Shown here: positions 1-38,921 of the stretch, one piece after another
Layout: each line of letters starts with the position of its first letter
How positions within the stretch are numbered: the first letter of the stretch is position 1
Assembly: GCF_008974145.1 (NCBI RefSeq)
Contig: NZ_BJKP01000034.1
Span: forward strand, 1-38,921
Direction of reading: 5' to 3'
Length of the DNA stretch: 38,921 nt
Source of the DNA: Microcystis aeruginosa NIES-4325
GTDB taxonomy: Bacteria > Cyanobacteriota > Cyanobacteriia > Cyanobacteriales > Microcystaceae
The notes under the pieces: generated by a model
Databases searched by the model: none
Told to the model about the DNA's origin: nothing
The model's input: the letters and a program-made list of their open reading frames with translations, nothing else
Position numbers and translations under genes: made by a program

Positions 1-89
1 GGGGGTGGGGTGGGTTCCCAGAATTCCTCGAAATCTTCTTCTATCAGTGCCGGAGAGGTGGCAGTTTCGTCGCTTTTGGCAATCGTCAT
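1..89 (-). CDS. N-terminal fragment of an unknown protein, cut by the window edge
   Basis: An open frame starts at an ATG at 89 on the minus strand and runs off the left edge after 29 codons. A purine-rich GAGAGG lies about 6 nt before the ATG and fits a ribosome binding site. The visible N-terminus is acidic (EEDFEEFWEP) and ends in a proline run. It has no signal peptide or recognisable domain. The gene is divergent from the TldE-like gene at 285, so 90-284 probably carries promoters for both. I do not recognise the family from this fragment. Confidence 0.5.
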   Translation of the reverse strand, partial: MTIAKSDETATSPALIEEDFEEFWEPTPP

Positions 90-284
90 TTTTTCGGCCT
101 CTCTAGGTGGGAGTGTCCATATTTTTGACTCTCGATCAATTCTATGATAACTTCATTGCCAACTTGATCATCTTTGCTCAAAAATATTGATGAATAAGCA
201 AAAATTTTTTAACTCGCTGCAGTCTTAGGTGTTTGCGCCGAAGCTTGAGATAATCAGATAGCTATCATCTCAAAAAGTATCACC

Positions 285-1568
285 ATGACGATCGATCCGC
301 AACAACTTATCGAACTGGCTCTCAAATCGGGAGCGGTGGCAGCCGAAGTTTATCAATCTTCCTCCCTTTCCCATCCCGTTTTTTTTGAGGCTAATCGTCT
401 TAAGCAGCTAGAAAGTTCCGAATCCGTGGGAACTGCCTTGAGATTATGGCGCGAGGGTTGTCCGGGGTTAGCGGTGGGTTATGGTGATGTGCAACCGGAA
501 ATTTTAGTAGAAACGGCGTTAAATTTATCCTATCTCAATGCTCCGGAAGAAATCGAATTTTCGGCACCACGACAGGCAATTTATGACCCGATTGGCCAGG
601 ATGTGGCAGTACAATCTTTAATCGAGATGGGTAATCAAATGATTGGCCAAATTCGCCAAGTTTATCCTGAGGTTATTTGTAGTGGTGAATGGGAATGTGA
701 ACGGGAAATCACCCGTTTAGTTAATTCCCAGGGTTTGTATTGTCAATATACTGATACAGCTTTGAGTTATTATCTGGGGATTGAATGGGTGCGAGGGGAG
801 GATTTTCTCGCGGTTTATGATGGGGAATATACTCGTGGTACACCTCATCCCGATACTGTAATTAAACAGTTATTGCAGCGACTACAATGGGCAGCTAATA
901 ATGTGGATAGTCCCACGGGTAAATTACCAATTTTATTGACTGCTAATGCAGTTACCCTGTTATGGGGTACGGTGGCGATGGCTTTAAATGGGAAACAGAT
1001 ATTAGAAAAGTCTTCGCCCTGGAGTGATAAAATCGGTCAATTGGTGATGTCAGAAAAGTTGACTTTATCCCAACAACCGGACAGAGAACCCTATAGTTGT
1101 CCCTTTGATGATGAGGGAACTCCCACCAAATTTTTATCTTTAATTGAGGGAGGTAGAGTTAAGGAATTCTATAGCGATCGTACCACAGCCAAATTATTAA
1201 AAACTCCTCCGACGGGAAACGGTTTTCGTCCTAGTTTAGGGGTTTATCCTATGCCAGATTTAGTTAATCTAATCGTGGCGCCGGGAGAGGGAACTTTAGC
1301 GGATTTAATCTCGCAAACAGATGAGGGCCTAGTTATCGACCAAATTTTAGGTCATGGGGCCGATATTTCGGGCGATTTTTCTGTCAATATCGATCTGGGT
1401 TATCGCATAGAAAAGGGCAAAATCACCGGACGAGTTAAAGATACAATGGTGACGGGAAATGTTTATACAGCTTTGCAGAATTTAATCGCTTTAGGGTCCG
1501 ATAATCAATGGAATGGTTCTTGTTATACTCCCTCGCTAATCGTTGATAGTTTATCGGTAGTGGGGTAA
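285..1568 (+). CDS. TldE/PmbA-family protein (metalloprotease-related subunit)
   Basis: A 427-residue protein of the TldD/PmbA (TldE) superfamily. In characterised bacteria TldD and TldE form a cytosolic heteromeric protease that trims unfolded peptides and matures modified peptides such as microcins. TldD carries the HExxxH zinc motif and TldE does not. No HExxxH is visible here, so this is the TldE/PmbA type. Support comes from full family length, the N-terminal GAVAAEVYQS segment, and the conserved C-terminal block GHGADISGDFSVNIDLGYRI followed by VKDTMVTGNVY. It starts at ATG 285 after a divergent intergenic region. The gene is free-standing and no tldD is in the window, which is common. 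Immediately downstream is transposon debris. The family call is firm; the substrate is unknown. Confidence 0.85.
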   Translation: MTIDPQQLIELALKSGAVAAEVYQSSSLSHPVFFEANRLKQLESSESVGTALRLWREGCPGLAVGYGDVQPEILVETALNLSYLNAPEEIEFSAPRQAIYDPIGQDVAVQSLIEMGNQMIGQIRQVYPEVICSGEWECEREITRLVNSQGLYCQYTDTALSYYLGIEWVRGEDFLAVYDGEYTRGTPHPDTVIKQLLQRLQWAANNVDSPTGKLPILLTANAVTLLWGTVAMALNGKQILEKSSPWSDKIGQLVMSEKLTLSQQPDREPYSCPFDDEGTPTKFLSLIEGGRVKEFYSDRTTAKLLKTPPTGNGFRPSLGVYPMPDLVNLIVAPGEGTLADLISQTDEGLVIDQILGHGADISGDFSVNIDLGYRIEKGKITGRVKDTMVTGNVYTALQNLIALGSDNQWNGSCYTPSLIVDSLSVVG

Positions 1569-1574
1569 AAATGT

Positions 1575-1687
1575 GGCGTTGTCAAATTGAAAGATGCTCC
1601 GAATCAGCTGGGAACTGAAATTACTAGGTGTAGGGCTAATTCCGGAATTAGCCCTACAATAGGCGTTGTCAAATTGAAAGATGCTCC
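1575..1687. repeat. 26-bp direct repeats flanking a 30-bp perfect palindrome
   Basis: The 26-mer beginning GGCGTTGTCAAATTG occurs exactly at 1575-1600 and again at 1662-1687. Between them, 1629-1658 is a perfect 30-bp palindrome (TGTAGGGCTAATTCC and its reverse complement). The direct repeats look like a duplicated mobile-element end, and the palindrome looks like a small dispersed repeat inserted or carried between them. The second copy forms the breakpoint of the IS630 transposase remnant that follows. No coding function is likely. Confidence 0.75.
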
Positions 1688-1873
1688 CGTACTTCGTTTT
1701 ATTCCTGTCAATTTTTCTATCCTATATACAGCTTCATTTATTGTGGCTGGTGGATTTTTCTCGAAATATTTTTTGAGGGTTTCTCTTTGAGACTCTAAGT
1801 CACTTTTAGGGCGATAGAAGTTGATTTCTTTTAATTTTTCTATTCCGCCTTCTTGATAATCTCGAAGATAAGT
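1688..1873 (-). pseudogene. IS630-type transposase remnant (N-terminal helix-turn-helix part)
   Basis: On the minus strand this segment encodes a winged-helix stretch typical of the N-terminal part of IS630-family transposases (YQEGGIEKLKEINFYRPKSD, then KKYFEKNPPATINEAVYRIE and GIKRS). The DDE catalytic domain is missing. After GIKRS the frame enters the 26-bp repeat at 1662-1687. Upstream it is cut by the 96-bp MITE at 1874-1969, which supplies the apparent start codon and first residues of the open frame. It is therefore a doubly truncated, nested remnant and not a gene. Confidence 0.75.
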
Positions 1874-1969
1874 TATAGCGGTTCTCACACCCGTGTGACA
1901 CACTTAAACCTTTGATAATTAAGCTTTTCAGGATTGATAATGTACCTCTTGCGAACAGGAAACGCTATA
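1874..1969 (+). repeat. 96-bp MITE-like element, copy 1
   Basis: A 96-bp element bounded by imperfect terminal inverted repeats (TATAGCGGTTCTC at the left; the right end reads GAAACGCTATA, whose complement starts TATAGCGTTTC). The ends begin with TA, as expected for elements mobilised by IS630/Tc1-mariner-like transposases. A near-identical copy (3 differences by eye) lies inverted at 38518-38613 and a diverged 96-bp copy is at 34154-34249. This copy interrupts an IS630 transposase remnant. A subterminal 6-bp hairpin, TCACAC-CC-GTGTGA, is present. Confidence 0.8.
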
Positions 1970-2099
1970 AGCAAGATAGCTCACCACTACTATCGGATCA
2001 CTACCTTCCCTGAGTGGGGGTTGGGGAGAGGGAAGTGGGGAAGCTGTCTCATCACCCCAAAACCCTATAACCCTATCACCCGACGACTGATCACTGAAT

Positions 2100-2657
2100 T
2101 TACCGTTTAGCGGCAACAATGGCAAAAACGGTGGTATGGGGATCATCTTTTAAAGTCACCCCTTCCGGCATTTTTAAATCACCCACGAGCAGGGATTGCC
2201 CCACACCGATGCCTGAAACATCAAATTCGATCACTTCCGGGATATTATCAGCAATACAGGAGACATTAACTTCGTTGACGAACTGTTCGATTAAACCGCC
2301 CTGTTTAGTTCCGATCGCTTCTCCAATGGCCTTAATGGGAACGACGATATCGAGCTTACCGTGGGCAGATACCGAGAAGAAACTGAGGTGATAGAGATTT
2401 CTTTTCCAGGGATGAGATTGTACCTCTTGGATCAAAGCTTTTCCCGTCCAAGGCATTTCGGGAACATTGACATCCACCAGGGTATTATTTACCGAGGCCT
2501 TTTTAAGTAGGGTTAAGGCTGCTTTTTCTCCCACCACGAGGGAAACCGATTCCGTGCCGTTGTGGCCATAGAGAACCGCCGGGATCAAACCCTGACGACG
2601 TAGGGCTCTGGGGTTAATATTTTCGGGTCTTTTTTGACATTCAACGCTAACTTGCAT
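2100..2657 (-). CDS. rplY: 50S ribosomal protein L25/general stress protein Ctc
   Basis: A 185-residue L25/TL5/CTC-family protein. L25 binds 5S rRNA on the large ribosomal subunit; the long CTC form carries an extra C-terminal beta domain. The N-terminal L25 domain covers about residues 1-90, with the typical RALRRQGLIPAVLYG stretch, GEKAAL, and LIQEVQSHPWKRNLYHLSFF. The TL5/CTC C-terminal domain covers about 95-180 (GTKQGGLIEQF, VIEFDVSGIGVGQSLLVGDL). Length is normal for the CTC form. It begins at ATG 2657, only 27 nt after the stop of purA on the same strand, so the two are probably co-transcribed. Repeat debris lies beyond its 3' end. Confidence 0.95.
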   Translation of the reverse strand: MQVSVECQKRPENINPRALRRQGLIPAVLYGHNGTESVSLVVGEKAALTLLKKASVNNTLVDVNVPEMPWTGKALIQEVQSHPWKRNLYHLSFFSVSAHGKLDIVVPIKAIGEAIGTKQGGLIEQFVNEVNVSCIADNIPEVIEFDVSGIGVGQSLLVGDLKMPEGVTLKDDPHTTVFAIVAAKR

Positions 2658-2684
2658 AGTTGACTAATCCTCTTTGGCAATGAT

Positions 2685-4449
<1,765 letters not shown>

Positions 4450-6459
4450 ATGGATATAAGTAAATCTGTGAGTAGCTATCGACCTGAGATTGACGGACTC
4501 AGAGCTATAGCTGTCCTAGCCGTAATTATTAACCATTTCAACAAAGATTTATTGCCCAGTGGTTATCTAGGTGTAGATATTTTTTTTGTTATTTCTGGTT
4601 ATGTAATCACTGCATCTCTAGCGAAGCGAACGCAGAAAAACTTTAAGGAATTTATTGGGGGATTCTATGGAAGAAGAGTAAAGCGTCTGATGCCCGCTCT
4701 AGTGCTGTGCGTAATTATTAGCAGCATTATCATTTGCCTATTTGAAGTTTATCCTATAGCCTCTCTCAGAACGGGAATCGCGTCTCTTTTCGGAGTCTCA
4801 AATCTTTATCTGCTTAAGCAAGCCACCGACTATTTTGGGGTGTGGGCAGAGAGGAACATTTTTACTCACACTTGGTCTTTAGGCGTTGAGGAGCAGTTTT
4901 ATCTATTATTTCCCTTTTTAGTTTGGTTAACAGGCTTTACTCAGCAAACCATCAAAGGGGCGAAAAATCTTTTTTGGTTGATGTGCGTGCTTTCTACTGC
5001 TTCCCTAGTCTCTTTCATTCACTTTAACGCAGCCTATCAACCAGGGGCATACTTCCTGATGACTTCTCGTTTTTGGGAGATGGGAGCAGGGAGTCTCCTT
5101 TTCCTTTTCCTATACAATCGTAAAAGTTTCCTTCACGATTATCTGAAAAAGTTGCCGGCTGGTATAGCTATATTATGCCTACTAGCCATTATGTTTGTAC
5201 CGAGTCAATTTATTGTCCTCGTAACAATCGCCTGTGTATTATTAACAGCAATAGCCATTACTTCCCTACGTCCTCAAACCAAGATATTCAACCTACTCAC
5301 TCAGCCCCAGGTTGTTTTTATTGGTTTAATTTCCTACTCTTTGTATCTCTGGCATTGGGCAGTAATTGTTTTAAGTAAATTGACCGTGGGGATCAATTTA
5401 TGGACATTCCCTATACAATTACTGTGCATAGTATTAGCTTCTCTTGCTTCTTACTATTGGGTTGAAAAACCCTTCAGACATAAGCAATGGTCTAACTCTC
5501 AAGGGAAATCTATAGTATATGGTATAACTGCTTATGGGATGGCAACTGTCCTATTAATCGGACTTCTATCCTCCCCCGCAAGAGCTTTATATACAGGCAG
5601 CAAGAATCAGCAAAAGCCAGATAATATCTCCCAGAAGAAATCTGTAATAGTACAGGATAAAAAGCAAGGTAATATAATTCTTATTGGTGATAGTCACGCC
5701 AATCATTATAAAGCAATGGTAGAACAGGTGGCTGAGGAGCTTAGAATGAATAGCAAAGTAGTAGCAATTAACGCCACCATATTCCCAACTATGGACTATT
5801 CCAGTTCCGTAGGAGGAATGACCTTAGCCAAAAATCAGAACAATAATAAAACCCTAAACAAAAGAGTATATAATCAAATTAATCGTTTAGATTATCAAGA
5901 AAACAATATCATCATTCTATCTTCCTACCTCGCTTATTACTTTGGACAGCCGCGTATTGGCACAAGGAGATACGAGAGAATCAATTATTATCTTGAATCG
6001 GGAGTAACAGAAAACCCTCAAGATGCTCTAGTAAGATGGCTGAAGGAGCTTAAGAAGTTTGCTCAAGACAATCAGAATACAAAAATAGTTGTTATGTTCC
6101 CAACTCCTGAGATGCCTGATTTATATCCTTTAGACTTGTGTACTCAAGAATGGTTCAGGAGAAAGCCATCGGATAAGTGTTTCGTCAAGATAGAGCGGGA
6201 AGAACTAACGAAAAAGAATGAGAAATTTACAATCATTCTACGTCGGGAAATTGAGAGCATTCCCAATTTAGTCGCTTTCGATCCCTTTGCCTTACTATGT
6301 CCTGAGAGTGAGAAGTATTGTCATGCTGTACAGGATAATCAAAGGCTATATTCCGATGAGAACCATCTTACCCTCCAGGCTACAGATAAAATTCGAGATA
6401 ACTTCCTGCAATTTTTGCAACGATTGACTAAGGAAGGCTTTTCTCGTCACAGTACATAG
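4450..6459 (+). CDS. Acyltransferase-3 / SGNH fusion (OafA-like O-acetyltransferase)
   Basis: A 669-residue integral membrane protein. The N-terminal acyltransferase-3 domain (about residues 9-350) opens with YRPEIDGLRAIAVLAVIINH, containing the family Arg and His, and has about ten hydrophobic segments. A soluble C-terminal SGNH-like domain (about 400-660) has GDSH at 413-416 (candidate nucleophile S415) and DENH at 636-639 (D-x-x-H). Such fusions move acetyl groups across the membrane onto lipopolysaccharide O-antigen, peptidoglycan or exopolysaccharide. The target here is likely a surface glycan, but that is inference. The gene stands alone between purA and a lipopolysaccharide-transport-type permease. 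It is more AT-rich than its neighbours and may have been acquired. Confidence 0.88.
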   Translation: MDISKSVSSYRPEIDGLRAIAVLAVIINHFNKDLLPSGYLGVDIFFVISGYVITASLAKRTQKNFKEFIGGFYGRRVKRLMPALVLCVIISSIIICLFEVYPIASLRTGIASLFGVSNLYLLKQATDYFGVWAERNIFTHTWSLGVEEQFYLLFPFLVWLTGFTQQTIKGAKNLFWLMCVLSTASLVSFIHFNAAYQPGAYFLMTSRFWEMGAGSLLFLFLYNRKSFLHDYLKKLPAGIAILCLLAIMFVPSQFIVLVTIACVLLTAIAITSLRPQTKIFNLLTQPQVVFIGLISYSLYLWHWAVIVLSKLTVGINLWTFPIQLLCIVLASLASYYWVEKPFRHKQWSNSQGKSIVYGITAYGMATVLLIGLLSSPARALYTGSKNQQKPDNISQKKSVIVQDKKQGNIILIGDSHANHYKAMVEQVAEELRMNSKVVAINATIFPTMDYSSSVGGMTLAKNQNNNKTLNKRVYNQINRLDYQENNIIILSSYLAYYFGQPRIGTRRYERINYYLESGVTENPQDALVRWLKELKKFAQDNQNTKIVVMFPTPEMPDLYPLDLCTQEWFRRKPSDKCFVKIEREELTKKNEKFTIILRREIESIPNLVAFDPFALLCPESEKYCHAVQDNQRLYSDENHLTLQATDKIRDNFLQFLQRLTKEGFSRHST

Positions 6460-6777
6460 TATCTAGTTGACTTTCTAAGTCTTGAGGAAATGTTAAAGAT
6501 TACTGGAGGACTGAGGAAACAGTTGACAATAGCAGTAGAAAGCGAGCTACTCAAAGCTGACTCTCTCAACAGCTAGGGAAGAAAAGCTTGCCTCTCGTGC
6601 CTCTCCTGATATGTAGCCTATACTCAACGGATTTAGTATCATGATAACTTTAATTTAAGCTCTTGATATTCTTGGTGGGAAGTGCTGCCACAAGTGTTAA
6701 AGAAAAAGGGAAACATAGATCTAAGGGGCCTGCTATAACTCTACGTCTCCTATCTTGACGAAAATTTTCAAAAAAGT
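6460..6777. other. Gene-free spacer
   Basis: 318 bases between the convergent acyltransferase and LptF/G-type genes. There is only a 28-codon frame at 6490-6576 with no ribosome binding site, possibly a remnant. I see no clear terminator hairpin, tRNA or known RNA in it. Confidence 0.5.
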
Positions 6778-7941
6778 CTAACCGTTAAGTCGCCATAATA
6801 ACCATAGACCCAACCCAAAACCGAAAAAGTTAGGCAGCCAGGCAGCTAGGAAGGGAGAAAGGGTAGCGGTTAGTCCCAAGCTGCCGACAAGGAAGTTTAA
6901 AAGATAGTAGAGGAAAACAATGGCGACACTGAGACCAAAACTGGTTCCCCGACTAATTCTTTGCGGTAGAGAACCCAAGGCACAGCCGATGGTGGCAAAG
7001 ACGATACAGACAAAGGGAAAGGCGATTTTTTGCTGGATTCGCACTTGAAAAAACCTGACTCTTTTCTCATCGCCACTGAGTTTGAGCAGTTGCACATATT
7101 CGATCGCCTGTGGTATGTTCATCTCGTAGGGATCGCGGCTTTGACGAGCAAAATCGAAAGCAGAGCGAGATAAAGCGATTTTTTCGGCTTTAAAGGGGAT
7201 AACTTGGCTATAGGAGGCGTTAGGGGGGGTTAATTCATAGATAATGCCGTTAAAAAAGTCCCAGACGTTATCGACGGCATTCCAACGGGCCGAATCGGCG
7301 ATAATAATTTGATTTAATTCTTGTTTTAGCCAACGGATAACGGTGACAGTTTTCATCTTTTCCCCGTCAAATTGTTCGGCATAAAATAAACTTCTTAAAT
7401 TGCGATTAATCGTACCGTTTTCTAGGGTTTTTATTTCATAATCGGGATAGTAAAAGTCTTTATTTTTCCAAAAATTTGCTTCTTTATTAATTTTTTGCAC
7501 TAAAATTTCTGTGGCTCGATAATTAGCATTAGGAACCACATATTCGTTTAATAAAAATGTCACCACTGTAACTATTAAACTTAGGCAAAAAGTGGGTATA
7601 AAAAGACGGTAAAGAGTGACTCCACAGCTTTGTAGGGCAACGGTTTCGCTATCACTACTTAAACGTCCGTAGGTGATTAAAGTGGCTAGTAAAAGAGAAA
7701 CTGGCAGGGAATAAGTGACAAATTCTGGCACTTTTAACAGGAGAATTTCTAGGGCCGAGGCAAGGGGTAGATTAGCATCAACTACCTGATTAGCCAAATC
7801 GGAAAGATTGCTGATCGCTACTCCCAAAGAGGCAAATAAACCAACACTAAATAAAAATGGGGGTAGTAGTTGGCTGATCAGATAGCGATCAATGAGGGCA
7901 ATACCTCCATTTACCCAGTAAGAAATCTTTTTCTTAATCAT
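6778..7941 (-). CDS. LptF/LptG (YjgP/YjgQ) family permease
   Basis: A 387-residue inner-membrane protein of the YjgP/YjgQ family. LptF and LptG are the permease subunits of the ABC transporter LptB2FG, which extracts lipopolysaccharide from the inner membrane and drives it across the periplasm. The topology fits: an N-terminal membrane block with LIDRYLISQLLPPFLFSVG and a GRLSSDSETVALQSCGVTLY loop (about residues 90-115) that contacts the ATPase. A periplasmic beta-jellyroll region spans about 150-280, and three C-terminal membrane helices follow (from about 300). It begins at ATG 7941 and is divergent from the epimerase at 8149. Whether it acts as LptF, LptG or both cannot be told from sequence alone. 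Confidence 0.88.
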   Translation of the reverse strand: MIKKKISYWVNGGIALIDRYLISQLLPPFLFSVGLFASLGVAISNLSDLANQVVDANLPLASALEILLLKVPEFVTYSLPVSLLLATLITYGRLSSDSETVALQSCGVTLYRLFIPTFCLSLIVTVVTFLLNEYVVPNANYRATEILVQKINKEANFWKNKDFYYPDYEIKTLENGTINRNLRSLFYAEQFDGEKMKTVTVIRWLKQELNQIIIADSARWNAVDNVWDFFNGIIYELTPPNASYSQVIPFKAEKIALSRSAFDFARQSRDPYEMNIPQAIEYVQLLKLSGDEKRVRFFQVRIQQKIAFPFVCIVFATIGCALGSLPQRISRGTSFGLSVAIVFLYYLLNFLVGSLGLTATLSPFLAAWLPNFFGFGLGLWLLWRLNG

Positions 7942-8148
7942 TGATTTTGGTTAACTCACTCCTCTTTCATCCCATTTCCTAACCCGCAGCCGTCTTGCCT
8001 ATACCTTCGGTTAGCCTATCATATTTTGTCTTTGACGAAAAACACCGCCGGAAGTTGTATGATTGCGGGGAGAGTGGACAGAAGTAAGGATTTGGGTAAG
8101 TGTAGATAATTTTTCTGTTCCTATTCCCCGATCATCCCTAGGTGAATT

Positions 8149-9201
8149 ATGCTGCTAAACTGGCAAACTTTTACTATTCATAAACGAGTAGCTTTAACGA
8201 TTAGTCGCGGCACTACCAGCGAAAATACTAATATCTGGCTGAAAATTAGCGAGGAAAATATCGAAGGGTGGGGAGAGGCATCCCCTTTTGATATTACCAG
8301 CGAGGAGAAAAAACCCGATAAAATCCTGCAAGAATTAAACTCGATCGCTCCTCTTTTACAATCTTTTCACCCCTGTCAACGCCAAGAAATTGAGAAAATT
8401 TTATGGCAAAATCAGATATCTTCGGCTACTCGTGCCGCTATTGATACGGCACTGCACGACTGGTTAGGCAAAAAAGCTAATTTACCTCTCTGGCAAATTT
8501 TTGGACTCGATCGCTCTTTAATTCCGCCGGTTTCTGTTACTATCGGTTTAAATTCTCCGGAAAATGTGGGGAAGAGGGTGTTAGATTGGCTAGAAATCGG
8601 CGATTTTAGCTTATTAAAGGTCAAATTAGGCTCACCGGACGGTATAGAAGCCGATCGAGCTATAATTCTGGCTATTAAAGAAATTGTCCCCCATTTGCCC
8701 CTAACTGTCGATGCTAATGGTGGTTGGAAATTTAGCGATGCGGTGAAAATGTGCCAATGGTTAGAGGAAAAAGGCGTTATTTATGTGGAACAACCCCTAT
8801 CTGCGGGACAAGAACGAGATTTAATCGATTTATACCCAAAATCGCCCCTACCCATCTTCGTCGATGAAAGCTGTTTTTCTAGTCAAGATATCCCGAAACT
8901 GTCCGATCGAGTCCACGGCATTAATATTAAACTAATGAAAGCCGGTGGATTAGCGGAAGTGCACAGAATGATTCATATTGCCCAAGCTTGCCGACTGCAA
9001 ATTATGTTCGGATGTTACTCTGACAGCAGTTTAGCCAATACTGCCCTAGCACATCTTGGCCCGCTTGTCAACTATCTTGACCTAGATAGTCATTTAAATT
9101 TACGCGATGATCCCTTTACGGGTTTAAGCTTGGAAAGGGGACGTTTACAAACAAATCATTTGCCCGGTTTGGGTGTTAGTTTACGGACAAAAGATGACTA
9201 A
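8149..9201 (+). CDS. Enolase-superfamily dipeptide / N-acyl amino acid epimerase
   Basis: A 350-residue enolase-superfamily enzyme of the muconate-lactonising/dipeptide epimerase subgroup. The catalytic pattern is visible: KVK (K157 and K159), metal ligands D188 (TVDAN), E214 (YVEQP) and D239 (FVDES), and the opposite base in INIKLMKAGG (K261/K264). The C-terminal DLD (D311, D313) is the D-x-D signature with which dipeptide epimerases hold an alpha-amino group, as in L-Ala-D/L-Glu epimerase. Menaquinone MenC (o-succinylbenzoate synthase) is a related alternative, but the D-x-D argues against it. It overlaps the DUF1611 gene by 8 nt and is almost certainly co-translated with it, which points to metabolism of D-amino acids from peptidoglycan or N-acetyl-D-glutamate. 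Confidence 0.82.
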   Translation: MLLNWQTFTIHKRVALTISRGTTSENTNIWLKISEENIEGWGEASPFDITSEEKKPDKILQELNSIAPLLQSFHPCQRQEIEKILWQNQISSATRAAIDTALHDWLGKKANLPLWQIFGLDRSLIPPVSVTIGLNSPENVGKRVLDWLEIGDFSLLKVKLGSPDGIEADRAIILAIKEIVPHLPLTVDANGGWKFSDAVKMCQWLEEKGVIYVEQPLSAGQERDLIDLYPKSPLPIFVDESCFSSQDIPKLSDRVHGINIKLMKAGGLAEVHRMIHIAQACRLQIMFGCYSDSSLANTALAHLGPLVNYLDLDSHLNLRDDPFTGLSLERGRLQTNHLPGLGVSLRTKDD

Positions 9202-10237
9202 TTATTTGACTCCTGACAAGAAAGTAGCGATTCTTCTCCACGAAGGAATCAAAGGAACTCGCGGCAAAACCGGATTAAGTTATCTGCGTTACGGGAAAGC
9301 GCAGGTAGTGGCGATTATTGACGCAGAAAGCGCCGGCAGCACCTTAAAAGAAGTGGCCGGAATCGATCGCCCCTTGCCGATTGTTGCTAGTGTTAAGGAA
9401 GCTTTAACCTATCATCCCGATACCCTGTTAATTGGCATCGCACCCTCAGGAGGCATTTTACCCCCCCATTGGCTAGAAGAAATCAAAGAGGGGGTAAATA
9501 CAGGATTATCCCTCGTTAATGGTCTCCATACACCCCTAAAACCCCTTTTTCCTCGGCTTAAACCGGATCAATGGATTTGGGATATCCGTTTGGAACCCCA
9601 AGACTTAAAAATTGGGCAAGCGCGGGCGAAAATTTTAACCTGTCAGCGTATTCTAACGGTAGGGACGGATATGAGTGTGGGCAAAATGTCCACTAGCATC
9701 GAATTACATCGAGTTGCCCAAGAAAAAGGGCTAAAATCGCAATTTTTAGCCACTGGACAGGGGGGAATTATGATCGCTGGGAAAGGTGTACCCTTGGATG
9801 CGGTGCGCGTTGATTATGCTGCTGGTGCGATCGAGGCTTTGGTGTTAGAATCAGCAGAAAATAACGATATTCTGTTTATTGAGGGTCAAGGCTCGCTATT
9901 ACACCCTGGATCCACTGCTACCTTGCCCTTAATGCGTGGCAGTCAACCGACGGGTTTAATTCTCGTCCATCGTGCCGGACAAATTCATATCAAAGATTTA
10001 CCCGATATTCTCATCCCTCCCCTAACGGAAGTGATTAAACTCTACGAAATGACTGCAAGCGCCGGGGGAAGTTTCGGGGAAGTGAAGGTAAAGGGGATTA
10101 GTTTAAATACCTTTCATCTTAGTCCGGAGGCGGCAGTTAAAGCTATAGAAACTGTGCAGGAGGAAACGGGGTTATTTTGTACCGATGTTGTCCGTTTTGG
10201 CGGTCAAGGTTTATTATCAGTGATCAGTGATCAGTGA
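9194..10237 (+). CDS. DUF1611 P-loop protein (DgcN-like)
   Basis: A 347-residue DUF1611 protein with an N-terminal Rossmann-like part (AILLHEGIKGTRGKTG, about residues 10-130) and a C-terminal P-loop domain whose Walker A is GTDMSVGKMS (near residue 157). Homologues next to dipeptide-epimerase paralogues have been named DgcN and linked to acetylation of D-glutamate, with the epimerase partner DgcA converting N-acetyl-D- to N-acetyl-L-glutamate; this is from memory of the family. I chose the ATG at 9194, overlapping the epimerase stop (ATGACTAA), over an upstream GTG at 9173, because overlap coupling and homologous length fit better. The last six codons (SVISDQ) and the stop are supplied by the dispersed GATCAGT repeat, so the original C-terminus was replaced. 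Confidence 0.82.
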   Translation: MTNYLTPDKKVAILLHEGIKGTRGKTGLSYLRYGKAQVVAIIDAESAGSTLKEVAGIDRPLPIVASVKEALTYHPDTLLIGIAPSGGILPPHWLEEIKEGVNTGLSLVNGLHTPLKPLFPRLKPDQWIWDIRLEPQDLKIGQARAKILTCQRILTVGTDMSVGKMSTSIELHRVAQEKGLKSQFLATGQGGIMIAGKGVPLDAVRVDYAAGAIEALVLESAENNDILFIEGQGSLLHPGSTATLPLMRGSQPTGLILVHRAGQIHIKDLPDILIPPLTEVIKLYEMTASAGGSFGEVKVKGISLNTFHLSPEAAVKAIETVQEETGLFCTDVVRFGGQGLLSVISDQ

Positions 10238-10255
10238 TCAGTAAACAGTGATCAG
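10218..10255. repeat. Tandem CAGTGAT repeat at the 3' end of the DUF1611 gene
   Basis: CAGTGAT units in tandem followed by CAGTAAACAGTGATCAG. The same family recurs at 10728-10788, 21187-21212, 32079-32147 and 38163-38201. Here it overlaps the coding end and stop codon of the preceding gene. Confidence 0.8.
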
Positions 10256-10363
10256 TTAATGACTCCTGTTATCGGAAAAACGGCGATAGATGGGGATTTT
10301 TGCCTTGCCAAATCAGCAAATAGGGATAAAATCAAAACAAATTAGTTTTTCGGCGACCATATC

Positions 10364-10708
10364 ATGTTAACCCCATCGGATAGTAAATTATCTAAGCAGC
10401 AGCAGATTCTCTCGGCTGTTTCCGAAGAAGAACAGTTTAAACAGCAACGGATTCAGGAAGTGCTATTGCTAATAGATAGTTTATTCCAAAGAGAGGAAAC
10501 GACTTTTAGGATTATCATTGACTGTCTTTACGATGTGGGTTCGTTAAATTTAATTAATAAAAAGTTTCATCGTCGTCACTTAAATTTTATTATGAAAGCG
10601 ATCGCTCGTTTTTCTAAGCCTATATTCAGAATTTATGCTCTCTATTGGGTGAAGAAAAATAGCCCCAAATTAATTACTAATTGGTTGGCTACTAAGGTTA
10701 AATTCTAG
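10364..10708 (+). CDS. Small conserved-looking protein of unknown function
   Basis: A 114-residue, strongly basic protein starting at ATG 10364. The N-terminal third is polar and probably helical (EEQFKQQRIQEVLLLIDSLF). The middle reads RIIIDCLYDVGSLNLINKKF, and the C-terminus (about residues 78-110) is hydrophobic-basic, with KPIFRIYALYWVKKNSPKL. A similar layout occurs in small cyanobacterial proteins of unknown role. No enzymatic motif, signal peptide or clear membrane helix is present. It contains a HIP1 octamer, which argues for native cyanobacterial sequence. It lies alone between two repeat clusters, with dnaJ convergent downstream. Function unknown. Confidence 0.6.
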   Translation: MLTPSDSKLSKQQQILSAVSEEEQFKQQRIQEVLLLIDSLFQREETTFRIIIDCLYDVGSLNLINKKFHRRHLNFIMKAIARFSKPIFRIYALYWVKKNSPKLITNWLATKVKF

Positions 10709-10727
10709 CCAAGGATAAACCCCAGAG

Positions 10728-10788
10728 ACAGTAAACAGTGATCAGTAAACAGTAAACAGTGACCAATCAGTAACCACTGATAACTGAC
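10728..10788. repeat. CAGTAAACAGT/GATCAGT repeat cluster
   Basis: Several copies of CAGTAAACAGT and related GATCAGT units between the small gene at 10364 and dnaJ. It ends next to TAGCGTTTCTC, which resembles the 96-bp MITE terminus, so a truncated MITE end may abut it. Confidence 0.7.
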
Positions 10789-10885
10789 ATAGCGTTTCTC
10801 ATAAAGATGAAGTATAAGCTAATCTGATCCTGTCTCCCGACTCCCCAAAACAAAGACTTCGTACCTCACTATTAAGATATAGGGA

Positions 10886-11893
10886 CTAAATTTGCACCTG
10901 TCTGAGATGACGACGGGGATCGGTGGTACGCTGAGATTTAATTTTCTCGTATAATTCCCGTTCGATCGCCGTTAATTCTTTGGGAGTATCGATGACAATT
11001 TTGACTAATTGATCGCCGCGTTGTCCTTTATTATCGATCCAACCTTTGCTGCGTAAGCGCAGGGATTGACCGGAACGAATACCGGCGGGAACTTTTACCG
11101 TCACCAGGCCATCGGGGGTAGGAACTTCGATCGCTGTGCCTAAAACCGCCTCATCGGGAGTAATCGGGACTTCACAGGTTAAATTATCGCCTTCAAAAGT
11201 AAAGAAAGGATGGGGTTCTAATTCCACATCGAGAAATAGATCTCCCCGTTGTTTACTCAAGGGATCCACTTGTCCTTTACCCCGTACCCGGAGACGATTA
11301 CCGGTTTTGCTTCCTGGGGGGATTTTGATATCGATCATTTCTCCGGCTAAATTAACCCGTTTTTGTACTCCTCGTAAAGCTTCCGCAAAACTCAGACGCA
11401 GTTTAGCGGTGGAGATGCCAGAAGTGACAGATTGCGGTGGAGTACGAGCGCCGGCAAAGTCGTTAAAATTGCTAAAATCGCCAAATCCTCCCCCCGGAGT
11501 CCCGTGGGAATGGTAACGGGGGCGAGTACCGCCGGGGCGGCCCATGCGACCGAGCAGTTCATTGATAAAATCATCAAAGGTGCTGTACTGGCTAAAGTCA
11601 AAACCAGCCGAACCGAAGTCAACCCCCGGATTACCCCCCGGCCAACTCGATCGCCCGGCCTGTTGCCAATATTGTCCAAATTGATCGTATTTTTGGCGTT
11701 TTTCGCTATCGGAGAGGACTTCGTAAGCTTCGCTAATTTCTTTAAAACGTTCTTCGGCGCTTTTATCGTTAGGATTGCGATCGGGGTGATATTTGACGGC
11801 TAATTTGCGAAAAGCTTTTTTAATTTCTTCAGCACTGGCAGTTTTACCTACTCCCAGAACGGCATAATAATCTTTATAATCTGCGGCAGGCAT
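10886..11893 (-). CDS. DnaJ-family (Hsp40) co-chaperone without zinc finger
   Basis: A 335-residue class B J-domain protein, similar in build to CbpA. It stimulates DnaK ATPase and delivers clients in the cytosol. The J domain (about residues 6-72) has [10 protein letters not shown], the HPD loop in KYHPDRNP, and YDQFGQYW. A long Gly/Phe-rich linker follows (about 75-155). The C-terminal substrate-binding beta domains begin near 160 ([15 protein letters not shown]) and include [20 protein letters not shown]. The CxxCxGxG zinc repeats of classical DnaJ are absent. ATG 11893 is preceded by AAGGAGA at good distance. It is a monocistronic gene convergent with the small gene at 10364. Confidence 0.92.
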
Positions 11894-11962
11894 CGATACG
11901 CTATCTCCTTAGCAATGAGGATTCAGTCGGGATATTCCTAATCTAACTTAATTTTATCGCTG

Positions 11963-12000
11963 TCAGGAGTCGGGAGTCGGGAGTCAGGAGTCAGGAGTCA
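11963..12000. repeat. Heptamer tandem repeat GGAGTCA/GGAGTCG
   Basis: Five consecutive heptamers of the form GGAGTC(A/G) between the dnaJ promoter side and the TVP38 gene. A degenerate cousin lies at 21116-21144. Short tandem heptamers of this kind are common in cyanobacterial genomes. Confidence 0.8.
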
Positions 12001-12112
12001 GGGTATAGGGAAATGGGGAGATAGGGGAATAGGGAAATTTCAACTAATACCCCAAAACCCCAAAATCCCAACACCCTTTTTACCTTTAATGTAACGTCCA
12101 CTTTTTGACTTT

Positions 12113-12775
12113 TCACTTTTTACTTTTTATCTGGGGAAATTGCCGACGACGACGATACCAAGTTCCCACACCTACTAACAGAGCAATAAGGGTAAAAGCC
12201 ACCATCAGGGGCAATATATCGCCTTTTCCTAAAGATTTCAAGCCCGCACCCATCATAACAAAGGGTAAAATTCCGGGGACAGTGCCTAATAAAGTGCCGA
12301 TGAAATAATCGCGAAAACGGATAGAAGTTAATCCCGCAACAAAGTTAACGATACCGTAGGGAATAATCGGTAATAGACGGATAGCAAACATATAAAATAG
12401 GCCACCTTGCTGCATTTCTGCATCGATCGCCTGCCATTTTCCCTGAAATTTTTTGGCGGTATATTCCCGGCCGATAGTACGGGTAAAAGCAAAGGCAACT
12501 ATAGCGGCCACCAAAGCGGCGATCGTTGTCCAAACTGTTCCCATAACTACCCCAAAGATCGCCCCACCACTGAGGTTTAAGGGAGTAGAAGGCAGGATTA
12601 AAATTGTCCCGATCGTATAGAGAATAATATACAAAATGGGGGCCATAATTCCCATTTGTTTTAACCATATCTGTAATTGTTGGGAGTCGATACCACCAAT
12701 TAGATAAACTCCCATCGCCGTGGCGATAATACAAATTATGGTTAGGATAATAACACTACTTTTAGTTTTAGACAT
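12113..12775 (-). CDS. TVP38/TMEM64 family membrane protein
   Basis: A 220-residue integral membrane protein of the TVP38/TMEM64 (VTT domain, DedA-related) family. It has an N-terminal helix (about residues 8-28), a second (about 44-62), and the conserved core with LPSTPLNLSGGAIFGVVMG. After FTRTIGREYTAKKF come LLPIIPYGIVNFVAGLTSI and a terminal helix near 190-210 with a basic tail (YRRRRQF). The VTT family includes lipid scramblases and ion or undecaprenyl-phosphate transporters. The exact substrate here is unknown. It starts at ATG 12775, downstream of glgX on the same strand with a 172-nt gap, so it may have its own promoter. Confidence 0.88.
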   Translation of the reverse strand: MSKTKSSVIILTIICIIATAMGVYLIGGIDSQQLQIWLKQMGIMAPILYIILYTIGTILILPSTPLNLSGGAIFGVVMGTVWTTIAALVAAIVAFAFTRTIGREYTAKKFQGKWQAIDAEMQQGGLFYMFAIRLLPIIPYGIVNFVAGLTSIRFRDYFIGTLLGTVPGILPFVMMGAGLKSLGKGDILPLMVAFTLIALLVGVGTWYRRRRQFPQIKSKK

Positions 12776-12947
12776 TTAACGGCAATTTTGGGCTAAGTTC
12801 GGGTTACAAAACATAAGATGCAGCCAGGGTCTATATTTCCCTATTGCCAAAAATATAGCAGAAATCGGCATAGGATCGCTCTCGATCTCAATATTAGTGC
12901 GCTACCCTATCTGTCTCCAAATTCCCCCCAATATCGGTTTGGGTAGT

Positions 12948-15317
12948 TCAGTTAATCTCCTCGAGAACCACGATCGAAAAACCATTGACTTTATAGCGAT
13001 CAGCAATTACTGCCCCTTGATCCACAGACCAACAATTATAATCGGTTTCTGCCCAAGCTGCCGTGTCAATAATTCTTAGCCAACGATAATTATTGGATGG
13101 GGAGGGAAGGCGAAAATCGACTGGCAGATGATACATATTAATTAACACCAAAAAATCGTGATCACCGACGGCACTACCATCAATTAAAAACCAAATACAG
13201 CGATCATCGGCAGTTAAATCGCTAACCCCATCGGGTTTTTTAAATAAATAGGTGACATCATTGCCTGCATCGAGAACCATATCGCCGTAGCGGCGCTGTT
13301 TGAGGGCTATATGATTGTTTCTTAAGTGAGCAATATAAGCGGCAAAAATAAATAAAGGATTGCGTTCTTCTTGATTAGTTGCCGTGCCAAAATTATTGTG
13401 ATAAGCTTCCCGATAACCGGTGGGCAGTAGATGGGGTGAACGGGTGGCAATCATATCATAATTATTCCAGGTGGCCACACTATCAATATTGTAGGGATTA
13501 TTATTACCATTTTGGCTGCGGCCAAATTCATCGCCCCAGACAGTCATGGGAACACCGCGAGATAAAAATTGAATCGTCCAAAAGTTGCGTAATCTTTGGC
13601 GACGTAAGGCATGATCACCCTCAGAATCCCAAGAATCGTTATTATTATTGCCGCCATCGGAAGGACCAAAGGGCCAGGGAGTGAGGTTATTTTTATGGTT
13701 ATAACTGACCAAATCCATCAGGGTAAAACCATCGTGGGCAACAATAAAATCGAGCGATTTTTGTGGTCCGCCTTGGTCGTTAAAATTGCGATAATCTCCG
13801 TTCACCTGTTCGATGAATTGAAAAGTATTACCATCTCCCTTGAAAAAACGCCGAATTGCATCGCGATAACGTCCATTCCACTCGCCCCAACCCGCAGGGA
13901 AATTCCCCACTTCGTAACCCCAGCGATCCCAAGCTTCGGCGATCATTTCGGCATCGTATTTCTTGCCTAATTTCTCGATCTTGTCTAACAAAGGATGTTT
14001 AGGGAAGAATTGTTTTTGCTTGCCCCGATCTTCTCGTTGATGATTAGAAGGAGTTCGGCCGAGGACGGGGGCCAGATCAAAACGAAAACCATCAACTCCC
14101 ATGGTTTCTAACCAATAGGTGAGGGAATCAAGAACCAGATTATAGGTGACAATATGGGAAAAGTTTAATTGATTTCCGCAGCCGGTAGCCCCATCGACTA
14201 GATAATGTTCGTCGGTGAGTTGATAGTATTCCACCACATCAAAACCACCAAAACTAACAAATTGGGTGACATGGTTGCTGCCCCAATTGCCCCCTTCTCC
14301 CGTGTGATTATAGACCACATCGAGATAAACTTCCATGCCTTGGTCGTGGAAAGCTTTGACCATGGACTTAAATTCTCTGGTGGGTCCCCCGGGTGAGCGA
14401 TCATAAGCATAACGGCGATCGGGGGCGAAATAACCAAAGGTCATGTAACCCCAATAATTACCGCCGGGACGATCATCGGGGTTATTATCGTTAGCGGTTT
14501 CTTGGACAGGTAAGAGTTCGATCGTGGTAAATCCTAACGCTTTCAGATATTTGGCCATATAGCCGGCTCCCGCATAAGTTCCTCTGTACTGGTCGGGAAC
14601 GTTGGCCACTTCCTCAAAACCCCTAATTCCCTTGAGAATATCTTCTAAACGACTAGCGGAGGGGTGATTGCTGAAACCGCGCACATGGGCCTCATAAATG
14701 ATCGCTTTTTCCGCACCCAGACGGGGACGAATCCCGGTGGAAGTTCCATCCGGCGCGATCACAATGCCTTTGGGCGACCATTTACCCGTATCGTATTGCC
14801 GCTGGATCACTCCTTTGTAGTCCCCCCCTCCTGTGGCATAGATTCCAACATTTTCTCCGGCTGCGATCATGGCCGGGGTTTCAAGGTCGTGGGAAAGTTC
14901 TCGCGCGTAGGGATCGAAGAGGACTTTATTGGGGTTAAAACGATGGCCAAAATCGTCCACATCCGCCCGAAAACCGGCGTTACTGTGGCTTCTTTGCCAT
15001 TTTTGATCAAATTGCCAATTGGGACCCCAACAGCGAAAAGCGTAGTAACTGCCCTGGGCAATACCGGCGATTTTTGCTCGCCAAATATCATCCTTTGGGT
15101 TTTTTGTCAACCAGTAATCATACTTAGCGTTTTCTCCCGTCGGGCGATCGTAGATTTCCAGAAGAATCTGACTGGCATTTCTAGAATAGACGGCAAAGGT
15201 GACACTATCGCCCCGATAATGCGCCCCGAGGGGATAGGTGGCATCGGCCCAGAGATGGCTATCTAGGGGGGCGTAATTACCAGATTGGGGATGATTTTGA
15301 CCGATCGCTGGTAACAT
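12948..15317 (-). CDS. glgX: Glycogen debranching enzyme (isoamylase type)
   Basis: About 789 residues from ATG 15317; a TTG 48 nt upstream would add 16 residues, but neither start has a good ribosome binding site. The enzyme hydrolyses alpha-1,6 branch points of glycogen in the cytosol. An N-terminal CBM48 domain has the YPLGAHY segment. The GH13 barrel has DVVYNHTGEGG, the nucleophile Asp in GVDGFRFD (D414), the acid-base Glu in IAEAWD (E461) and the stabilising Asp in VAHDGF (D529). This is the GlgX/TreX/isoamylase group. The gene is 122 nt past the mini-zipper ORF of the Argonaute operon on the same strand, but the function is unrelated. Confidence 0.93.
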   Translation of the reverse strand: MLPAIGQNHPQSGNYAPLDSHLWADATYPLGAHYRGDSVTFAVYSRNASQILLEIYDRPTGENAKYDYWLTKNPKDDIWRAKIAGIAQGSYYAFRCWGPNWQFDQKWQRSHSNAGFRADVDDFGHRFNPNKVLFDPYARELSHDLETPAMIAAGENVGIYATGGGDYKGVIQRQYDTGKWSPKGIVIAPDGTSTGIRPRLGAEKAIIYEAHVRGFSNHPSASRLEDILKGIRGFEEVANVPDQYRGTYAGAGYMAKYLKALGFTTIELLPVQETANDNNPDDRPGGNYWGYMTFGYFAPDRRYAYDRSPGGPTREFKSMVKAFHDQGMEVYLDVVYNHTGEGGNWGSNHVTQFVSFGGFDVVEYYQLTDEHYLVDGATGCGNQLNFSHIVTYNLVLDSLTYWLETMGVDGFRFDLAPVLGRTPSNHQREDRGKQKQFFPKHPLLDKIEKLGKKYDAEMIAEAWDRWGYEVGNFPAGWGEWNGRYRDAIRRFFKGDGNTFQFIEQVNGDYRNFNDQGGPQKSLDFIVAHDGFTLMDLVSYNHKNNLTPWPFGPSDGGNNNNDSWDSEGDHALRRQRLRNFWTIQFLSRGVPMTVWGDEFGRSQNGNNNPYNIDSVATWNNYDMIATRSPHLLPTGYREAYHNNFGTATNQEERNPLFIFAAYIAHLRNNHIALKQRRYGDMVLDAGNDVTYLFKKPDGVSDLTADDRCIWFLIDGSAVGDHDFLVLINMYHLPVDFRLPSPSNNYRWLRIIDTAAWAETDYNCWSVDQGAVIADRYKVNGFSIVVLEEIN

Positions 15318-15520
15318 AAATTGGCGGGATAATATCGCCTTTGATAATAGACATTTTTCGCTCAAAGAAATAAGAAAAAAATCTAAAGCTTGCTCCCCAA
15401 AAAAAACGGCTATGCAATTCCTAGTAACTGCTATAGTAATTATCTTAGAGAATCCTCAAGAGAATTATATTCTTCGGAGCAGTAGTCAACCATTTGACGT
15501 AGACATAAATTTTCGGCTTG

Positions 15521-15670
15521 TCAACATCGATTTTCTCGGTGTAAGTCCCATTCAAGATAGGCTAATCTTTCTTTAATTGCTCGATTTTCTGCCGTCAGTA
15601 AACTAATTTGGGTAACTAAATCACTGACTAATTTTTCTAGATGGTGTAGATTGCTATGGGAATTATACAT
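15521..15670 (-). CDS. 49-residue leucine-zipper ORF downstream of Argonaute (possible in-frame stop)
   Basis: A small frame starting at ATG 15670, 11 nt after the Argonaute stop, with AGAGAG upstream as a weak ribosome binding site. The 49 residues form a near-perfect heptad zipper: d positions L11, L18, L25, I32, L39; a positions V15, I22, N29, L36, L43. The buried Asn at an a position is the classical choice for parallel dimers. After the TGA at 15521-15523 the same frame continues for 26 protein-like codons (from QAENLCLRQMVDYCSEEYNS) to a TAA at 15440-15442. The intact ancestor may therefore have been about 76 residues, or the TGA may be read through. Function unknown; position suggests the third gene of the Argonaute operon. 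Confidence 0.5.
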   Translation of the reverse strand: MYNSHSNLHHLEKLVSDLVTQISLLTAENRAIKERLAYLEWDLHRENRC

Positions 15671-15681
15671 AATTTTTCTCT

Positions 15682-17925
15682 CTAAAGCCAGAATTGACAA
15701 TCATCTTCTAATAAACTAGGATAAATTCCTTGTAAGCGTCGATAAGCAATAATGTCCGCTCCATACAAAGGGATAGGTAAACGGGGATCTTTGAGAGAAC
15801 CATAGTGAAGTAAAGTTAATTTTAAGGTAGTGTCAACTAACTGTTTTAAATTTACTTTCTCTCCTAATTCATGAACTTTTAAGCGCAAGGGACGAGGAAC
15901 ACCAATTTTTTCAGAAACTTGGGACGTTATCAGGATAACTTCCCGATTTGATAAAGCTAAAGCTAATCCTTTGGCGGGAGCATTTATCTGTTTTTGCTGA
16001 AGATTATAAAGTCTAGGAATGCCAGTCTTATAACATTCTACGAGAATAAATTTAGCATTAATTGCTCTAGCTCTTGCCAGTAAATTTTCAACCTCCTTTC
16101 CTTGAAATTTACCATCTCTGTAAATGAGAACTGTCTGATTTTTTAGGTCAGCTTGCGGTAAACAATTTTCCAGAATCCGTTGAGGAATTTCTTCTCCTTC
16201 GGTTAAACTATCTTCTACCCGACAGCGAACAAATTCTCCCTGTTTTCCATATAGTCGCACACTTGCACAAACATTGAGACTCCCCGGAAGATTTTTTTTA
16301 GGCATCCTTCCCACATCTAAACCAATAAAATAATCGGCAATTTCTAGAGGTTCAGCAAGGACATAGGGTAAATTTCCTAATTTGGCTAGGATTCCGGGGA
16401 CAACTTGATGGAGAATATTATTATATTGACCCTTATTATTTAAAGTCTTTTCATAAATCATTTGAGTTATAACTCCACGATCCAGAAACTTTTTTTTTAT
16501 CCAGGAATATAAACTCCCTTCTTCAGTATTATCCGCATTGCGATCAGACTGGGGAAGAAATACTAAGGCAATATCTACAGGAATTTCTCCTCGAATTAAT
16601 TGATCAACTGCTTCTTCCAGTCTAGCTCTTTTTTCAGAACCTTCACCTTCGACAGAAAAATTTATTTGATTCTCTGGTGGCAAAATAGTCCCAAATTTAT
16701 AAAGCTTTAATCGGGTTTCTAATTGTTCTCTAAAATCTCCTACTTTAAAACTATCTGGTTTGAGAATAGCTAAACGAATTTTACGAGCAGGATCAACATA
16801 TTCTCGATGACGTTTATATACACCCCCCTTCGATAATCCTTTGAGAGTTTCTCTTTTTTCTCCCCTTTCTCCCTTACCAAATAAGATAGGAGTTTGCTCA
16901 AGAGAAATAGAAGGAGTCCAAAAGAATTCGGGGTATTCTTGGCTGTTAATACTTCTTTCTCTTAACTGAAATCCAAAGTTATTTAAAGTATTTTGTGCTT
17001 CCTGTTTATATAACTTTAATAGTTCTTGTCGTTTAGCATAGGAAATTTTTGTTTCCTTTAATAAGTCTCCGTAATTGACTTGAAATAAACTCTCATCCTT
17101 ATCTGTCATACAGGGTTTTAAAGCTGCTAATGGATAAATATAATCCTGGGGATTTTTGCCAAATTGTACCGCCACCACTGGTTGATCTAGATGAGCTTCT
17201 TCTAATTTTCTTCGACTAATTGAACCCGTAGCTTTTGTTAATAGATACTCTCTTTTTTCCCCAATTGTACCCGCTATTCTAATAATTTTAGCTGTCCCAT
17301 TAGTTTCTATAGTTTTAACCTTTAAACCTACTAATAATTTAGCAGCATCTTGTCTATAGGGGTGATTTTCATAAAATTGTTCTAAATCTCCACTATAGAC
17401 AATACTACTGTCAACAGTTAAACAAATAGCCGGATCGGTGTCATTGATGATTTCTGCCCAAAAGTTAACTTCTCTCCTTACCTGTACTTGGTTTTCACTT
17501 ATCTCACTATCTTTAGGAAAAACTATTGGATAGGAAAATTTACCAAATATTTTCAGAATTCTAACTGCTAATTGTGCTGTAACTAAAGCTGTTATCTGAA
17601 AGTCTTTTAGCCAATGAATAGAATAATAGTAATCGCCAATATCTTCTCGTAAAACCTCTTGAATATCTGATAAAGCTTCTTTCCACTGTTGTGGAGAGGG
17701 AAGAAATTTTTCATCTTTAGCTAATACCCAAAAACAATTATCTTCAAAAATAACCACCACATTGGGAAACTTATGACTGAATTGCCAACTAAAACGATTG
17801 CCTATTTTCCTAGTAATTTGATGATTAAACTTAAAACAATTCAAACAACTATTCTTGAGAGTTAAGGAACTAATTTCACTCAAAAATATTGGGGAGTTGG
17901 CTGTGTTAGCTACTGTGTAATTCAT
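15682..17925 (-). CDS. ago: Long prokaryotic Argonaute, predicted catalytically active
   Basis: A 747-residue long-type Argonaute, the class that cleaves DNA complementary to short 5'-phosphorylated guides and is used against plasmids and phages. Layout: N and linker regions (1-150), PAZ-like (about 155-290), linker, MID (about 380-525), PIWI (about 528-747). The MID pocket is complete by alignment with human AGO2: Y473, K477 (YSWIK), Q488 (VITQMI), K515 (AKLGN). The PIWI tetrad is D537 (FIGLDVGR), E578 (in EGEEIP; E579 possible), D604 (IYRDGK) and D724 (YGADIIAYRR), i.e. DEDD. ATG 17925 has an AAGGAGG site lying inside the last codons of the nuclease gene, 3 nt after its stop, so translation is coupled. 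The gene is AT-rich. Confidence 0.95.
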   Translation of the reverse strand: MNYTVANTANSPIFLSEISSLTLKNSCLNCFKFNHQITRKIGNRFSWQFSHKFPNVVVIFEDNCFWVLAKDEKFLPSPQQWKEALSDIQEVLREDIGDYYYSIHWLKDFQITALVTAQLAVRILKIFGKFSYPIVFPKDSEISENQVQVRREVNFWAEIINDTDPAICLTVDSSIVYSGDLEQFYENHPYRQDAAKLLVGLKVKTIETNGTAKIIRIAGTIGEKREYLLTKATGSISRRKLEEAHLDQPVVAVQFGKNPQDYIYPLAALKPCMTDKDESLFQVNYGDLLKETKISYAKRQELLKLYKQEAQNTLNNFGFQLRERSINSQEYPEFFWTPSISLEQTPILFGKGERGEKRETLKGLSKGGVYKRHREYVDPARKIRLAILKPDSFKVGDFREQLETRLKLYKFGTILPPENQINFSVEGEGSEKRARLEEAVDQLIRGEIPVDIALVFLPQSDRNADNTEEGSLYSWIKKKFLDRGVITQMIYEKTLNNKGQYNNILHQVVPGILAKLGNLPYVLAEPLEIADYFIGLDVGRMPKKNLPGSLNVCASVRLYGKQGEFVRCRVEDSLTEGEEIPQRILENCLPQADLKNQTVLIYRDGKFQGKEVENLLARARAINAKFILVECYKTGIPRLYNLQQKQINAPAKGLALALSNREVILITSQVSEKIGVPRPLRLKVHELGEKVNLKQLVDTTLKLTLLHYGSLKDPRLPIPLYGADIIAYRRLQGIYPSLLEDDCQFWL

Positions 17926-17928
17926 GAT

Positions 17929-18759
17929 CTAAACCTCCTTATTTGCATAATCACAAATCGATGTAAAAGGACAATAACGACAGGCATAGCCACTTTGTGG
18001 CGGGAAAATATGATAAAAATCTTCGGGGTGATCTTTATATTTTTTTAGTTGTTGCTGATGTTTTTTGGACAGGAAAGCTAGTTCGATTTTAACTGCTTCT
18101 ATTGCCTCGGAAGACAGGGATATTTTTTCTGAGCTTGTTTGGGTTTCTAAATTGTAAAAAGAAGCCACAATTTTTTTCTGAGGATAACGGTAACTAGCCG
18201 CTAGTAAATACACATGAGCCTGACGACGATCAAAATTAGATTGACCAGTTTTTAAATCTAAAATATGTATAGTGTCATCAGCTTCTCTAAAAATACAATC
18301 GAAGGCAGCGTACAAATTAAACCGATAGTTACCTTGCTCGATAATAATAGGTTCTGGATAACCTTCATCGCCTCTAGATAAATTAATAATCTCTTGATTC
18401 AATAAAATTGATTGTTGATAGTAATTGTTTAAAATTACTAAAACCCTGGCTTGAATTTCTGGAGATTCTTGATTTAATTGCAGGATTTCTGCGACTTGTT
18501 CCACCCCATCAGAACCGGATAATCTCGCTGGCTCTTGATGAAACTCAAAAACTCCTCGTTGTGCTAACTTACCAATTTTTTGCGCTTGATTATCTTGTGA
18601 TAGTAATCTTTGGACTTCTGGTTCTTTGTTTCGCGCTTTTTCAAACCCCCGTTTTGTCTGACAATGCCAATTCTCATGACCGATCGCCGGTTTAAGCGAT
18701 CGCCAAAGAAGATAGCTCATTGGAGGATGCCAAGGCTTTTTGGGTAACTGGCAGGACAC
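17929..18759 (-). CDS. RecB/Cas4-like PD-(D/E)XK nuclease with Fe-S cysteines, partner of Argonaute
   Basis: A 276-residue nuclease of the RecB/Cas4 type. The PD-(D/E)XK core is visible: D154 (AAFDCIF), D168-L-K170 (ILDLKTG) and the QxxxY motif Q180-AHV-Y184. Three C-terminal cysteines (C260, C263, C269 in CRYCPFTSIC) plus C33 near the N-terminus match the split arrangement of a 4Fe-4S cluster in Cas4/AddB nucleases. I chose GTG 18759 because CGAGGGG stands about 9 nt upstream; an ATG at 18720 has no such site. The stop is 3 nt before the Argonaute start. Cas4-like nucleases are known neighbours of long Argonautes and may make or extend guide or target ends; the exact role is inference. Confidence 0.9.
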   Translation of the reverse strand: MSCQLPKKPWHPPMSYLLWRSLKPAIGHENWHCQTKRGFEKARNKEPEVQRLLSQDNQAQKIGKLAQRGVFEFHQEPARLSGSDGVEQVAEILQLNQESPEIQARVLVILNNYYQQSILLNQEIINLSRGDEGYPEPIIIEQGNYRFNLYAAFDCIFREADDTIHILDLKTGQSNFDRRQAHVYLLAASYRYPQKKIVASFYNLETQTSSEKISLSSEAIEAVKIELAFLSKKHQQQLKKYKDHPEDFYHIFPPQSGYACRYCPFTSICDYANKEV

Positions 18760-18815
18760 AATTTTTCCCCTCGGTCAGGATAATGCTAGGATGATACGGC
18801 AGTGTTTGCTCTGGT

Positions 18816-18834
18816 GTTGACTAAAATAATCAAC
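18816..18834. promoter_or_regulatory. Operator-like 19-bp inverted repeat on the nuclease-Argonaute side
   Basis: The sequence GTTGACTAAAATAATCAAC has arms GTTGA and TCAAC. Read on the minus strand it matches the second site at 18859-18877 in 15 of 19 positions, with differences only in the central four A/T bases. It lies 57 nt upstream of the GTG start of the nuclease, where a repressor would block the nuclease-Argonaute operon. The presumed binder is the XRE protein encoded divergently at 18916; this is inference. Confidence 0.6.
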
Positions 18835-18858
18835 GCCAATGAACTAACTCTAGCCTAT

Positions 18859-18889
18859 GTTGATTTAAATAGTCAACCCTTGATATAAT
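18859..18889 (+). promoter_or_regulatory. Second operator and overlapping promoter of the XRE-ImmA genes
   Basis: The 19-bp repeat GTTGATTTAAATAGTCAAC at 18859-18877 is followed by a TATAAT -10 box at 18884-18889. TTGATT at 18860-18865, inside the operator, stands 18 bp upstream of TATAAT as a -35 box. A repressor bound here would cover the -35 box, as expected for autoregulation of the xre gene. Centre-to-centre distance to the other site is 43 bp, about four helical turns. Confidence 0.6.
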
Positions 18890-18915
18890 TTTTTTGAGCG
18901 GTTGGGAGAAAAGCA

Positions 18916-19272
18916 GTGTCAGAAACATTTGGACAGGTTATCCGCAAAGCTCGTCGAGAGGAGGAATATAGTCAGAGAGAACTAGCTAAGTTGATCGGGG
19001 TGGACTATACCTATCTATCAAAGCTAGAAAATGATCATGCGGGTTATCCTCCTAGTCAGCAAGTTATTGAGTCCTTAGCGACTCATTTAAAATTAAATGC
19101 TCAAACCTTAGGGGAATTGGCGGGACGAATTAGTTCAGATGATCAAAAAGTCTTCAAAGAATTAGTTCAAAAATACCAACAAATGCCGATTTTATTGCGT
19201 CGCATGAAAGACAATCCCAATTTTGCCAAAAAAATTATTTCTGAGGCGACAAAATTAGAACCAGAGGAGTAA
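18916..19272 (+). CDS. XRE-family transcriptional regulator
   Basis: A 118-residue protein with an N-terminal Cro/C1-type helix-turn-helix (about residues 6-66: FGQVIRKARREEEYSQRELA, then YLSKLEN). A charged helical tail ends in KKIISEATKLEPEE. The start is GTG 18916, supported by GGGAG about 7 nt upstream. The ImmA-like gene follows after 5 nt. Such pairs act as repressor and anti-repressor protease in phage-like switches (ImmR-ImmA of ICEBs1; DdrO-IrrE of Deinococcus). Two operator-like repeats lie between it and the divergent nuclease-Argonaute operon, so it probably represses both its own promoter and that operon. Whether it is linked to Argonaute or is an independent neighbour is not proven. 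Confidence 0.9.
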   Translation: MSETFGQVIRKARREEEYSQRELAKLIGVDYTYLSKLENDHAGYPPSQQVIESLATHLKLNAQTLGELAGRISSDDQKVFKELVQKYQQMPILLRRMKDNPNFAKKIISEATKLEPEE

Positions 19273-19277
19273 ATATC

Positions 19278-19943
19278 TTGGATATTATTAAACCCTATAG
19301 TTTTATTCCCAAAACAGTGATTGAAGCTCAGGCAGACAATATTCTGAAGAAAGTAAAAGCTCATCGTCGTCGTCCCTTAAAAAATTGCGATATTGCGGAA
19401 GCAGCGGCTGATTATTTTGATTTAGCTATTGAATGGACGGATATAAAGCCAGATCAAGAGGGAGAAATCGCCGCAATGATTATTCCCACAGAAAAGAAAA
19501 TTATTCTCAATGAAGATGTAAAGTTCTTAAAAGATTACCAAAATTCATCCCTAGCAAAAGAAGGATTTAAAAATTCGAGTTTAGCCCATGAAATTGGTCA
19601 TTTTGTCCTTCATATTAATCAAACGGCCGTCTCTAACTTTTTAGATCGAATCAATCAGGGAGATTCCTTAGAGACAATTCAACCTTTTCTTTGTCGGACA
19701 GTTGATTCTAGCCAAAGAATTGAATGGCAAGCCCAATATTTTGCCAGTTGTTTACTAATGCCGATGAGTGAGTTAGAGAAAGCCATCAAGGGACGTGACT
19801 TGACTAAATGGCGACATCTGTATGCGATCGCCGACGAGTTGGGAGTAACTATTACTAATCTTAGAAGTCGTTTAGAAAGTCTCCATTGGATTAAAGTCGA
19901 TAAAAAAGTAATTTATCCCGGCAGTAATTTTCCCAAGAGATAG
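19278..19943 (+). CDS. ImmA/IrrE-family metallopeptidase
   Basis: A 221-residue COG2856 zinc peptidase. The motif SLAHEIGHFV supplies H104, E105 and H108; E149 in IEWQAQYFASCLLMP is the likely third metal ligand. The C-terminal part (about residues 175-205) is a predicted helical or winged-helix stretch (LTKWRHLYAIADELGVTITN). Family members cleave an XRE-type repressor on DNA damage or stress and so switch on linked genes. The start is TTG 19278, chosen because AGAGGAG at the end of the xre gene is well placed. It sits 5 nt after the xre stop and is surely co-transcribed. It converges with rbcR downstream. Confidence 0.9.
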   Translation: MDIIKPYSFIPKTVIEAQADNILKKVKAHRRRPLKNCDIAEAAADYFDLAIEWTDIKPDQEGEIAAMIIPTEKKIILNEDVKFLKDYQNSSLAKEGFKNSSLAHEIGHFVLHINQTAVSNFLDRINQGDSLETIQPFLCRTVDSSQRIEWQAQYFASCLLMPMSELEKAIKGRDLTKWRHLYAIADELGVTITNLRSRLESLHWIKVDKKVIYPGSNFPKR

Positions 19944-19983
19944 CTTCAATGTTCCGAGGGAGATTTTGCCCATCTCGATGGAC

Positions 19984-20979
19984 TTATTTACTCATAATTT
20001 CGGCGGTTTGCGAGTTAGGAATCGGTTCAAAGTTGTGGTCGTCAGCCAGATATTCGGGATAGGTGGAGAATTGGGGTAGTATTTCTAGGGTAAAAGCTTC
20101 GGCGGCTTTCGATCGATAGCGATTCGGGTTAATAATTACCGACAAAGTGCGTCGTACTTCCACATCTTTAATTCTGGTCGCGTGGATCACGCCCATTTGT
20201 AGTTCTTTTTCGATCGCTGTCACCGAAACAAAAGCCGCCCCTAAACCGGATTGTACAGCATTTTTAATCGCCTCGATCGAGTTAAGTTCCATCTCCACTT
20301 TTAAGCGTTTGGTATCGATCTCGCAACGGGTTAAAACCTTGTCGATGACTTTGCGAATCGTCGATTGGGAATCGAGGGTGATAAATTTTAGTCGATATAA
20401 ATCCTCTTTTTGAATCATTTCCACCTTAGACAGAGGATGAAAAATCGGCAGGACTAAAGCCAGTTCATCTTCTGCGTAGGGGATAATCCGCAGGGTTTCT
20501 TGTAATTCGGCGGGAACTTCTCCCCCGATAATGGCTAAATCCACTTGACCGTTAGAAACGCTCCAAGAGGTGCGACGAGTAGAATGAACTTGTAGCTGTA
20601 CGGATACTTCTGGGTATTTTTGGCGAAAAAGCCCGATCATGCGGGGAAGAAGATAGGTTCCCGTGGTTTGGGAAGCACCAATGATTAGGGTTCCCCCTTG
20701 CAGATTTTGTAGATCTTCGATCGCCCGACAGGTTTCTTGACAGAGAGTGATAATTTTTTCGCCGTAGCTTAAGAGTAGGTGTCCCGCTTCCGTTAATTGA
20801 GCTTTCCGACCGCCTCGATCAAATAACGGCACATTTAGCTGTTTTTCGAGGTTTTGTACCTGAAGACTGATCGCCGGTTGGGATACATACAGCGTATCTG
20901 CCGCCCGTTTAAAGCTTCCCTCGGCAGCGATCGCTTTGAGAATTCTCAGTTGGTCTAGGGTGAAAGGAATGTCGGTCAT
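19984..20979 (-). CDS. rbcR: LysR-type regulator RbcR
   Basis: A 331-residue LysR-family regulator. The N-terminal winged helix begins [20 protein letters not shown] and continues with [18 protein letters not shown]. The effector domain follows ([48 protein letters not shown]). The N-terminus and core match my memory of cyanobacterial and plastid RbcR (Ycf30), which activates RuBisCO and carbon-concentration genes, rather than NdhR/CcmR or CmpR. I place the start at ATG 20979, where GAGG lies 8 nt upstream; the frame is open further to 21072 but that extension is unlike the family. It is convergent with the ImmA gene and has no operon partner. Confidence 0.88.
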
Positions 20980-21396
20980 AGAAAGCCTCAAAAACAGCGA
21001 CGGGAGAAGGGGAGGACAATAGCGACAAATCTTAAGCCAGTGCCGATAAATACACTGAATTGACAGTACCACACCACGGGGATCAATGCTTCAGCTAGTT
21101 CCAGTTATCAGTTACCAGGAGTCAGGAGACAGGAGACAGGAGATTATTTCTACTTATTCTCCCCACTTCCCCACTTCCTCACCCCTCACTGATTACTGTT
21201 TACTGATCACTGAACAAAGGCTCCCCACTTCCCACACTGCTTACCACTTAATCGTTCTTAACCAAGAATCTTAATGATATTTTAAGATTTTTTAAAAAAC
21301 CGCCCCTAGCCGAGATGAACGTATATTCTATAGGGGAGCGAGTATAGATTCCTATTCCCGTTCGATCGCCCCCTAATTCTCTGGAGATCAGCACCC
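20980..21396. other. Intergenic region with two repeat clusters
   Basis: 417 bases between divergent rbcR and the small membrane-protein gene. It holds a degenerate heptamer run (CAGGAGTCAGGAGACAGGAG and on, 21116-21144) and an inverted GATCAGT-type cluster (CTGATTACTGTTTACTGATC, 21187-21212). Around 21270-21345 it is AT-rich and may hold the promoter of the downstream gene. No credible ORF seen. Confidence 0.6.
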
Positions 21397-21681
21397 ATGC
21401 TTACTTTGCTCCGTTCCCTGCTATTTTCCACCCTATTAAGTTTTGTTGCCCCCGTCCTCTTGGTGGGTTCTATTTTAACTGCTTTATTCGCCACCAGTCA
21501 TGTCCCTGGCTTTACTTGGGTTTCTCAGACTGTTTTTAGCCAAATCCTGCAATTTTTAACCATTTTCGGCGACGGTTATCCCCTACAAGGAATGTTAACC
21601 ATCGCTGTCACCTTTGCTTTTGTTGGCAGTTTATTCGATTTATTTAACTTTTACGTCTATCAAACCAATCGGGGACAGTAA
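21397..21681 (+). CDS. Small membrane protein of unknown function
   Basis: A 94-residue protein starting at ATG 21397. Two hydrophobic segments are clear: about residues 5-32 (LRSLLFSTLLSFVAPVLLVG and on) and about 64-86 (MLTIAVTFAFVGSLFDLFNF). A short loop containing FTWVSQTVFSQILQFL joins them. The C-terminus (YVYQTNRGQ) is polar. It looks like a conserved cyanobacterial protein, but I cannot name the family. It is divergent from rbcR and 63 nt upstream of the M48 peptidase gene on the same strand, so the two may share a transcript. Function unknown. Confidence 0.65.
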   Translation: MLTLLRSLLFSTLLSFVAPVLLVGSILTALFATSHVPGFTWVSQTVFSQILQFLTIFGDGYPLQGMLTIAVTFAFVGSLFDLFNFYVYQTNRGQ

Positions 21682-21744
21682 CAGACAAAGGGTGATAGGG
21701 ACTGTCTAGAATGGGAATGAGGTTTTTATGCGATCGAATCGTCT

Positions 21745-22578
21745 ATGCGCCCTATTTTTTACCGTTTTTGGCTATTAACCCTTATTACTCTGCTGCTCAC
21801 CCTCAGTATCGGGATTGTCAATCCCCAACCTAGTTTCGCACGCTCGTGGATGGATTTACTTTTTCGCGGTGTGCAAGTTATTCAACTCGCCACTATTTCT
21901 CCTCAGCAGGAAGTCGCTCTCGGTAGGCAGATTAATCAGGGTTTATTAGAATCGGGTAAGATAAAACTGTCCAAAGATGCCAAAATTAACCAATATGTCC
22001 AAGCAATCGGGCAGCGACTAGCGGCAACAAGCGATCGCCCTAACCTTCCCTACACTTTTCAAGTGGTGCGCGACAATAGTATTAACGCCTTCGCTACTAT
22101 GGGCGGCTTTGTCTATTTACACACGGGATTGATTAAAACTGCCAGTAATGAGGCGGAATTAGCCAGCGTGATTGCCCATGAACTCGGCCATATCGTCGGT
22201 CGTCATTCTATCACCCAATTACGCAATAATGCCCTCGCCCAAGGACTTCTCAGCGCGGCGGGATTAGACACAAAAACTTGGGTACAATTGGGGGTCAATC
22301 TCGCCTATAATCTGCCCAATAGTCGCAAGGATGAGTTAGAAGCGGATCGACTGGGTTTAAACAATCTAGCTGAGGCTGGTTATGCAGCCACGGCGATGAT
22401 CTCCTTTATGGGAAAATTAGCACAACAGGGGGGTTCTACCCCCGCAATTCTCAGCACCCATCCCGCTACAGGCGATCGCATTTTGGCACTGCAAAAACAG
22501 CTTAATTCAGTTAGTAACAAGCAGAATCAAGGTTTAGACGAGAATTATTACCAATTGCAGATACGTTCTCTCCAGTAA
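21745..22578 (+). CDS. M48-family zinc metallopeptidase, exported
   Basis: A 277-residue M48 peptidase resembling the BepA/LoiP group of envelope quality-control proteases. The N-terminus has a hydrophobic signal segment (about residues 9-26) ending near a Ser-Phe-Ala-Arg site. The catalytic HEXXH is in IAHELGHIVGRHS (H145, E146, H149). The downstream DELEADRLG (about 196-204) provides the third zinc ligand, and STHPATGDRI (near 250) is a typical C-terminal M48 feature. There is no TPR domain, unlike BepA. It probably degrades misfolded proteins in the periplasm. Free-standing; HIP1 octamers inside the gene mark it as native. Confidence 0.9.
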   Translation: MRPIFYRFWLLTLITLLLTLSIGIVNPQPSFARSWMDLLFRGVQVIQLATISPQQEVALGRQINQGLLESGKIKLSKDAKINQYVQAIGQRLAATSDRPNLPYTFQVVRDNSINAFATMGGFVYLHTGLIKTASNEAELASVIAHELGHIVGRHSITQLRNNALAQGLLSAAGLDTKTWVQLGVNLAYNLPNSRKDELEADRLGLNNLAEAGYAATAMISFMGKLAQQGGSTPAILSTHPATGDRILALQKQLNSVSNKQNQGLDENYYQLQIRSLQ

Positions 22579-22649
22579 TCTAGAGATAAAATTATTGTAC
22601 TATCAACGGAGAGCGCTTAAGAAAACTTACTCCCAGGTATTTTACGAAA

Positions 22650-22913
22650 ATGTCTAACGAAACCGTTACTTATAGTCTTGAATCCGTCCTCAAGGAAATC
22701 AAAGACAGCATCAAGGAGGTTAACCAAAAAATCGATACCTTGCAACAAGATGTTAACCACAAATTTGATAGCCTACAGAAGGATTTTAACCACAAATTTG
22801 ATAAAATCGACGAACGGCTAACTAAGCTAGAGGTAGGACAAGCAAAACTAACTGAGAAAGTCGATGGGATAGATAGAAGACTAGAAAAGGTGGAAGAAAC
22901 CCAAAAAAATTAA
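22650..22913 (+). pseudogene. Coiled-coil protein, C-terminal membrane anchor cut off by an in-frame stop
   Basis: An 87-residue, almost entirely coiled-coil protein (LKEIKDSIKEVNQKIDTLQQ, repeated HKFDSLQKDFNHKFDKIDER, then DGIDRRLEKVEETQKN). Directly after the TAA at 22911-22913 the same frame encodes VWTLIILLGGAIGTAAWRSF and a short tail, ending at a TAG at 22989-22991. That tail is a perfect C-terminal transmembrane anchor, so the ancestral protein was probably about 112 residues with a coiled coil on a membrane tether. A single CAA or AAA to TAA change would explain it. The truncated protein may still be made. No partner gene is nearby and the function is unknown. Confidence 0.7.
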
Positions 22914-22991
22914 GTTTGGACGTTAATTATCCTTTTAGGAGGAGCGATCGGGACAGCAGCGTGGCGCTCTTTCTTTTCTGGCAATCCTTAG

Positions 22992-23280
22992 AAGTACTAC
23001 CATAATACTAAATCCTAGGCAATAGGTAATCAGTCTTTAATAACCGGATTTAACCCCAGTTCGGGTTAAGCAGATGACTGTAAATTAGAGGGTTTAAGAA
23101 TCGTTTTTTGGGTAACTTTTAAGATAGCTGATTGAGATTCTGATGTATCTTGAGCATCCCCAATTAAACCGACTTTAATCGCATCTGCCATTTTTTCAGC
23201 ATCAGAAATTTTCCGTCAAGTCGTGGGGTTTTGTCAAGCTTTTTTGGAAAAAAAATTTAACCGATGTGAGTCGGTATTTT
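22992..23280. other. Intergenic stretch with a possible gene fragment
   Basis: Between the coiled-coil gene and the ABC permease. On the minus strand 23066-23191 is a 41-codon frame (starting MADAIKVGLIGDAQDTSESQ) whose frame is protein-like a few codons upstream of the ATG as well. It looks like the C-terminal remnant of a lost gene. No ribosome binding site and no recognised family. Confidence 0.35.
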
Positions 23281-24960
23281 TCAGCTTGGGATTAACGCTT
23301 TAGTTGCCGAGGCAGCAAGGCGATTTAATTGCCGATTAATTTGCCATCCGACGAGAGTTAAACCCAACCACTGACTGAAGATTGCTAAAGCGAAAGAGGG
23401 AAGTGTCGCGTATTTAGTAGCGGCAATGGGAAGAAAAGTAAAAAACCATAACAGCGGAGATTGACTGGGATTAACTCGCAAGACAGCGAAACAGAGGAAG
23501 GGGAAAATAATCAAAATGCCGATGCTAGTGGCTGTCAGCAAAGCGCGCTTATTTGTGCTGGCTAACATCAATAATTGGGCGATAGCGGCATAGACTAAAA
23601 TCATGTTCATTGCCAAGAAAAACCCGGCTGCAGTGGCTAGTTTATATTGATGGAGAGGGGCGATAAAAATAGCGGGAAGAATGAATAAAATGGCAATGGC
23701 GACGTTAACAGCCATGGCTAGGGTAGAAGGACTTTTTTCGCCGAAGATTAAAGCTTTCCCCAGACTAATGCCCGTTTTTCTTTGCAGATGACGATAGCGC
23801 GCCCAATCTTGGAGAGTTTGACGGGGGGGAGTGAGGGCAAAAAGGATTAACAAGCCAAAAATCGCCACAAAAACGCTAAGAATCGCAAAATTATCGAAAA
23901 GATAGCTCGGTTCCAGAGTTTGGAAGACAAAACCCAGGCTAATGGCACTAAAACAGCCCATCATCCAATAACTTTGGGGTTTACTAACAAGAGTAGCGAG
24001 GGGATTATGGAAGCGACGCTGGAGAACTCGGGTTAAACCGTAGGTACAGAGGGCAAAATTGAGCAAAATTAAGCTAATACCCACTATAACCGATTGCCAG
24101 AGAGATTGACCGTACCAACGCAGATCGAAGATTTGTGAGATTCCTAGATAGCGTACCGCGTCGGGGGGGAGAAAGGTAGATTTAACTAGATAGGGAAGGA
24201 CAAAACTAGGATTAAAGAGAATTAACCAATCAAAGGGGGTACGACCGTTAAAGCCCGATAAAGTAAAAATACTGCTATAAAACACAAAGATTAAGACTGT
24301 AGCACTGCCTAACCAGGGTTGAAATCCCCCTAACCATGGCGTGGCTAAAGCGAAACTAAGGGCGGCATGATAGAAAAAGGCACAACTAGCGATCAGAACC
24401 CCGTAGAAGGCTAAAATTAACGATAAGGGAATACCTGCTAATAAACCCGCCCCCAAGTGAAAGGGTAAAGCGAGAAGACAGACGAGATAGAGGAGAATGG
24501 GAACCCCGAAAATTTTGCCGATAAAAATCGTTTTGGCGGGTTGGGGACTCAGACGGATAAAATTAAGTGTACCCTGGCGCTCTTCCCCGGAAAGATCGGC
24601 AATTAATTGATAGGTTCCCACCACTAAAAGAGCGAAAATGCCGGTAATACTCAGAAAAGTGAAGATATCTAACCACCATAACCGGGAGATAATCATCCAT
24701 TGACCATTTAAGTCTTGGATACAGTATTTAAGCCCACTGTAGGGATAATAATCGTTGTTATTGGGGGGATTAGCGGTACAGTAACGACTAAATCCCGCCC
24801 CTACCGGCAAGAGATTTTGATAGTATAAATAAACTAATAATTGACCAACAAGGGAGATAATCGAGGCGATCGAGATATTTTTCGGGGTTAATCTTCCTTG
24901 CCATTCTCGCATAATTTGCGGGTTGGTTTGGGTGAGGCGATCGATTATTGTCGTTATCAT
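23281..24960 (-). CDS. ABC-2 type transporter permease
   Basis: A 559-residue membrane protein with about twelve hydrophobic segments, of the ABC-2 permease type. After an N-terminal cytosolic part (MREWQGRLTPKNI) and a first helix comes an extracellular loop with two cysteines (FSRYCTANP, GLKYCIQD). Next is the family segment LIADLSGEERQGTLNFIRLS at about residues 120-140, which resembles the ATPase-contact region of ABC-2 permeases. The substrate is unknown. No ATP-binding subunit is adjacent, so it is an orphan that must use a subunit encoded elsewhere. Starts at ATG 24960, divergent from chlD. Confidence 0.8.
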   Translation of the reverse strand: MITTIIDRLTQTNPQIMREWQGRLTPKNISIASIISLVGQLLVYLYYQNLLPVGAGFSRYCTANPPNNNDYYPYSGLKYCIQDLNGQWMIISRLWWLDIFTFLSITGIFALLVVGTYQLIADLSGEERQGTLNFIRLSPQPAKTIFIGKIFGVPILLYLVCLLALPFHLGAGLLAGIPLSLILAFYGVLIASCAFFYHAALSFALATPWLGGFQPWLGSATVLIFVFYSSIFTLSGFNGRTPFDWLILFNPSFVLPYLVKSTFLPPDAVRYLGISQIFDLRWYGQSLWQSVIVGISLILLNFALCTYGLTRVLQRRFHNPLATLVSKPQSYWMMGCFSAISLGFVFQTLEPSYLFDNFAILSVFVAIFGLLILFALTPPRQTLQDWARYRHLQRKTGISLGKALIFGEKSPSTLAMAVNVAIAILFILPAIFIAPLHQYKLATAAGFFLAMNMILVYAAIAQLLMLASTNKRALLTATSIGILIIFPFLCFAVLRVNPSQSPLLWFFTFLPIAATKYATLPSFALAIFSQWLGLTLVGWQINRQLNRLAASATKALIPS

Positions 24961-25150
24961 ATTTCTGTCCTCTCTACAGCCGTTATTAGGAGCTAATCCT
25001 AGATTAACCCGGTAACTTCTCGATCGGTTCAGGGATGAAGAAATCCATCGAGATGCAGCTAAAATCTGAGTTCGGGAATCAAAAGGGGAAAAGTGCCAGA
25101 CCCGGGAGCTTCTGTTTTACACTAGAATGTGGCCGCCTGAATCTAGATCT

Positions 25151-27148
25151 ATGCCCACTCTGACCCTCAATTTTCCCCTAACTGCCGTTGTCGGCCAAGA
25201 AGCGATTAAATTAGCCCTACTCTTAGCCGCCGTGGATCCCGCCCTGGGGGGTGTGGTAATTGCCGGTCGTCGGGGAACCGCCAAATCAGTCATGGCGCGG
25301 GCGATACATTCTCTATTGCCACCGATCGAAATTATCGCAGGTAATGTCTTTAATTGTGATCCCAACAATCCCGACGAATGGGACGATCGCACTAAAGAAG
25401 AATATAGCAGTGGAGAAGTCCCCACAGAAGTTATCCGGGCCCCTTTCGTGCAGATTCCCCTAGGAGTCACCGAGGATCGTTTATTGGGTTCCGTCGATGT
25501 GGAAGAATCGGTGAAACAGGGGGAACCGGTCTTTCAACCCGGTTTATTAGCCAGCGCCCATCGGGGAATTCTCTACGTCGATGAAATTAATCTACTCGAT
25601 GACCAAATTGCTAACCAATTACTCACAGTTTTAAGCGAAGGACGTAACCAAATTGAACGGGAAGGCATCAGTTTTCAACATCCCTGTAAACCAATCCTGA
25701 TCGCTACTTATAACCCAGAAGAAGGGGATTTACGAACCCATTTATTAGATAGAATTGCCATTGCTCTTTCCGCCGATGGTGTCCTTAGTTTAGACCAACG
25801 AGTCACCGCCGTCAATCAGGCGATCGAGTATGCTGTTTCTCCCAGTGCTTTTATCGCCCAATATGCCCAAGAAATCGACGATCTAAAAACCGAAATTATT
25901 CTGGCGAGGGAATGGTTAAAAGAGGTAAAAATTAAACCCGAACAAATTAGTTATCTAGTGGAGGAAGCGGTGCGCGGTAGGGTAGAAGGTCATCGCGCCG
26001 AGATTTTTGCCGTGAGAGTAGCCAAGGCGGCCGCCGCTTTAGAAGGTCGGGATTTAGTCAGTGCCGATGACTTAAAAAGAGCCGTCGAATTAGTTATTGT
26101 ACCTCGATCGCTGATTACGCCGCCACCTCCAGAACAGGAACAACAGCCACCGCCACCCCCGCCACCCCCGGAACCGCCCCAAGACGAAAACCAGCAGGAA
26201 CAGGAAGAAAAAGAGGAGGAGAAGGAGGAAGAAAAAGAACCGGAACAGCCCGATAATTTGCCGGAAGAATTTGTTTTCGACCCAGAAGGGGTTTTACTGG
26301 ATCCCAGTGTGCTGTATTTTGCCCAGATGGCCCAGCGTCAGGGGAAATCGGGGGCGCGTAACCTGATTTTCTCGGAAGATAGAGGACGTTACATTAAGCC
26401 GATGTTACCCCGGGGCAAGGTGAAAAGAGTCGCCGTCGATGCCACTCTCCGGGCGGCCGCCCCCTATCAAAAAGCCCGTCGCTTAAGGAATCCCGAACGT
26501 CATGTGATTATAGAAGAAGGGGATCTGCGCTCAAAACGGCTGGCCCGCAAGGCCGGTTCTTTAATTGTCTTTGTCGTTGATGCCTCCGGTTCCATGGCCC
26601 TGAATCGGATGCAGTCGGCCAAAGGTGCGGTTATGCGTCTGTTAACGGAAGCTTACGAAAATCGCGACCAGATTGCCCTGATTCCTTTCCGGGGTGAGCG
26701 AGCAGAGGTACTATTGCCGCCGACCAAATCGATTACCCTAGCGAAAAAACGTCTGGAAACCCTGCCCTGTGGCGGCGGTTCCCCCTTAGCCCACGGTTTA
26801 ACCCAAGCGGTTCATGTGGGGATGAATGCCCGTTTATCGGGGGATATCGGTCAAGTGGTGATTGTGGCGATTACCGACGGGAGAAGTAATATTCCTTTGG
26901 CGAAATCTTTAGGCGAACCGATTCCGGAGGGGGAAAAACCGGATATTAAGGCAGAACTGCTCGATATTGCCGCTAAAATTCGCTCTTTAGGCATTAAACT
27001 GCTGGTTATCGATACGGAGAAAAAATTCGTCTCCACTGGTTTTGCCAAAGAATTAGCCCTAAAAGCCGGGGGTAAGTATTATCATCTACCCCGGGCCACG
27101 GAACAAGCGATCGCATCTATGGCGCGAGGGGCAATTGCGGGACTGTAG
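25151..27148 (+). CDS. chlD: Magnesium chelatase subunit D
   Basis: About 665 residues. ChlD works with ChlI and ChlH to insert magnesium into protoporphyrin IX, the first committed step of chlorophyll synthesis. The N-terminal AAA+ part (about 1-325) contains [35 protein letters not shown] and [12 protein letters not shown] proline-rich then acidic linker follows (about 325-370), and a C-terminal integrin-I/vWA domain has the MIDAS motif DASGSM (D477, S479, S481). I chose ATG 25151 because homologues begin shortly before [12 protein letters not shown]; an ATG at 25127 would add eight residues. No chlorophyll gene is adjacent. Confidence 0.96.
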
Positions 27149-27403
27149 CTAGGGTTTGCCGAAAAAGGTTTTCCTGGGGGCAGGGTGTGGGGTGTGGGGT
27201 GTAGGGAAAGAAACCTCTTTCGTCTGTGGGGGTGAAAATTTTTTCATCGGGCCTGCCTCCTGTCTTTGTTATTGACTCGAATTTTGCTGATTTTCTGTTT
27301 TTTTCGGTCTGGTGTGGCAGAATCTAGAAAAACTTAACAATAATCAGCAATCAGCGAGGGATATACTACAAACAAACATGAGCAAGTTTTAATTAAGATA
27401 ACT

Positions 27404-27907
27404 ATGAACTTTCGATTTGGCAAAATCTTGATAGCAGGGGTATTGGCGGTACTTTTGCTAGTAACTTCCTGTGCTAAAGCTCCCTCGCAATTTGACCAAG
27501 CGCAACAAGAAAGTACCGCTCGCGGGGCGGCGGCAGTGGTGAAAGAATCCACCTCTGGCGGCAGTTTTAATCAGTTTTTCCCGCCTTCTGGGGGAGGATA
27601 CGAGCGCGTCTATACCCAGGAGAAAAAAGGCTTTGCTGAGGCAAAACTGAAGCAAGATGGCAAAGTTCTAGCCATGTTAGCCATATCTGACATTAGCAAT
27701 AATCCCGCCGCGGCCAATAAATTCCAAGACAGTCAAACCACGATTAAAGGTTTTCCCTCTGTCGAACAGGGTACAACCGCCAGCGCCGTTTTAGTCAATA
27801 ATCGCTATCAAGTCAAGGTTTTATCGCGGGATGCAGATTTTACCGCCAGCGATCGCCAAGCTTGGTTAGCTAAGTTCGATTTAGATGGTCTAGCAAAATT
27901 AAAGTAA
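27404..27907 (+). CDS. Lipoprotein of unknown function
   Basis: A 167-residue lipoprotein. The signal peptide is basic then hydrophobic (FRFGKILIAGVLAVLLLVTS) with the lipobox LVTSC, so Cys-23 is the likely lipidated residue. The mature part is small and soluble (YERVYTQEKKGFAEAKLKQD, then VLAMLAISDISNNPAAANKF and GFPSVEQGTTASAVLVNNRY) and looks like one alpha/beta domain. I think it is a conserved cyanobacterial protein but cannot name the family. The gene at 27918 follows after 10 nt, so they form an operon and probably act together. Role unknown. Confidence 0.75.
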   Translation: MNFRFGKILIAGVLAVLLLVTSCAKAPSQFDQAQQESTARGAAAVVKESTSGGSFNQFFPPSGGGYERVYTQEKKGFAEAKLKQDGKVLAMLAISDISNNPAAANKFQDSQTTIKGFPSVEQGTTASAVLVNNRYQVKVLSRDADFTASDRQAWLAKFDLDGLAKLK

Positions 27908-27917
27908 GGAGACATCC

Positions 27918-28808
27918 GTGAGTAAGCCAATTTTTCAACTGGTGGACGAATTACCGACGAATAATCTCACCGTCAAAGTTCTCAAAACCCTTGATTATGT
28001 GGTCCCGGGACAGTGGGATAACCTAGTCGGGTTTAAAAATACGATTATCACAGTCACCGGCGAAACCGACGAAAGTATGATTCAACAGATTGGCGATCGA
28101 GCCGTTTGGTTGTTTAATGATAAATCCCAGGGCTATCAACGGGCGCTCTGGCTCTACCAAACCATCGACAGCGCCGATAATGCCCTAGCCACCGCCTCTC
28201 TTGCCAATGCCGTCGGTGGTAAAATTCCCCTCATGGGTGGTTTAATCGAAAGATTAACCCCTGCCCCCGAAAAAGCGCAAACCATCGATCTAACTCTGAA
28301 ATTGGTGACAGAATTAATCGCTTTTTGTCAAATTAATGGCATTCCGGGGGATAGTATCGATGATTTCGTCGCTTCTCTGGGAGATTATAGCGGCGAATCC
28401 CTGATGCGGATGGCGGCGTTAGTTTGTTTGGATGGTTTAATTCCCTTGGGGGGTAGTTTTATACGGAAAGTGGAATCCACCCTCAGCATTCTCAGGCCGG
28501 AAGAATTAGAATCTAACTCCACTTTCGGCAGTATTAAAGAATTGATTCCGGGGGGAAATAGTGCCAGAAAATTAGACTTTATCGGTCAAAGTTTCGACTC
28601 CACTAAAGGTTGGATGAGTGGTTTTGTCAGCGAGCGCAGTTTGAGCCAGCAGGGATTATTGAGCAAAATTCAGGGATTTATCGACTTTTCTGCCGATAAA
28701 TTAGTATATGTCGGGGCATTCCTCGATATGACGACTAATTACTATGAACATACTGGCATTCAAACCCTGGCTCGTCGTTTAATCGAAAGAGCCGTGGCGG
28801 AAATTTAA
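27918..28808 (+). CDS. Conserved-looking cyanobacterial protein of unknown function
   Basis: A 296-residue soluble protein starting at GTG 27918 with AAGGAGA well placed upstream. No signal peptide or membrane helix. The N-terminal half reads VDELPTNNLTVKVLKTLDYV and continues with MIQQIGDRAVWLFNDKSQGY. The middle is helical and the C-terminal region (GFIDFSADKLVYVGAFLDMT) is well ordered by eye. I do not recognise a catalytic motif. It lies 10 nt downstream of the lipoprotein gene, so the pair probably forms a small operon in which the lipoprotein could hold this protein or its substrate at the membrane; that is inference. Confidence 0.75.
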   Translation: MSKPIFQLVDELPTNNLTVKVLKTLDYVVPGQWDNLVGFKNTIITVTGETDESMIQQIGDRAVWLFNDKSQGYQRALWLYQTIDSADNALATASLANAVGGKIPLMGGLIERLTPAPEKAQTIDLTLKLVTELIAFCQINGIPGDSIDDFVASLGDYSGESLMRMAALVCLDGLIPLGGSFIRKVESTLSILRPEELESNSTFGSIKELIPGGNSARKLDFIGQSFDSTKGWMSGFVSERSLSQQGLLSKIQGFIDFSADKLVYVGAFLDMTTNYYEHTGIQTLARRLIERAVAEI

Positions 28809-29172
28809 CTGCAAGACTCTGAAACAACCGAAGAAAAAGCCCTAGAAAAACGGGAGGAGTTGACTGAAGCTGGTGAGACTCTATCTCACCAGAAATACTC
28901 CTCTTTTCCCCTCAGGATGTAGGTGCTTACTTCAGCTATCAAAAAGCAGCGAGTGAAATGCCCGCACAAAATGGAGCGATCAAACAAACCCGATAAATTT
29001 TCCTGTCCCCAACCTGATATGATCGAAATTGGCGATCTTACGATTAAAACCAATGCAAAATTTTCCTATCTCTAAACCCCAATGATTTAGGGCTTTTTTT
29101 CTTGGGAATTTATCGTTAAGGAGAGCAGCAACAGTTTATTTTTTATCTTTAGCCCCGCCTATCTAACCGCTC
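28809..29172. other. Gene-free spacer with a hairpin
   Basis: 364 bases. A perfect hairpin lies at 28870-28892 (CTGGTGAGA, loop CTCTA, TCTCACCAG), about 60 nt past the preceding stop codon. It lacks a clean T-run but may act in termination or transcript stability. A T-run at 29091-29101 has no strong stem. I see no credible ORF here. Confidence 0.5.
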
Positions 29173-29571
29173 ATGTCTATTGAAGAAGCCTTGAAACTCC
29201 TAAAAGAATATGGATGTATTAAACTAAAAATTGCCCAATCTCCCGAAGAAGAAGAAGCCCTAAGACAGGCAATTTTATTAGTTAACCAAGGTTCGGAATC
29301 AATTAATTTAGGTATCTGTGCCGATAACAGTGAAGAGGGATTTAAAGCCCTAAAAAGTTATCTACAAGCCCTAGGATACCCCCTACCTAATAGTCTCCCA
29401 GAAGACCAGCCAGAACAGGGAGCGGTGTATATTAAGTATAATACCCAAAGACAAGCTTCCTATCTCGATTCCTATACGGGAACCTATCGCGGTGTTCTGA
29501 TTTCTTGTCAATCAGAAAATGATCAATTAGTCGGTACTTATGGTCATTTTCCCCTCGATTTATTCTCTTAA
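29173..29571 (+). CDS. DUF1824 family protein
   Basis: A 132-residue protein of the cyanobacterial DUF1824 family (by recognition). Conserved blocks are EALRQAILLVNQGSESINLG, then CADNSEEGFKALKSYLQALG, and YIKYNTQRQASYLDSYTGTY followed by GVLISCQSEND and YGHFPLDLFS at the very end. Length is full. Soluble, without signal peptide. The function is unknown; the family is restricted to photosynthetic bacteria and plastids as far as I remember. It starts at ATG 29173, 157 nt upstream of ispD on the same strand, but no functional link is evident. Confidence 0.85.
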   Translation: MSIEEALKLLKEYGCIKLKIAQSPEEEEALRQAILLVNQGSESINLGICADNSEEGFKALKSYLQALGYPLPNSLPEDQPEQGAVYIKYNTQRQASYLDSYTGTYRGVLISCQSENDQLVGTYGHFPLDLFS

Positions 29572-29728
29572 GATGCATAGTTTTGGAGTTATTTAAGCTA
29601 TTAACAATCATCGGCACCCTCCTTATCAAGGGGGGATTAAGGGGGGATATATTGAAACCACTTACTTAACAAGCAAAAAGCTTCCCACTCCTGTCCACTG
29701 AATTCTTAACTTTTTACCTGAAAAAAAT

Positions 29729-30409
29729 ATGTATTTGTTAATTCCAGCAGCGGGAATGGGTAAACGTATGGGTAGCGATCGCAATAAGTTACTGCTCACC
29801 CTGCACGGAAAACCGCTCCTCGCTTGGACTTTGCTGGCTGCCATGCAATCTAGGGCAATTATCTGGATTGGCATCATGGCACAACCGGAAGACTTTGAGG
29901 ATATACGAGAAATTATCACCGCCATAAATGCCCTTAAACCCGTGCAAATCATTCAAGGAGGCGAAACCAGACAAAAATCGGTTTACAATGGCTTACAAGC
30001 CCTACCAGAGGGGGCTGAGACGGTTTTAATTCACGATGGGGCGCGCTGTCTAGCCACTCCCGAATTATTCGATCGTTGTGCTGTCGCTTTGGCCACTTGT
30101 CAGGGTTTCATAGCGGCGATTCCAGTGAAAGATACGATTAAAATTGTCGATAGCAAGGGTTGGATTGAGGATACACCCGATCGATCGCGGTTGTGGGCAG
30201 CCCAAACCCCCCAGGGTTTTCAGGTAAAATTATTAAGAGAATGTCATGAACAGGGCCGAAAATTAGCTTGGGAAGTCACCGACGATGCTGCCTTATTAGA
30301 AAAATGTGGTTTTCCCGTCAAAATTGTCGTCGGTGAAGAAACTAACTTAAAAATTACTACTCCGGGGGATTTAGCAATTGCCGAATATATTTTAAGTCAA
30401 CGTTTATAA
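29729..30409 (+). CDS. ispD: 2-C-methyl-D-erythritol 4-phosphate cytidylyltransferase
   Basis: A 226-residue enzyme of the non-mevalonate isoprenoid pathway, joining CTP and MEP to give CDP-ME in the cytosol; in cyanobacteria this feeds carotenoids, phytol and quinones. The nucleotide-binding signature PAAGMGKRMGSDRNKLLLTL is at the N-terminus. It is followed by GGETRQKSVYNGL, LIHDGARCLA, AAIPVKDTIKI, WAAQTPQGF, EVTDDAALLEK and the C-terminal GEETNLKITTPGDLAIAEY. Length is normal. The 3' end overlaps the convergent acetyltransferase gene by 6 nt. Confidence 0.96.
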   Translation: MYLLIPAAGMGKRMGSDRNKLLLTLHGKPLLAWTLLAAMQSRAIIWIGIMAQPEDFEDIREIITAINALKPVQIIQGGETRQKSVYNGLQALPEGAETVLIHDGARCLATPELFDRCAVALATCQGFIAAIPVKDTIKIVDSKGWIEDTPDRSRLWAAQTPQGFQVKLLRECHEQGRKLAWEVTDDAALLEKCGFPVKIVVGEETNLKITTPGDLAIAEYILSQRL

Positions 30410-31021
30410 TTTTTCATCTACTTTAACGCCGTCCCGTTTAACAATACGAGCAGGAATACCCACCACCACACAATTAGGTGGAACATCTTTGACTACCACT
30501 GAATTTGCGCCCACGGTGACATTATCGCCGATGGTGATATTTCCTAAGACTTTAGCACCGGCGGTAATCCTGACATTATTGCCAATTTTAGGGCGACCGC
30601 TTTTATCTTTATAGCCAATTGTTACCTGTTGATTAATCCAACAGTTATCGCCCAAATCCGCCATAACAATCGTACTAAAACCGTGTTGAATAAATAATCC
30701 TTTGCCAATAGAACAGGAAGAATCTAGAAATAAATAGGAACTTTCTCGATAGAAAAACCGAAGAATATACATGAAAAAACGGCTGAATGAACCACCTTGG
30801 AAAAGACGACAATAATATAAATTTCTAAATTCTTTTACCTCCAGACACAGAGCTAATAATTGTAACCAATCTGCTCTTTTTTCCCAGCCTAATAACTCTA
30901 CCCAACGCCGCACATCACCTAAGATAAGTTCTCGATTATTAGCTACCTGAAAAGCAATGATTAAAGGTGAAAGCCAAACAATACCCGCATAGAAAAATAA
31001 TTTTCGGAAGAAACTTTTCAT
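30404..31021 (-). CDS. Hexapeptide-repeat acetyltransferase, serine acetyltransferase-like
   Basis: A 205-residue left-handed beta-helix acyltransferase. A helical N-terminal part (1-95) includes a hydrophobic stretch (FYAGIVWLSPLIIAFQVA). The hexapeptide region (about 97-195) reads SCSIGKGLFIQHGFSTIVMA and IGDNVTVGANSVVVKDVPPN, and the end is GIPARIVKR. H113 with D100 could be the catalytic pair of CysE-like enzymes. The adjacent glycosyltransferase suggests a role in sugar or capsule acetylation rather than cysteine synthesis, but both remain possible. It is divergent from the glycosyltransferase at 31126. ATG 31021. Confidence 0.82.
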   Translation of the reverse strand: MKSFFRKLFFYAGIVWLSPLIIAFQVANNRELILGDVRRWVELLGWEKRADWLQLLALCLEVKEFRNLYYCRLFQGGSFSRFFMYILRFFYRESSYLFLDSSCSIGKGLFIQHGFSTIVMADLGDNCWINQQVTIGYKDKSGRPKIGNNVRITAGAKVLGNITIGDNVTVGANSVVVKDVPPNCVVVGIPARIVKRDGVKVDEKL

Positions 31022-31125
31022 CGTTGGTCTAAAATAAGTGACAATAGACTTGCTTTTTGTTGCTATTAATTATAGTAGTATTGTAGCAAATAGTTCAACC
31101 GTCCGCCGTTTATTGGACTCCAACG

Positions 31126-32076
31126 ATGTCAACTACCTTACAGTTCTTGCCAGAATTATCCGTGATCGTGCCAATTTATAACGGGGAGAAAGATCTACCC
31201 CCTCTCATTGATTGTTTAGCCAAACAGACCTATCCCCGTCAATTAGTTGAATATATTTTAGTTGATAATAATAGTAGCGATCGCACAGCAGAATTATTAG
31301 GGAAGGCAGCACAAGAACACCGGGGACTGAACCTGAGCATTTTAAGCGAAAATCACATACAAAGCTCCTACGCCGCTCGTAACAAAGGGATCAAGAGTTC
31401 TCGTTATCCTTTTCTAGCCTTTACCGATGCCGATTGTCGTCCCGCACCGCAATGGTTGACAGAACTGGTTCAACCCTTTAGCGATCCTAACATCGGTCTG
31501 GTAGCGGGCGACATTGCCGCCTTAACCGGTTCAAATTGGTTGGAAAAGTATGCGGAACGTCGTCACTTTATGTCACCAAAATTTCTTTTAGAACATTCTT
31601 TTTGTCCCTACGGTCAAACTGCTAACCTCGCTATTCGTCGAGAAGCTTTTCAAAAAGTTGGTTTATTTCGTCCTTATTTAACTACTGGTGGTGATGCCGA
31701 TATATGTTGGCGTATTCAACAACAAACCGACTGGCAATTAACCTACGCACGAGAGGCAATTATTTACCATCGTCATCGTTCCACCTTAGAAGACTTAAGA
31801 AGTCAATTAAAACGTTACGGGTGCTCGAATCGTTATCTTCATGAATTGCACGGCGTCGAATTGATGCGACCTTTAACCAATCAAGAGTTATTTTTTACTC
31901 TCGGTCGTTGGTTATTAAAAGAACTACCGAAAAATACCCTCAAGTTACTATTTGGGAAGGCTGACATAGTAGATTTATTGGCTACTCCCCTCGATTTAAT
32001 TGGGTTTCAGTCCCGCAGTCAAGGACAAGCCACGGCTAAATTACCCGAAAAAGCTAAAGAAATCGAATGGCTTTAA
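31126..32076 (+). CDS. Family 2 glycosyltransferase
   Basis: A 316-residue GT-A-fold glycosyltransferase of family GT2. The nucleotide-sugar domain begins LSVIVPIYNGEKDLPPLIDC, with YILVDNNSSDRT, the metal-binding acidic motif TDADCRPAPQWL, and the acceptor-side GGDADICWRIQQQ. A C-terminal helical stretch (LFFTLGRWLLKELPKNTLKL) could touch the membrane. The likely role is transfer of a sugar to an exopolysaccharide, lipopolysaccharide or glycolipid; the donor is unknown. It lies 104 nt from the divergent acetyltransferase, so the pair may belong to one surface-sugar function. The region after the stop is repeat-rich. Confidence 0.9.
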   Translation: MSTTLQFLPELSVIVPIYNGEKDLPPLIDCLAKQTYPRQLVEYILVDNNSSDRTAELLGKAAQEHRGLNLSILSENHIQSSYAARNKGIKSSRYPFLAFTDADCRPAPQWLTELVQPFSDPNIGLVAGDIAALTGSNWLEKYAERRHFMSPKFLLEHSFCPYGQTANLAIRREAFQKVGLFRPYLTTGGDADICWRIQQQTDWQLTYAREAIIYHRHRSTLEDLRSQLKRYGCSNRYLHELHGVELMRPLTNQELFFTLGRWLLKELPKNTLKLLFGKADIVDLLATPLDLIGFQSRSQGQATAKLPEKAKEIEWL

Positions 32077-32078
32077 TT

Positions 32079-32147
32079 CAGTGATCAGTGATCAGTTATC
32101 AGATATAAGTTTTCAGTTCACTGATTACTGTTTACTGTTTACTGATT
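32079..32147. repeat. CAGTGATCAGT/CAGTAAACAGT repeat cluster, both orientations
   Basis: CAGTGATCAGTGATCAGTTATCAG is followed by the complementary units CACTGATTACTGTTTACTG, forming a long imperfect inverted repeat. It supplies the last codons (ISKQ) and the stop of the HicB-like fragment on the minus strand and follows the glycosyltransferase stop. Confidence 0.75.
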
Positions 32148-32314
32148 AAGGTTTCCTCTATCGTTTCTCCCTGAGTGAAACATCCCAGAATATCCTTAAT
32201 TTCTGATACATATTCCTCGTCATTATCAGTATAAATTGTTATTGAATATTTTAACTCCAAATAAAACTCTAATGATTCAAGTTTATTTTTCTTTCTGGAC
32301 TTCCCCGTTGACAA
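32132..32314 (-). pseudogene. HicB-like antitoxin fragment truncated by a repeat
   Basis: A 60-residue frame opening at a TTG. Its core, LKYSITIYTDNDEEYVSEIK and then DILGCFTQGETIEETL, resembles the N-terminal strand-strand-helix of HicB-type antitoxins. The usual helical continuation is missing: after EETL the frame reads ISKQ-stop, coded by the dispersed repeat. The extra N-terminus (KSRKKNKLESLEFYLE) is unlike the family. No HicA toxin is adjacent; immediately upstream is the 3' end of an IS1634-type transposase, so the toxin side was probably lost with that insertion. Likely non-functional. Confidence 0.5.
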
Positions 32315-32365
32315 AAAGCCATAACCTGTGCTGTAGAAGGGATTAAGAGAATTTACGCCGCCTCG

Positions 32366-34104
32366 TTACTGGGTACAAATCAGGGAAACTCCCAATAAAT
32401 CTAACGCTTTTTGTTGCAGTTGGGTCGGTCGAGTTATCTTAGAAAAACGATAAGTTCCCTCCCTAATCGTACATCCCACTGTATTCAAGCAAATTGTCCC
32501 CAGGTCTTCCAACAAAGTCCAAAAACTATGCACAGGGAGGTTCTCTTGATTCCGTTTGTTTCTCTCTTTAGATTGCACCAATTCACTGGGACTCGCCTTA
32601 ATCACATTCAGAGAACTATCATCAATTTCTTCATCCTCAAATAATAAAGGAGCCAAGAACTGTTTTAAATGCCATTCCACATAATAAGCCAACATACATA
32701 AAAAGATATGAGCTTTGACTCTATCACCCTGATAATCATAGATAGGACGTACCTTTAAATCAATTGACTTATAACAGCGAAATGCCTCCCCCACTTGAGA
32801 TAAACTTTTATAAGCTTTAACCGTCGTCGCTGCATCCATCAACGTTGACTCCAGAGAAGTTATTAACACATACACACCATCCAATGCCGTTTCTTGAGCG
32901 ATTAATTCCAGCTTACGCTGATAAGAAAAGCCTTCTTCTGTTATCTCTAGGTTATAGTATTTATTGACTTTCAACTGATTAAGAACCTTGGCCACTCTCA
33001 AAGCTATCTTATCTTGACCCTTTAAAGCTCTTTTCTCCCTTTGAGTCGCCTGAACAATCAAATCTAGTTCCTTCTCTACCGCTTCTAATAAGGCCTCTCT
33101 TTGTTGTTTATTTTTCTGGGCGATTAAGGGATTTTGACAAGCAATTAATCTTTCGTTGGGATAATCTTCACTCTCAAATTCCACCAAGTTTACCCGATCA
33201 AATAATCCTAATTGAATCACTTCTACCTCAGCCAGTTTCCGAATTTGAGGCTTAGTTAAACCAGTAATATAGTCTAATCCTTCTATCGGTTTTACTAATT
33301 CCTTGATTTTCGAGTTGGTTAAAATTCCTCTATCACTTACCCAGACCACATTCTCAATCCCCCAACCCTTTCTGACTTTCTCAATTTGTCCGCTTAAAGT
33401 AGCACCGTCTGAGGTGTTTCCTTCAAATACTTCTACCGCTATCGGGCAACCTTTAGCTGAACATAACAAACCAAAAACTATCTGAGTTTTCCCTTTCTTT
33501 TTATCTCGATTATAACCATATTTTTACAGTTCAAAACCATTTCCTTCTAGGTAAGTAGAAGTGATGTCATATAATACTAATGTTCCTGATTGTAAGTGTT
33601 TAAGTGCTAGATGCTTCTCAATTTTCTCTTGTTTTTCTAATAACCAATCTAAGGCGTTATATAATTCGTCTTCATCGGCTTTCTCTAAGTCTAACAATTG
33701 TCCTAAACTCTGACTACAAGTCTCGCTATTAAACCCTCTCGCTGTGGCTAGTTTCGATTTAGGATTGATGATTCTTGCCACAATCATCGCCACTACTAAG
33801 TTTCTGATTCGGGAGGATTTTTCACTGATTATTTTATCTAAACCTAATTTTTTAATCGTCTCTAAAATAGCCATTACATGACCATGAGGAAGGCATTCCC
33901 AATCACTTCAAACTGATTGGGAATGCCTTCAGTCATGGACAGTGTTGCCCCTTTAAGATCCAGTTTCAGATTGTCGATAATATCATCGGGTAACTTTGAT
34001 AGATTGGCCAGGGTTCTTTTTTTGACTTGATCTCCTTCTCGGTAGGACTCTCGACGAAGAACAGCGGGAGGGGAATTACGGTTAGGAACTTTTTCTATAT
34101 ACAT
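32366..34104 (-). pseudogene. IS1634-type (IS4-superfamily) transposase, broken by a frameshift and a stop
   Basis: Joined together, three segments give one transposase of about 580 residues. The N-terminal piece starts at ATG 34104 (MYIEKVPNRNSPPAVLRRES) and runs to about 33900. A frameshift near 33890-33930 moves the reading into the frame of VMAILETIKKLGLDKIISEK, which ends at an in-frame TAA (33524-33526) after LEGNGFEL. The same frame resumes at once with KYGYNRDKKKGKTQIVFGLL and continues to the natural end LDLLGVSLICTQ. The central DDE region is otherwise well preserved (VWVSDRGI). At least two inactivating lesions make this a recent pseudogene. It separates glycosyltransferase and ribosomal gene regions. 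Confidence 0.85.
33889..33930. repeat. Perfect 17-bp inverted repeat at the transposase frameshift
   Basis: Arms GAAGGCATTCCCAATCA (33889-33905) and TGATTGGGAATGCCTTC (33914-33930) around the 8-nt loop CTTCAAAC. The frameshift of the IS1634-type transposase falls in one arm, where family members, from memory, read FEVI then SLPHGHV. A perfect palindrome exactly at a frameshift suggests template-switch repair of an imperfect hairpin. Confidence 0.8.
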
Positions 34105-34153
34105 ATATACCATTCTAGCAAATGGAGAGAAATCTTTTCCATTAAGAATGGTA

Positions 34154-34249
34154 TATAGCGGTTCTCGCATCTGTGCAGCACACTTAAACCTTTGCTGATT
34201 AAGCTGTTCAGGATCGGGAATGTACCTCGTGTGAATCAGAAACGCTATA
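34154..34249 (+). repeat. 96-bp MITE-like element, copy 2 (diverged)
   Basis: Same length and ends (TATAGCGGTTCTC ... GAAACGCTATA) as the copies at 1874 and 38518, but with many substitutions. It lies just upstream of the IS1634-type transposase start (34104). In the subterminal hairpin an A-T pair has become G-C, and two others are G-T wobbles. Confidence 0.8.
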
Positions 34250-34299
34250 TATGTATGAGGGAAGTTCAGATATTAGAACTCTTGCAAATTAATTAGGGT

Positions 34300-34362
34300 G
34301 CAGATCTTGCACCTGTGTGGCACGCTTAAACCTTTGCCGATTAAGCTTTTCAACATCAATAA
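34300..34362 (+). repeat. Partial MITE, internal part only
   Basis: Matches the inner portion of the 96-bp element (GCACGCTTAAACCTTTGCCG, TTAAGCTTTTCAACATCAAT) but lacks both TATAGCG ends. The subterminal hairpin is kept using G-T pairs (TTGCAC-CT-GTGTGG). A decayed fourth copy. Confidence 0.65.
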
Positions 34363-34508
34363 GGGACTTCCAGAGAATAAAATACCCAGCAAAAAAATAG
34401 AAAAGTGTTTTTTTCAGGGTGAGAGCATCTCAAAAGCTATTGACAATTGGCCAATTTTGTTGTCCGCATGGGCATTTCAGGTGATACCAGTCAATCAGAA
34501 TAGTTACG

Positions 34509-34533
34509 AAATCGACCAAATGGGTCGATTTTT
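34509..34533 (+). terminator. Terminator-like hairpin in the transposon graveyard
   Basis: Stem AAATCGACC / GGTCGATTT (9 bp) with loop AAATG, followed by a short T-run (TTTTTGC). It is the shape of an intrinsic terminator, but no intact gene ends just upstream, so it may be a relic of a lost element. Confidence 0.45.
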
Positions 34534-34859
34534 GCTTAACAATTGAGATGGCCAATTCTCCTCAAATATGGCTGAATCGCTCTCTGGGTAAGCAACTCAC
34601 ATAAAGTTCATTTTGTCAAGGATTGTTAAGATGCGCCAGCAATTCTCAGTTTTAGACACAGCAAGCCTTTTAGGGATTTAAAGAACATTTTAAAGGCGGA
34701 TTTTTGGGGCAACTTTGGGTGTACTATCACGTCAAAAGCCTGAAGACTCGTCAAATGAAATTCGCCATCCCATTGAATTGTAGCCCGTATGATGCGAACT
34801 AACTCCCAAAAGCCTTGCTACAGGGCAAATTTAGAATTGCTGACAATCTCTCCTAGGGC
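34534..34859. other. Gene-free region upstream of the ribosomal L10 promoter
   Basis: 326 bases with no credible ORF. None of it resembles the C-terminal coding end of ribosomal protein L1 or L11, which normally precede rplJ in bacteria. It is probably decayed mobile DNA. Confidence 0.5.
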
Positions 34860-34889
34860 TTGACATAAACCCAGCAATAATGTTACGAT
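34860..34889 (+). promoter_or_regulatory. Promoter of the rplJ-rplL operon
   Basis: A consensus -35 TTGACA (34860-34865) is followed after 18 bp by a TACGAT -10 (34884-34889). Transcription would start near 34896, about 210 nt ahead of the rplJ ATG, leaving a long structured leader. Confidence 0.7.
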
Positions 34890-34899
34890 AGGGTAATGG

Positions 34900-35033
34900 C
34901 TTAAGCCAAAGACAGCAGGCGCAAAACAGCTTAAATACCCTGCCGAGGTCAAAGCGAGAAAACAGCAGCCAAAAAGACTAAAGAAAGAGATACGTTCTTT
35001 CTTGGTCGTGCCTGAACTGAATTCTCTTCACTC
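34900..35033 (+). promoter_or_regulatory. Ribosomal L10 leader (autoregulatory RNA)
   Basis: The leader contains GACAGCAGGC (34911-34920) and CCCTGCCGAGG (34938-34948). AGCAGG can pair with CCTGC, and CUGCCGAGG is the motif I remember for the L10 leader, an RNA bound by the L10-L12 complex to repress its own operon. An 8-bp hairpin AAGAAAGA / TCTTTCTT lies at 34981-35003. Boundaries are approximate. Confidence 0.75.
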
Positions 35034-35061
35034 AACCCCGGCGCTACAAGGGGTTATTTTT
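35034..35061 (+). terminator. Attenuator-like hairpin before rplJ
   Basis: Stem AACCCC / GGGGTT with a 10-nt loop, directly followed by ATTTTTG, between the L10 leader and the rplJ ribosome binding site. It has the form of an intrinsic terminator inside the 5' leader, so L10 binding could control read-through. The stem is short, so the strength is uncertain. Confidence 0.55.
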
Positions 35062-35105
35062 GTACCTGTGGAACCAGTCCCCCGCATACAGGAGGTGAAC
35101 AAGGG

Positions 35106-35654
35106 ATGGGGAGAAGCAGAGAAAGCAAGGGAGTAATTCTAGAAGAACTAAAAACCTCTCTTAGCGAAGCTCAATTAACGATGGTCATCGACTATCAAGG
35201 TTTAACCGTCGCCGAAATCAGCAATCTACGCCGCAAATTGCGCCCCACGGGAACGATTTGTAAAGTCACCAAAAATACTTTGATGGGCTTGGCGATCGCT
35301 GAAGATAGTGGATGGGAACCAATGAAAAGCCTTTTATCGGGAACATCCGCCTTTCTGCTTGTAAAAGAGGATATCGGTGGAGCTTTCAAGGCCTATCAAG
35401 AGTTCAAAAAAGAAAGCAAAAAAACCGAATTGCGCGGCGGAGTCCTCAAAGAAGGGACAAAAGGTCAACTGTTGACAGAAGATCAGATCAAAGCGATCGC
35501 TGATTTACCGTCGAAAGAACAGTTAATCGCTCAGGCCGCTGGAGCAATCAACGCCATTGCCACCAAACTAGCCCGCAGCATCAACGAAGTTCCCGCATCT
35601 TTGGCCCGTGCCGTCGATGCCGTGGCCCGTCAAGAAGAAAAAGAAGCGGCTTAA
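35106..35654 (+). CDS. rplJ: 50S ribosomal protein L10
   Basis: A 182-residue L10 protein, base of the L10-L12 stalk that recruits translation factors to the large subunit. Recognised from VILEELKTSLSEAQLTMVID, YQGLTVAEISNLRRKLRPTG, VTKNTLMGLA and the C-terminal helices that bind L12 dimers (LARSINEVPASLARAVDAVA). The N-terminus begins MGRSRESKG, close to the cyanobacterial form. AGGAGG lies 11 nt upstream of ATG 35106. It is followed after 43 nt by rplL. Unusually, rplK and rplA, normally just upstream in cyanobacteria, are not; transposon debris is there instead. Regulation is probably by the L10 leader. Confidence 0.97.
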   Translation: MGRSRESKGVILEELKTSLSEAQLTMVIDYQGLTVAEISNLRRKLRPTGTICKVTKNTLMGLAIAEDSGWEPMKSLLSGTSAFLLVKEDIGGAFKAYQEFKKESKKTELRGGVLKEGTKGQLLTEDQIKAIADLPSKEQLIAQAAGAINAIATKLARSINEVPASLARAVDAVARQEEKEAA

Positions 35655-35697
35655 TACCGCGCCAATCAATCACTTAAAACAATTAGGAGTCTAACCC

Positions 35698-36093
35698 ATG
35701 TCTGCTGTAGCTGAAATCTTAGAAAAACTCAAAACCCTGACCCTCTTAGAAGCTGCCGAATTAGTCAAAGGTATCGAAGAAACCTTCGGAGTTAGCGCCG
35801 CCGCTCCAGCTGGTGGCATGATGATGATGGCTGCCCCTGGAGCTGCTCCCGCGGCTGCTGCTGAAGCTGTGGAAGAACAAACCGAATTTAACGTCGTTCT
35901 CGAAGAAGTTCCCGCCGACAAGAAAATTGCTATCCTTAAGGTAGTGCGCGAATTGACCGGTTTAGGACTCAAAGAAGCGAAAGACCTGGTAGAAGCAGCT
36001 CCCAAAGCGGTTAAAGAAGGCACTAACAAAGATGATGCCGCCGCCGTCAAGAAAAAACTGGAAGACGCTGGGGCAAAAGTTAGCGTTAAATAG
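35698..36093 (+). CDS. rplL: 50S ribosomal protein L7/L12
   Basis: A 131-residue stalk protein, present as two or three dimers on L10. The N-terminal dimerisation part ([20 protein letters not shown]), the alanine-rich hinge with [17 protein letters not shown] (about residues 41-60) and the C-terminal factor-binding domain ([35 protein letters not shown]) are all complete. ATG 35698 has an AGGAG about 8 nt upstream. It is co-transcribed with rplJ; the extra L12 demand is usually met by stronger translation. Confidence 0.98.
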
Positions 36094-36197
36094 ATCGCCA
36101 CTGATTCTGGTGGTGTAGATTACATACCTAGACAAGCCGAAAAGCTCATTTCCTGATACTATAGGATTGTCATAGCAATCTTGTAGGATGTCCAACC

Positions 36198-36293
36198 ATG
36201 GAAAGCGTCGCTTACATTTTGGTTTTAACTATGGCTTTGGCGGTAATTTTCTTCGCCATCGCCTTCCGGGAACCTCCCCGGATTCAAAAGTAA
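36198..36293 (+). CDS. psbT: Photosystem II protein T (31 residues)
   Basis: A 31-codon gene: MESVAYILVLTMALAVIFFA followed by IAFREPPRIQK. This is the highly conserved single-helix PsbT, which sits at the photosystem II dimer interface and helps recovery of the acceptor side after photodamage. The helix spans about residues 4-22; the stromal tail FREPPRIQK is diagnostic. The gene lies between rplL and nrdR on the same strand and is closed by a terminator at 36332. In plastids and many cyanobacteria psbT follows psbB; here it does not. Confidence 0.95.
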   Translation: MESVAYILVLTMALAVIFFAIAFREPPRIQK

Positions 36294-36331
36294 ATTTCTT
36301 AACTCCGTTTAGGTTAATAATTTTCTTCCCC

Positions 36332-36366
36332 GAGCCGCCCGCTTGTCAAAAGCAGGTTAGCGGCTC
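36332..36366 (+). terminator. Intrinsic terminator after psbT
   Basis: Outer stem GAGCCGC / GCGGCTC and an inner GCTT / AAGC helix, followed by TGGTTTTCG. It is 39 nt beyond the psbT stop and ahead of nrdR, so it probably ends the psbT transcript. Confidence 0.7.
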
Positions 36367-36420
36367 TGGTTTTCGTATTTAAAGGCTTAAATTAAAGGTT
36401 CCCCTCACCGAGCGCCTCCT

Positions 36421-36936
36421 ATGCAATGCCCTAATTGTCAGCATACCGATAGTCGCGTTTTAGAGTCCCGTTCCTCCGAAAACGGTCAGAGCATTCGTCG
36501 TCGTCGTGAATGCTTAAAGTGTAAATATCGCTTCACCACCTACGAGCGCATCGAATTCGTGCCGATCACGGTGATTAAAAAAGATGGTAAACGAGAATCT
36601 TTTGATCGCTCTAAATTGCTGCGGGGGATCGTCCGCGCCTGCGAAAAAACTGGCATTCCCCACTCAAGATTAGATGCGATCGTCAATGATATCGAATCCC
36701 GTCTGCAGCAAGACTCAAAACGGGAGGTAACAAGTCAGGAGATCGGTAAATTAGTCCTAGAATACCTCCGGCAAGAATCGGAAGTGGCCTATGTGCGATT
36801 TGCTTCGGTTTACGGCAATTTTCAGGGAATTAGAGACTTTATCGCCGCTTTAGCGCTGCTGCAATCCTCCGAAATCGAACGCACTCATCCTTCTTGGTCT
36901 CCAGTGGAAGAAGCCAGCGTGATCACCTCGTCTTAA
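36421..36936 (+). CDS. nrdR: Transcriptional repressor NrdR
   Basis: A 171-residue regulator of ribonucleotide reductase genes. The N-terminal zinc ribbon uses the cysteines of [17 protein letters not shown] and [17 protein letters not shown]. The ATP-cone domain (about residues 49-139) senses dATP versus ATP ([39 protein letters not shown]-like segment, [13 protein letters not shown]). Length is slightly above the usual 150, with a polar tail ending [10 protein letters not shown]. It starts at ATG 36421, downstream of the psbT terminator. No reductase gene is in the window. Confidence 0.97.
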
Positions 36937-37168
36937 ATAGTTCCCGATTCAGTTATAATTAGGATCCCTTGTGGTATTTAAAGCCCAAGCTCTGGTTAGA
37001 TTCCTAAAAGTCATTCTTGAGGCGGATTGCCTCTAGGAAAGCGGGATGCGGCAGTTCATCCCCTAGGCTCTGCCTGGAAACTAAATTGGGATACATCTCC
37101 TTTATTTAGAAACTGTACATCACATAGGAGGAAAAACCTACGGAAATTCCGAGGACCAAACAACGTAC
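36937..37168 (+). promoter_or_regulatory. Promoter and leader of the S1 gene
   Basis: 232 bases between nrdR and the S1 gene. A TATAAT -10 lies at 36954-36959 with no good -35, giving a leader of about 200 nt. It has a small hairpin GAGGC-GGATT-GCCTC (37019-37033), and AGGAGG sits well before the start codon. A long leader would fit autogenous control of S1, which is inference. Confidence 0.5.
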
Positions 37169-38161
37169 ATGACCACCCAAAAAACCGCAGACAAAAACAT
37201 AGGCTTTACCCATGAAGATTTTGCCGCCCTTCTAGACAAATACGATTATCATTTCAGTCCGGGAGATGTTGTCGCCGGGACTGTTTTCAGCATGGAACCC
37301 CGGGGAGCGCTCATCGATATCGGTGCTAAAACCGCCGCTTTTATCCCCGTGCAGGAGATGTCGATCAACCGCGTCGATAATCCCGAAGAAGTTTTACAAC
37401 CCAACGAAACCAGGGAATTTTTCATCCTTACCGACGAGAATGAAGATGGACAGCTAACCCTGTCGATCCGTCGCATTGAATATATGCGCGCTTGGGAACG
37501 GGTGCGTCAATTACAGAAAGAAGATGCTACCGTGCGATCAAATGTTTTCGCCACTAACCGTGGTGGGGCATTAGTCAGGATTGAAGGTCTCCGCGGCTTT
37601 ATCCCCGGTTCTCACATTAGCACCAGAGAGGCGAAAGAGGATTTAGTTGGTCAGGAATTGCCCTTAAAGTTTTTAGAAGTGGATGAGGATCGCAACCGTC
37701 TCGTCTTGAGTCATCGTCGCGCTTTAGTGGAACGCAAGATGAACGGTTTAGCCGTGGGACAGGTGGTAATCGGTTCCGTGCGTGGAATCAAGCCCTACGG
37801 TGCTTTCATCGATATCGGTGGAGTCAGTGGTTTACTGCATATTTCCGAAATCTCTCACGATCACATTGACACCCCCCACACGGTTTTTAATGTCAATGAT
37901 GAGTTAAAAGTGATGATTATCGATCTCGATGCCGAAAGAGGTCGCATTTCCCTCTCGACTAAACAATTAGAGCCAGAACCGGGAGATATGCTAAAAAATC
38001 GCCCGTTAGTGTTTGAGAAAGCCGAAGAAATGGCGATTAAATACCGAGAAAAACGTCTAGCGGAAGCGGAAGGCCGGACTATCTCGGAAGTAGTTGAAGA
38101 AATTGAAGTCCCCCCCGCCTTGGAGGAGGAAGATTTAGTTCTCGCTGCTACCGAGGAGTAG
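37169..38161 (+). CDS. rpsA: 30S ribosomal protein S1
   Basis: A 330-residue S1 protein, which binds mRNA at the small subunit. Cyanobacterial S1 is shorter than the 557-residue enterobacterial form and here has three S1 (OB-fold) domains: about residues 29-100 (SPGDVVAGTVFSMEPRGALI), 115-185 (VFATNRGGALVRIEGLRGFI) and 195-268 (GQVVIGSVRGIKPYGAFIDI, HISEISHDHIDTPHTVF). The C-terminal tail is acidic. The start is ATG 37169. It stands alone after nrdR with its own promoter. Confidence 0.96.
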   Translation: MTTQKTADKNIGFTHEDFAALLDKYDYHFSPGDVVAGTVFSMEPRGALIDIGAKTAAFIPVQEMSINRVDNPEEVLQPNETREFFILTDENEDGQLTLSIRRIEYMRAWERVRQLQKEDATVRSNVFATNRGGALVRIEGLRGFIPGSHISTREAKEDLVGQELPLKFLEVDEDRNRLVLSHRRALVERKMNGLAVGQVVIGSVRGIKPYGAFIDIGGVSGLLHISEISHDHIDTPHTVFNVNDELKVMIIDLDAERGRISLSTKQLEPEPGDMLKNRPLVFEKAEEMAIKYREKRLAEAEGRTISEVVEEIEVPPALEEEDLVLAATEE

Positions 38162-38162
38162 G

Positions 38163-38201
38163 TCAGTTATCAGTTATGGGTTATCAGTTATGGGTTATCA
38201 G
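38163..38201. repeat. Tandem TTATCAGTTATGGG repeat
   Basis: Two 14-bp units plus a partial one, straight after the S1 stop. Related to the CAGTGATCAGT family seen elsewhere in the window. Confidence 0.7.
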
Positions 38202-38302
38202 GAGGCAGTACCGATGAAAAAAATTTTCACCACCACAGATGAAAGAGGTTTCCTTCCCTATACCCCACACCCGTTCGGCGGTTCGGCTGAACGTTCGTGT
38301 TA

Positions 38303-38417
38303 GTGAGCCTGTCGAACTACTGAGCGTTCGACAAAGCTCACGCAGCGGTTCTACAGGCTCACCGTCCGCTCGACTGAGCGTTCGACAAAAGCTCACGCCG
38401 AAGTCTCACGCCGAAGT
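38303..38417. repeat. Mosaic of GTGAGCCTGTCGAAC inverted repeats and a 13-bp tandem repeat
   Basis: GTGAGCCTGTCGAAC (38303-38317) pairs with GTTCGACAAAGCTCAC (38326-38341). The unit returns with changes as GGTTCTACAGGCTCAC (ending 38361) and as GAGCGTTCGACAAAAGCTC (from 38377). A 13-bp unit, CTCACGCCGAAGT, is then repeated twice (38392-38417). The segment is GC-richer than its surroundings and non-coding. Confidence 0.75.
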
Positions 38418-38517
38418 CTCGCCGAACGCCTGAAGATGGAAGTTCTTTGGTTAAAGAGTCAGAAGATACCGCACCAAAAAACTTGTCAGTTAGCAGGAAT
38501 CTCGCCAAATACCTTAT

Positions 38518-38613
38518 TATAGCGTTTCCTGTTCGCAAGAGGTACATTATCAATGTTGAAAAGCTTAATTATCAAAGGTTTAAGTGTGTCACACGGGCGT
38601 GAGAACCGCTATA
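38518..38613 (-). repeat. 96-bp MITE-like element, copy 3 (inverted)
   Basis: Nearly identical to copy 1 at 1874-1969 when read on the minus strand, with three differences by eye (a CACAC to CACGC change and a GG to AC change). TATAGCG ends are intact, so this subfamily has moved recently. It lies beside an IS1-type remnant. Confidence 0.85.
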
Positions 38614-38680
38614 CATCAATCAAGTAGAGCCAGGAATTGTGCAGTGTAAAAATGCTGGCGTTGCTGAATTAAGCTATGAA

Positions 38681-38857
38681 TCAGTAAGGAATAGGCACTT
38701 CTTGAAACTTCAGATAATGAATTAATAAACGAATAGAGTATCCTAACATTTCTGTAGACTTAGAATAGCAGAGTGTTTGGCGATGCAATCGGGCTAGATA
38801 ATGTCTTAAACGTGTGTTCTCACCCTCTACTCTGGTCATATAAGTCTTACTAAGTAC
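38681..38857 (-). pseudogene. IS1-family transposase, C-terminal remnant
   Basis: On the minus strand 38839-38681 encodes MTRVEGENTRLRHYLARLHR, then QTLCYSKSTEMLGYSIRLLI and HYLKFQEVPIPY-stop, the recognisable C-terminus of IS1-family InsB transposases. Upstream the frame meets a TAG (38858-38860) and unrelated AT-rich sequence, so the catalytic N-terminal part is gone. Confidence 0.75.
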
Positions 38858-38894
38858 CTAAGCAAAATTAATTACACATTTCGATAAAGCTTTT

Positions 38895-38921
38895 GCCTAT
38901 TGCCTATTGCCTTTTGCCTAT
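38895..38921. repeat. GCCTATT heptamer tandem repeat, cut by the window edge
   Basis: GCCTATT occurs twice in tandem followed by GCCTTTTGCCTAT. A typical cyanobacterial short tandem heptamer; its extent beyond the window is unknown. Confidence 0.7.

Follow-up and report, generated by a model that had tools for sequence, protein, structure and literature searches.

The manner and timing of prokaryotic Argonaute activation are, to our knowledge, largely an open question. In Deinococcus, the repressor DdrO and the peptidase PprI/IrrE, the latter equipped with a GAF domain, govern a DNA-damage regulon. CapH and CapP together regulate CBASS and other immune operons, and the sections of PMC13373217 considered here tie either CapW, or CapH with CapP, to BREX, Pycsar, CBASS, DISARM, and Bub systems; the word Argonaute is absent from the main text of that paper. 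Long Argonautes (pAgos) paired with a Cas4-like nuclease have been described as well (PMC2743648, PMC10653904). The Microcystis Argonaute-Cas4 association is already reported in PMC2743648, where operons are defined on the same strand only, and in PMC10653904 SeAgo limits both transformation and RSF1010 plasmids, with a Cas4-like nuclease limiting RSF1010 too. A term search of these two papers did not find an XRE, HTH, or peptidase partner of Argonaute. A preliminary description of the locus presented here held that no Argonaute locus under XRE-protease control had been described, and this agrees with the open-access literature, in which none was found: among the matches listed, no relevant title concerned pAgo regulation, and a search for IrrE as a whole word gave no relevant title.

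The stretch of DNA considered here, called the window, comprises 38,921 nucleotides of a contig of the bloom-forming cyanobacterium Microcystis aeruginosa NIES-4325 (NZ_BJKP01000034.1). A Cas4-like nuclease and a long Argonaute lie on its minus strand, an effector pair identical to that of PMC2743648 and PMC10653904, and an XRE protein and an M78 peptidase diverge from them on the plus strand. Whereas CapH and CapP are known from CBASS and other immune operons, the neighbour here is Argonaute with its nuclease. The pair resembles ImmR and ImmA of ICEBs1, in which, according to the relevant part of PMC2701414, a short XRE repressor loses its activity by way of an equally short ImmA peptidase, but the target of ImmR is a mobile element, whereas that presumed for the window XRE is a defence operon. 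The arrangement suggests that an Argonaute defence is kept off until the protease removes the repressor. Such a layout, with effectors on one strand and XRE and protease on the other, had been given in the preliminary description and is confirmed, the genes lying at, or a few bases from, the places assigned to them. The features are as follows.

15521..15670, minus strand: "mini-zipper" short ORF, 49 aa, downstream of ago (sub-threshold ZapB match)
15682..17925, minus strand: ago, long prokaryotic Argonaute, 747 aa (PADLOC pAgo_II, Pfam Piwi)
17929..18759, minus strand: Cas4-like PD-(D/E)XK nuclease, 276 aa from GTG (PADLOC Aga_Cas4-like_Nuc)
18816..18834, no strand: putative operator O1, GTTGACTAAAATAATCAAC (palindrome GTTGAY-N7-RTCAAC)
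18847..18876, minus strand: predicted nuclease-ago promoter, -35 TTGACT, 18-nt spacer, -10 TAGAGT (consensus match)
18859..18877, no strand: putative operator O2, GTTGATTTAAATAGTCAAC (palindrome GTTGAY-N7-RTCAAC)
18860..18889, plus strand: predicted xre-immA promoter, -35 TTGATT, 18-nt spacer, -10 TATAAT (consensus match)
18916..19272, plus strand: XRE-family repressor, 118 aa, CapH/ImmR/DdrO-like HTH and C-terminal helices (Pfam HTH_3, PADLOC capH)
19144..19155, plus strand: codons of four residues (77-80) inserted into the helix that follows the HTH domain (covariation with the spacing of the operators)
19278..19943, plus strand: ImmA/CapP-like zinc peptidase, 221 aa, TTG start (PADLOC capP, Pfam Peptidase_M78)
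19587..19601, plus strand: HEIGH zinc-binding/catalytic motif, H104-H108, with the presumed third ligand E149 downstream
19692..19694, plus strand: C139, candidate cysteine switch between HExxH and the third Glu (alignment of relatives)

The Argonaute scores 1157.7 bits with PADLOC pAgo_II, which covers residues 5-747, and 57.5 bits with Pfam Piwi, and it matches 9iad (745 aa) over the full length. Among 39 aligned homologues, D537, E578, and D604 are invariant and D724 is found in at least 90%; we take these to be the DEDX tetrad of the PIWI domain, and, judged by its residues, the protein is a catalytically complete long pAgo. The nuclease reaches 441.5 bits with its PADLOC model (PDLC02405), and residues D154, D168, K170, Q180, and Y184 are invariant in 33 aligned homologues, as are the cysteines C33, C260, C263, and C269, presumably the Fe-S cluster set. 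Its start codon is uncertain, with the PADLOC match beginning at residue 10. Because the nuclease ends 3 bases before ago, the two genes are regarded as an operon.

The peptidase scores 38.7 bits with Pfam Peptidase_M78 (cut-off 22) and 72.9 bits with PADLOC capP, has the CapP/IrrE fold, and is nearest to CapP in both structure and profile. The HExxH motif and the third Glu are invariant or present in at least 90% of 42 aligned proteins, and a Cys occupies the position of C139 in 38 of 39 Argonaute-linked relatives and in 52 of 53 others; its role as a cysteine switch is proposed by analogy with CapP/VapB52, on the basis of part of PMC13273310. The C-terminal third of CapP is absent, the capP profile being matched at positions 4-150 of 242 only, and the model of the window protein has two helices and two short strands at its end (178-214). 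With 221 residues against 291, there is no room for the GAF-like C-terminal domain of CapP, and for this reason the peptidase is named CapP-like and not CapP; a further difference from the CapH-CapP system lies in the palindromes, which here are N8/N9. As GAF residues add to ssDNA binding in PprI (PMC10904395, in the part considered), a peptidase without CapP's C-terminal third may respond to a different inducer, and, for want of room for the GAF domain, ssDNA sensing by the window protein is presumptive. In locus L100 (genome G206), a peptidase with an internal stop adjoins an intact Argonaute. Relatives of the window ImmA appear in two plasmid records, one being the Argonaute plasmid, and in none of the phages of the collection searched.

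The XRE protein is recognized by Pfam HTH_3 and by PADLOC capH (35.7 bits), with HTH_VI, not capH, as its top PADLOC model. The ImmR entry 7t8i is among its structural matches, and since many HTH proteins rank alike in this comparison, the fold does not discriminate between them.

Operators common to both divergent operons had also been proposed, and the XRE-nuclease interval does contain two 19-bp palindromes, O1 and O2, of a form that 100 dinucleotide-shuffled versions of the window never produced. The half-sites of O2 are the predicted -35 boxes of both promoters, and in other loci, too, an O1-like site sits near position -100 relative to the start of XRE. In the 24 testable loci (of 43, with 8 of the 24 from Microcystis), the promoter geometry is kept in 23 on the xre-immA side and in 21 on the nuclease-ago side; promoter-like sites as such show no excess in the window, 17 against 13.8 in shuffles. 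Across loci, the palindromes overlap both predicted promoters and covary with XRE: the insertion after the HTH domain and the operator spacing change together in three phylogenetically independent pairs, all concordant (sign test, p 0.25), which provides a simple handle on operator specificity. Three loci (L081, L083, and L084) have no recognizable palindrome. In the genomes examined, the strict palindrome hardly occurs outside one locus, unlike the sites of the DdrO regulon; in G257, among the matches listed, two of its three sites are at the Argonaute locus.

The XRE-ImmA pair is linked to the nuclease-Argonaute operon in 42 of 65 Argonaute loci, from a search of cyanobacterial genomes, with L225-L235 excluded from all counts. 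About 0.27 co-locations would be expected under uniform placement in genomes assumed to measure 5.5 Mb, a rough yardstick because the loci are related by descent. The co-occurrence with long Argonaute that the preliminary description had proposed to check is real in cyanobacteria, but incomplete: where Argonaute and nuclease are both intact, 7 of 44 loci, one of them on a short contig, are without the pair, so that the switch is dispensable. XRE-ImmA was found neither at the two intact Argonautes without nuclease nor at the eight Argonautes below 40% identity. An orphan XRE occurs in G015, a genome without Argonaute, with no ImmA match or G-anchored palindrome in the 9 kb examined.

The reading that we favour, with a probability of about 0.7, is that a CapH/CapP-like proteolytic switch keeps the Argonaute operon off until a signal arrives. 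We infer that XRE would bind the TTGA-N9-TCAA palindromes, which supply with their half-sites the predicted -35 boxes of the divergent promoters, and would repress both its own xre-immA operon and the operon of the Cas4-like nuclease and Argonaute. Going by CapP and PprI, the signal could be ssDNA or some other product that arises from damaged or incoming DNA or from infection; it would activate the ImmA-like peptidase, which would cut XRE in its C-terminal region and derepress both operons. Nuclease and Argonaute would then attack the invading DNA, and fresh XRE synthesis would reset the circuit. The chain sketched earlier, from stress to protease, repressor loss, and Argonaute induction, is supported in part, by the anatomy, the linkage, the operators on both predicted promoters, and their covariation with XRE. 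A more tentative and rather doubtful extension is that the trigger is also the substrate of the effectors, in that ssDNA from transformation, conjugation, or phage replication may activate the peptidase and free nuclease and Argonaute against that very DNA. If true, Argonaute-based immunity of these cyanobacteria would be inducible via a dedicated ssDNA or DNA-damage sensor, rather than constitutive. The proteolytic switch would add guide-directed nucleases to the CBASS-like systems whose immune operons are under protease-switched control and, with pair and operators kept across many cyanobacteria, it makes the question of Argonaute switch-on directly testable.

Xre-COG2856 pairs are predicted as toxin-antitoxin systems in PMC2701414, and the module is gained and lost: 10 of 12 Microcystis genomes have Argonaute, G292 shows a deletion scar, and one module copy is on a plasmid. 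XRE-ImmA might then be a self-contained addiction pair that stabilizes the island, its place near ago serving retention and not regulation. We regard this as improbable, as addiction requires neither divergence nor operators at both promoters, some intact Argonaute-nuclease loci do without the pair, and PMC2701414 itself, in the part considered, favours a protease-repressor cascade for this family. Just as improbable is that XRE-ImmA, as a mobile cassette of generic regulators, lies here by chance and controls only itself, next to a separate and unregulated nuclease-ago promoter. The frequency of such pairs beside unrelated genes, which the preliminary description had named as evidence against regulation, holds in part and speaks for a cassette, since 106 of 150 peptidase places among the matches listed are not near Argonaute, and so does an XRE-nuclease spacer that reaches 286 to 1061 bp in 20 loci. 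However, the peptidase tree separates Argonaute-linked from non-linked relatives (55 of the 106 sampled) with 2 label changes against about 30 in shuffles, and the operators of the latter mostly have a different spacing. Moreover, in 14 of the 20 long spacers an ORF, recognized by eye, runs in the nuclease direction, being MMADHC-like in six loci (starting 77-153 bp from XRE) and 63-94 aa long in eight (starting 126-332 bp from XRE), with none recognized in the remaining six, and the minus-strand promoter geometry is retained (21/24).

Slightly less probable still is that XRE acts as an activator, or that ImmA inactivates it by binding and not by cleavage, stress then not inducing Argonaute as proposed. 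Some XRE proteins can indeed activate, but the predicted -35 boxes lie within O2, where a repressor classically sits, and HExxH and the third Glu vary hardly or not at all. In addition, CapP cleaves CapH and PprI cleaves DdrO (PMC13373217, PMC10904395), and proteolytic inactivation of ImmR requires ImmA (PMC2701414), as stated in the parts of these papers considered here.

Two further candidates were rejected. The mini-zipper, presented earlier as a member of the module, is a genuine short minus-strand ORF, but it is probably not part of it, judging from sequence conservation: tblastn matches come from only 4 of the 65 Argonaute loci, each of them in Microcystis (L067, L069, L073, and partly L068), and in part from L224. 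A genome-wide XRE regulon is unsupported; each Microcystis genome has 12-27 sites of the loose pattern RTTGAY-N7-RTCAAY (1-5 for the reversed-pattern control), and there are 17 in G236, a genome without the module.

Outside cyanobacteria, four of nine other Argonaute plasmid matches were inspected, with no annotated ImmA/IrrE protein within 5 kb. On one such plasmid, an HTH protein is encoded about 2.5 kb away, and on another a regulator together with a "metal-dependent hydrolase" about 4 kb away.

The window, which is the whole of contig C34 of a 3.88 Mb genome, holds the genes that the preliminary description had reported, i.e., a nuclease, an Argonaute (ago) and a "mini-zipper", here a 49-aa ORF, divergent from an XRE protein and an ImmA-like protease across presumed shared operators:

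15682-17925, minus strand: Argonaute (ago), 747 aa
17929-18759, minus strand: Cas4-like PD-(D/E)XK nuclease, 3 bases before the ago start
18916-19272, plus strand: XRE protein, divergent from nuclease-ago
19278-19943, plus strand: M78 peptidase, divergent from nuclease-ago
Inside the 156 bp separating the nuclease and XRE start codons: two palindromes, GTTGACTAAAATAATCAAC and GTTGATTTAAATAGTCAAC, spaced by 43 bp, start to start
Downstream of ago: the 49-aa ORF

The five named relatives of this Argonaute returned by the contig search are all from Microcystis. The association of a Microcystis Argonaute with a Cas4-like nuclease, established under a same-strand operon rule, was already reported in the text of PMC2743648. 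The regulator and peptidase terms looked for are absent from the main texts of this paper and of PMC6299218, and the open-access literature gave nothing relevant by title that joins Argonaute to ImmA and XRE, or to IrrE. In the RefSeq annotation of plasmid pCENA543b, HTH, ImmA/IrrE, PD-(D/E)XK and Piwi genes stand side by side; the genes of the module are annotated, yet without discussion in the literature found.

Regarding mechanism, the peptidase CapP is described in sections of PMC13373217 as activated by ssDNA to cleave the repressor CapH, thereby controlling adjacent immune operons, and PprI, in those of PMC10904395, is likewise activated by ssDNA to cut DdrO. Setting these precedents beside the anatomy of the locus, we propose a protease-switched Argonaute operon, in which the peptidase, once activated by a signal, would cut XRE as CapP cuts CapH, and the nuclease-ago operon would thereby be derepressed. 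As a guess, the cleavage region may be the conserved MPxLLRRM stretch at the XRE C terminus.

The proteins conserve residues whose presumed roles are general background or carried over from relatives. In alignments limited to loci with long open reading frames, Argonaute D537, E578 and D604 are kept in 39/39 sequences (D724 in at least 90%), nuclease D154, D168, K170, Q180, Y184 and four cysteines in 33/33, and peptidase H104, E105 and E149 in 42/42 (H108 in at least 90%). A cysteine occupies peptidase position 139 (C139) in 38 of the 39 Argonaute-linked proteins and in 52 of the 53 other relatives.

Among 291 genomes of the order, 63 encode an Argonaute, at 65 loci once split matches are merged, and 131 encode a relative of the peptidase. 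The two lie within 10 kb of each other in 42 of the 65 loci, spanning 14 families and 20 genera, and always on opposite strands (42/42). When the Argonaute has at least 40% identity (57 loci), the XRE-ImmA pair accompanies 37 of the 44 that have a nuclease together with an Argonaute scored as intact (ORF ≥690 aa, match >650 residues; L087 and L095, both damaged near the N terminus, are among them), neither of the two without nuclease, and 5 of the 11 with a broken or partial Argonaute; the pair is absent from the eight more distant Argonautes. In a phylum-wide draw of 386 genomes, 24 had an Argonaute. The complete module recurs at three of seven further loci fetched: two lie outside the order, and the third is on pCENA543b; the other four are without XRE and ImmA. 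The latter plasmid (L219), a mobilizable one of Nostoc sp. CENA543, carries the whole module together with integrase and transposase genes. At two loci, L081 and L083, a single ORF of 357-361 aa combines XRE with ImmA; another ImmA gene stands separately behind it, and the nuclease and Argonaute adjoin.

The preliminary description named as one refuting condition that such pairs stand equally often next to unrelated genes in sister strains with Argonaute elsewhere, and pairs of this kind are also found elsewhere: 106 of the 150 peptidase places listed are away from Argonaute and 44 near it, and therefore the pair is not exclusive to Argonaute. However, on a peptidase tree of 92 rows (39 Argonaute-linked, 53 other) the Argonaute-linked members separate, with 2 label changes versus about 30 when shuffled, and the association looks old and stable, not a random neighbourhood. 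Of the 106 non-Argonaute places, 55 were fetched; in the examples looked at, their neighbours are coiled-coil and unknown proteins. The pairs of the sister group (L126-L165, L171-L185) are often divergent from genes of unknown proteins, such as a coiled-coil pair of ~330 and ~365 aa, a 230-258-aa protein or a 90-140-aa protein, and have TTGA-N8-TCAA (N8) palindromes upstream. The partner proteins tested as examples gave no Pfam match above cut-off, and these loci possibly represent another regulated stress or defence system.

The palindromes differ between the two groups. Within the 150 bp before XRE, TTGA-N9-TCAA (N9) sites number 44, spread over 30 of the 43 Argonaute-linked loci (0.2 sites expected), and N8 sites 6, in 6 of these loci, versus 125 N8 sites in 53 and 2 N9 sites in 2 of the 55 non-Argonaute loci. 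Of the 42 loci retaining XRE, 38 have an N8 or N9 site no more than 1 kb from the nuclease; of the 15 XRE-less loci with a nuclease match, 13 were used (one short contig and one partial nuclease were excluded), and 3 have such a site. At one locus, L096, whose Argonaute and ImmA have in-frame stops, the nuclease-XRE spacer contains eight 19-bp palindromes within 1061 bp.

Twenty-four of the 43 Argonaute-linked loci have an exact N9 site 42-70 bp upstream of the XRE start; they come from 11 genera, and Microcystis contributes 8 of them. On the plus strand, the left half-site is followed at 17-18 nt by a hexamer resembling a -10 box (second base A, sixth base T) in 23/24 loci (5.0 with shuffled flanks); on the minus strand, the right half-site is so followed in 21/24 (4.7 with shuffled flanks). 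A single operator thus appears to contain the -35 boxes of the two divergent predicted promoters.

Spacing also covaries with the repressor. A 4-residue insertion (XRE residues 77-80) is present in 32 of the 40 Argonaute-linked XREs that could be aligned (the two XRE-ImmA fusions and a remnant were set aside) and in 0 of 55 others. The 32 loci with the insertion divide into 29 with N9, one with N8, one with both and one with none; without it, all eight Argonaute-linked loci are N8-type (five only with one mismatch), and the 55 others comprise 52 N8-type (one with one mismatch), two with both and one N9-type with one mismatch. Insertion and spacing agree in 84 of the 86 tree rows bearing both states and at three of three loci fetched for another purpose, but the tree offers just three independent pairs, all agreeing (p 0.25). 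This covariation indirectly backs the binding of XRE to N8/N9 sites. In the predicted XRE model the insertion falls inside helix 74-89, the connection between the DNA-binding domain and the C-terminal helices; by adding a helical turn there, it could displace the second half-site by a single base.

Spacers of at least 286 bp between XRE and nuclease occur in 20 loci, and their ORFs were sorted by eye. A similar-looking ORF of 193-223 aa, in the nuclease direction, is found in six (L076, L091, L094, L099, L101, L103), and that of L099, the only one tested, matches MMADHC (PF10229). Eight others (L080-L085, L089, L095) have a 63-94-aa ORF of one kind on the minus strand, upstream of the nuclease, with no Pfam match above cut-off for the two tested; in the remaining six no ORF was recognised.

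Within Microcystis, 10 of 12 genomes encode Argonaute. One genome without it, G292, seems to have lost the module by deletion between lysR and an isoamylase gene, because the 4 kb fetched there (L216) retain between these genes only a match to the last 33 peptidase residues. DNA resembling an insertion sequence is located at the scar.
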